Positions 1 to 64,000 of a DNA stretch of 64,000 nt are shown here, piece by piece (positions within the stretch are counted from its first letter, which is position 1; each line of letters opens with the position of its first letter). The position numbers were made by a program, and so were the translations under genes. Below the pieces are notes generated by a model that made no database searches, had not been told where the DNA came from, and saw only the letters and a list, made by a program, of their open reading frames with translations. This DNA comes from Polytrichum commune. Lineage: Eukaryota > Streptophyta > Polytrichopsida > Polytrichales > Polytrichaceae. The stretch is taken from assembly GCA_950295325.1 (NCBI GenBank), contig OX485809.1:20102144-20166143 (forward strand), given 5' to 3'.

Positions 1-420
1 CTTTCACTCTCAATTTGAGATGTGCACGGTGGAAGGAAAAAAGGGGTGCTCTTCATAATGAAAAATTAACAAGCTTGGTTGACTAAATGATGTTAATATG
101 CATCATGCAAACCACCTAACTTCACCTTTGGAAGATTCATTTGGATGCCTAAAATCTATCCAAGTAGTGACAAAGAACCAATGGCAACAACCGGTAGATC
201 CTCGTAGTGATATTAGGTGATGGGAAAATAGATGTAGGTCAATGAGAATTTGAGGAATAAATCAAAATCCAAAACCAAATCTTGAAGTCACCCAACTATT
301 CCCTTTGAAATATTTAGAAAAAGAAAGATCCAAAAACATTTTGGGGGCGACAACTCAAACACATACACAATATCTTTGATACCTACAATCACTACAAAAT
401 CTGCGATTCCTTACCACTAT
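1..420. other. AT-rich flank without a recognised gene
   Basis: I see no coding signal, RNA gene or clear repeat here. It leads directly into the duplicated block that starts at 421. Confidence 0.5.
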
Positions 421-1180
421 GTCTCTTTCATTGCATGGTTGTATGATCTACTTCAATGATAGTCTATTTTCAGTTCATGCTCATAGATTTCAAACCCGTT
501 TAACCAAGAAGAGAACAAGTGGTAAGGAATTCCAATTCATGCGGTGATTGGTAGGTCTCATCCCCCCTTTGGCCTCCATCCATATTGCTCCACTACAGTT
601 TGCCCTCCACAAGTGTTACCCCCATAAGTGTTAACATTTTAATATCAAGATATTTTTTTAGAAAAAAAATTATCTTGTAATAGAAATGGTAGCACGTACG
701 GGGGTACCACCTATAAAGACAGCTTGTACAATCCGTCATGGTATCTAGTATCATTTAGTATTTGGAGATTCGCATTGTTATATTTATTTACAGTTAATGT
801 CTCTTTCAATGGACAGTTGTATGATCTACTACAATAATAGCCTGCTTTCAATTCATGTCCATAGATTTCAAACCCATTTAACAAAAGAGAACAAGTGGTA
901 AAGAATTCCAATTCCCGCAATGGATGGTAGGTCTCATCCCCCCCTTTGGCCTCCATCCATCTATATTGCTTCACTATAGTTTGCCCTCTACAAGTGTTAC
1001 CCCCATAAGTGTTACCGTTTCTATTCCAAGATACCAAAAAAGTCCAAAGATTTATCTTGTTATAGAAATGGTAACGCTCATGAGGGTAACCCCTATAAAA
1101 ACAACTCGTACAACATGTCATGGTATCTAGTACCATTTAGTATTTGGAGGTTCGCGGCACTATACTTGTTTATAGGTAAT
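421..1180. repeat. Tandem duplication, 378-bp unit, two copies
   Basis: The words starting GTCTCTTTCA at 421 recur at 799, and the two copies stay alignable to about 1,180. Both contain the C-rich stretch of the type TCTCATCCCCCC and both end TATTTGGAG(A/G)TTCGC. They differ at many single positions, so the duplication is not recent. Short ORFs on either strand inside it follow the duplication and show no protein resemblance. The right end overlaps the next tandem array, so two amplification events are stacked. Confidence 0.85.
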
Positions 1181-1724
1181 GTTATGAAGTGAAGAGGTTT
1201 GATGTCTTATAATATCCAAAGAACCCATTTTGACCTTTGTTGGTAGTGAATAAGATCTCTCGTAAAGTTACAATAAGTGACATTCATCTACCACGTCGAA
1301 TGGTGAACTTTTTCCGGGTTCTAATATAGAAGTAAGTAGGTGGTTTCTATACTTTTTTATAGGTAAAAATGTTATGAAGTGAAAAGGGTTGATGTCTTAT
1401 AATATCCAAAGAACCCATTTTGACCTTTGTTGGTAGTGAATAAGATCTCTCGTAAAGTTACAGTAAGCGGCATTCATCTACCACGTTGAATGGTGAACTT
1501 TTTGCGGGTTCTAATATAGAAGTAAATGGGTGGTTGCTATACTTGTTTATGGGTAAAAATGTTATGAAGTGAAAAGGGTTGATGTGTTATAATATCCAAA
1601 GAACCCATTTTGACCTTTGTTGGTAGTGAACAAGATCTCTCGTAAAGTTACAGTAAGTGACACTCATCTACCACGTCGAATGGTGAACCTTTTGCGGGTT
1701 CTAATATAAAAGTAAGTAGGTGGT
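1161..1724. repeat. Tandem array, 187-190-bp unit, three copies
   Basis: Units begin TATACTTGTTTAT-like at 1,161, 1,348 and 1,538 and end near 1,724 with GTAAGTAGGTGGT. All three share GTTATGAAGTGAA and the line starting CAAAGAACCCATTTTGACC. The copies are very similar to each other, clearly more so than the 378-bp copies upstream, so this array is younger. Confidence 0.9.
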
Positions 1725-1945
1725 AAATGGTGTGAACTTTGGGCCCCACATTCTCATGAAACGATGCTTGAAGGAGCCATGCAGGAATAGATACTTTCGT
1801 CACGTGGTTTATGAGTGGGGAATGAATGAAAGTCCGTTTATTGTATACATGGGCCGGGGACCGGAGTGGCCGAAATTAGTGTGGAGCTCGGCGGTGTTTT
1901 GACCTAACTTGTAGGACAATGGCAGTTGTTGATGACGGTGTGTGA

Positions 1946-2102
1946 CAGTCTGGTGAAAACCCATTAAACCATCAAGTGGACTTCAATTTAGAAGGGGATT
2001 CTACTGCTCATTGTGATAGACTGTGGGTGCCAGTCTGGTGAAAACCCCATTAAACCGTCAAGTGGATTTGAATTTAGATGGGTATTCTACTACTGCTCAT
2101 AG
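1946..2102. repeat. Tandem duplication, 85-bp unit, two copies
   Basis: CAGTCTGGTGAAAACC begins at 1,946 and again at 2,031. Both copies run on through ...AAGTGGA(C/T)TT...AATTTAGA... to ...CTACTGCTCAT. No coding sense is evident. Confidence 0.8.
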
Positions 2103-2119
2103 CTACACTAAATAGGTAG

Positions 2120-2260
2120 ATTAGTGTTGGAAACACTAATAGTCGACGAAAACGCTAAATGTAAATTGTCTCTATAGTGTTAGAACACTAAATGTCAACT
2201 CTAACACTATTTGTACCAAGTAGTAACTTTAAATATTTACATGAGCGCATTTAGTGTTAG
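2120..2260. repeat. Cluster of TAGTGTT / AACACTA palindromes
   Basis: At 2,120-2,140 the arms ATTAGTGTT and AACACTAAT flank GGA. At 2,175-2,190 TAGTGTT and AACACTA flank AG. A further CTAACACTA (2,200) and TTAGTGTTAG (about 2,250) face each other. This looks like the remnant of a small inverted-repeat element or nested MITE termini. No family can be named. Confidence 0.5.
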
Positions 2261-2487
2261 ATCATATAGGTCTCCATACCTAACTTCAAGACTTGCACAT
2301 ATACCACTCAAATATACATGTGAGCTCCTAAATTCATATGAGCTCCTAAATTTTGATTTGGATTTGCTAACCATCTCGTACTAACCTACTTGTTTCATAT
2401 CATGCCATAAGTAGGCTAGTTTGAAAATTAACCATTTAAGACCCATCTACATTAACGGGTACGAGTTCCCATCAATTCCGGGACAAG

Positions 2488-2605
2488 TTATTTAGTAAGT
2501 AGAGTAAGGCTAACCGACTAGTCATTTAGTAAGTAGAGTAAGGCTAACCAACTAGTTATTTAGTAAGTAGAGTAAGGCTAACCAACTAGTTATATAATAA
2601 GTAGG
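2488..2605. repeat. 34-bp minisatellite, about 3.5 copies
   Basis: Units start at 2,488, 2,522, 2,556 and 2,590 (partial). Each reads TTATTTAGTAAGTAGAGTAA followed by GGCTAACC(A/G)ACTAG. The units are nearly identical, so the expansion is recent. Confidence 0.9.
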
Positions 2606-3819
2606 CCTAGCCACTAGGCCCGACACCACCCTAAATCCGGCCTCCCCAAAAAAGACATGAGGCCCACGGCCCCACCCGCCTTGGTGGCAAGCACCACCCT
2701 TGGCCCCCACCCCACCGCCACCTAGGATCATTGAGGCCCTTGGATGGGCCTTGGTGGATCAACGGTCCGGATGCACCATGAAGAATCTCATATATAGCGC
2801 CTCAGTGACACGGCAACCGAACCGGCAAAAAGGTGTGAATCTAGTCAAAAAAGGTGTGGAAATAGCGATCCCCTATTTGTATCATTTATTTTTTTTGGAA
2901 AAAATTATCAAGCAATTTGTTGTTTTTAGAATCCGTCCAAAGTGAATTTGACACATCCAAAAACCGGTTCATTTTCTAAGAACCTGTCCACTGGAAATGT
3001 TTTTTTTTTATGAACATGTCCCTGGACATGTTAGGGACCTTGTGAAAAATCACCACAGGCCGTGGGCACTCAAAGGGTACCCTGCTAGCATTGCTACTTA
3101 TGTTATCCATAGTGACATAAAATACCATATGACACTCAATACCACATTTGATGTAGTTATCATGGAAGGATATGTTAAGTGGTGGTGGTCTTAGAAACCA
3201 AACTGACAAGTGGATTTCAATTTTGGGCCAATGGGGACGATGGCGGAAGATGAGGCGGAGCCAGGGCTACCTTGAGATATGTGGTTTAACATATTTGCAT
3301 GGTGTTTAGTGTAGATCCACATGATGGTAATGTAGCGCAAGAAGATCAAGGGGTTTTTTAAGCACAAGTATACAAAATCCATATTATAGGTACATATAAC
3401 ATTCAAATTGGGCAAGGCTTTGATTGAAGAGCTCAAATCGGCAAGGTGGATGTGAGGGAAGGAATAGCAAATACAAAGAAATAGTGAAGGTCACAAGATG
3501 AAAACGTTTGTAGCGGAGGTTCGGTATGGCAATGGACCAAGATTCGGTCTGATGTTGGAGGAGAGGGGTGGATGGATCGCAGGAGAAGCACAAAAACTTG
3601 ATGTGAAAATGACGGACGCAGTGATCGAGGGGATGGCAGAGGCCAACAACTAGGATCAAGAGATGTGTTGAATCATTTTAAAGAACAATATGGTGAGATC
3701 CTTCCATCAAACCTAGCTAGAAATGATTTTTTGTGGTTTCTGGGTGAGAAAAGATGCCGTCACATTCAAGGTTAACTCTCAAAAAATTGATTAAGCACAT
3801 TGCTTTATTTAAAGACCAA

Positions 3820-4761
3820 CTTTTGATAGCTAAATTCGTTGGCCTAAGCCCCTTCTTCAAGATCCGAAGTTGTGAGCCCAAACCCTAAATTAGGAGTTAA
3901 GGGGTAGCTCGTTGACATTGTGTAGAAATGTGGAGAAAATAGTTTTTTTCCTCATGGGGGATGACAAAGAGGCATTACATAATGCTCTAATGATGTCCCC
4001 CTTCAATCTAAATGAGGTATATGCATGCTCCAAAGCAGGTTACAAAGATTTAACCTTGATAACTCCAACAATCTCGCCTTCCCTACGTGGGTTGCATTTA
4101 GGATGCTATCATTTGAACACCATGATCAAGCGCTTGCCATTGCTAAAACATTGGGAGAGGTCATCAACATCGATATGGAAAACGAAACATCCCCTGATCC
4201 AAGATTTTGCACCAACCTTATGGTTAACAATGGGTGGGTAACAAAATTAAATCTAGAATGCAAGGATGGGATCTCACCACCCCAGAAGGTGTTGGTGGAC
4301 TACGATAGACTACCAATTAGATGAAGAGCATGCCACAACTAGAAGACAAAGTTAGTGAATGTGAGGAAATTTAGACAAAATCAAAGAGGGGGGCAAAAAA
4401 GCCACCACAAACATATCCTACACGACAACAAGTGAAAGATAAGGGCTTGACAATAGATCAGGATGGTTTTCAACATGTGAGAAATCGAAGAGGCATAAGA
4501 AGAAATATCTTCAATGAGGTGGATGATGAGCCGAGAAAACATGCGATGGAGCAAAGGGAGGCAACCAAGAAGTCAAAGAGGCGTTCCCATCTCTGGAACC
4601 AAAATGTGAACGAGGAACCAGAAGATAGGCGAGAGACGCAGCAAGGCCGAGGCAAGCCGAGTAAGTCAGCTAGCACCCCCAAGGTCGGCTCGGGGATCGC
4701 GGCAATCACAGTGCAAGCCAGTAGGGAAAGAAATGCAAGGACCCTAGAATCACAGATGTGA
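3820..4761 (+). pseudogene. LINE ORF1 remnant (DUF4283-like, nucleic-acid binding)
   Basis: Two frames share the signal. Residues such as GDDKEALHNALMMSPF (frame from 3,912) are followed by FPTWVAFRMLSFEHHDQALA (frame from 4,025), then DPRFCTNLMVNNGW and VLVDYDRLPIR. That is the usual order of the DUF4283 domain in plant LINE ORF1 proteins, which bind element RNA. A lysine/glutamate-rich linker (4,432-4,761) starts DKGLTIDQDGFQHVRNRR, typical of the segment after the zinc knuckle. The frame change between 3,912 and 4,025 and the stop after LPIR show the ORF is broken. The zinc knuckle itself is not seen. Confidence 0.7.
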
Positions 4762-5897
4762 CCACCAAACGGAGACAACTAATAGCAATAGGGTTTGTAG
4801 TAGAAGCAAAACATGCAAGCAAAGTCAGATCAAAAGGGAACCTTGGGATCGCAACTGCGACGAATAAAAAGAGGAATCAAACGGTTATGGGGAATGCAAC
4901 AAAAACAATGCATGTAGGCTAGGACATAAGTGAAAAGGACCCTGGAATCAAAATCATGGAAGGACAACAATTAACAGCAACTGAGGCAAGTGGAAGAGGT
5001 AAAGCAAGGGCATTCCAAGAAAAACAACCCTCCACAAAGGGGGAGAGGAAGCAATTGAGGCCACAGTAGGGAGCGACGACAACGGAAGACCAATACTACA
5101 TGAATCACTTAACAAAAACCAAATGCAATGGTCGCCAACGAAACTCGCTGGCCAAAAACGAGGGCCGGAGGAAGTGCCGCTAGCGGAAGCTGTAGAGGAA
5201 GAAGAAGCAGAGTTCAAAAAAAAAAAAGCAGTCGATACAGAGATGACACAACCAAAACAAGAAACAGCGCTAGCAGTATTGAAGTCTGGAGAGACGAAGG
5301 ACAAAGAAGACTAGGAGAGAACATCCAAGGCTCAGATAAGGCGGCAAAAAAATCGATGGACGGTGCGGGCTGTGGCACGAACAATGACCACAAGGCTAGC
5401 TGAGCAAAGGAGTGGCATGGGGATCAAAAAGGAGGCAAGGACTCTAGTGAAGGTGAGCTACGAGGTTGCCAAGAGGGGGCTGGCGGAGGTCAGGAGCAAG
5501 GAAAGGAGAGGGGAGCAACAACCTCTGTAGGGGTGAAGAAGGCGAAAGAGTCACAAGAAGCATGCAGGGGCCAGGCATCGAGAGGAACATTGGTCTTGAA
5601 GATGTCAGTTGGGCCAAGGCCACAGAGGGTCGGAACAGCTAGTCATTTCCTTGAAGGGGCACCGGAGCAGGAAGGTGCTCTGCACTGGATTCCCAATAGG
5701 GCATACCCCAGAAAGGGAAGCAATGAAAAAGATGGGAGGGGGGAAACAAGTCAAAAGGGTTAAAAATTTAAAGAAACAATTTACTCTAGGTTTGGGAATA
5801 AATCCCAAAGAATTGATAAGCAAGGGGAGGTAGCACCCGATTTTGAGATGGCGAGCAAAGAGGACTATGGCCAACAATCAGACATAACTTTTGCAAA

Positions 5898-8632
5898 ATG
5901 ATTCTCGAGGGGATTGACAGTGGGGCACTTCATGAGGGAATTACCCAGGGTCTTATTTGTTTGATTTCCAAGAAGGAGGACCCAAAGGACCTTAACTATT
6001 GTTGGCCAATTACTCTCCTAACGTTGATTTACAAAATGTATGCTAGAACCTTGCGCCTTAATTTCCAACCTTTGCTAAGTGATGTCATTGGCCCGGAGCA
6101 AGCTGCATTTTTACCTTTACGGTTTGGATAACATTGTATAGACCCAAGAAACCCTCCACTGGCCTAAGGCGTCTAGACAACTCACAATGTTCTTAAAACT
6201 AGATTTCTCAAGGGCATATGACAAAGTTTCTTGAAGGTTTTTATATCATGCAATATAAAATATGGAAATTAGTGAAGAGTATGTAGGATATATCAAATTT
6301 CTCTTTGGGAGTGCCTCCATCGTTGTTAATCTTAATGGCAACCCCGACAACATGTTTAAAATTGAGAGAGGTGTTAGGCAAAGTTGCTCATTTGCGCCAT
6401 ACCTCTTCCTCATAGTGGGGGAAGTCCTCACACAAATCATTAAGAAAGCGATGTCAAAGGGAAAATTAGAGGGATCTCTCTACCGGGGGAAATAAAACAA
6501 GAAAACATTGTGCAATATGCGGACGACTCGTCGTTCATGGTAAGAGGGGAGAAGCGGTATATTGACAAATTGGTATTTTTACTCAAAATCTTTAGTGAAG
6601 CCTCATGTACGAAGATTAATTGGGAAAATCATGCGTATAGTGGTTTGATAAGTATACACACAAGTCAGAGTGGCTTGCAGAGTACAACTGACAATGAATG
6701 AAGGAAGGAGACCTCTCGAAACTCCTAGGCACCCCATTTGGACTTAATCTCAATACACAAGATGTCAATCAACTCCTTTACGCCAAAATTTCCAAAAAAT
6801 TAGATTATTGGAGTACTATGAAACTTTTTTGGCAAGGAGGGTAGTCATTTGCAACCATGTGTTACTCTCAACCTTGTGTTTTTTTATCATGGTTTGGGGG
6901 GGCTCCAACAGAATATTGGAGAAAATTAGAGGCACCATCCACAACTACCTTTGGTCCGGAAAAGAACAATACATTCACACTAGAGTTCGTTGGAAAGAAT
7001 GTTGCATGAAAAAGAAATATGGTGGGTTGGGACTTGTTGATCTAGAGGCGGCCAAGACCAACCTTCTTTGTAAATGGATTGTGGGAGCAATGGAACTCAG
7101 AGAATCTAATCTCCAACTCATGCTAAGATGTAGATTGGCTAAATTCAACCCACAGAAAGATAAAAGTCGAGTAATTAATCTGGACTGGCTTACCAGTAAA
7201 CAACACCAAGGTTTCTCGGGATCAAAGGTTTGGGACCATATTAGTAAAGCCAGGAAGGTCATGGCAAAAGGTGCTTATCACTTTCCCCTCATTCGCGGAT
7301 GGAAATGTTGCACCCGAACATTTGGTGGTCCAATGGGGTGGAACTCATTAACAATGGATTCACCTACGACAAAGGCTTGGACCTTTATCGCAAGGGTATC
7401 CAATGTGTTGACGATGTGTGGGATAGTGAACAAGGGAATTTTCTTATGTGGGATAGAGCACAAGAAAAATTTAACCTCTCACCTACGGAGACTAGTTATT
7501 GGGCCACGCTCACGGACAAAATTTCTAGTAAGTGGTGCCACCTATTGGATGTTGACTCGGACACCACCCATTCAAGACAATGGATTGGTTTATACATTGA
7601 TGAAGGAGAACACCCTGCTTTCGGCCTACAATGCGTTCCCGATTTTGCTCCCACATGCATGCAACTTCATCACATCTCTATGCCCCTCCCAGTGCAATGC
7701 TCCATGGTAGGCACCCATTCTCGATGCCTCATGGAGTGGGAAAATCATGTAGGAGATATGTTTGGTTTCTTTCATGAGGTAAAAATCATTCATACCACCA
7801 AAGGCCCTAAAAGGGAAGGTGAAAAAGAAGAATTCACCTTCTTTTATGGGAAAACGGCCACTCTTGGTTCATCCTGGATCGGTGGCGATGGATGGATGGA
7901 TATTGATTTCTTATTTATACCACTAAGTTTGGTAGAAACTCCATCATCAATAGAAATCCGGGAACCATACATGCAGCGGACGAATGGCAAAGCTATCTAC
8001 CAGGCAATTAGAGGTTCTATTGGTCACAGGTGTGGGATCCGCTACAGTCAGGTAAAGAAGTTGCATTCATGTGGTCCATTTGGCACAAAGTGGTGGTAGT
8101 TAACAAATGGATTGCCCGCATTGCGCCGGCATCTATCTCCAAGCAATGTGTCTTTTGCCTCCCTAATACAAGCGAATCGGTCAAACACAAATTATGGGAT
8201 TGTATTCAAGTTAGGAGGGCATGGAGATGGGCCACCTTCATCATGCATGAGCTTTGTGAGGGTAGAACTGGCAACTATGATAGTTTTAATTGGAAGCAAG
8301 TTATTTTGGGGGAAATGATTCTTAAAAATTACAGTAAAAAGATCAAAATTTGGCACCTCCTTAGAGGCATCACACTTTGGAACACTTGGATTGAGAGCAA
8401 TGACAAAGTGTTTAATCATGAACAATGGCATGAGTCTAAGGTTAAGCACCGGATTTGGGATGAGCTCATCATTTATGCCAAGGCGGCATGGGAAAGGGTG
8501 ATCAAACAAATTAAGATTAGCATATTCTCCGCTACAGCCATGCTCCAAGGGTTTGACAAAACTTGGGGCGCTAGGAATGTCTTGTGGAGAAGGAACAATT
8601 TGCATATTGAGTGGAATTGGAAGCAACAATGA
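5898..8632 (+). pseudogene. LINE ORF2 remnant: reverse transcriptase and C-terminal zinc-finger region
   Basis: RT motifs appear in order: LICLISKKEDPKDLNYCWPI and KMYARTLRLNF (5,940-6,060), IGPEQAAFLP (about 6,090), then in another frame FLKLDFSRAYDKVSW (about 6,190-6,235), then GVRQSCSFAPYLF (6,370-6,410) and the catalytic QYADDSSFMV (6,510). From 6,808 the thumb region reads WGGSNRILEKIRGTIHNYLW and WKECCMKKKYGGLGLVDLEA, diagnostic of plant LINE polymerases. The zf-RVT-like end shows CVFCLPNTSESVKHKLWDC at about 8,140-8,200. At least four changes of frame are needed to read through, so no functional protein is made. Confidence 0.85.
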
Positions 8633-8895
8633 AGGTAGGTTGTTTTGCTCTTGGAAGAGTGCCTCGGGGTGGTTTAGGGGTTGTCCTTGGCAGGTGGCTG
8701 AGGGTAGTCCTTGGTTTGGTGGGTCCGGTGGGTTGTCCTTGGTGGGGGTCGGTTGGTGGTATTTTTATATGACAATTTTGCGTCCGAGGGGCCCCATCTC
8801 CCCTTGATGGGGGCGTATTTTCTTGGTTCTTAATTCATTTGGTGTCGGATATGTTGGCCTTTTGTCAAAATTTGAAAAAATCAATTTAGATAGAA

Positions 8896-11800
8896 ATTGT
8901 AATGTTCATAGTGACCGTGAATGAACCCCCTCCCCCCCCCCCAAACAACCGACACCTAAAAAATGCACTATCTATACGTATGACTTAGCCATTATGATAT
9001 ATATATATATCGCATCAATGGATTACGATACCTAGAATCTAGTACCTTGGTGTGGCAAAAAGTCAATGGCAATGACCAATGGTCCTTCTAGTGAGAGGAA
9101 ATAAAATACGTGATTGTAATTCTCAATAGTTATTGTCAAGGGGTATGTCAAGTGGTGACAATATGGTGAAACCAAACCAAGAGATGTATTATGATTTGGA
9201 GAGGATTACTACTCATAGTGACCATGACCAAAATACCCCTTCCCCCACCTAAAAAATAATAAAAAAGGACACTACAAGGATCACCTAACCACTATGAGAT
9301 AGAATCACTATATCCATATATGTTACACGAATAGATGAGAATACCTAAAAGTTACTTCGTAGGAAAAAAAATTCAATTATTATTGCCTAAAATTATGCCA
9401 AGATATGTTAGGGTGTTAAAGCTTGTACATGTTGGTATTGTGGGCGCTTCCAGTTCCACATACAATTATGATTATTGGATCAAATTGGGGTAGCTAATGT
9501 AATTTAAGCCAGGAGGGAGGTAGCTAGGAAGACGTTAGAAGTAGTTGTTTAAAAAGTTAGTAAGTTAATCTGATTATAGGAGTTGAATCCAAGATTCAAT
9601 TTTATTTATTTTTGATTTCCAAAGGAATATCAAAGATCTTGTGTCTTGATGGAATCTACCCTAATCATGATTGAACTAAATGAGTATCTTGAGGGCACAC
9701 AAGTACACAATTTCAACAATAAAGGAGTAGATTGACATATACAGGAAGTCAAAATAAGCGTAAGCATATTAAGTGGAAAGTTAGAATTTTGAACATTTTC
9801 ATGAAGGGCCATAACATGGAATGCAATTTTTGTATTATGGCCCTTAACTATGCAAATGAGATAAGCATAGTTAGCCATGATCATGAAAGAAGATTGAGTT
9901 GGTAATATCATGATGAATTCATAACCATAAAATCCAACATTGACACATAAAGAGAAGTGATAACTGATTTGGTTGAGTGTCATCATGACAAGACAAGATT
10001 GTAGCCACCACCTTGTCATTTTAATTGGACCAAGTGCGGTGCACAAGCATGAGCACATCCATCGTCAATAATCTTGCATAATGTATCCCAATTTATATTT
10101 TTTTACCAAATCTAAGGGCACTTTGGTATAGTCAATAATCTTGTGTTAATCAAATTCTTTTAATTTAATCTTGAAAAGCTAGTGCAGTCATCTTTCCAGG
10201 TTTAACACTTTTATTTTATTAATTATTGCTTAGTTGTATCATCCGACAATAGTCTTTCACTTGATTTTGGCCAAAGTAACTACATTATCCATGAATTGCA
10301 ACAACATGCCAAACCACATATGTGAGTTGAAGGGTTATGGCGGGATTCATTAATTTATTCTCTTCTAATTTGGATAAATCTTCTCACTCTCTTTCTTAGT
10401 ACTCATTGGAATATTTCTCCCATTTATATTTCAAGACGATCGTCTAATAAGTTCAATTACCATACCTTGGCTAATTCACAGTTACCACTCTAGCATTTTA
10501 GAGTGAAATCACTTTAGTACATCCAATGTAAGCTTAGTACTTATTAGAATTCCAACCATCAAATCCTCTCACCTTCTCGGCCTCTTCACAATCAATGGTC
10601 TCGGACCATTATCTATTCAAGTTCTATGTCCTGACAAAAGTCACAAAAAACAACCAGGGTACCAAACATGCACTAAATTATTGTCTCTTGGCTTTTAAGG
10701 CATTCATCTCCACTTGGTTTTTATTGGTTTTACATTCAGACTACATCACTCGAATTTTACAAGGCCATAGTCTTTACTAAGTCAATTTCCTCATATTCTC
10801 CACTCAGTCCTTCTCTAATTAGCACTTAGGGCTCCATGTTGAGATCCTTCATGTTTCTCTCAACAATAATTAACAATAAGATCAAACAATTGTTCTCAAT
10901 CAATTCTCCCTACATCTTAGTAATTATCAAAGATTCTCATAATAAAATTGAATCCATCTTATTTTTCCCTTTGTATGTCCTTCCATATGATTTGCACTCT
11001 ACCAAACAATCAAATAATTGCCTCTCATGTTTGAGACTATGATGACATCAAAGGTTAATGGACTCGGAGAAAATTTTCCTCTAGTAGACCATGAATCCAC
11101 TTATGCGCTAGGTACACTCTATGGCCTTTTCCCAATAGATTGATTCCTAACTATCAATAATTCACTTCACACAATTCTTTATTAAATCCCTTTGTGTCAT
11201 GGACCATTGACTTTGTACTTCTCCCAATGTACGCAACATTATCTGTAAGTCTCTCACAACCTAAACAAGACCATTGACTCAACCTCTCCGAATAGAAATC
11301 ATACCACCTCACAACATAGATAACATACCATCAACTTGCACATAGAAACTATTGCACAATTTCAACAAGATTCACTATAAAGTAAAGTTCTCAATTACAC
11401 ACAAAAACAATCAGACGGTGAATTAAGGAATCGCTTTCCATCCAAAAAAGCCGCTAGCCTTCACAAACTAGGGTGCATTTCATTTACAAATGATCACTCT
11501 TTGATCCTAATGTTATCATAATTATTTGCTTTTATAAGTCGATTGTCATTCCATCAAATATATTCAAAGTAGATAGGGTTATGGTCTAAGACTCTTTCTT
11601 GAGAAATCCACTGCCTATGTATATCAAGGCATGTGCTGATTTTGCATGGTCGTGACTACTCCCATCAGACCATAGTCATCTACAATCTGTTTTTTTCTCT
11701 TCATGTCTCCTAGTGTATGGCCTGATTCATCACAATGCTAATTAGATGTCTTGTTTTAAATCTCTTTTCACACTACCTTTCTAATTGAGGCAAAAATGAA

Positions 11801-14800
11801 AGAAAATTTGACTCCACAAGGTGCAGTCGAATAAAGTATGTGTCCTTTTCTCTTTAAGATATGTGTCCTTATGGTATGTTTGTTCTTTGATCCTCAATCA
11901 AACACACACAAATATAGGCATCCAATAAGGAGAAGTAACTGAATAACACCCGCATAGCTTACTAAATTTGCATTTAAGTTCAAATAGTAACACATACTTA
12001 GGTGCCAAATATCAAGATTATTATGCACATGGTAATAGTACAAGTAGTCATACTAAGCGGAATCCTTCAAAGTTTCTAAACCACCGGATTATTATACCAA
12101 TTGACTATATTATAGGTCCAATTTTAGATGGCCATGTAGTATAAAGTGTTCCTATTAGTATTCTAAGCAATAAACATTCATCACTTTGGCCAATATGTGT
12201 GTAAATAGAGATCCGGGGTTCACTTCTACTACTAGTATTCCCAAATAGTGTGGATATATTTGGGTGCTTTGTCCCATGGTACATAATTACGTGTTCGAGT
12301 CATCCATTGTAGCAAGTTGTGGTAATTCTAAATTTGCACTCATAGATAAAGAATATATATAATGAGATTGATACCTAACGGGAACTCGTACAAATGGTGT
12401 GGTATTGGTGGTGTTCACCTTGAGACCCGGATGTCCTTACGGGAGTTAAAGCACTTAAATGATGACCAAAAGTAAGTCCCTTGCCCTCAAGATTATTTCA
12501 CCCTTATACGTCATGGGTATGCCTTATTATTACTTATAAGTTGCAATTATTGGCACTGACTTTTTTAAGCTTTAGACTCAAAACTTTGTGTATTTAAAAT
12601 ATTGGGTTTGTATAATGTTTCTTTCTATATTTCTTTTTTTGAGACAAATGAAACAAGTTTTATTTCATTACCAACAAACAAACAAGGCCACCAACCAATC
12701 TAGCATACAAGATATGAATAATATGTTTGTGAACTTAATATAAATGAGTTTCAATGCTATGTTTATGATTGTTTTTGTTTCAATCTTGTTAAGTTTTGAG
12801 CTTAGTGTGAGTTGGTTTTAAGTAAAAAGTTTAGGGCTTCGCCAAGAGTAATTTATAGGTATGTGCGAAAAATTATAACTAATTCAAATGTAATTCATTG
12901 ATTGATATTACAATTGGTTCTCCTTAAATTGGTTGAAAGTGGTGCCGGTCATTGATTAAATACAGTTAAAAAAGTTAAAGAGACAAGAGTAAGGGCCAAA
13001 GCTTCATGTTATCTACATAAACTCATCCAAGTTAGGAAGGTGAAAATGTAGTGAACTATTCTATGACATGAACATGTTTATATTAAGACACATCAAATTC
13101 AGAGGTGACATCACAAACCCCTAATTAGTCTAATGGAGTCTGGTTGGAATGAATTGGACCTCAACATTACAAGGGGTTGTATTTACTTGAATCCATGAAG
13201 TTTACACAAAGCCCAAGCCAAAATAAGATTGAAGGTACCGAATAAGCATGTGTACATGGCTAAGAATACTAAAATGAGACATCTAGAATCTAGTATTACA
13301 GTCATAGTGCTATTTAGTGTCGGTTCAAGGTGGATTGCATTTCATTCATAAACTTGCAATTGGGTTAAAGAATGACCGCTCAAGGGCTCATATGACATAA
13401 GGTAGGCACACCCACAACCATTATCACACATTTAAAACCCTCCGAATGTAAGTTTGGTACATAATGTTGATTTTGGGTATATATATCTTACGCATGAATG
13501 ATAGATTCTCATTCAAATTACTATCAACGTAAATTGCTCAATAAGTGGGGTGGCTATTGAACTACCTAAATGACTCGAGGCAATGTGACCCCACCTTTTA
13601 GAATGGGAAAATAAACCTTCTCTTTCTCTTTTTAAAAACATTGTCACGTGTCACCGTGATTTCACGATTTGTTTTCATACACTGATTTTTTATTACTGTA
13701 AATATTTTCTTAGCAAATTATGGAATTCTTCATCAGATGTTTGGGGGTTCGTCCATGTTGGAAATCTGATGTGTTGGTTGTCTCCATATAAACCTAAAGG
13801 AATTTGCTGACCTTTGCAATGCCATCTCTTTGACATTTGAAAGGGCAAAAGAAGTGAGTTGCATTCCTATCTCCATTTGGTTGATGTCCTTTATACTGAT
13901 AATTTTTTCCCCCATGTATGTTTCTCAAGATGAATTTCTAGTGAGCTCAAATGTGCAAAATGTTGATCTTTTTTGTCCAAGAGTTGATGTGGTGCCAGAT
14001 TATAGGTTCATTATAGGGGTTTGTACAAGTCAAAGTTTTAACCATCACGCATACATGGTTGTCAGTGTCCAGGGAGAATTTTGGGCATAATTGGTCAAGA
14101 TCCTAGTGTTTCCAAGACCAACTGGTTATATGTTGACATCTTTCATTATTTCTTTGCTAAATTGAGGAAAATTGTAGAAATTTCTCTAAATGAATCAAAT
14201 TGAGGTAAAGTCCTTCTCTTCTTTCTTAAATCAAAACTATTGCACTTTGAGCTTCTTGTTTTCAATGTCTAATTTTTGCAAAGAGTTCAATATTAACACT
14301 TCATTTTGGTCCACACATGACATGACATGACATGACATCAGCAGTGCTGGCAAATTCCCTTTCATCATTTAAACAAATACAATTTTCTACTAAAATTGAA
14401 ATCTACAAAGTGTTTTTCTTGAAGGCAAACAAAGAGTAAGATTCAAATTCTCAAAAAGGTTCACTTATGCAGACACATACACATCAAGATTCCACCACAC
14501 AACTGTTGTCGTCCAAAAATCATCAAGCTCGTATTCTTCTTTATCATCTCCAAAATGCCCAAGTCGAATGCCTTGGCTGCCCAAATGCCTCCCTCCTAAA
14601 TGCAAAGCTTGCATATCTTCACTTCACCCAAAATCAAGATCATCCAGTTGCCCACCCACTAGAAAACCTATCCAATATTCATTGTCTCCGAAGTTTTGTA
14701 GATCCATAAGTGTAACATTCTCCCCACCACCCTCTTCATAATCTTCCCTATATGTTCCACATTGGCACATTGCACCTAGGTCTTGTACAATGTGTTTCTT

Positions 14801-17800
14801 GACTTCTTAAACTACCCGATTGCTACATAATTTGCCCAATCATATCATAAGCTTTGCATATGCAAGCAACTTTGGGAGATTATCCACGTCCCATGTATGA
14901 AATCATCTAGTTCAACATTACAATGTTGCACTTTGTCTTATTCCATAATGTCGCATGCTACACTAATTCTTTATTATCACACATCCATGTTAACACTATA
15001 GAAATCTGTAATATCACATGCACTTTGATTGCCACAGGTGTGATAATACAGAATTTAGAATGTATAAAGTGTACATACTACAACCAAAAGTGGTGATATC
15101 TATTTATGTGTAAATGTGGAATGTGGGACCACACCAAGCATGGCACTTCCTAATTATGAAGTTTTGTACCCATTTTACACCTGTTCCAAATACTATTGTT
15201 GACCTCATTTGATGTTTTTATATTGTTTAGTACGAGAAAATTTTGAGATTTTGTACTCTACAGTTCGACACGTGCATAAACGTTTTCATACTATTCATGC
15301 TGCAAAGTGTCACAACTTGGCGTCTTCAGGATTGCATTCATTCCAATGAATGTTATAGCTTAGTGATGATGCCAATTGGTGTTTTGGTTGTGAAAAAATA
15401 ACGTAAAAATTGATGTCATATCATCATTGAGTCCTTGAGTTTGAATATCTCAATGAGTATGTGTTCATGTGACTAACAATGCCAATGCATGTGAGCTTTT
15501 TGTGCACATATGAAGACAACTACATTCATCTTGGGTTAGAAATCAAGTCTCAAAATCTTAAAGCTTTGTCAATGCATCCGTATAGCAATCACAACAATAT
15601 AATATTTCTTCTATTTTGTTACTGTGTAGTTTGTATTTGATATAATGTGGAATGTTGATACATTAACGTGGAGCAACTTAATTGTACATATCAATCTAAT
15701 ACAACAGTATAATTATTTTAGAAAATCTTAGCAATTTGATGATGTAATTTTGAGACTTTAGGATACACATTCTAATGTGCTTATGCAACCCAAAAAGGTC
15801 TAGAAGTCCATGGACCTAGTAGAAACACCATATTAATATATTTGGATTGTAGAGTATAGACCCAACACTTACAAACGCTGAGATCATACAAATGATATTC
15901 TTATGACTATATAATAATAGGTTGGTTATGGATATTCGTGCCCAATCATAAATGTATGTATGTATGTACATTTTTGTGCATAGGCCAAACAATGATATGA
16001 TGTTGTACATGTGAGAACTATAATCTAAATGTACACTTTGGTACAATTACAACCTTGATTCTTACTTGAAGTTCAATAATTTGGTAGATTAATATTGTCA
16101 TTAATTAACCAACGTGTACAAGGGGTGATAATTGCACATACTTTAACATGTAGTTTATGAATCTAACATGTACTTAGAACAATAATTTGTGGGCACCACT
16201 TGTAGATCCTTACATACTTGTCGTCTTCTACAACACTCTTGAAAGTTATGGGTGATACTTAGTGCATAATTGTCCTAGCAAAGTCTCTAATAAGTACACT
16301 ATGCATGGAAGTTGTACATCTCATGTCTCTAATTTGCATGTAGATACTTGCAAGAGGTTTTCACACTTTCGGGTACAATAAATGTTCGTGACGTCTTAGC
16401 AAGTGCATATACTACCCATAGTTTGGAATATTAAACAAGGATTTCAATATCTAAGTCAACTTAGCATATGCAATTATTGTTGATGATGTATTAGCAAGTG
16501 TATAAAAGTGATTGACGTTTTGGATAAATTGGAAGTTAAGTGGTACTTTGTCGAGTCAATATGCACAATTATTGTTGATGCCCCAGGGGGTGTACTTTTC
16601 ATAACCCGTACGAGTATACGTGAGTGCACAATTGAGGAATTTAATTTGAACTTTCCTACACAACATATACATATGCTACATAAATTATAACTCATAGTTG
16701 TGTACATGTATGGAGGACCTGCATATAAACTCACAACGAACGTTAAATTGAACCCATATAGAATGTTGAATTGACTTACACATGAAGTGTTGACTACAAA
16801 ACATTACACCTGTGATTTCAAATAGTGTGGCGCACATGAATTCTAAGCATCCAAATAGTCGAATTCAATGTGGACCTTTTGTTAGTCCTATGATAACATT
16901 AATAACGCTAGAAATAAATCGGTGTGCACCAAGTGTTGAGAAGAAGGTAGATTGTGAAGCTAATCAGTGTATGCAGTCTTGTCTATTGAATGTTCATGTG
17001 GCACCACAATTTGATGTGCATCACACTAATTAGGGCTTTGTTATAACTAATTTGGATGTCCTAAATGAATGTGTAAATGCAAAGTGTCTTCTACATCTGT
17101 CATTGGGCACCACTACCACCATCAACATCAATGTGCATTAGACATTGCCACTTGTCATCAAAACCACCCCTTCGGTAATATTGAATTATGCCACGTCATG
17201 GACACACTAGGCCACTTATGACAAATGAACTGCTCTATCTATTATCTATACTAAAAATGTGTCTATATGCTTTAGGTAGGCTCTAGGTTGCTTGTCACAA
17301 ACTATTTTGTGACCAATGTAATTCTAGTTTGTTGTAGCCGTGCATATGAAATAATGTCCCGGGCCACCATGTACTCGTGTGCTCTATATGTTGTTGCCAT
17401 TACTCAACTATCCTGGAGCTTTGAAACAATGATTGTGTTGGACCCATGTTGTCCCGCCATGTAGGCCTCCCTATATCAATCATAACTCACCAATATGTAT
17501 AACTAAGAAGATGATTTGTCCCTTTTTTTCTTCTCCTTCCCATAACCCCCTTACCACACACCTGACTTACATACACGTAAAAATGCGGGAGTGTGTCTTC
17601 TAACTCATTTGTTGCATTAGTTTATTTCATAGCAGATTATTTTGGATATTTACAAAATCTTGAGGGATTAGGGTTAGTCAGCAAATGTGCCTAATTGTCT
17701 AGAGATTGAGCAATTTTGTGAGAAATACATCCATCCCACCCACCTTTTCACTAATGCATCCATGTCCATACATGTTTTCTAGCCCACTGCTCAATTCTAG

Positions 17801-17999
17801 CCCAGGGCATGGCATTGCGCTCCCCCCCCCCCCCCCCTTACACACACACACAACCATTCACAACCATTTGGGGAGCCTACTAGGGGAGGGGTGGTGCAAC
17901 AACCTCACCCTATGTGTACAGGTTGCATTGTGAACTAGTGTTAATCACCAAATGAACCTAACTGTGTAGAAATTATTCAGTTTGTTATTATTCTCCAAT
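8896..17999. other. AT-rich intergenic desert, no gene recognised
   Basis: About 9 kb with only short ORFs lacking recognisable domains, plausible codon use or splice-linked continuity. Visible simple sequence: a C-run at 8,925-8,942, (AT)n at 8,998-9,010, a CATGA pentamer run near 14,317-14,338, and a C-run followed by (AC)n at 17,821-17,850. A 142-codon minus-strand ORF at 9,630-10,058 is the longest, but I cannot assign it. Confidence 0.6.
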
Positions 18000-18358
18000 G
18001 TAGAGGCACCTATAACAATCACTTAAGAGATTCTACGCCAAATTTGGAGAAGTAGAAGGCAGTGCAAATCTTTCTTGTGTAGGAAGATAGAAATCGAGAG
18101 GACTATAGGTTTTTCGGTAATTTTATTCCTTAAACTAGAATCACGATGAATTTTTCAAGCCAAAAGTTGGTCCAAACATATTATCAATGTTTAGAGTTTG
18201 CCATAACCGCTCAGTCCTCCTCACTTTAGCACTCAAAACCAAGATATGTATCAAGGCACTATCGGTTCCAAGCACATCAAAATTCAATCCTTGCCTAATC
18301 AAATTCCAATACCCTATGGAATACTAACAGGGTCATGATCAAGACTAGGTGCCTCTAC
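18000..18358. mobile_element. MITE-like DNA element, 359 bp, copy 1
   Basis: The element opens GTAGAGGCACCTA (18,000-18,012) and closes with the exact reverse complement TAGGTGCCTCTAC (18,346-18,358), giving 13-bp perfect terminal inverted repeats. It has no coding capacity. A second, more worn copy lies at 37,990-38,346 in the same orientation and aligns over the whole length (shared AAAGTTGGTCC, TAGAGTTTGCCATAACCG). CAA occurs on both outer flanks but offset by one base on the left, so the target duplication and hence the superfamily are unsettled. Confidence 0.85.
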
Positions 18359-19461
18359 CAAAGATGTTTGGGGCATGCTACATTTCAATGTCATGCAAAT
18401 TTTCAAATTAATTGGGAATCATTTGCACATAGGGATGTTAAAAATTTCATGTTTAGGATATGCTACATGTAAACCAGGGAGGTGACAAATGTCAAAATTT
18501 GGTTCATGGACTGGTCCCACTGTAAACCAATTGAGAGCACACTCCCATATTTGAATTAATCCAAAAACTAAGTAACTTTGTTGAACCAAAAACATCCACA
18601 TGACAGATCATAGCAGACTTGAACATGAACGCGAGGAATAGTTAGGGGTTAACATCACAAAGAAAGAGTGTCCTTGGTATTAAGGACACCATTTGGCTCC
18701 ACAAATGGCATCATAGATCTCCCAGAGATGGAGCTGGGTCCAGTTGACATTGAGTCAGTCCTCAACCAATAAGGAACTTGTGTTTAGTATAAGATTAAAG
18801 CCGCTTCACATAGAGGCCAAGTTTGGAGTGAGTACACTATTCAACCTCTCCCACAAACCATATCCTGGTACAGAAACGGTACACATAATTACATTATTGT
18901 ACCTCATGTAGCATATTTGGTAGTTGGCTGTGAAGGTCAAATAATCAATTGGATGTTGGGAGAACCAACTGCTGAAAAACACAAGTTGTTTCCAGGAAAA
19001 TGTAACAAAGCATCACTTTGTAAATTACAAAGCACCTTACCACATGAAAGATGGGTCACAACTTAGATATGTAACACATGGACGCCCCTAACCGAGCACA
19101 ATGGGTTTTAGCATAATCCCAACTTAGGAATTCTGCAACAAACTAACAATCTGAGCCAAAAATATTTTGAGTGAACTCACAAAATCCACTCCCAAAAGCT
19201 AATCCAATGAGATAACTGACACATAATCGGCTCCCTCTAAGCACCCAATTTTGCCAAGATGTCTAAACTGACACTCGGACAGCATTGATGCAAGTGAAAG
19301 TGAAAGTGAAAGTGAAGTGAGTGGGGGTAAGCTAGCTTTAATTGAACAACTTATTTCATCAGTGCTTCATAGATACAGTAAGTATAAACAAGGAATAAGA
19401 AGCTCAGGTGTATGGCCAATTGTGATTGTTGTATACAAATGTGATGCTGAAGTACTTGCCT
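18359..19461. other. 3' flank of the CIR1-like gene
   Basis: No coding exon seen. The right part, nearest 19,461, should include the 3' untranslated region of the minus-strand CIR1-like gene. A short GTGAAA repeat lies at 19,300-19,320. Confidence 0.5.
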
Positions 19462-22400
19462 TTAATGTTCAGAAGACCCACGTCTTTGCTTCTGTCTGTG
19501 ATCCGTTTCTCTTTGTATTTTAAATCTGTCATGAAGTTCATCTAAAGTCGATCCTTGAACTCTCTTCTCCTCCCTGTCAACATCTCTATCTTTCTCCTTC
19601 CTGTGACAACTTCCTCGTGTCCCTCTTGACTTGTCATGCCTGCTATGAGATCTGCAACCATGTTGATGATCTTGACCCCTACTTTCTACAATAGTGTCAT
19701 CATCTACAACTTTAGAACTTTTCCTACTACTGATAATTCTAGAACCTGAAACAGTGTCTTTATTGTCAGGTACAGAGGATGTACCACTTGAGCTATCAGT
19801 ATGGCTCCTTCTGTGTCGGTGACCTTTATTTGACTTATGTGACTCAGATGTAGATCTCTTCTTGTCATGTTTATGACTTCGGTTTCTATGCCGGGATCTT
19901 TTTTCAGTTCTAGATTTTTCCTTACTGTCACTCTCATCACTGTCAGTAACGCTCCTTTGTTTCCGCTTCTTTCTTTTTTTCTTGCGATCTTCTTTCTTCC
20001 ATCTTCTTTCATCTACCCTCAATGCTGCAAGTTCCCTGCGCTGTTCCTCAGTAAGGGAGGCTAAAATGTTGGGCATTGCCAGATTGCCCCCTTCATCATC
20101 ATCACCATCACCACCTCCAGCAAGAAATCCTGAATACAATATTAAGGGTCCAGATTCTGTCATCCATCTCAAACCACATGCCTCAAACCGGACCAAACCT
20201 ACACTAATCTATTGAATCCACATAAAAACTTTGAAAAACCAGTCAACCAAGAACTTGAGGAACTCCAATTTACCTTCCAATCTAGGCTGGGTTGGGAATG
20301 GGATACCATTCCTCTGTATGCTACTTTAAATGATCCCTATTATCACATCACATACAAGTGGGTGGTGTCCCCGTTTCCCAACTTTAACTAAGGCTTGCCA
20401 CTTTATGTCTAGTTCCAATATCAATCTTCTTGATGTGAAGAGTACACCACACAATCCAGTGTGCTTGTAAAACTAAAGCAGGTCATATGCTGTACAGAGT
20501 CGTACCAAAGAAATTATGCAGAAAGCCACAATAACATGAAGCAAACATTTAGCCATTGCTGTGGTGACTGCATCCAAGTATTATTGAAATTACCAAATCG
20601 GTGATGGAGCTTATGTAGAATGTTGCAAAGAAAAAACACATTCAGGTTATCATGACGCTCACCTCCATATTCATCATAGATTTCCTCATCTGCAAGAATT
20701 TGCTGATTAGGGTCATCTTTTCTGAAGCCACCACGCGCTGGGCTCATAGCTCCAGGCTGCTGCTTCAGCTCCCACTTGAAAGGCTGCATATGCACTTCTA
20801 TTAGACAACCAAGGGGCCAGCATGCATCCTATGGTCAAACAAATTTCTTTCAAGCAAAAGATTAAATGCAAGATACTGCATCAGAAGACCTAAAATTAAG
20901 TCACAGCTTTAAATAAGACCATCTTTCAAAAGTCACCAGCTTAAACACTTGGGAGGTTTAAAAAGTAGCAGACCTCATCACTAGTAGCCTGTGCAATTAT
21001 GATGTTGAGTGGATCATTCCGTTTCAAGCGCTCAACCTCACTTGGTGTGATAACATCCTTAAGAGGACATTCACGATCTCCAGATTGATGCCCGAAAGCT
21101 CCACACTTTGCACATTTGACATTACGAATCTCAATTGCAAATGGCTTCACCCTTCCTGCAATACCAGTGTCCATCCTGCATAGAATAATAAGGTTAAAAC
21201 AATGCAAGCTGACATTGACTCCACATAGAGGCACACCTAAAGAGAAGACCTTTGTCTTCAGTTTCTGTCGAATACAAATATACAGCAGAGTTCCTAGAAA
21301 AATTAATATATTTTTTTTTTAAAATAATCCTCCCAATCATGTAGTCTGCAAGCACACAGGACAACGGACTTCCAACTATACCAAATTTCAACCAGGGTGT
21401 TGAAAATGGGGGAACTATACACCATGATCTCCTGAAGATGTACAAACTTTAAATCCAGAAGAACTACAGCCACATTCAGTTCAGAAACTTACTTGGGCGC
21501 ATCTTTCAAGGCTGGGAATTCTTCTTCTGTTGCTACATTCCGTCCAAAGACATCTTTCACTCGAGGCTTCCTTTTAACCTCTGCTTCACCTCCACCTGTT
21601 TCACTGCACAAGTAGCATAGGTTATCTACAAAAAGTTAATAACCTTGGAAAATGGTATCCACTTCTCTACATTCTTTGGATCTACACAAAGACTTGCACA
21701 ACCAGCATTGAGTCAGAATGATTTGTTTTCAAACTTTAGAATATTCAATGCCGAATTTAAAGATGCCACGTTAAGGATACATTATGACACAATGAAATTC
21801 TAATTGCCATCACAATCAGAGCATCTGTGAATATGAACTTGTTCACAAGTGTTTTTCAAATCATACTCCAAGAAATTGCTCAGATAGATACATTAACTGT
21901 TATTGAAAACTTTCCAGATGGAACCATCCAGAGACACAACTATATGCTCTCCAACTCTGAAGAAGTATACAAAGAGTATTACCAACAGTCTGGGTAAAGT
22001 ACCTCTGAGTAGCAACAGCAAGGGATGCATCTTGAGAAGAGCTAGGAGGTGCATCCAGACCTAACTTCTTCCTCTCATCTGCAATTTCAGCAGCTCGTGC
22101 ACTTTCCGCATTATAGCCAGGTGGACGCATATACATAAAACCCACTGCTTGCAATGCCTCCACCTGCATGGCACTTACTCCCATTAGCACCTCATTCAGA
22201 GATATTGCCAAAGAAGCAGCAATGAAATTAAATTGGTAGAAACAGTGCCTCAGCTATATAAACTCCTCCAATTGTCCTACAACATTAGCACTTGTGATTA
22301 CCACTGATGTTTGCAGTAATCCAGAATGACTTAAATTGATGCACTGACTTATCAAATTTATCTCAAAAAACCAATCCCACATTAGGTTAACCTCCTTCCT

Positions 22401-23906
22401 GTTTACACCCACCTCCAATCACCAAATAGCTTGACATTTACTTAGCTCGAAATGAGATATTAGCTTGAGACACTACCTCAACTATGATGACCAGTTCCAT
22501 AATATTCACGTAACTTTTTGATGGTCTACAGTTTCATTGGGCTCTTCATCACAGTGGAATGTGGAAAAGGTTGATACGCTTTGTGAGAGCCTTATTATTG
22601 CTAAAGATAGGTCACATTGAGTGGTAAGTAGAGAAAAGCATGAGAGGACAAAACACCTTCTCTTTCTCCCTTTTGGACATCTCTGCAGTCTGTCGAAAGA
22701 ATTCCTGCTCCTGTGCGAACTGAAAATGCCAAACAACCACCCTCAGAGTTTAGTACTCCACATGCTCACAAGAGAAAATAAATGCAATATGCTAACACCA
22801 GATGATGCAATGTGGTTAGACCAGCTGCACAAGTATATGCACTGACAAAATGGGGTGGCTTAAACTCAAGGCCTTAACCCGGATCCCATGGGAACTCCGA
22901 AGTTAAGCTGCCTAAGGATTTGATTGACCTTCCAGGCACTTGATTTCTGGTGCGCCCTACGACCTATGGTCTACCGAATCATAGTCAGGGCATTCGGATG
23001 AACTGGATTTTCGACCAACCATGTGGGAATCTAGGGGCTTGCCCATGGGGGTGATTAAGTGCAGGCCGTTGTCCGCACCCGCACGTGCACCTGTTCAAGG
23101 TGTTCCCCTTTGAAAGGAGGCATCCTTCTTTGACCGAGCTTCTAATTTCATGCCCATTCAGGAATTACATATAGACGAAGACCAACACGAAACATCATCA
23201 TTCGAGTCGAATAGTTGTTGCACCCTATCACCCATGGTCCACCCAATCATAGTAGGGGGTAATCAGGTGCACAAGATATTTTCAACCAACCCATGTGGAA
23301 CCTAGAGGTTTGCCCTTGGGGAGACTAGGTGAAGCTGGCTTGTCTGCACCTGTTCAAGGTGTTCACTTTTGAAAGGAAGTTGTAGTCTTCCGAGGGCTCT
23401 AATTCACGGGCTCTAATGCCCATTTCGGGTTCTTAGACCAACACAAAGATGAAGCAACAGCATAATTCGTGCCGGTGATCATCGGAATCATCATCGGAAT
23501 CATCTGTTCGTATTGACATCAATGCACCTCAAATATTTTGCGCAGGTGACAACATGGGAGTCATCTCTTCTTCTTGACGTCAGGCACCTCAATTGTAGTG
23601 ATCGACCCAAAAGAATAACACGAAAATCCGAGAGCGTCAAGCATTCCACAACAATGTGGCCGAAGTAGATTTGCACACAGAATTTGCCAACGAAGAATAC
23701 AAGAAAGGCAAGCACGTCGGATCCAATACCTCTCGGGCCACTTCGTCGGCTTTGCGGTCCTTCTGCGCAGTTTGCTGCTCGGCAATCCATTTGCGACGCT
23801 GATTGGGATATGAAAGCGGATGCCATGGCTTCTGATTAAGATATGAATGGCTCCACGCTGTACCCGACTTCTGCTTATACTCTACTTCCGCCTTAGTGTC
23901 CTTCAT
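19462..23906 (-). CDS. CIR1: CIR1-like protein (CBF1/RBPJ-interacting corepressor family, splicing-associated)
   Basis: I build seven coding exons: 23730-23906, 22657-22719, 22003-22163, 21493-21603, 20974-21175, 20663-20783, 19462-20129. They total 1,503 nt (500 aa), all GT-AG and in frame. An in-frame TGA four codons upstream supports the ATG at 23,906. The N-terminal CIR domain shows KPWHPLSYPNQRRKWIAEQQ (27-46) and FAQEQEFFRQTAEMSK. Next come GFMYMRPPGYNAES (about 88-101) and a CCHC zinc knuckle CAKCGAFGHQSGDREC (192-207) preceded by IRNVK, matching the animal CIR1 order. A C-terminal half rich in K, R, S and D with RS-like runs follows LTEEQRRELAALR. Animal CIR1 is a nuclear protein linked to transcriptional repression and to splicing; a nuclear RNA-processing role here is inferred. 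Intron 1 (22,720-23,729) hosts a 5S-headed repeat. A telo-box lies 380 bp upstream. Confidence 0.93.
22853..23475 (+). mobile_element. 5S-rRNA-headed retroelement, copy A plus headless tandem copy B
   Basis: Copy A starts exactly where a 5S rRNA would (GGGTGG, 22,853) and carries CGGATCCCATGGGAACTCCG then AAGTTAAGC, the conserved core of 5S rRNA. The head ends GGTGCGCCC at 22,957. An unrelated tail follows (ATGGTCTACCGAATCATAGT, GGGGCTTGCCC, CACCTGTTCAAGGTGTTC) to about 23,210. Copy B (23,214-23,475) starts at GTTGCACCC, the 5S 3' terminus, and repeats the tail. It sits in intron 1 of the CIR1-like gene, antisense to it. The family could be a SINE3-type (5S-derived) SINE or a decayed Cassandra-type TRIM. 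The shared start at the 5S 5' end favours the SINE. Old, worn copies. Confidence 0.75.
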
Positions 23907-24399
23907 TTCTCCTTCACCTCAAACCTCCAACCCCAAACCCCAAAACCCTCGTCACTTCGCTCAACAACAACAGCTGACATGTACAAAAGCTTCCGCAGCA
24001 TCACAACATCCTCCTTGTAGCTCCTCCGGGTACATCGATGCACAAAACACCCCAACTTACCGATACGCTACTCATCCTGTTACTAATCAACTAAACCAAT
24101 CCATCCAACCCTAGCCATGGCAGAGCACTCCTTTTGTAAGTCTTGCGGGTCAATCAACACATAAAGTAGCCTCCTAATGCACCAACAAGATGCTCCTGCT
24201 GCTGATAATACATTCCCGAATAGGTATCTGGAATGCTTCTGTGTGAATTGGGAGGAATCGTGGGCGATGATGAGTCCTCAAGAATTAGGGTTTCCTGTAT
24301 GATGAAATTCGGAACATGGAGAGAAACCCACATTGAGCTTTTTGTGTCCTTGGAGCTCTTGTGGGTGTCTTAAGAGTATGTCCTACAATCCCAGTAAAA
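23907..24399 (-). promoter_or_regulatory. Upstream region of the CIR1-like gene
   Basis: No coding exon. On the gene's strand this is its 5' untranslated region and proximal promoter. It contains a telo-box (24,285-24,293) and then meets the 135-bp satellite array at about 24,400. Confidence 0.5.
24285..24293 (-). promoter_or_regulatory. Telo-box (AAACCCTAA)
   Basis: The plus strand reads TTAGGGTTT, so in the CIR1-like gene's orientation it is AAACCCTAA, 379 bp before the ATG. Telo-boxes are known in plant promoters of translation and RNA-processing genes. That this one acts is inferred from position only. Confidence 0.4.
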
Positions 24400-25240
24400 T
24401 GACTTTACTAGTATGGGCCCATGCCATCTTGGCCCTTTGCCCATGTACATATGACACAACACTCCCCCCACCTTTTCACAACGGTGGGGAACGGTGTGTT
24501 AATGGCCTCACCACCACCACCACATTATTCATTATATATAGACTAGGACGAGTCCATGTAGTCCCAGCCCTTTGCACTTGTATATATGACACATCACTCC
24601 CCCCACCTTTTCACAACAGTGGGAACGGTGTGTTGACGGCCACGCCACCACCACCACGTTATTCATTATATATAAATTAGTACGAGCCCATGTAGTCCCA
24701 GCCCTTTGCACTTGTATATATGACACATCACTCCCCCCACCTTTTCACAACAGTGGGGAATGGTGTGTTCACGGCCACGCCATCACCATCACGTTATTCA
24801 TTATATATAAATTAGTACAAGCCCATGTAGTCCCAGCCCTTTGCACTTGTATATATGACACATCACTCCCCCCACCTTTTCACAACAGTGGGGAACGGTG
24901 TGTTGACGGCCTCGCCACCACCAACACGTTATTCATTGTATATAGACTAGTACGAGCCCATGCAGTCCCAGCCCTCTACACTTGTATATATGACACATCA
25001 CTCCCCCCACCTTTTCGCAACAGTGAGGAACGGTGTGTTCACGGCCTCGCCACCACCACCATGTTATTCATTGTATATAGACTAGTACGAGCCCATGCAG
25101 TCCCAACCCTTTGCACTTGTACATATGACACATCATTCCCCCACTTCTCCAAAACAATGAAGAACAATAAAAAAAAAACTCACAAGAAACAGCGGGGTGA
25201 TGGCCACACAACCATCACCATCACCACGTTCACCATTGTA
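24400..25240. repeat. 135-bp satellite array, about six units
   Basis: The word (C)AGCCCTTTGCAC starts at about 24,430, then 24,565, 24,699, 24,834, 24,969 and 25,104, a steady 134-135-bp period. Each unit holds TATATATGACACATCACTCC, a CCCCCCACCTTTTCACAAC block and a CCA-triplet stretch (CCACCACCACCAC). Inner units are close to identical, while the first and last are more diverged, as expected from unequal exchange. ORFs reading through it (for example 24,333-24,680) are by-products of the period being a multiple of three. Confidence 0.92.
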
Positions 25241-26019
25241 GATAGATTCTTCTCTTTATTGGCTTTCAAAACTTATCGCTCATCCAATAGCAGAGAGGAT
25301 ATCATAACTCGTCGATTTTTTTTATCATCCATGGATGCATGATCTCATTCGTAGTTCTCATATCATGTCCACGCTCTTATTAGTTAATATGGACTAGACA
25401 ACCAACGAGAAGGGAATGGAAGTCGATTATTAGTCATAACCAATAACTTCATGGTTGAAATTTGGGTATTTTGGATGAAATTGATGCTCCATGGATGTAG
25501 CATTATGACAAGTTATGATAACTCTTATGCTTTTGGATGAGTGATCACTTATGATTAATAGCCGACTCTAGTAGTTGGAAGACTTGTTGTGGGATCAATT
25601 TGTCATCCATTCTCCTCTTGCTTGGTATATAAGGTAGATGTGCCTAATTTGGTGCCTCTTCTTCAATGGACACCTATATTTGAGTGGTGAATGGTTGTGT
25701 GCGGATCTAAAAAACAAACACCAAGAAGACATGTGTTGAATTGAGATTGGACTACATGCTCTAGATTTATCAACCATCTAGACACAACAATCAACATAAC
25801 ATGGGGGTCCTACATGATCATTTTACATCTCGGAGAATCTTCACTTTGACAATGAATAGGTTATTCATTGTGAACTCCAAAAATTATGAGGAAAGTGGCT
25901 ATGGACATAATTTGCATTTGCTAATCATCTTGCGCTAATCGTATTTTCCATTCAAATCTCACTTATCTTAGTCCAAAGACTTTCGGACCATTCTTGCGTG
26001 CTCGTCCCACCTGTAATCG

Positions 26020-26063
<44 letters not shown>

Positions 26064-28000
26064 TTGATTCCATGTTGAGATAGAAAGACAACAATGAGGG
26101 CAAGATGCCCACCTCTTTTAATTGAGCCCCACCACCATTACCAAGGTAAAGGAGGTTGAGTGTAAATTGCAAAGTGTAAAACACACGGCAATTCACCTAG
26201 TGTAAAATGTTGCATAGACGTGCAATATCCAACATATTTTAAGGGGACAATTGATTTTGTGGGCATACATTTGAGGACCCTATAAATACATAATATTGGA
26301 ATTCATGCCTTCTGATGGGATGGTATGTTAATCTTAGATGTGAAGAACTTTTATATCCATAACTGTATATTTATCTTAAGAAATTGAAAACTTCGAAAGT
26401 GAACTAGAAGTAATAGAGCATTTTTCAAGATTCCAATACACAAAAACACAGCAATTAAAATTGCTTTTAGTATACATTTATTGATGAGATGTAGTGTAAA
26501 TCAAGTGACCATGAAAGGCATGCATAACATTTCCTTAAGATGACAACTAAGGTTCCAGAATTACTTCAATATTTCAAAGCAACAAAAGGAAGGGCAACCT
26601 CAAATTTGAGAGGTCCATGTGCAATATCTTCTATCAATCTATGATATCTATATCCTCGAATTTCATCAATGGCGAATGACTAGTTTGACTCTATCCTTGG
26701 TAGATGACATTAGGGTAAATCATTTAGTCTAAAACCAAGAAACGCTCACAAATCGGAGAATAATCAAATCTATTGTATTTGGCAATTTAGATCAAACCTA
26801 ATGACATGATTAAGCCAACTAGAGAACGATTGTTGAGAAAATCTATTTGGCCAGAGGATTTACCCTAAACCAACTTCAAAACAATCAAGAAATAAGCATC
26901 CATGCTTCCTCCTCACACAACAAGTTCCTAAATTCAAATTCAAAGCATTTCAAAGGGAAAAAAAAGATATGGTACTCACAACCTCACGTGACCACGCCAC
27001 TACGCCACACTCAAAACTTGTACACACCCTTTTTAGCCACACAACACATGAGAGAGAGGGGATGGAAATGAGCAACCCATTAGGGTTTTAGGAAGGTTAT
27101 TCCTCCTTCCCTAAGAGTTTCCTCAACGGATGAAATATTGAGTATTCTCAATGAAATTAATTTCATTATTTGGGTTGACGGGATAGAGATCATTCTTATT
27201 AGGCAAATCACACAAGGTCTCCCCAAGTGTTTACAACAATTTGGCATTTGTTGGTATTTTTCAAAAAACTAGTCCCAACAAACTCTTGATTTTCCTCTTG
27301 GGATATTTTTTCACATATGTTACACATAACTTTCTTAAATCACCTAATAACTAGTAGGCTAAGTTTCTTTAACCTAAGTATTAGGTATAAAGGCCATCCT
27401 TCGCTAATTATAACTTTGTTATATTTGTTCCTTTCAATAAATATTTGTCACCCTATGTTATATTCCACCCCTTTTTGGAAAATATTGGAAGTGAGCCCCC
27501 CAAGTAAAACATGACCCCAGATGTTTGTGATATATTCATCTCAATTGGGTCCATCTAGATTGATTATGGGTCTCTGATACTAATTTTAGAATAAAATTGT
27601 GTGTATTACATGGCAAATAACCAGAGATGCTACTCTAACCCTTGACACTCCTCATGTAACTCAAAACCTGGGTATGGGCACCGGACCTAGTGCTTTCCAT
27701 ATGCAAGGTCCACAAAGCATGATACTTTCACCAAAAGTAACTTAGAAACCTTCATTTCTTTCGAAGAAATCATTCATCTTGAAGACTCAGTACACCAAAT
27801 CCCAGGATTTATTTCGTAGACTCCGGCTGCTATGCTTCCAGGTTCAATACCGTGGTCGGTGAGCTCTGCAATCGAACAATAGCGCAGTCGACACACAGGG
27901 AGTAGGTAAGTACTTACATAGCTCCTACAAATCACCAACTCAAACAAACAATTGCACCTATTGGGGGTCCGGACGATATGGACGATCTGCTCTTCATTGG
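25241..28000. other. Intergenic, with (TA)n(GA)n microsatellite
   Basis: No gene recognised. A microsatellite (TA then GA) runs from 26,020 to 26,060. A TTAGGGTTT telo-box occurs at 27,080-27,088, about 1 kb before the likely 5' leader of the RNF170-like gene. Confidence 0.6.
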
Positions 28001-29287
28001 GTTTGTGCCTGCTCAACTTCTGCGTTTGGGTTACGACGAAACCACAACAACAAGCTTCTGCTGAGACAAACAGAATTTCTTGCACAAGAGAACAACGGAG
28101 GGTATGTATGTTGCAGAATTTTTGATTTGTGTAGTTGGTTTTTGTGCACCGAACGCCTCTGGTTTTTGTCATGGAGTAAGGCTTGTGGGTTATGTGCTTT
28201 TTAGGGTTTTCTTGAGCAGAAATGATCTATTGTGGTATAAGAATCTGTCCCGGAACTTCACACAGAATTTCCATCTTAAATCAAAGAAATGGGTGTTTTG
28301 AATGTTTTTAGTATGTGGCAAGCACAGTAGCAAGTGTTTTTGACAGGTAAATTGTGAAAAGTAAATTGTATTTGACAAAGTGGTTTTATCTGATGATGTG
28401 ATGAAAATCCTATTTGCTGTGGTTGCAGGAAATTTTTGGTGGATTGAGGTGTTTAGGTCAGGATCAGGTGCTTTCCCAGGTATGGATATCTCTTCTTATA
28501 AGTCTTCTCATATGATTGCATGATAATTGTAAGTAAGGAAATTGTGAATATGAATATTAATACGCCGCACCTGCAGACTGATGTGCACATCTGTGAGCAG
28601 ATCCTTCAATTCATGCTATGCAAAAGATCCTCAAGTCGTCAGTGACGACGCTGCATTAATACATTGCTACCCCAAAGAGTTTTCTTTTCACGTGTCCAAG
28701 TGTTCTATTACACGCTGTCACTGCAGTCTAAATCTCTGTGGAAGAATGCTGTTTTTGCTAGGTTTTTAGACCACTACCCAAAGTCTCAACTCTTTTAGGA
28801 GCTGATTGCAATCATCACCCACAAAGTTTGATGTATTTTGTCTTTTCAAAGAAATGCCTGCTCCTTTGCTATCTAAATATGTAACAGTCAGTAGGCAATC
28901 CTTTCAAGTATTTTGTGTCTTTGCAGTTCCAAAGAGTCTTTTTTCTTGTTGGTTAAGTTGTTCTATTTCTTGTGGTTTACTTACAACCCACGCTTCTAAA
29001 GGAGTTATGTTTCTGGCCTATCAAGTTATAGCATTCTCAAGTGGATCATTGATACTGGAGACTCTTGTAGTGCATCATTGTCTTGATGTTGTTGGCGCGC
29101 CCTAAATTTGCTTGGATCAGTCACCAACTTACACAACAGATCTCATTGAACTAGAAATTTCTTAGAGCCCTCTGATATATTTCATTCCAATTTCTGTTTT
29201 ATTTTTGGTAGATGTACTGAGGGTGAGCTGATTAGTGCATTTGCTTATGTGCTGAACAGGACAGCCAACGCCAGCTGTTTGACACAC

Positions 29288-30905
29288 ATGGAAGCGCCTC
29301 CGGATAATGACTATTGTTCGGTTTGCCATGATTCTTTCACATTGCCCTGTCAGGCCAATTGTGCTCACTGGTTTTGTGGTAAGTTGTGTATTGGGACCCT
29401 ATCTTTGGTGATATCACTCTTTGAAATTTTTTTTACTGACAATATCTCCTTCATCTTATTCATGTTGCCTCCCTGCCCTGTTCAAGACTAATTGTAGGTT
29501 TGGTTGTTTTGAAAATCTTTCAAAAGGGGCTTAGATAAGTTACTTGAGATCATTGAAGCTTGTGAGATCTGTTGACATGTTTGTGATTGATTGGGATGGC
29601 AGCGGAGTGCATATTAAGAGTGTGGCAACATAGCTCAGTGCTAGAGCCATGTAAATGTCCAATCTGTCGCCGTGCAATCACACTACTCATTCCTTTTGAG
29701 GCAAATTTAATGGGAGAACATCAACCTGATTTGGATGTCGATCGCATAGTCCAGAACCTGGCCAAGTACAACCGCATTTTTGGGGGTGGTCCTGTCAGTT
29801 TCTTGCAGGTAATTTAAAAAAAAAATCTTGTTTGGATCATCAACCTGCTTGTATGTTGTTGTTCCCTGAGCAGGAAATTGTGAAGGATTCAGGAATGCAA
29901 GTTATAATGGGCATATCTGTAAAAAAAATCTGGTGATTGGCATTGTGCAGAGAGCTCGTGATATGCCTCTGCTGCTGCGACGCATGCTTTGGGAGCTGAT
30001 GGATCCACAACGAGCAATACCTCTTGTTCATCGCACTCGAATTCTCTTCTTTGTAAGTGTTTTGAGCCTCCTACCCGATTCTTACCTCCAAATAACCACA
30101 TTCGGATTCTTGTATCCATTTTTGTTCATGGTATCTATAGATTCGTTGGTAGGATATTTTTCATAGACCTTCAATAACAAGGCATCAAGGTGGCAATAAT
30201 GATGACAGTGATGTCTCATGGAAGACAAGAAAAGGTCTTTCTATAATTTCTTGTTTTGTAAAAGAGGATTAAAGGGTCCATTCTCTTTATGTGATTGGAC
30301 TTGGGTTATACAACAATGGTAGCAATCCTTGCCTGCTGTAAGTACTCACAGAAAATATGGGGTGTCATGGCAACACATTTCTGTTTTGTTCATCAGGTGG
30401 ACACATTGTTGCAGAGGACTGATCATTCTTTCTTACTGTACATAGTATTTGTAAATTACATATATATGTGTGCATGTTTGTGCATTACAGCTGGTATTGC
30501 TAGCGCTGTACGTGTTCTCGCCGTTCGATGTTATTCCCGAAGGTATGTCATTTATCTACTTTTGCCCAAATCATATGGATTGGTTAAAGTAGGAGGATCT
30601 ATGTTGGTGCAGAGTATTCTACTGATTTATGGATTTGAGGACAAGCAATACATCCCATTCTGTGTTGAAAGTCTGGATCCTTGGACTGGGAGGTAGGGAA
30701 CAATATATTATGGGCAGTTTGCGCAAGTTCATAGTGGTTTTAAGGTCTCTAATTGTCAGAAATTGCTGTGATGATTGGTTGGACAGGGGTGCTTGGACTG
30801 GTGGGACTGTTGGATGATGTTTTGGTAGTAATAATGGTGCTATTCTATTTAGCTATGCTGTATCGATCAACACTTGTTCTGCACCATGGAGGCCACATGG
30901 ATTAA
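29288..30905 (+). CDS. RNF170: RNF170-like RING E3 ubiquitin ligase (ER membrane)
   Basis: Coding exons 29288-29378, 29603-29808, 29951-30052, 30491-30542 and 30787-30905 join in frame at GT-AG sites into 189 aa. The C3HC4 RING is complete: C10, C13, C25, H27, C30, C33, C49, C52 (DYCSVCHDSF ... NCAHWFCAEC ... CKCPICRRAITLL). The C-terminal half has a DUF1232-like region, with RARDMPLLLRRMLWELMDP, then LYVFSPFDVIPE and two hydrophobic stretches (about 134-150 and 156-175) ending HHGGHMD. This is the RNF170 layout. In animals the family is an ER E3 ligase (inositol-trisphosphate receptor turnover); plant substrates are not known to me. The ATG at 29,288 gives MEAPPDNDYCSVC, the usual start in plant homologues. 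Likely non-coding leader exons lie upstream (one ending near 28,101 at GTATGT, one at 28,429-28,479), so the 5' leader is probably spliced. Confidence 0.92.
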
Positions 30906-31779
30906 GGAGACTAGGTCTTGCAGGTTCTTACCTTTCAGCAGGGCAAAAGTGTGTCTAGCACTGTGGATTACAGCTTATTAGTGTGCCTTGTGCTTTTGAG
31001 CACATTCTAGCAACTCCTGTTTAATACCTTGAAAGAATCTCTAATTGGAATCATAGACCTCAAGGTGTGTCACGTTATTATGGAAACTTGACAACCACAC
31101 TAGAGCTCTTTAAGTTATCCACCCAAAGAATGCACCTGTAGACCTCAAATTAGTTTAGGCGTGTGCCTATGTCATCCTGAAGTTCTTGTAGGAGATCCAT
31201 GTGGCAGTGAGCACAACTTTGAATTTTCATAGTTTTTTCTTTATCTCTGTTTTTGCCATCCGACCTTATGATCAGATATATAGGACCCCCAGAATATTTA
31301 TGGTCAACTTGGGTTTACCATGAGATCAACACACAAATTTGTGAAAGCTTTGTGCAAGTCTATGTGTCAGTTGCAAAAGATGCTCTGAGATTGAGCCACT
31401 CAGAAGATAAGTGCAACCCAATCTATGTGTTCCTGCATAGAAGAGTTGTCCAGGCACCCAAAGTAGTCCTGCTGATTATAATGAAAATTTGGAGACTTTG
31501 TACAATCCGAGAAGACTCTGAAGTATTTTAAATGCTGAACCCTTTGGTTCACATTCAACCATGTCAAATTTATTTGCAATCCGGCTCGGGAGGGCAAACC
31601 CTGGGGTGGCTCTGGTGGAGTTTTGAAATAGCAATGGGGAACATTGATCCACAAAGCTCAATGATCTTCTAGGTTTTTCAGGAACTTGTCTTCAATTCAG
31701 CTGAAACTCTGAATTGTGAAACATATTCCTGTTTCAAATAGCTACTTAAAGACTCTGATAGCTATATTCTAAAACAGAG
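30906..31779. other. Downstream flank of the RNF170-like gene
   Basis: Probably the 3' untranslated region of the RNF170-like gene followed by spacer. ORFs on both strands here show no domain. Confidence 0.45.
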
Positions 31780-34700
31780 GGTGATTATGGCAACATTCGC
31801 TCCAGAGGGTACTGTTGAGCTCGGGGAATGTTCTAGTGGACATGATATCGCCAAATCAAGCAGGTGTGAATACAGAACTTCACCTCTCAGTGTATTTGCA
31901 TGTTCAGTTTCTCACTTGCGCAGCAGGATGAGGTGGAATACACTACAGTACTTCTCGGTGCACATAAAGTTGTAGAACCTCTATATACATACACGTGTTA
32001 CCTCATGACCTTCAGTAATGTAATCAAGTCAACCATCTGGAAAACCTGATGTGTTCACTTTATTTTTCACAATTGGATTGCAGCTATAGAGACCAACTGC
32101 ATTCGAATTCTATCTTCCAGATGTTCCTTAGCCATGCTGGAACCGAGAAAGATTTTGTGGAGCAACTGTGAAGATTTGGAGAACATATATCCCTGTCGTA
32201 CTTATTTTGATAAGGATGGAGATTCGTTGCCAAAGGGTGAGAAGTTTCTGAATCGAATCTCCTTTCCTGCTCAGGAATGCCAGGTGGCTGTTGTGGTGAT
32301 TTCAGAGAGTTACTTCAGACGCAAGTGGCCCATGAAAGAGTTGCCAAAATTTGTTCAGGCTCAAAGCCAATTTTCTGAGTTGAAGGTTTTGCCACTATTT
32401 TACAAGCTCTAGGTGGAGGAATTGAAAGAGCAAGAGAGGCAAGATGAGTGGTTGAAAGAATGGGAGACATGGACCGGTAAAGATCGAGAATCAGCACAGA
32501 GAGCCTGGAGACTTGGAAAGATGCAATGAGGAGTATCTATGCTGAGAATGGCATCCAATTTAGTGTTGGAGACTGTGAAATAGCGTACAGGAAGAGAATT
32601 GTGCAAGCTATTTGCAAGTTGGTGCCTCCAGTGACTCAATTTGACGTCTCACATGTGGAAGGCAAAGAGTGCATTTGTAACTTCTTTCAACTTGAAGGTG
32701 GCTCATGCAATTGCTTATTTTTGTCAATCTCTAGGATTCCTTACAATCAGTAAAGTTGCGAGGCAATAAGTTATTGAGGTCTATTGAAGACATGCATCCT
32801 TCTCGAGTTATGTTTTCATAAATGCAAATTATGTGACCAATTTGTTATATGCGATTTGACCAGAAATTCGAGCCGTTGGATGAAGTATCCCCCCCTTGCT
32901 CTTTGGGAATGTATGGGGTGGGAGGTATGGGAAAGATGACCATGAGTAAGGTGTTGTGTAACAAGTATTCTTCCAAGTTCTTGGCAAAAGTGGGTCATGT
33001 GGAGTTGAATAGTGACAGTATTTTCAAATTATAAGAGAGATTGTTGCAATTGCTAACCAATTGGAAGGAAGACTATTTGACAGGCAAAGTGACTGATGCA
33101 AACCAGGTGCGACCTCTCTATCAAAGTATGTGAAGTTTGCTACCTTGTAGTCTCGTGCGCTGGATTGATGGAAGCCTACTTTCAAGTTTTCTGATTTGTG
33201 AGAGAGTGATGAATCTTGCTGAACACTTGTGAAAATGAATCTCTTCACTGCAAGCACAATAGTTCATGGAGATAAATATTGAAAAATGTTCTCTTACCTG
33301 GATCCAATGTCTATGCAGAGTCGCATCCTTCTCATTGAATGTGTATTCAGGCATCAGCTCTTCTTGGTTGTGGATAATGTTTGCGACCAGCTAACATCAA
33401 TAGAAGAAGCAAAGTCATATTTATCATTGCCATTTAAGGACGGCAGTGTGGTGCTAGTCACGGCGTGCAGTCTTTGCATCTTGAAACTCTTGAGAAATGT
33501 AACATGGAAATAGTGTTTTTCGACTCCGTTCTTGGATACCCAAGCAGCCACAAAGTTTTTTGTCAATTGTGCAGGTTCTAACTTAGCACAGTTAATGCTA
33601 AGTTAACTGTGAAGAGAGGGCTTTCACAGAAACATATGTTGCTACTTGCTACTTTCCATTGGAAGGTCACAGGTCCAGTCACAAGGATCATGCACTGGCA
33701 CTGAAGGTTCTAGGAGGTTATATTGGACAACATACCAAGGCTTGGGAGAATATCGATTCAAAGAACATGGGTGTGCATCAAAAAATAGAGCCACTTTTCT
33801 CGGTGTTGGAAATTGGATGGGAAGCAATATCTGCGAAGTGTTGGACCATATTTCTAGATCTAGAACTGCTTCACATTGAAGATGTTTGTAAGCTGGTGGG
33901 GAAGTATTTCTGGCAATTTGAAGATTGGACAGGAAATAATGGACAGGAAAGAAACTCAGGGAGTCGGTACGTACAGATCTGCAAGTGGGTGCACTTCATC
34001 ATTCCTTTATTTCATTGGCATGTTTGTGCCCAGGGGGAGGTCACTCCATCCTATTACACAACAATTTGCCTTGTGAATAACTGTGTGTAATTGATGGCTG
34101 TACATGTTGGCATTGCAGATGGAGATATTGACGAGAAAATGTCTCCTGAACCAAGATCTCAAAGATTATTGGGGTGTATCAGTCCATGGTCTCTTCATTG
34201 AACTTGCAACTCTTATTGCCAGAACGTCAACCCACTCACGGAGGTGTATCCTTCATGGTAAAGGGGATGAACACTATCATCATTGGAAAAGAGTCACTAT
34301 TCGCTCAAGGAATATTACCAAACTTGCAAAGCTGCAATTCTGCGAATGCTCCACACAAGTTGAGCAAATGAGAGTGGTCAATTGTAAGTATTTGATGAGG
34401 GTGGATGTGAGAGGCACGAAGGGTCTCCACAGTATCGAGCTTATTGGCTGTGACTCTTTGGATCAAGTTTGCATTGACATGGAAGGTTGCCTAGTCAAAA
34501 CATTTCCCAAGTATGAAAGGTTTGGTATCCTTGCAGGTTTGTTATCGGGTTGTCAATTCAGCATCCCATGCATTTTCCAACAGCTAGTGATCCACCAGAT
34601 TTACATGACTGCACATCTGTACAGCGTATCCAAAACTGTTTCCCGATTTTGGTAGTGCAAAAAACTCAAGGTCAGTGTATGGATATCATTGGAAGAAGGT

Positions 34701-35260
34701 AAAGATGTTGCCAGGCCTTTCCAAGTTGACAGGATTGCAAAACCTCTACCTCCATAGAGTGGCCTTCATTGACATTCCCAATCTGAATTACTGAACAAAC
34801 TGGAAACAAACCAGTGCAGTGACCTCAAGACTCTTCCTGATTTGGGTAGTCTGACACTCTTACATACGCCCGATCTTTCTTGGTACAGCCAACTGAAAAG
34901 CTTTCCAGGCTTCAGGGAGCACACAAATCTGACTTTGCTACGGCACCTCTGCCTTTCTAATTGCAGAAAGCTCAGGGACTGTTGAAGGCCTAAGCAAACT
35001 CAGGGACTTGGAATCACTTGACTTCAAAAATGCAGGACACTAAAGTGGTTCCTGGGTGTGCGTGAGCTCACAAACTTGGATTTGCTGGTTTGGAGCGGAT
35101 GCACTCAAATTTGTGAGAGTCGTGGCCTTGAGAACCTCCAGGAGCTCAGCTTCTTCAGGTGCGATGACACAAGCAAAAGTTCCTCCCTGATCTGAGCATG
35201 CTGACATTTCTTAATGTATCAAATACACCTGGGAAAGTATTGGAAGTATACCGAGGATGC
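31780..35260 (+). pseudogene. TIR-NB-ARC-LRR immune receptor pseudogene
   Basis: Domains of an intracellular TNL receptor occur in order but in shifting frames. TIR: FLSHAGTEKDFVEQL (32,125-32,170), YFDKDGDSLPKGEKF, VAVVVISESYFRRKWPMKEL, LPLFYKL, then a stop at 32,410. Its tail AYRKRIVQAICKLVPP appears in another frame (32,580-32,640). NB-ARC: P-loop GMYGVGGMGKMTMSK (32,907-32,950; the usual GKT threonine reads M), kinase-2 QLFLVVDNVCD (33,355-33,390), GSVVLVTA (33,440-33,465) and the GLPL-like ALALKVLGGYIG (33,690-33,725). Leucine-rich fragments follow (34,104-34,655 and 34,700-35,200). I count at least five frame breaks or stops across TIR and NB-ARC, so no full receptor can be made. A possible true intron lies at 33,108-33,317. 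A first exon may begin with the ATG at 31,787. Confidence 0.8.
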
Positions 35261-36064
35261 TGACCCATCTCTATATGAGATGTTGCCCTATTGTCACAAA
35301 TTTACCGAACCTTGGGTCTTTTCCAGGTCTTATAATTGTTGATATATAACACTCCCACTGTGTTCTCATTTCTAGATTTCACAAGCAGCTCATTGATAAA
35401 GGGATTCTTTGTCACACAATATGTCAACAGGATTATAGGCAAGCAGATTTGACAATTGATGAAAGTATCACCCTTGGTTGATGAGGGTTTCCTGTTACAG
35501 TTCTGTACAACATAGTGATTCAGAACTTGTTGATGGTGATGATGGTAGTCCATCAAATCTTGTTGTTTCCACTTTTCAAGTGCAACAACGCCAACAAGGG
35601 GAACAGAGAGAGATGATAATCACAGCGGTCAATCTTAGCTCTGGGATATATGCAATATTCCATCTTGCTTCTTCTAGATTTAACTGCCTGCTGTATTTTC
35701 AACATCTAGTGTAGAGTATATATAGGAGTAAATGTAGAGTAAACGGTTCATTATTTGCATGTTATGGTTTGCCTTTCCTTCAATGAAGGTAGTAGCCCTT
35801 CTGGCAATTAGGCACTTCTCCTGTCACACTTCATCCTGGCATTTTTATTCATGGTACTTGTTGATTCATTCATCGTTATTATAGTGTTTATGTGAATGAG
35901 CTGTTGGCAATAATGTGAACGTGCCTTACTTGCATGTAGTGGAATCTGTTAGTGGGTATAGAGCAATTATGAGGAGCTTCCAGTTCAAGGTGAAAGCCAA
36001 GTCACCGTCAAGGAACCCACCATGAAAGAAAGAAAAGAAAGATGATTTTGATGTTGCCACTGGT
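35261..36064. other. Spacer after the TNL pseudogene
   Basis: No recognised gene. A short plus-strand ORF (35,478-35,714) has no domain; it may be an eroded 3' exon of the resistance gene. Confidence 0.4.
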
Positions 36065-36434
36065 TTGAATCATGGTGTTGCTTCATTTTTTGAGTTGCTC
36101 CAAGTCTATGTGTAATCCCAAAACGGGCAATACGAGAATTAGAAGAGGGCCCCCAAAGACTAATGCCTCTTTCTGGAGGTGAGCACCTTGAACAGGTGTG
36201 AACAAGTCAGCTTGCACCTATCTCCCCTAAGGGCAAGCCCCTAGGTTCCCCTTTGATTGAAAATATCCAGTTCACATGGATACCCCCACTATGATTAGGT
36301 AGACCATAGATGGTAGGGTGCATGAGATTTGGTGTGCGAGGGAGCTCACCCATCCGAGTACTACTTTGACTGTAGGCAGCTTAACCTCGGAGTTCCCATA
36401 GGATCTAGGTTAAGGCCTTGGGTTTAAGCTACCC
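36065..36434 (-). mobile_element. 5S-rRNA-headed retroelement, copy C (complete head)
   Basis: Read on the minus strand, the head runs 36,434 to 36,316 (119 nt, against about 120 for 5S rRNA). It keeps the 5S core GATCCTATGGGAACTCCG, GTTAAGCTGCCTA, then AGTAGTACTCGGATGGGTGA, the internal control region that TFIIIA/Pol III uses, and ends TGCACCC. The tail (36,315 to about 36,065) matches copies A and B: TATGGTCTACCTAATCATAG, AGGGGCTTGCCC, CACCTGTTCAAGGTGCTCAC. No LTR pair is seen. The three copies share a head-plus-tail architecture, so this is a dispersed family rather than a stray 5S pseudogene. Confidence 0.8.
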
Positions 36435-36591
36435 ATAACCGCCATGAATGTTAAGGGTCAACTCGCTTTGGGTCCTGGGAACAATTAGGAATTAAGACAA
36501 ATTGCTTGTTTGATTTTGACCATCACTAAAGAAAGAATGAACATTAATGTAAACGACATACATATGTATTATATATATGATGTATGTTAAC

Positions 36592-36685
36592 TACCTCATA
36601 GCCATCAATACCTCCCACAATGCATTGCAGTTCCTTGTATGAGAGTAGTGTTGTTAATGCTACTAGATTTGATATGTCAATAGTT
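36592..36685 (-). pseudogene. Fragment of RRP45 exon 3
   Basis: On the minus strand about 31 codons read ISNLVALTTLLSYKELQCIV and GGIDGYEVV, matching ANLAALAALLSYRRPECTVG GDDGQEI of the intact RRP45 gene 9 kb away. Roughly three quarters of the bases match by eye. Only exon 3 is recognisable; sequence on either side does not match exons 2 or 4. A truncated copy (segmental or captured) is the best explanation. No start or splice partner is visible. Confidence 0.7.
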
Positions 36686-36785
36686 TTGTGCACCCATTTC
36701 CATCGATTCGTTAAACAATCAGCAATTTTAATCTCTAGCATGGGGTAAACTAATGTTGGATTGCTAGGTGAGATTACAATTAATC

Positions 36786-37989
36786 CGTAGCCTTGAGAAT
36801 TTTTGGAAGGTGTGGAACACGGGACTCGGCTGTTGTTAAACTATCTTGAGATGTATTGTTGGCTACTAATTTCAAGATTGCATATCTAAAGCTATGTAAT
36901 TTTAATCAACTTGATTTATGTAAAAAAAGCTATGTTATGTGCAAGGATTGCATCCACCATTTACATCTATGATTTATTGAGTACACTTTTTGGTATACTC
37001 ATTTTCTCTTTTTGGCAAGATTGTAAGTCCATCTTATGACCAATTCCAATTGGGTTGATGTTTAGTAAGCATATAGCTCGTGTGTCATTCTACACTATTT
37101 GGGAACTTGCGAAGTGTCAAAATCTTTATAACCCACCTTATTTAGTAGGTCTCATTTATAAACTTTTGGCTATATTCTTGTGTTGCCCAAGGGTGAAAGG
37201 CTAAACTCAAACCTTCAACTGACATACAAAATGTGATTGGATTGACCTAATATTTTGTGGACATGCACTCATGCTAGTTAATTTTCAATCAATAGGGTCA
37301 AAGCTTTCATTTTCACTTTAGATTTGGTGTGAAGGAAGCAAACTTTAGCATTGGTCAAGGGAAAACCCAAAATTGACCAATATAGGCTTGTGCATTTAGG
37401 GTCTTAAGCTCTATTGGTTGACAAAAGACTTTAAGGGTTAAGGATCCTATCAAATAGAACTCTTATTCATGAATACCTACATCCCAACACTACATGGCAT
37501 TCAAACATCCATCCTCGTTGAATGCCAAACCTGATCCATGATGAATCATTCTTGTAGTGCATCTTAAGGTGTTTCCAAACCATCTAACCGATTAAACATG
37601 AGCACAAAGTTCAAGGTTGTAAATTGCAAAGTCTTTCCAAGAATGAATGGTGAGTAAATAGCAATCTCCCTAAAATCTTTGGCAAAATTCATTGCATGAG
37701 GAGACCTTCTTGTATAACATTTCAAGATCATTGCCAATGTGTTTAAATAGTTAACATCAAATTGACAACCAATTGAACAAAAAAAGAACATCCAGAAGTT
37801 TAGATTCTCAAATCATTAAGTTATAATTGAAGTTAGACTCTTTGAATGTTGATCCCTCTTTCAAACATTGACCATCAAATTTTGCACAAATGAGCAAAGT
37901 GTCCTTGCTCACTCACATTATATCATATCTAAGAGGATCATGCCACTCTAACTATCAAATTCAGATGAAGTAAGTAGAGTAGAGTAGAG
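36786..37989. other. Intergenic, no gene recognised
   Basis: AT-rich sequence with short ORFs only. A GTAGA pentamer run at about 37,973-37,990 abuts the MITE copy that follows. Confidence 0.5.
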
Positions 37990-38346
37990 TAGTGCCCATA
38001 ACTTATCACTTAAGAGATTTTGTGTTAAATATGGAGAAGCATAAGGTAATGCAAACTTTTCATTCGTAGAAAGATAGAAATAAGGAGGACAACAATTTTA
38101 TTCCATAATTGAAATTACTATGAATTTTTAAAGCCAAAAGTTGGTCCGAACATATTACCAATGTCTAGAGTTTGCCATAACCGTTCGTTTTAACTGCTTA
38201 TTCCTCTTCACTTTAGCATTCAAAACCAAGCATGTGTCATGGCAACACTGGTTTTGGCTTGATCAAAATTCAGTCCCCATTTTGATCAAAATTTGGGTAC
38301 CCTATAGATTGCCGACGGGGTCTTGATTGAGAATAGGCACCTCTAC
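37990..38346. mobile_element. MITE-like DNA element, copy 2 (worn)
   Basis: Aligns end to end with the 18,000-18,358 element in the same orientation (shared CACTTAAGAGATT, AAAGTTGGTCC, TAGAGTTTGCCATAACCG, ATCAAAATT). The right end TAGGCACCTCTAC (38,334-38,346) retains most of the terminal repeat. The left end GTAGTGCCCATAAC has eroded and fused to a GTAGA microsatellite. Confidence 0.8.
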
Positions 38347-38412
38347 TATACTTGACATAAAATATAATTTAATTTCTCTACAATACACTAGCTAAGGTTA
38401 GAAACCACTAAA

Positions 38413-38905
38413 GGCCACTTCACACAAGAGCCAAAAGCTGTGACCATGGAATTGTGAGAGCCCAAAAGAAAGTGTCCAAAGGCTGTCCCAACACACCTCC
38501 AACATCATTTAGTGTGGTCATGGACCCTCAAGTGTAGTGTGAAGTCGTATGTGACTAGTCCCTTAACCAAATACTAATTCAATGAATTTTTATTCATGCG
38601 GGTCCTCACGCATGATAAAATAGAATAAACCAACGGTTGTAAACATTTGGAGTGCTATGGTCTCGCGGTTTTGTGTTAGGCCTACTTCCAAGAGGTGGTA
38701 TTTGAAAATAGTCTGAGTGACCATGAAACCTGATCCATTTGATGCCATGTAGGAATCCATGTAGACTTTACATCCATCTTGCATTCACATACTCCGTTGG
38801 TCCCTCAAGCGTAGTGTGAAGTAGCGAACGTGGACCGGCTCCGCCTTTTCCACCAATGAGAGTGCTTGAAGTGTAATGGTCACGGTCTCGTGTGTGAAGT
38901 GGCCC
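38413..38905. repeat. Fold-back sequence with about 30-35-bp inverted arms
   Basis: Left arm GGCCACTTCACACAAGAG...GCTGTGACCAT (about 38,413-38,447) is the inverse of ATGGTCACGGTCTCGTGTG followed by TGAAGTGGCC (38,877-38,905). Inside, CCCTCAAG(T/C)GTAGTGTGAAG occurs twice, at about 38,525 and 38,793. No ORF of note. It may be an eroded inverted-repeat element lying just outside the Harbinger insertion. Confidence 0.6.
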
Positions 38906-39459
38906 GTAGAGTGGTCTAAAGTGGTCTTCAAAGAAAGATTACGAGAAACTCCTGCATAGAAGCTATGCAATAAAATATATATATGGCTCTCAAAGTACTC
39001 ATCTAAGGCCGCTACCACATGACCGGCAGCCGACACTAAGCTGCTGGCTAGGAAATAAGCTGGCTAGGAAATAAGCTGGCTAATGTAGGCTTGCCAGAGC
39101 CAGCTGGAGATAAGCCGGCAGCCGCTACCACACGGCAGGCCGTTGTCACCCGGTAGCAGAAGCAGTCGGGAAGCTGCCTGCGAAGCAGACCAAGTGTAGT
39201 AGATTGTCTGCCTCCTCCAGCAGACTCCCTGTCTGCATAGAGACTCCAACAGACCTCCCACAGCCTAACCTCCTAGACCTCAATTCTATGTGCTCCTCAT
39301 TGAAATCTGCCACTTCTTCGCTATCCCATAGAGGCTGCCATAATGACCACTGATGTCCAAAGGCTCATTCTTCTTCTTTTCTTGCAGTTCACATTGTTTT
39401 GCACGATGGAAAGTCTTGATAGAGATGAAGGTGTTATTTCGATGTGGCATTGGTAACAA

Positions 39460-40629
39460 ATGTGTTACATGTCGATTATGGTGCAGGGATTCATGTTGGG
39501 GCGTGTGAGGAGGCCCCAAAGTTTATGGGCCCATGAGAGAGGGTTGGGGCAACTCGGGTTCTTCGATCGGAATTTGCTCGGCTCATTCAATGTGAGGGAG
39601 TTCAAGGCTCGCATGCGGATGGATGTTACCACATTCGAGTTCTTGTATTCCACTCTTGCGCCTTCATTGCAGAGACAAGACACCAATATGCGGTCGACCG
39701 TACCAGTTCAAGTGAAGGTGGCGGTCTCCATCTCAAGATTGGCCACAAGTAACTCCATGCAGAGCATTGCGGATTTGTATAAGATTGGTATGTCAATAAG
39801 TCAATTGGCAGTCTCCCAGTTTACTAATGTTGTGAGATTGCTCCTCCTCAAAAAATACATTCGGTGGTCCTTTACCACCACTATGGACAAGTTTGCTAAG
39901 GAATTTGAAAATATTTATCGAATACCGTATGTGGTTGGTGCAGAGGATGGTTCACACATACCAATCGTGGCACCGCAGCTACATGCGGCCGATTATTACA
40001 ATCGTAAGGGATTTCATTCTATCCTACTGCAGGGTGTTGTATATAGCAAGTGCATATTCTGGGATTTTGACATAGGTTGGGCCGGATCGATGCATGACGC
40101 TAACCTATGGAGAAGAACCGCGATTGGCCAATTATGCGAGGTTGGAAAGCTTGCGCTTGACGCTTTGGTTGGGGATGCGGCCTATCCATGTCGCCCCTGG
40201 ATGTTAGCCCCCTTCAAGGATCACAAAAACGGGCTAACTCGGAAGGAATACAATCGGAACTTCGTTCAAAGTTCCACCCGTATGTGCATTGAGCGAGCAT
40301 TTGGAATGCTTAAGGGTAGGTGGCGAATACTGTTAAAAAGAATTGACATGCAACTAAAGAACGTGCATGAATTGGTGAATGTTTGTCTAGTGCTACACAA
40401 CATATGCATCATCCTAGAAGATAGCTTTTGGAAAACGGAGTGGTTGCAAGAGGCATCGGACGAGGTACACAATGGGTTGTCACTTGTGACACCTCCGGGC
40501 CTACGAGACAAGAGAAGCTTGCGGTGGCCAACCACACTCTGCACATCCTCGCTGAAATTGAAGAGAGCTCCCAAGAAACATTGGAGTACATCAAACAAGA
40601 GACCGCAAGAGAATTTCAAATTTCAATGA
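39460..40629 (+). CDS. PIF/Harbinger transposase (DDE_Tnp_4 type)
   Basis: A 389-codon open frame from ATG. The N-terminal half holds helix-turn-helix-like sequence (MRMDVTTFEFLYSTLAP; VAVSISRLATSNSMQSIADL). The catalytic domain follows with VVGAEDGSHIPI (D163), WAGSMHDANLWR (D213), LVGDAAYPC (D239) and CIERAFGMLKGRWRILLKRI (E278), then NVCLVLHNICI, all Harbinger signatures. Transposase and its Myb-like partner together cut and insert the element. After about residue 325 the frame turns unlike its family, while the +2 frame (40,428-40,748) gives a coding-looking C-terminus (LHILAEIEESSQETLEYIKQ). I suspect one frameshift near 40.5 kb, probably disabling only the tail. Confidence 0.9.
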   Translation: MCYMSIMVQGFMLGRVRRPQSLWAHERGLGQLGFFDRNLLGSFNVREFKARMRMDVTTFEFLYSTLAPSLQRQDTNMRSTVPVQVKVAVSISRLATSNSMQSIADLYKIGMSISQLAVSQFTNVVRLLLLKKYIRWSFTTTMDKFAKEFENIYRIPYVVGAEDGSHIPIVAPQLHAADYYNRKGFHSILLQGVVYSKCIFWDFDIGWAGSMHDANLWRRTAIGQLCEVGKLALDALVGDAAYPCRPWMLAPFKDHKNGLTRKEYNRNFVQSSTRMCIERAFGMLKGRWRILLKRIDMQLKNVHELVNVCLVLHNICIILEDSFWKTEWLQEASDEVHNGLSLVTPPGLRDKRSLRWPTTLCTSSLKLKRAPKKHWSTSNKRPQENFKFQ

Positions 40630-40769
40630 CAACTGGAGGCAAAACTGCAAAAGAGTTGTATGCAAAGCGGAATGACATTGCCAAGAGCTTGTGGATGGAT
40701 AAAATATGGGCGTGCATGGCAGAAATATTTCCCATGGACGTCGACTAGCCTAGCCCACTACGTGCCCAC

Positions 40770-42653
40770 CTATAGCTTATCAACTAGTTTCTCCATGGTT
40801 TTTTGCATACTCATTAATAAAGCCATTTTTATGTCGTCATTGGCCTTTAAACTATCTAGCAAAATCTTGCTACTCTCTTTAAGCTCTCCAATACATCGCT
40901 CCACAAACAAGTCCTCCTTCCGCCTAGGCTCCGATGATTTCGATGAGCTCTCCCCGCTCTTTTGCTCCGTTGTGTTTGTCTTCGAAGTGACGGTGCACTT
41001 CACTCCATCTCTGTCCACAACACTGGCATGGGCATGTGACACGACATTCGCCCTGTCAAACATAAACTCGTCCACCAAGTGATACCATCGGCATTTCTCT
41101 GATCGTTGCGAGCCGGATTTCAAATTCATCGCCTTGTCTTCTTTGTAATCGTTATAGATTGTGCTATTTTTTTTTCTATATGCCTCGCTGTCCTTAGAAA
41201 AATCGGGGCACATTGACACAAGTTTCGTATGAAGCCGTGACCAATTATCCACACCTGAACACAACACGGAAGTATGAGAGGGTATTCAAAAATATCAAGA
41301 AATGTAAACTTCAATTCCAAAAAAACCAAACAACAAATCAAATAATGCCAAAAACAAGCAATCTAAGTCATTAGCGCACTCTGAAATGCAGCAATAGAAG
41401 CCATTAGTGCAGGCCCAAAAGAATGTAAACCAGCAGCAAAAAACGCAGCTGACTGTAATCCAATAGCTTGCATAAAAAAAAATAGTTCCAGCAAACTATG
41501 TTCTGCAGCTGACTGTAATCCAGCAACTTGCAGTCAAAAAAATCAGTTGCAGCAAACTCTGTTCGGCAGCAGACTTTGTTCTGCAACAGTTTGTAATTCC
41601 AGAACAAGCTGTAAATGCAGAACCCTACCAACACAGACTACAATTCCAGGACCCTACCAGTAGAGACTGTAATTCCAGGACCCTGCAAACACGCATATTG
41701 TAAATCAACACACAAGCCTAAACATACTGTGGCTGCAAACCAGAACAGAGTGCAGCAGACTGCAATGCTACTCCCTAGAGTACTGGCAGACAAATTTACA
41801 GTGTGTTCTACAGACAACAATCCAATGTAGTCTGTTTTACAGACTGTAAGCTATGGTGTGCTGTAATGAAGGGTTGCAAGCAAGTATCACTATATTCGTT
41901 AACTTGGGATTTTTTCGGCATTTTGAGACTATTACAAATATAAGAACATGAATGAAATCACACAGATATTGGAGAATGTTGTAAGATGAAAATACTTTGA
42001 AGCGGGTGTTCATTTCTAGAACCCAATTAACAACTCATATAAAGAATTCACGACAGTTCTTATCATGACATTCAATTCACACCTAATAGCAGGCCAAGCA
42101 TTTTGAAAACCAACATAGCACACGCCACACATGAAAACTATAATGAATTGAAGGCGGTATTGCCAACTTCACCTTGCTTAGGGGGCGTTGAGAAAGTGCT
42201 ATGTATTTCTCCCCGGATTGTGATCAACTAGATAACCCAGTGATCCTTCCAATGTCCACCACTCTTCACAACGTCCACCTCCTCCTTCACGTCATCCAAT
42301 TGAATGATTTCAGGTTTTTTTCGGGCAACTCTTCGTTTTTTGGTCGATTTCGACTGCTCCGCAACACATTCAGGCAAATCGCGCTTGTGAGAGCCCCCCG
42401 TGAGGTCCACGGGGGCGTTGGGACTGCCGTGGCTTGCAGGTGGAAACCCCATCCCCGAGAGGGAAGGCATGAAGGATTGTGGAAAGAGAAACGGCATTTG
42501 AACACCCGGGTGTGGAAAACCTCCGAAAAATGGCGCAGGTGGAATGCTACTCCCCTGCGGACAGAATTCGGACCCCATTGCAGGAGGGTTGCCAGCGGAT
42601 GCGTCGTTCACATGCGCACAACTGGCATGCAACGGAGGTCCCTGTGAATCCAT
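40770..42653 (-). pseudogene. Harbinger Myb/SANT-like DNA-binding protein (ORF2), interrupted
   Basis: Two exons, 42173-42653 and 41255-start exon 40770-41254, separated by a 918-bp GT-AG intron (41,255-42,172) that joins in frame. The first exon starts MDSQGPPLHASCAHV, is rich in P, G and F, then has a basic patch KSTKKRRVARKKP. The trihelix/Myb-like domain spans the junction (GGHWKDHWVI ... GVDNWSRLHTKLVSMCPDFS, CRWYHLVDEFM). Such proteins bind the element's ends and carry the transposase into the nucleus. A TAG at 42,228-42,230 interrupts the domain in exon 1. The stop codon at 40,770 lies 21 bp from the transposase's alternative-frame end, a tightly packed convergent pair. Confidence 0.8.
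41445..41700. repeat. Short tandem repeats inside the Harbinger intron
   Basis: GCAGCTGACTGTAATCCA starts at 41,445 and 41,505, with a third, diverged unit at about 41,565 (period about 60). A 29-bp repeat (AATTCCAGGACCCTACCAG type) follows at 41,641 and 41,670. They lie in the intron of the Myb-like gene, so they do not affect its protein. Confidence 0.7.
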
Positions 42654-43112
42654 GACTGCCAAGCACACGAACAACACAAAATTTTGAACATTAGCAAGGG
42701 TTGAGGAGCACCTAAAAAAAAAAAAAAAACCAAAAACCAAAAACCAAAAAAAAATAAAAAATTAAAGGGGCGAAAGTGGTCAACCTGGGCTTAAGGGGCG
42801 CTGCCGGACAGGGCCACAGACAGGGTTGCTGGGATGTTGCTGCTGTCGAACTGCAAGCAGGTGTGGGGAGGGAGTCCCTGGAGGAGGGCGGGGGAGGAAG
42901 GTGGGAGAGGCGCGGGAATCTACATGGATACCTAGGACCCCGGAATGTCAGGGTTTCCAGGCGGAAGTACCTGGTACTTCGGCAGGGTTGGTATCCCTGC
43001 CAGCTCAGATTGTGGAAACTGCCGCTCCCTCCCGTGTGGTAAGGGGGGGAGCTGGCCGGCCAATGACCGGCGCGGGTTCATTGCCGCTGCTGGTCGTGTG
43101 GCTTGGCCCTAA

Positions 43113-44810
43113 GTATGGAAGCCTAACTTAGCCACACATATCAATTCCAACCCAATTCTTGCAAAGAAGACAAAACATTGAAGGGGCAAGAACTTAACAA
43201 AATAAGGAGACAAAAACTTAACTAAGCTTAACCCACAAATGTCACCTGAGCCTTGGATGGACCTCAAGGAGAAGAAAAATGGACATTTCTTATCCATAAC
43301 TACATCTTTATTCACTTCTTAAAGAAATAACCCAATTGTATGATACGATTTTTTTCATATTCTAATGAGTGATTCCGATCAAAGATTTAATCTAAATCAT
43401 GATGTAAATACAATTAAGTTCGTATAAATCTATGCAATATCTAGTATGTTGGGTCATCAATGTTGCATATGATTATAATGTTTAAAATTTTAATTGTGTT
43501 ATCATTGAATAATTTATTTGAATATTGAGACCCAAAAATCCATATAGTAACAATACTGGTAATATGATTTTGTACCGAATATTTGTCATCATTTTCTTAT
43601 ACTTTTAATGTATGGCATTCCATGATGTTAAATTTAGATTTGAACTATATGGATGTATTATTGAAGTAATTCTTGACAAATTTACTTTTAATGAAAATAA
43701 TTTCAACATTGAAATCCTCTCATTTTCAGCTATCTCAATATTCAACAAACACCCTTGGCCTTCTAGGGTTAATATACCTATTGGACTCCAATACTTGCCA
43801 CATTTTGAAAATCCCTAGTTTGAAGTGAATTCTTTTAATGTAAAAACATTAAAAGAAAAAAGAAAATATAGGAGAATTCTTTAAAAGGGGGAGAGGACAA
43901 ATAGAAAGCAAGAAAATGATATGTAGGTTGGCATGAGTGAGAGACTCTTCACCCTTGATATATGTATGCAAGCTGTACATAAACTTGGGTACATAAGAAA
44001 CGATATATAGGCATGGCAGGTGAGGGAACATTTTCATATTAATATGAACTAGTTTTGAGAGTGATTTAGTGTGTGTGACATATGATTACTACGTGATTTT
44101 AATAGGAAAATTTATTAAATAACCACCTAGTGTTGTGTGAATATTATAGAGACTTCATTTCCAAGTTGACTTCTCATTGAACTAACAAATAATTCTTCCA
44201 AATTCTATTGATAAAACATCGAACTGAACTCAACACCTCAAGGTCACTCAACATGCACGGTATGCAAGCTTAATTGAGGTTTCCAAAAATCCACTAAGTT
44301 AACATGGAGACATACCCATAGACATAGAAGGAGATACCAAACCCTCTCTTAAACCCTAACCCTAATAAAGGAAAGAGAAGAAGCAAGCAAGCAAGCGACG
44401 ATCATTCTCTCAACTTTTCAAAACTCCTTGAAATTTTCAGCACGGATGTCGATGATAGTTGGATTGAGCATGGACATTGAGTCAGCTCTAAGAATCAAGC
44501 ATAGCCTTCTTAACCCTGCATGTACTGAATCTCTCGGAGTACAGAAACTGTCCGATCACAACTAGGCTTCACACAATTTTGGGTTTTGGAAGAAGCAGAT
44601 AGACAAGGACATTCACTTCACTATTGGATTTTTCTGGAATCCCGAAAGGAAGGGATGTGTATGGTGAAAAATATTTGCAACTTTTGGCTTGGTAGCTGAA
44701 ATTTCGAGTTTCGGGAGGGGTTTTAGGTTTATGGTTAGGGACAGTTTGTGGTAAATACATTGCTGGGATGCGTGGTTGAGGGAGTGGAGGGAAAGAAAAA
44801 TAAAGAAATT
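43113..44810. other. Intergenic region and RRP45 promoter side
   Basis: No gene recognised. The last 500 bases should contain the RRP45 promoter and leader, including the telo-box listed separately. Confidence 0.5.
44351..44365 (+). promoter_or_regulatory. Double telo-box (AAACCCTAACCCTAA)
   Basis: Two overlapping AAACCCTAA-type repeats lie 446-460 bp upstream of the RRP45 ATG. Plant genes for ribosome biogenesis, translation and RNA processing often carry this box. RRP45 fits that class, so a role in its transcription is plausible but untested. Confidence 0.5.
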
Positions 44811-47800
44811 ATGGCGACAGGGGGGTTGCGGATGAGCATTAATGAGAAGGAGTTCATCTTAGAAGCACTTCGACAGGATCAAAGGATTGATGGACGCACG
44901 CCCTTCGACTACCGAGAACTCAAATTAAACTTTTTGAAGCACAAAGAAGACGGGTCAGTGGAGGTGCACTTAGGGCACACAAGGGTACTGTGTGTTGTTA
45001 GTGGCCAGATTACTCAACCGTATCCGGACCGGCCGAATGAAGGATCCCTTGCAATTTTTACCGAGTTTTCGCCTATGGCTGATCCTGCGTTTGAGCCTGG
45101 GCGACCAAGTGAGATGGCTGTGGAGCTGGGGCGCATAATTGATCGTGGTTTAAGGTATTTTCCAAGCAAAAGTAAATAATGTGTTGTTTTAGCATATGCT
45201 TCGAGTTTCTTGTCATTGCTCTCCTGATAATGCTGTCCAGGAATGCATCCGAAGGTGTTTCCTTTTCCACAACTCGAGGTCACAGTAACGCGGATTTTCT
45301 CTTTGAATAACCTCTGTCATATCACTTTGTAAGCTGGTGTCGGATAATCCATGTATGGCCTTTGTGGATTTCCATTCTCTGCATGGAATGGTATGCGGAT
45401 TTCTAACTTCCATAATATTCTGCAAGACAGAGAGAGCAAGGCTGTGGACACGGAGTCGCTCTGCATTTTGGCAGGTCGCTCCGTGTGGGCAATCCGGGTT
45501 GATATACATGTCTTGGATAATGGAGGGTAAGACCGCTTCTTTCTTTGTGCCCATCAACCTTTTTGACCTTATTAGCAAGATTCCATGTATCACCTCCAAC
45601 GCAATACTGTCTCAAAATTTAAAATAATATCTTTGGTCGGTTATTGCGCCAATAGCAAATTACCTGCAGATCTTATTCGTGGTGCATTCTTGCTGGTATA
45701 GATGCTTTGTATACCAAGTCTAGAGCCGGGTCTGTATTTTTCTGATGAGTTGGCGGACATTGGGGAGCAGAAATCTTATTGATGCTGCAAATCTAGCAGC
45801 ATTAGCAGCACTGCTGTCATACAGGAGACCGGAATGCACTGTGGGAGGTGATGATGGCCAGGAGATCATTGTGCATCCTCCTGAGGTTTGTAAGCTCAAT
45901 ATGCATCAGCTCCTTTGTCATGCTGGATTGTAAAATGGTTTTTATTGTGCATATTGCACATCACTTAAGAAATCTCAATCTTTTTGAACGGGAGTTAACG
46001 AATGAACACTAAACTCTGAATTCTTAACCAAGCACATCTCTTTCAAGTTATTCTTCCTGGTGCAAGTTCCTGGTACTGTTGCATTCAGACGACCTTGAAG
46101 CATAAGATACTTTCATTTATATTTGCATGGTGAAAGTAGGGATCTATGTTTATTTCGACAAATTTTCTGTCTCAAAGGTGAAAAGAGCAACTCCGGTCTT
46201 GATTCTCTTGTATTTGAGCAAGCCATAGCTAGTCCAGGTAATGATTGCAGAAATTTAATAGTTGCATGTTTTGATCTTGAATTGTTTTTCATGACACACC
46301 ATCATGACAAACAGGTGATCATAAATATCATTCTCATCACCCTTCATTGTTCTGGTATTTGCGATTTGTTGCAGGTCCGAGAGCCTGTAGGGTTGATCAT
46401 TCACCATATGCCAATTGCAATTACTTTTGCCTTCTTTGGTAATGGAGATCTGGAAGTGAGTATCTCTACATAGTTCCTGATAAATCATGTCAGGGGTGGA
46501 TGTTCAAGTCTGAAGTTCCAAATTGTCTTCAAATATTGTCATCAATGTGTGTATAATGTCTCCACGAGTCTTACCAATGGTCATGTACGTACAGGGTATG
46601 TATGATTCAGGTGACTTGTGCAATTAATAATCAATTATTTTCACATTTATGTGCTCTTAGTCAACTAACTGACCTGAATTTGTCAGGTATTGGATCCGAA
46701 CCTGAAAGAAGAGGAGGTTATGGGTGGCCGTCTAACAATCATAGCAAATGCTCAAGGGGAGATATGTACCATACATAAAGGAGGAGGTGTAGGTGTATCC
46801 ACCAGTGAGATCCTGCGATGTCTTCGCATTGCAGCAGCTAAAGCACAAACCATAACTGAAACATTAAAAAAAGCGGTAAGCCCTGAGTACTTATTTTGTA
46901 AGATTAGCTTGGGACTTATTACACTTCTTTGTAGCAACCTACTTGTTCAAACCACTAACTTTAGACCAAATTCAACTTCCTTGCCAAAAGGTAAGATTAC
47001 CATTGTGATGCAGGATACCCCTACAATCAGGTCTGATTGGGCACATCTCTGTCTAAATCAGAGTCCACAACATGATTTAAATGGTTCTAGGCACTCACAT
47101 GATAACATGTGGCAATGTTTGGCCAAATGTAAGCAATTTTTACGTCTTATCTGACCTGACCGTGCCGTGTAGGGTAGTTGATAAGGAAATCAGAGCTCAG
47201 ATTTTTCCCTATATGTGTTTAATAGCAATCAATCTGATTCAAATCACTGATGTATTAGGGTATGAAACAGACTTGTCTAAGATTAACAGTGGTGAGTTCG
47301 CAGGTTGAAGTTCATGAAATAGATAGAACACAACGAAAGATAAGGCGTCACCGCAATAATGCAACCCACATTGATGTAGCTGCTGCATCCTCAAATCCCA
47401 ATGTTGAAAGGGAAGTGGAAATGGAAGACGCATTAGTCATTCCAAAAACTGCAGGAGATACAAAAACCCTAGAGGAAGATTCTTCTTCATCAGATGAGGA
47501 TGAGACAGAAATGGCAGACGTCCAAGTGCAGGACAAGCCCAAATCAGGCAAAGGGGACTTGTTTTTGGGAGGTGAATCTGCATGGTACTATGATGAGGCC
47601 AACTGTGTGCATATGTAATTTTCTTTTTGCTAGGGACTGATTTGAGGTATAATTGAATCAGCACCTCATTTATAAGTGTAAGAAATTTATATGTTATTTA
47701 AATAGAAAAATCCTCCTTGCTTCAGAGTTTAATTGAAACTGTACATTAATAGGTTCCTCAGAGCACCTACAACATTTTCTGTCTAGTCTGTCTACCCTAT

Positions 47801-48929
47801 CAGAGAATACATAGCTTTTCCCTTATTTGCTGTATGATTCTATGGGCTCTCCTCTCTGGGTAGAGACAAACAGCAAGCCCCTTATAGAAAGCAATCACAC
47901 TGCTGAGGTTGGAAAAATGGATATGCTGTTTCTGGTTTACCTTTATCTTTTAGAGCATTTGTGTGAGGTTTTTGCAAGTTTAGAATATGTTACTGACGAC
48001 TGCACTGGTTGAGTTTTGTTCCAGGGGTGATGATATGAAGTTGACTCCGCTGACTGGAGCATCAGGTGCTAAGAGCTCAGCGTTTCCTCTTGGTGGGTAA
48101 CTAAAATTCTAAGTGTTAATTGGCAAACTTCAAACAAATTCTTTTCTAGGTCTGACTTATTGATTTATCTTCAAACAATATATATGCTCTACTTGTTCGA
48201 TTGAAAGTTGAACAGACCTATGTGATACAATTTGAACTACTGGTCATACTGGACTACGAAGTTGAAAAGAACAATGTGAAGTCTAGACCTTATTGCCATT
48301 AAGATGTCCCTTTATAAATTGTATCATTCACATGGAGATTTCTAACCTCAATTTCATTGCAGTACATATATAGGTCTGCACATTCAATTTTCTATTGCAC
48401 AATGGGGCTTGAAACTTTTTCTATCAGCTGGTCCTAAGTATAGATGGAGAGGTCTTACATTATCTGGACCCTTGATGCAATCGTTGGTTCTTGAATTAAT
48501 TTTGCCAAAGATTTTACCCAATCGGAGGCTGCAATTAACCCACTTTATTAAACATCCCTGACAGACTTTCTGATATTATGTGCAGACTCCAGTGCCCTCG
48601 TTGAATTTGATGCAGCTGCGAAAGCACTTTTAAAAGGAGGTGCTCTATCCTTGAGATCTGCAAATTTAGTACCCGCAGCTCTTCAACACCAAGTTTCGGG
48701 CCAAATTGCAGCAGCTGCTGTTTATGCTAACCAATCTTTGCCACAGATTAGCGATGATGTACGGCCTCTGGGTCCCATATTCCCCCGCGTTGCTGATGTA
48801 GATTCTGTAGACATTAGTTCAGTAGATATTGATGACAATGCGCAAGCTAGGGGAACAGAAACAAAGTCAGAAAGTTTATCTGGGAAAAAGAAAAAGAAGA
48901 GAAAGAGTGGTAGTGCAAGGCAGGATTGA
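44811..48929 (+). CDS. RRP45: Exosome complex subunit RRP45 (RNase PH-like)
   Basis: Eight coding exons: 44811-45154, 45431-45526, 45771-45885, 46375-46455, 46687-46875, 47304-47584, 48025-48092, 48586-48929. They sum to 1,518 nt (505 aa), every junction GT-AG and in frame. The RNase PH fold shows NEKEFILEALRQDQRIDGRT, DYRELKLNF, SVEVHLGHTRVLCVVSGQI, the GRSVWAIRVDIHVLDNGGN strand, ANLAALAALLSYRRP, and VLDPNLKEEEVMGGRLTII in the PH C-terminal part. The C-terminal extension is acidic (EEDSSSSDEDETEM) and ends with a lysine-rich stretch (GKKKKKRKSG). RRP45 is one of six ring subunits of the nuclear and cytoplasmic exosome that guide RNA to 3'-5' degradation. The ring itself is catalytically inert in most eukaryotes. 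Arabidopsis has RRP45A and RRP45B/CER7. The exon 6 and 7 donors (GTACTA, GTGGGT) are weaker than the others and were chosen by frame. Confidence 0.93.
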
Positions 48930-51205
48930 TGATAATGAACATTCTGAGAAAACAATTTAGTGCCTGCTTTGTCTTTTCACAAAATTCATGTCTCACGTTT
49001 TCCTGCCTTTGCAATCACTGGTCACAGGTGAGAGGTTGGACTATCAGCCATTTAATCAAAACAACTGGACACACATGAATGTGAAAATGAAATCTAAGTT
49101 CTCATTGACACAATTTCTGGGTATATTTCTCAGAACTAGGCGTGTGCTTGTATATGGCAGGCCTGAGAATACCGAATTTTCAGTTTAGACCTAATTGTAC
49201 ATTTTCAGTACAGTGATGCACAACATGCTGAGGTAAAAAATTTACATTCCTGCCACTACACTAATTAGTCATATAAGGATGGTTGGAAAATTAGTGTGGA
49301 ATGAATTTACTTGGGCCACACTAATTTCCTAGTCAAGGTGAAATTAGTGAGGGTCAAAGATCCAGGGTCTCCCCTAAGTCTTCATTAAGATTCCGACCAA
49401 CCTCCAACCCTATAGTCATATAAGTTCCAGGACATAAGTAGCACAAAATAAAATAACTGCCCTTGTTAAGTTTCTACTAGAAGTTTAGCATGGGTTGAGA
49501 ATTAATGTGGCCCATATTAATTCTCATTATGAGAATGAACGTGGGCTCTAGAATTTCTTTGAAGTCACTTACTCCTAGCTTCTAGAAACTCTCCTTGAAA
49601 CCCAAGCTTTTTTTTTAATTGCAAACAACTCCCAAAGCCATCGTGACATTTGATCAAAACATACCCCATTTTTTGTCCAAAATCAACCTTGCTTTCTCCC
49701 AAAATTATGTCCACGTTTTATCCAAACCATCTCCGCATTAAAAACAACACTCCATCCATTAGAAAATTTGAGCCTTATGACTTTTGCACGTGGGAGTTTA
49801 ACAACACACATAAGTAACTCACCCTTGACTATGTTTGGACGCTTGCACAAACCCAATCCCACTTTCGCCCAAAACCAACCCCACATTCTCCCGAAACTGC
49901 CTCGGCTTTGTGCCAAGACATTGGATGGTTAAAGGTGTATTCTAGTTATGGGTTAGAAGGCCTGCACAGTTATGGGGTTCACTGTTCTTAAAGTACAATG
50001 AATAGTTCTGTAAGAATGGGTGGAAAATTAGTGTGGAAACAAGTTCACCTCACCCAAAACCTTCAGAAATGAACATCATGATCCACTGGTTCCGAAGATT
50101 AATAGATGTATAATGTGAAATTCTGTCCAGATGCATCTGTAGAGTAGGTCATTGTTTAGCATATAGAGTCATTGGTGATGGGATCAAAGACATGTGATGT
50201 AAGGTAGGCAAATGTACTTTTCACACTGGCAGGTTTGGTACATAGTGATCCAATTATCTCAATAATTATGGATTAGCTACTCAAAGTGGAAACAGAAGCT
50301 CCGTAATTCAACATATTTGGATTACCTCTCATTCTTACAGAATTTCTAATATCACCAGCATGTTTCAAATAGGTTGACTACCTCTACAATGCTTACAATT
50401 GGTTTATTTTATTTATTTATTTATAAATCCACTAAACACATCCTGTCTCTGTAATACCACACAAGACCCAAATAGAAGCGCCCAAGATTCGTTGGCACTC
50501 AAGCATGAGATCACTAAACAAGGACCAGAACATCATTGTGATCTCATAGCAGGCCATAATGGACAATACTGATTTGAAGACTGCACATGACATGCTACAC
50601 TGAGACCCACCCTACAAATGTGTTTCTAGTGTTTCTAGTGACATTGAAGTATACACTTGAGACCCTCTTACACTGGAAACATCTCTAAGCACTGACAGTA
50701 CAGATCACCAACTGAACTAGAAAATTGATCGAAGTTGCATTCACAAGCAAATCAGTTGTTTGCTCAAATTTTCCAATCGGACCAGAAGTTTCCGCGCTCT
50801 GTGCAACTGCACAACAACTCATTCTGAAGAACTAGAACTAACTAATGGTCCGGACCTATATAAATATCAGGGGCACAACACCCACAATCTGAGTCTATAA
50901 TCAATGAATTCACAACCATCCAAACTGTATCCAAAGGCTTCATGGCCAATACTGTATTCATCTACACATGGGCACGAACGGCCAATTCTAAGTTATGTGC
51001 TATCAACTAGAAGGTTATGTCCTAATCCTAGATGAGAATACTTCCACTTCTAACTCTTGGCAACAGTTTCTGCATGCACTGTCAGCTTTTGCCAACTATG
51101 TCAACTCTAAGTCCCTCGGAAGCAAATAATGGAGCATGGAAACTTGTTTCTTCATGCAAATGTGGTATCATCGTACACAGGCATTGGAGGCAACAGTAAC
51201 ACATG
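48930..51205. other. Convergent intergenic region between RRP45 and mEF-G1
   Basis: Holds both 3' untranslated regions and about 1.5 kb of spacer. ORFs on either strand are short and featureless. An A/T repeat (TTTATTTATTTATTTAT) lies near 50,405-50,424. Confidence 0.5.
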
Positions 51206-54200
51206 TTACATGTTAACACTGACCCTTTTGTTTGTGTATTCTTTCACCAGCACTGCTTGTGCATCCTGTGGAACAGCAGCATGCTGGAAATATTCCATTG
51301 TGAATTCTCCTTTGCCCTGGCAGAAACAATAATGATTAAGAATCAGCCTCAGTAGACACAAAATGAAGAATCATCAGAGCATCCAACTAGGGAAAAAAGG
51401 AGTTGATTGCATGACCAAACCTGTGTCATAGATCGTAATCCAGTTGAGTAGCCGAACATATTGTTTAGAGGTACCTGTCCAGACAACTCTATTATTAATA
51501 ACTGAAACTACCACAGCATAAATCTGCATTCTGAATGTAGGAAGTTTGCAAATAATTCCGAATCACAAATTAAGGCAACAAATGTAATGTAATAACATTT
51601 AAGAAGCTAATATAACCGGATAGAACTTTTCTGAGAGCTTTCATGTAAATACTATACCCTATAAAACAGAGATACATTTGGCACCTGTGTACCTCTACTA
51701 CAGGCATAACACCACATTTAGAGACCAGCATGCATATATGAAGTGTCTAAAATGTGAAGAACTAGATGAGATCCACAAAAAAAGAAGGAAAAATTACTCA
51801 CATGGGCCAGTACAACTGCATCATCTCCATCCTGATCACTCCCTACAATAATACCCTTCCTCCTGTTGAACACAAATTCCCCACTTTTTAGAAGCTGTGT
51901 CACACTCCTAGCAACCACGTCGAAGAAGCCCAACTCCATCACCAGTTCAGTGTAACTATGTCACTTTGAACTTTGAGATTGCTTCTTTACAACTGATCAT
52001 ACACCCAAAAAGACAAGTGCAAACATGACGCAATCGGAGAGAATCATCAGCCATCAAGGATCCTACCTGATTAAGAGGCGGACACTTCCTAAGGGCTACT
52101 TAACTGTCGTCTTTCCACTAAAGACCCCTACAATTACTTCTAAAATGAGCAGCTCATTAAGCAACACCTGGGTGCAGTATATAAAGTATCATCACCTGCG
52201 AGCACATATGGGTTCATATCATTGATATCCATATGCAGACATACTTCCCAACCATTTGAGTTAATGTATTCATGATTTTTACTTCAGAATGTAAGTACTA
52301 GTACATATTTTGTCATAACCTGAACCAACATATTCACAAGCATACGCATACTTTGAACAATCCATGTGTCTTGGTTCTACTTGACACATGATTGTTCCTG
52401 AACATTTTTGACGGTGAACAGGCAAACAAGCAGAAGCTTCTTTTCAGCCCTCAGACAAAGCCATAGGTTTCCACATATAGGTGAGCCTAGCCAAACAGAC
52501 ACTCTCTCCAACACCAACGCTTCCCAGTGATCAGACAAGACTTCATTCTGGGAATCAATCTCAAGTAGACTGCAAACCCCAGATTGCAGATGTCTTGTGA
52601 GGCCATTGTTAGGGACAAAATGCTTGCACTAGAGAGAGCAATCTGCCAACATGGCAGATCAGCCACCATTTTTCAGTGTGGTTAAGACATGTCATCATTG
52701 GGCTAAGAAGCAAGCCCAAGACCTAGTTCGATGACAGGCAGGCTGTAGATTTTTCAACCAGAGTCCTACACACAACACTCAAGTCATTCATCTGAAGTGC
52801 CTTATAAGTCATCAACCTCCTCATCCTCAGTCAGAAGGTATCCTTGGCCACAGTGTAAGGGGATGTTTCTTGAAGAGATCACTGAATATGGAAAAATGAG
52901 TACACAAAAATGAATGCTCTCTTGCAAGTTTTGCTAGGATTAAGTACCTGTTTATATCCCCAATAATAGAACCTTGAAACTCAACTGGAGCCTTCAGCTC
53001 AACAAGCATGACTGGCTCAAGGATTACGGGCCTTGCTGTAGCATAGCACTGGAATGCAAAGATACAAGGTGCTTGTTAAGAGCACAATCAAGTTAACTCC
53101 ACTCATGACTGATTGGGCATAGTGTGCCAATACAAAGTGAGAGTGTCCTATGGAGTACATCATTTTTCTGTGTTGATCAATTCAGTTGGATAGATTAGTC
53201 AATTGGGCCTGAAAGATGCATATGATAAAGTTCCAAGTAGCTCATATGCAATAGTGTATGTGTACATACCTGACGGAATGCGTAAAGAGCAGCCAGCTTA
53301 AAAGCTAGCTCACTAGAATCCACAGCGTGAGAGGCACCATCAGTTAAAACCACTCGCAAATTTTCCACTGGATGTCCAATCAAAGCACCCCTGCATCCCA
53401 CAAAACAATATAACTAATTCACTGGAGTAAACAAGGAACTCCAAGAACACCTAGATATGAATATAATGCAGGAGTTGGAAGAGTGCTTAAGCTGAGAAAT
53501 TAGCATTGACTACCAACATGGAGGATAAAACATGTAAATCTTACTTCAAGAGAACAATGGAACAGAATATCACCAACGTCATCAATCACTAGAGAGGCCT
53601 CTAAAAAGACCAATTTAAAACAAAAACAGCGCAGGGAATGTGTCTAATGAAGTACATAACTGCCATTCAAAAGAATAGACAACAACTTACGAGTTAGCTG
53701 CTTCAGTAAAGCCCTTCTCAATAGCTGCAATGAATTGAGATGGAACAGCTTGTCCAACCATCATGTTCTCAAATTCAAATTTCTTTTCATGCCCCTCTGG
53801 GAGAGGTTCAATGTATCTGCTCAAAAGCCAGAGCCATCAGGAAAAATTTCAATGAAGTGCAATTTTTTATACCGTGAATTATCTTCCCCCAAAAAAACAT
53901 TGTGCAAGTATCATCGTTAACAGAAGTTTGCTAACAATTTCACAGTAAATAGAGAAAAATAATACATAAGAGATTATTACCCAACAACACGACCATATTG
54001 ACCCTGTCCACCACTTTGTTTTCGATGAAGGTAATCAAACTCAGCACGTTGTGTTATTGTCTCCCTAAAATTCACTTGAGGTTTTCCAACTACTGCATCA
54101 ACCTGCAAACCAAGTACAAGTAGCCAGCACAATGTCAAGGGTTGTCTGAGAGAACCAAATCAACTGGTTTACTCTTTATTCACCTACTTCAGGTAAAACT

Positions 54201-57200
54201 ATGCAAAAAAAAATGAAAATAAATGCATGCACCCTACATTCATCTGAAACAAAGTAAAGACTAGCGGGTGCAAGTTAACATGCCCACCCAATACTAGGGT
54301 CTTGTGACATTGTTAGTGAGAAGGGAACAATTGATTAAATTGCAAGACATTGACAAACCTTGTATTCACGGCGTATTCGCTCAACATAAATATCCAGATG
54401 AAGCTCCCCCATTCCTGAAATAATGGTCTGCAAAAATCCCAACCCCACCATTACATAAAATCACACAACCATCTGAATTCCCCTTGCTGAAGTCCACAAC
54501 AGGTGCTACATATGAAAGTGAAGAATCAAAACTGACAGTGGTGTCATTCACAGTAACAGCCAGGGGTTGCTGTGCCACACTGTGAGTACAGTGGCAACAA
54601 GATTTGATAGCACAGGAAACCAACCTGTCCACTGTCTGGATCTAAGCTAACTCGAAATGTTGGGTCCTCCTTCTGGAATCGATTCAAAGCCTTGGAAAAC
54701 TGACCACCCAACATGCCAAGTAAGCTTTTGTCAATACTACTGAAAACCCACATCACTGAACCAAAACTGCTGATTCACCAGTCCACTATGCACCTCAACA
54801 TGGCATGTTATAACCAGAACAGAGGAGACTCAGGTCCTTGACTTACTGTAAGAGACTAAAGATCTGAGGAATCCTTTAGAAAATTCAGAAAACTTTGCCA
54901 CTCAATATGGAGAATAGTGGTCTATACTATCAGTAACCAGAGTACGTGATCATTTATGTGCACCTCTTGAGTTGAGCTTTAAACCTTTCTATTTGTATAA
55001 CTTTGTACACAATCTTACTGATGATATAACCAATGGCCCAGATGGCAAACAAACCTGAGGCCCGACGTCCTTGGAGGCAGGGGCAATGGCAAGTGACATC
55101 ACTGGCTCTGGAACATTCATTGATGTCATTGTATATCGAACAGATCCATTTGTGAAAGTATCCCCTGAAGAGCATTCTACTCCAAACACTGCAACAATCT
55201 CTCCTGCATGTGCTTCTTGAATATCCTGTTGGATTATAAGCAAAGGATGTTCATATGATAGAAGCAAAATAACACTTGCACTAGAAAGCTACATAGGAAA
55301 CTTGTAACTACAAAGCCTTCACTTATCACCACATTTAATTAAGTTCCTGATTGCAATAATGTCCGTTAATAGACACTGCTTCTTACAATTGAGGCCCTTT
55401 GCTTGAAGGCAAGAATTCAGAAAAATGTGCTGGGAGATTGTGCACACACCTCCATGTCATCTGCATGCATTCGCACCAACCTGGGCACCTTAACCTTTCG
55501 ACCTGTGGTAGAATTTACAATAAAATCACCTCTCCGCATTGTGCCCTCATACAGTCTGCAAAAAAATCAAAAACAAATTTCAAATTCACCATACTGCAAT
55601 ACAGAACCTTGAATGTGATATTTTATATTAATGTGAGTATCATGATGTAAATCTTCAAGCAGCACATAAACAAAAAAACCTGTTGGCAGAGATGCACAAA
55701 TAAATGCAACATAATTCCAGAACATAGAGCACCTGACTTTCTGATAAAGCCTTTCCCATATCATTGAAGTTTTATCTGTCAGTAATTTGAAATATATATT
55801 GATATGTACATATGTTAGGTTTCAAGAACTGCATCTGAAAAACAAATAGATACCTCAGATATGTGAGCTGGCCAAAACGACCCTCCTCTAGTTTGAATGC
55901 AAGTGCCACAAGTGTTCCATCTGGAGACCCTGTGAGGTCCACCTGATCAAAAGAGATACAGACTTATCAGAAATTGAGATGTATATGGGGATCAAAGACA
56001 TTGAGTCAAACATATGCAGAGTTATGATCTTTACCATCAACAAATAGACTTGGATTACAAGTTTTACTTTTAAAATATCCAGTGTAGAGAAAACTCTCCA
56101 GCTTAATTTTTAAATCTCCACAGATGGGTCCTAGATCCATATGTGAAAGTTTCAGGATGTCTGAAATGCATACTGGCATGGTGTAATACCTTTTCTTCAT
56201 TCTTGTTTTGATCAAGCGCATGGTTGCTCACTTCAAGTGGATTAGGCAAGTAGCTAACGACACCATCTAGAAGCAATTGAACACCCTGCAGAACACCACT
56301 ACATATTTAGCCAACAAATGCACTACTTTCTGAACGTCTCAGTGTCGTCCTTTGATGTAAATTTCCACACAAATACTTGCCAAGTATTCAGATAATTTTC
56401 ACACTCCTAGTTTGTAGCACCTTGTTTCAATTGAAAAGTACAAAAAAAACAGCCCTCTATCAGATATGCTACAAAGAGGATGAAACTAATTAGGACCAAT
56501 AATTTACTTGTTGGATTGATGGAAGCAACTATGTTTAAGTCTCCAAGGTAATTTCCATGCTAGCACTTTCTCTGCGAAGGAAAAACTAATCATCTTTCAC
56601 AATATTACCTTGTTCTTGAAAGCGCTACCCATAAAGACAGGTATAAATTGCAGTTTGAGTGTAGATCTTCGGACAGCACCCTACACAGACAAGAATCCAA
56701 AAATTGTAAATGCACAGCTCCAAAAATCCATACATATTCAATAAACATCAAGCTTGCCTTGTTATCAGTGATATAATCATCAAGCCCATATTTAGATCCA
56801 ATCTTATATTTGATCCATTATATGTCAGACCCTAAAACCCCTACATGATATATAATGGATCTAAACATCAAGCCCATATTTAGATCCATTTTTATATTTG
56901 ATGAGCCATACTTAAAACTTCACAATTCTATATTCAATAATCCTGGACTTGACAAAGATATCTTTACGTTACCCCATACACATACAAAACAACCTTGTTC
57001 GACATTAGTCAAATGTCTACTGATCACATCTAACTAATCTAGTCAAAACATACACAACTCCAAAAACTTTTCCTAGTTCCAATTTACTGAAAATGAATTG
57101 CAGCAAATAAATGTTATCCAAATTCTCACATATTACAAAGCAAAAATGCATACATTTAATTAAGACATAGTCAGCCACATCCATTTTGAGGGTTCATGTA

Positions 57201-59442
57201 CTCACCGCAAGAATCTCAGCAGTTATGGGTTGATCATTGAGGAACATATCTGCTAATTCATCATCCACCTCTGAGATAGACTCAATAAGTTCACGTCTTT
57301 TCTCAGCCACTGCAGCAGCTATGTCACTTGGAATCTCTCCCTCTACTACCTTCTCTCTGCAGAGAGGCAGAAAATTCTTGTCACTAAAAGACCAGGGAGT
57401 AGCATAAATGCAACATATGAATTCCAAGAAGCACAATGATACAGCTGAAGCTTGTGCAATAAATGGGATCAACATGGAGAACATCAATTCTTCCATGATA
57501 ATATGAAAATTCTGCAGATCAGAACACGCTAAATAGAAGGGAAGTGAATCTAAGATCATAGTCTTAGGTTATACAAACCTCTTAATGTAAAAATGATTTA
57601 TGGTTGCTTCCTCATATTATTGGATCAATAAGACTCAACATATGCAGTTAGCACCCAATTACTACCATTCTCCATCAGTTGCAAGGGCAAGAATGCCATT
57701 AACATTTGATGAGGTTGACAGCCATGCACTAATATACTCACAATATGTTTCAGCCAAAAGATTAAACATGCATTGTGTAGAAGTGTTTGATATACTCACC
57801 CATGCACACCATGAAAGAAGAATGCACGATTATGGACAAGATCAACGAGGCCTCGAAGTTCAGTCTCCAGCCCAATTGGATACTGAATTGCTGAACAATT
57901 ATGCTTCAACTTTTTCCTCACCTGTATTCCCACATGAGGTAATCAGAACTTGATTTATGCTTCACACTTTGTGAAGCAAACATTTTGCATAGATCTTGCA
58001 TGGTCAGACCGTTGTGAGCCTAACCACTAGAATTGTCAACCTAATGATTCACCTTCTCTGAACTACTTCTCATGGAAAAATGTAGAAAAAGAAAAAGCAG
58101 GTTGAAGGCATGTGTTTCCTAAAGTATTCAGGAGCACAGAAAAATATTTAACTCAAATAATTCTCCTACCTAGACTATACAATGCAGTGGTCTATGCCAG
58201 ATGTGAGGTACAAACCTGGTCAATGACTTTCCAAGGATCTGCTCCTGATCGATCAAGTTTGTTGATGAATGCAACACGAGGCACATTATATCGCCTCATT
58301 TGCCGATCAACTGTAATAGACTGACTCTGCACACCTCCCACACTGCAAAGCACAAGTACTGCTCCATCCAGAACACGGAGTGCTCTCTCCACTTCGATAG
58401 TGAAATCAACATGACCAGGTGTATCAATGATATTAATCTGCACCATTTAACAAGAAACACAACCACTCTTTAACACAAAAAAATAACTGCAATTCCTCAA
58501 GTGGACAGTTACTTAAGAAACAATATGAATTTTGATGGACGAGTTTCTCAGGACTAAAGCATTATAATGCAAAAGCATTGATAGCTATCTAGATGTAACT
58601 GTCTGTCCTTTATTAAGAAGGGTCAGTACCAAAATAGTCCCCACATTCTATCGTATGGCTTATCATTCTTCAATGACACTACTGGGGGGGAGAGGGGGGG
58701 GGGGCGGGGGTGCAATAACATTATGAATTAACATCCAGAATATATTGCTGCTTGTTTCAAACTGATCAGCCAAGAGTTTAGCACTTCTCCCCACAAGAAT
58801 TGGCAGAAAATCAAGCTATAGAATCTCCTTAAATCCTCATAATGAACACCCAACATTGATTGAAATATAGAACTGGTCATCAAGCATATATAGGCATTGC
58901 TCGCTCAAGCCTACATATCTGTTGCCTCATACCCTCAATCATGCTCAAAACCCACAGATGTCAGTCCTGATTTTTGGTGCCCCATTTAAAGATCACAAAC
59001 TAACCTGATTTTCTCCCCAGGTACAGTAAGTGGCAGCAGATTGAATAGTAATGCCTTTCTCCCGCTCCAAGTCCATGGAGTCCATCTTAGCCCCAACCCC
59101 ATCTTTCCCTCGCACTTCATGAATCTCATGTATCCGACCTGTGTAAAACAGCACCCGCTCCGTCAATGTTGTCTTCCCTGAATCAATGTGCGCAGAGATT
59201 CCGATGTTACGAATCTTCTCCATGCTCTCTCGCCATGTCTGCTCCTTCACCTCGCTAGGGTTCGCCAATCCCGCAAGGTGACGCCTCAGGAGGCCATTCG
59301 GAGTGAAATCGAAGCAAGGCCGAATGGAGCAGCGTCCATCCGCAGCCCAGAGAGATGAGGTGAGGGTCGGCTCATGGTGGAAGGATGTGAAGGAGCTGGA
59401 GCGGCGAGCGAGGGCTAGGAGACGGGCCGTGGCCCTCGCCAT
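51206..59442 (-). CDS. MEFG1: Mitochondrial elongation factor G1
   Basis: Eighteen exons: 59005-59442, 58216-58437, 57800-57921, 57206-57356, 56609-56680, 56190-56285, 55854-55942, 55450-55555, 55055-55225, 54625-54699, 54359-54427, 53981-54102, 53691-53816, 53270-53390, 52948-53048, 51802-51862, 51421-51474, 51206-51316. Total 2,307 nt, 768 aa, near the roughly 750 aa of the family. An Arg/Ser-rich presequence (1-65) points to mitochondria. GTPase motifs: P-loop AHIDSGKTT (84-92), switch [22 protein letters not shown] (151), FINKLD (203-208), GSAFKNKGVQ. SGKTT and GITIQSAAT mark the mitochondrial G1 type; plastid EF-G has AHIDAGKTT. Later domains include [46 protein letters not shown] and [11 protein letters not shown]. 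The protein moves tRNA and mRNA through the mitoribosome after GTP hydrolysis. It appears intact and expressed from the minus strand, ending NM before TAA at 51,206. Confidence 0.95.
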
Positions 59443-61438
59443 CGCTACACCGTACTCTACAACCAAAGAGAGTGAGAGTGAGAGAGAGAACGAGGGACCT
59501 ACAAGCACTTTGGCAACATTTCACTACGGTCGATGTGACTAAAACCAACACCCTCAAATTTTGCACAATAAATACATATTGATTCTGAGAATGTTTACCA
59601 CCTTAACATTAACAGGTTGGCGTGTTGGTTTTGGATACGGATTTCAAATAAGACATACTTTGGTGCGTTGAAATCTTTGTCGAATGCTTATGAGAACCAC
59701 TTACAACTTTTTGAATCTAACAATAGTAGCTCTGCTCAGCCTTTAAAGTGTTGGTTTTAGCACCTTTTATATACAATGGGACTTTCCGCCGGGAGCTAGT
59801 CCCCTATGATTTTCCATTGATTGATTTGCATACACTATCAATCATTTTTTTCCACTTGTACTGGTGCATGCTCGGCAGTAGTGTTTGAAATTGAATGAAG
59901 AGCAATTTATTCCGTGAGGTTCATTGAGGGCCAAACTCATTTTAGCACCTCTTGATTGCATGCCAAAATGAGTCTCACCCTCAGTGAACCCATATAAAAG
60001 TTTCCTAGTTCAAAACCTCTCCGAGCATGGAAGATGTTGGAAGTATGCCCAAAACCAACTCACGACCAAAAGTCACGTTGAGCTTGGGGGTAACTCTATT
60101 GTCTACATTACTCTACCTACCGAGCCCGGAGTCTAATGGAAGTTAACCATCCAGTAGCTTTATTTAATGCAACTACATCAACATGTCAAACTCATTAGGG
60201 AGGCCAACGCAAAGACTCTGAGTATTATGAACTACTGAGTTATGTACTGGTTTTAGGCTCAGTAGTTCGTAATAGTCAGAGTCTTTGCGTTAGCCTCCCT
60301 AATGTGTGTGTGTGTGTGTGTATTTCAAGAGCTCGAGTGATTACAAAATGACATACAGAGGTTGCAAAACAAAACTCCAGCCACAGACCTTGCTCACAAA
60401 ATCCCGTTTATCACTTAGATTTGCCATCAATTGATGTAAGACACAGATCCAGGAGCACAAGCAACGCGATGGAGCCCATGCAAACCCGATCGAGCAAAAT
60501 TTTCCAGATGCTGCAAAAAGAAGAAAAGAACTCGAGAACCGCTTAAACCCCAGACGTGTAACACGACCTTGCAAACACAACAGAATTGCACGAGAAGAGG
60601 CTCGTTTGGAAGCTGGCAACACGGAGTTTGAGATGGCCAGGTAGAGGTGCATACTTGGGAGTCCGGTGCGATGGTCGGGGTCCGCGATCAGAGCTCCTGC
60701 TCCTTCGACAAGAATTTGATAAACCTAGATTCATGAGACACACAAACAAATGTGCCAGTCCCTCTAACCCTAAAACCCAGTTCGCCGTCACCGTTTTCAC
60801 CGTTCGCCGTTCACCGTTCACCGTTATTCCGTCCGCCGTTCGCAGGTACGTTCTAGAATCTAGACCGGGTATGTAAGGGGATGCATGGCATCCGTATTCA
60901 ACAACAATAATGGTACTAGCAAAGAACCTCCACGTGGGTATCAAAATTGAAATACATGTTAAATAATGATTTTTGGTGGGTATCTCAAGGCGGACATTAA
61001 GTTCCCCCCTATGAACTATGGGGCATGTCAGATACAGGCGGGGCAGCCTCCAGTGAAATTTCTGAACCGGACTGAAAATTGTTGCCCAACTGAGAAAAAA
61101 ATATTGCCCTTGCATTTTTGAAGGCCGCTTGACTACAAATCCCATATTGACTGCACTTCACCTGCAAGGTCTAAAATCCAATATATATGTGCACTTCCAA
61201 CTAGAAAATAAGCAATCCATTGGGATTCCATTCCGGAAGTGAAACCACCAATGAAGCACGTAATTAACTTGGAGGTTATAATTTTTATGACTTACCATTT
61301 GAAATTGTCTTTGTCATTCTAAAATGACACTTAAATTTAGTGTGTTGATTTAGTATGTATATTTTATAATATTTTAGTAATGCCGTCTACTTTCACAAGT
61401 ATTCATATACAGAAACATAATTTGGGTCTTGTACTTAC
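59443..61438. other. Upstream of mEF-G1; CCGTT-rich stretch and hairpin
   Basis: No gene recognised. The first few hundred bases are the mEF-G1 leader and promoter, with a CT/AG-rich run at 59,468-59,492. Within 60,789-60,845 the word CCGTT (or CCGTC) occurs about seven times. A (GT)n microsatellite follows the hairpin at 60,304-60,322. TTCTAGAATCTAGA at 60,850 resembles a heat-shock element but may be chance. Confidence 0.5.
60193..60304. repeat. Near-perfect inverted repeat, 47-bp arms, 18-bp loop
   Basis: Left arm 60,193-60,239 begins CATTAGGGAGGC and ends ACTACTGAG. Right arm 60,258-60,304 is its reverse complement at 44 of 47 positions, and one of the three differences would be a G-U pair in RNA. 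The loop is 60,240-60,257. The fold has the size of a plant microRNA precursor or a tiny fold-back transposon. A clean target duplication is not visible. Confidence 0.9.
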
Positions 61439-61661
61439 TGCGAGGGTAATTCTGGATCAACTTCTTGAGGAGGTTGTTGGAGCCCAGTGTGCGTGCAGTT
61501 CTCCACATCATGTTGCAATCCATACAGACGCAACCCCTTGTCCACACGAAGCGCCTAAGACCAAGGTTGATGATTTTGAAATGCTCCATTTGATCTGTCA
61601 ATGATTTCAGAACAACACTGTCCAATTGATCAGCCAGATCATCGCTATATATGTGGGTCAT
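61439..61661 (-). CDS. Possible orphan exon of an unrecognised gene
   Basis: On the minus strand an open frame reads DDLADQLDSVVLKSLTDQME, then NLGLRRFVWTRGCVCMDCNM and LGSNNLLKKLIQNYPR. It ends at GCA followed by GTAAGTA, a consensus donor. Composition looks coding and leucine-rich, but I do not recognise a domain, and the partner exons are not clear. The tandem array to its right (minus-strand upstream) stays open over long stretches and could be linked to it. Low confidence. Confidence 0.3.
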
Positions 61662-61727
61662 CCACTATACTTCTGCGAGTCTGAACATGTAGAACGGAAA
61701 CAGTCAGGATCGAAGGCTATGCAGTTC

Positions 61728-63175
61728 GAAGTGATTTGAAGCTGCACCTTCCTAACTCTGTTGTACAATTTCATCACGCAAACGTAAAACATGCAATGTA
61801 ACCATGAGATGGCATGGGAAGGCTATGCAGGAAAGCCAGCATTGAATTGTGATCAACATCTGTGAGACTGGAACATCGGAAATGGTGTAGGCCACGGCTC
61901 AATCTGAAATGCTGCTCAATCGGAAATGCTGCTCAATCGGAAATCGATGAGTGCTGATGAACTTCCGAGCTTGAAAAACCGAAATGCTGCAGATTGTGTC
62001 ATGAGTTCCAAAAACTGAGTGCATTCGAAGTGATTTGAAGCTGCCCTTCCTAACTCTGTTGTACAATTTCATCATGCAAACGTAAAACATGCAATGTAAC
62101 CATGAGATGGCATGGGAAGGCTATGCAGGAAAGCCAGCATTGAATTGTGATCAACATCTGTGAGACTGGAACATCGGAAGTGGTGTAGGCCACGGCTCAA
62201 TCTGAAGATCAATGAGTGCTGATGAACTTCCGAGCTTGAAAAACCGAAATGCTGCAGATTGTGTTATGAGTTCCAAAAACTGGGTGCGTTCGAAGTGATT
62301 TGAAGCCTCGGGGGGGGGGGGTAGTCATTGGTTGCAGGAGCCATATACGTGCGAACAAATGATAGGGTATTTAAAAAACATGGGGGCAAAAAATTATAAA
62401 TGGACTTAAGAGTAATATAGGGTATCAAAAATGGCACTGGACATCTTTAAAGTACTATAGGGTTTGGAATAATAGGTAATTTGGAATTATAAGTAATGCA
62501 AGCCATTTTTCTATTAACCCAAAGTAGAAATTTACATAATGATAGCATGTGAAAAAAAGAAGAGAATTGAAAGTCCTATAAAATAGTGGTTGTTCGCACC
62601 TATATCCTTAACTTTTTAACACACTGCCCCCCCCCCCCCCCGAGTTTGAAGCTGCACCTTCCTAACTCTGTTGTACAATTTCATCACGCAAACGTAAAAC
62701 GTGCAATGTAACCATGAGATGGGAAGGCTATGCATGCAGGAAAGCCAGCATTGAATTGTGATCAACATCTGTGAGACTGGAACATCGGAAGTGGTGTAGG
62801 CCACGGCTCAATCTGAAGATCGATGAGTGCTGATGAACTTCCGAGCTTGAAAAACCGAAATGCTGCAGATTGTGTTGTGAGTTCCAAAAACTGGGTGCGT
62901 TCGAAGTGATTTGAAGCTGCACCTTCCTAACTCTGTTGTACAATTTCATCACGCAAACGTAAAACGTGCAATGTAACCATGAGATGGGAAGGCTATGCAT
63001 GCAGGAAAGCCAGCATTGAATTGTGATCAACATCATTCTGTGAGACTGGAACATTGGAAGTGGTGTAAGCCACGGCTCAATCTGAAGATCGATGAGTGCT
63101 GATGAACTTCCGAGCTTGAAAAAACCGAAATGCTGCAGATTGTGTTGTGAGTTCCAGAAACTGAGTACGCTCGAA
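61728..63175. repeat. Tandem array of 265-300-bp units, four copies, one interrupted
   Basis: Copies begin GAAGTGATTTGAAGC at 61,728, 62,027, 62,292 and 62,913 and share GTTGTACAATTTCATCA, GCAGGAAAGCCAGCATTG and CCGAAATGCTGCAGATTG. The first copy has an extra internal triplication of a 20-bp word (AATGCTGCTCAATCGGA). The third is split by a 338-bp insertion. A minus-strand frame is open through the last two copies (63,351 to 62,728), perhaps only because the period is near a multiple of three. Confidence 0.92.
62307..62644. mobile_element. 338-bp non-coding DNA transposon with G-run/C-run ends and 8-bp target duplication
   Basis: TTTGAAGC occurs at 62,299-62,306 and again at 62,645-62,652. 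The enclosed DNA starts CTCGGGGG (12 G in a row) and ends with 15 C then GAG, so the termini are inverted repeats CTCG(G)n. Sister repeat units carry TTTGAAGCTGCACC uninterrupted, which is the empty site. No ORF. An 8-bp duplication is typical of hAT elements, but the ends do not resemble the usual hAT CAGGG-type terminus, so the superfamily is open. Confidence 0.9.
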
Positions 63176-63645
63176 TGACAATAATGAACAGTCCCAATGC
63201 ACAGTGACACACAATAATGAAGTGCAAGCCCCATCCGTACGTGGTCACAGAGTTGCTCGTTGGTGTCCTCGTACACGGTGATAAAACAGTCGTGAGTGAT
63301 CAAAAAGAATTGCGCATCGACAAAAACAGTAGCAGCAGCATTAGATGCCACAGTAGATCGCGAGAGCCCTATGCATGAGGGTATATATCAAATGCAATCA
63401 GAGCAGTAGATAATTAATAACCAAGCGGCACATGATCAATTTCCGAAGTCAGTGCTTGTGGAGGCAGAGATTTACAATAATCTGAGCCCACCGAAGCTGG
63501 CCGAGGTTGAGCATGTGCTTGCCTGCCACTGCCATGGCAGTGTTTTTGTGTCAAGAAACTCTGAAGTATAAATACGTCAAATCATTTCCCATGTGGTGCC
63601 ACATCAAGCATAGATGCTGAAAGGTTTGAATGCATGCATACCAAG

Positions 63646-63800
63646 GGCCTGTTTACACCATGGACCATGAAGTCGGACCATGGAGGATGGTTTTTTTCCA
63701 TGGTCCGACTTCCATGGTCCGATTTTTTCCAAATTTAATTTACAAAGCCTTTGGGCCCTCCACTAGGTGTAAACCAAATGTGGACCAAGAGGAATGACCA
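63646..63800. mobile_element. Terminal part of a MITE-like element cut by the gap
   Basis: Begins GGGCCTGTTTACACCATGG, a start of the kind common in plant MITEs. It contains a hairpin with arms GACCATGAAGTCGGACCATG and CATGGTCCGACTTCCATGGTC around GGATGGTTTTTT. GGTGTAAACC later mirrors GTTTACACC of the start, so the far end may fall close to 63,775 or within the gap. Confidence 0.5.
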
Positions 63801-64000
63801 NNNNNNNNNNNNNNNNNNNNNNNNNNNNNNNNNNNNNNNNNNNNNNNNNNNNNNNNNNNNNNNNNNNNNNNNNNNNNNNNNNNNNNNNNNNNNNNNNNNN
63901 NNNNNNNNNNNNNNNNNNNNNNNNNNNNNNNNNNNNNNNNNNNNNNNNNNNNNNNNNNNNNNNNNNNNNNNNNNNNNNNNNNNNNNNNNNNNNNNNNNNN
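63801..64000. other. Assembly gap (200 N)
   Basis: Unsequenced bases; the window ends at a scaffold gap. Confidence 1.

Follow-up and report, generated by a model that had tools for sequence, protein, structure and literature searches.

A putative 5S rRNA-headed repeat family in a 64-kb window of Polytrichum commune DNA, with two adjoining copies antisense in a predicted intron of a CIR1-like gene

The window analyzed here, meaning the whole 64,000-nucleotide stretch of Polytrichum commune DNA under study, carries a CIR1-like gene on its minus strand, a predicted intron of which holds two adjoining copies (A and B) of a short dispersed repeat. A third copy (C) lies elsewhere in the window. 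The intron and the copies are summarized below, one feature per line.

22720-23729, minus strand: intron of the CIR1-like gene holding A and B, predicted from reading frames and GT/AG sites; 1010 bp
22853-23212, plus strand: copy A, a 5S-like head followed by a tail
22853..22914, plus strand: 5' half of the copy A head, 56/62 identical to C
22915..22960, plus strand: 3' half of the copy A head, diverged, 14 alignment columns shorter than C
22961..23212, plus strand: tail of copy A, 171/239 identical to C and 156/230 to B over the aligned tail
about 23211-23494, plus strand: copy B, a tail without the 5S head (blastn B-C, E 4e-34)
36434-36039, minus strand: copy C, a complete-looking element, matched by the profile over 36434-36039
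36039..36434, minus strand: make-up of copy C, about 120 nt of 5S-like head followed by the tail

The predicted splice sites of the intron, read on the minus strand with a slash at the boundary, are GAGAG/GTATTG and TTTTCAG/TTCGCA, and the flanking exons are one encoding a Cir_N domain (Pfam E 2.4e-11) and one reading FAQEQEFFRQT. Copies A and B together (22853-23494) take up 642 of the 1010 bases (64% of the predicted intron) in antisense orientation. A preliminary description, made from the letters of this DNA, had placed them antisense in an intron of the CIR1-like gene, and this placement is borne out by the reading frames, the GT/AG sites and the Cir_N domain from which the intron is predicted. 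A tandem array with a 135-bp unit (5.3 copies, 24432-25142) is also present near the 5' side of the same gene.

Copies A, B and C are one repeat family. Pairwise blastn comparisons within the window gave 69% identity for A-C (E 8e-36), 71.7% for B-C (E 4e-34), and 72% for A-B (E 7e-18). When a profile of the three copies was run against the window, five rows were returned, namely A, B, and C and two others at E 4.7 and 7; no fourth copy was thus found in the 64-kb window by the profile, and the only relatives of each copy there are the other two. The sample accordingly comprises two insertions (A+B, and C) and two headed copies (A and C), all within one window. Searches of viral and prokaryote collections were without a match for C (blastn at distant settings, against plasmids), for four DNA patterns of the family (viral_contigs), and for two patterns (genome_contigs); given the content of these collections, the lack of matches says little about plants. 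Two matches of CACCTGTTCAAGGTGYTC in viral_contigs were rejected as chance, their likeness to the profile being limited to 23-24 bases around the pattern.

The make-up of the copies largely follows the preliminary description, which had copy A begin with the 5' end and core of 5S and continue into an unlike tail; both blastn and an Rfam alignment agree with this. The 5S core of A (22879-22908) is identical at 28/30 positions to angiosperm 5S (blastn in the window, E 7e-8), and copy C gives a longer match (36405-36341, 50/65, E 6e-9), the reference in each case being an angiosperm 5S rRNA sequence, which may differ from the 5S of the host itself. Copy B was said to start at the last bases of 5S and to repeat the tail within 22853-23475; it does start at these bases (TTGCACCC) and does repeat the tail, but its end lies at 23494, beyond 23475. 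Copy C, previously named without a position, can now be placed at 36434-36039 on the minus strand. The whole Rfam 5S_rRNA model can be aligned to A (22851-22960), at 20.2 bits against a gathering threshold of 38 (E 0.21, 901-base stretch). The 5S of copy A was not among the matches of a whole-window Rfam scan at E up to 1, and the 5S model found no match on copy C at E up to 10. The weak score in A and the lack of a match in C indicate that the 5S fold is poorly kept.

A comparison of the two heads with one another is more informative about their origin. Over head bases 1-62, the differences between A and C amount to 6 transitions, with no transversions and no gaps (56/62 identical; K2P 0.108). 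Within the first 26 bases 24 agree, and 14 of the 26 are the same in both copies and unlike the angiosperm 5S; the following 36 bases add 6 further positions of this kind, for 20 in the first 62. Such shared changes argue for one derived source over independent 5S pseudogenes, and, judged from the alignment, the head of A and C is a shared derived module, although some of these changes from the angiosperm 5S could represent host-specific 5S sequence. The 3' half of the head is considerably less alike, with 25/44 aligned bases identical (19 differ) and 14 gap columns. Copy A is without the stretch that reads AGTAGTACTCGG in C, where it matches the IE and the first bases of the C-box. The C-box region retains 14/18 bases in copy C, and the Pol III promoter appears to be damaged in copy A, with part of it lost.

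With the boundary placed at base 62, a cut chosen post hoc from the alignment, the head is 90% and the tail 71.5% identical between A and C (6/62 vs 68/239 differences, Fisher p 0.0016); for head versus all the rest, Fisher p was 0.0004. Both (i) a recent head on older tails, brought about by template switching between subfamilies, and (ii) constraint on the 5' half would fit this pattern. It is important to note that the half carrying the C-box is the diverged half in A, and constraint on the Pol III promoter alone therefore does not explain the conservation of bases 1-62.

The tail, common to A, B, and C, extends for about 275 bp directly 3' of the head (B vs C, 191/262 identical over the aligned tail), and K2P distances between tails are 0.425 (A-B), 0.368 (A-C), and 0.350 (B-C). 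TTTT, a minimal Pol III terminator, is present in all three tails about 50 bases beyond the head and in the same context (GGATTTTC, GATATTTTC, and GATATTTTC). The longest run that is invariant in the three tails (22961-23494, 36039-36314) is CACCTGTTCAAGGTG, of 15 columns (column shuffles, p 0.00055, post hoc), which could form a short hairpin. RNA folding of C was no better than that of its shuffles (z -0.78), and in a consensus fold of the three tails 2/56 pairs were changed on both sides, the covariation term adding energy; given these two results, we make no claim of RNA structure. The copies have no A-rich tail. In comparisons confined to the window, blastn and the profile gave no match between the tail and the LINE-like region (about 3.9-8.8 kb), nor any match to the tail elsewhere outside A, B, and C.

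The ends of the copies bear most directly on how the family may have spread. The starts of A (22853) and C (36434) coincide with the start of 5S, as had been reported earlier (2/2 headed copies), and the two copies are alignable from the first 5S base and not upstream of it. At the other end, the likeness of B and C breaks off at a common point, in AATCATC. Copy C is bordered by a candidate target-site duplication, as follows.

36439..36448, minus strand: 5' copy of the candidate target-site duplication at C, TTCATGGCGG
36017..36026, minus strand: 3' copy of the candidate target-site duplication at C, TTCATGGTGG

The two sides agree at 9/10 positions over 10 bp, with p 0.007 in an ungapped, 5'-anchored test and p 0.054 in a gapped local alignment; random windows of the same strand served as controls for all duplication p values, and seven tests were performed in all. 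With A+B treated as a single insertion, p was 0.025 (gapped) and 0.14 (anchored), the right-hand match starting at 23547, 52 bases past the end of homology. B alone gave p 0.44. Taken together, the duplications around C and A+B are suggestive and no more. No duplication was found for A taken as an insertion of its own with its end at the A/B joint (p 0.84 gapped, 0.98 anchored), and this reading was rejected, as was an ATGCAC.. duplication around A+B picked by eye, which was not the best match in either test.

Copies A and B abut as direct repeats at a spacing of 268, with no internal region between them. A later in-place duplication of A giving rise to B is disfavoured, their tails (K2P 0.425) being as distant from each other as those of A and C or of B and C. 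Two readings of A+B are proposed, namely a putative dimer and a full copy next to one truncated at its 5' end.

Considering head, tail, and ends together, A, B, and C probably represent a SINE3-type dispersed non-autonomous retroposon, to judge by sequence features. The proposed life cycle would run as follows: a derived 5S rRNA gene of about 120 nt would form the 5' end, with RNA polymerase III starting at the first base from an internal promoter; Pol III would read on through the tail of about 275 nt; a LINE reverse transcriptase would recognise the 3' end of the tail; and target-primed reverse transcription would insert the copy and thereby duplicate about 10 bp of the target. On this scheme, A+B would have come from a single insertion of a dimeric (head-tail-tail) transcript, or would consist of a full copy beside a 5'-truncated one. 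Pol III transcription and a LINE partner are both inferred parts of this scheme. The fuller proposal, a plant SINE3 family that is 5S-headed, moved by a LINE, has a dimeric form, and whose heads stay more alike than its tails, is put forward tentatively, its chances being in our estimation slightly under even. The suggestion in the preliminary description that the 5S starts suit a SINE thus gains from the ends at the 5S start, the common tail, the shared 3' end of B and C, the duplication candidate at C, and the absence of the LTR signs looked for, and is, with two insertions, partly supported. Against a SINE stand TTTT in 3/3 tails, the loss of promoter in A, the lack of an A-rich tail, and the lack of a match to the LINE-like region.

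The alternative that survives best, while still unlikely, is that the copies are decayed, mosaic, or solo LTRs of a Cassandra TRIM or of another 5S-promoter LTR element of the TRIMp3 group, in which case the 5S-headed stretch would correspond to everything in the LTR from its transcription start on. In plants, the known carrier of 5S sequence is Cassandra (PMC10853983), A and B are direct repeats, and a difference in U3 between two copies could cause the 5S start to mimic an end. However, the same paper gives, for 81 Cassandras, a 5S region that is never at the LTR termini and lies within 25-75% of LTR positions (PMC10853983), whereas here it is at the 5' end of the shared sequence in 2/2 headed copies. 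Moreover, A and B abut at their spacing of 268 with no internal region, and B is without 5S. No LTR pair was found in the window, where C is without a partner. A Met-type primer pattern (TGGTATCAGAGC) at up to 2 mismatches matched the window twice (27571 and 63393) against 2.4 expected, and neither match is near a copy. TG..CA ends with an exact 5-bp duplication were represented by 0 pairs in the three ranges tried, a search that mutated ends would escape, and the duplication candidate at C is 10 bp, not 5. A Cassandra TRIM is similar to the family described here in being a plant retroelement with 5S sequence, thought to be its Pol III promoter, and differs in having its 5S inside paired LTRs and a Met primer site; the family here has a terminal 5S, and neither LTR pair nor primer site was found. 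Ajax and Helenus (TRIMp3) are similarly non-autonomous retroelements with a captured small-RNA promoter, but they are LTR elements whose duplications measure 5 or 4 bp, and Ajax has been described from two nemerteans (PMC10886601).

It is decidedly unlikely that the copies are instead dispersed fragments of 5S rDNA units (the gene plus downstream spacer) that belong to no mobile family and were spread through recombination or when read-through transcripts happened to be retroposed, A+B then being two units from which the second 5S gene was deleted. A length of about 400 bp and the tandem of tails in A-B would both fit a 5S repeat unit, but 20/62 of the first positions are changed alike in A and C from the angiosperm 5S, which argues against independent copies of working genes, and no T-run directly follows the head. 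It is very improbable that the copies travelled with a DNA transposon or some other repeat that captured a 5S copy once and spread by another route. The small number of insertions (two) and the other transposon remains in the window would favour this, but no inverted repeats were found at the copy ends in a search of 20500-26500, and the 5' ends of A and C both coincide exactly with the start of 5S.

Returning to the SINE3-type reading, tRNA-headed plant SINEs (SINE2) are short non-autonomous plant retroposons and in this respect resemble the family here, from which they differ in that its head is 5S; ARAGORN found no tRNA in the window. SINE3 of vertebrates and some insects shares with the family a 5S-derived 5' head, an unrelated tail, non-coding content, and short dispersed copies; the plant host and the TTTT in the tail set the family apart, as judged from two insertions. 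A 2020 hagfish paper names vertebrates and some insects as hosts of SINE3 (PMC7245038), and 5S-related SINEs are reported from Aspergillus fumigatus (PMC5063351). A literature search by titles and abstract openings, covering openly accessible papers, found no 5S-headed SINE from a plant. Elements with a 5S head are known from animals and a plant example would be unusual; two insertions are too few to serve as proof. It has been speculated that insertion of a SINE3 in an LTR gave Cassandra its 5S promoter (PMC10886601). If the present reading is true, the family here would be an element of the sort that, on this speculation, supplied Cassandra with its promoter; a plant SINE3 would make the SINE3 origin of Cassandra testable and would mean that 5S promoters had been captured by two kinds of plant retroelement.

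Several other features were observed in the window. Broken LINE-like frames with residues resembling reverse transcriptase by eye extend over 3894-8632, where Pfam searches of five frames gave one sub-cut-off match. A long frame at 39457-40629 matches DDE_Tnp_4 (E 1.1e-32) and is presumably a Harbinger-type transposase. Two adjoining tandem repeats, one with 1.9 copies of a 382-bp unit and the other with 3.0 copies of a 190-bp unit, lie at 419-1724, and a nearly perfect long hairpin at 60199-60298, with weak Rfam miRNA matches (E 0.31 and 0.2), looks like a small inverted-repeat element. Pfam searches of 20 reading frames from the window gave matches for 8/10 in one set and 0/10 in the other, and searches of solved structures with window proteins confirmed RRP45-like and TIR relatives.
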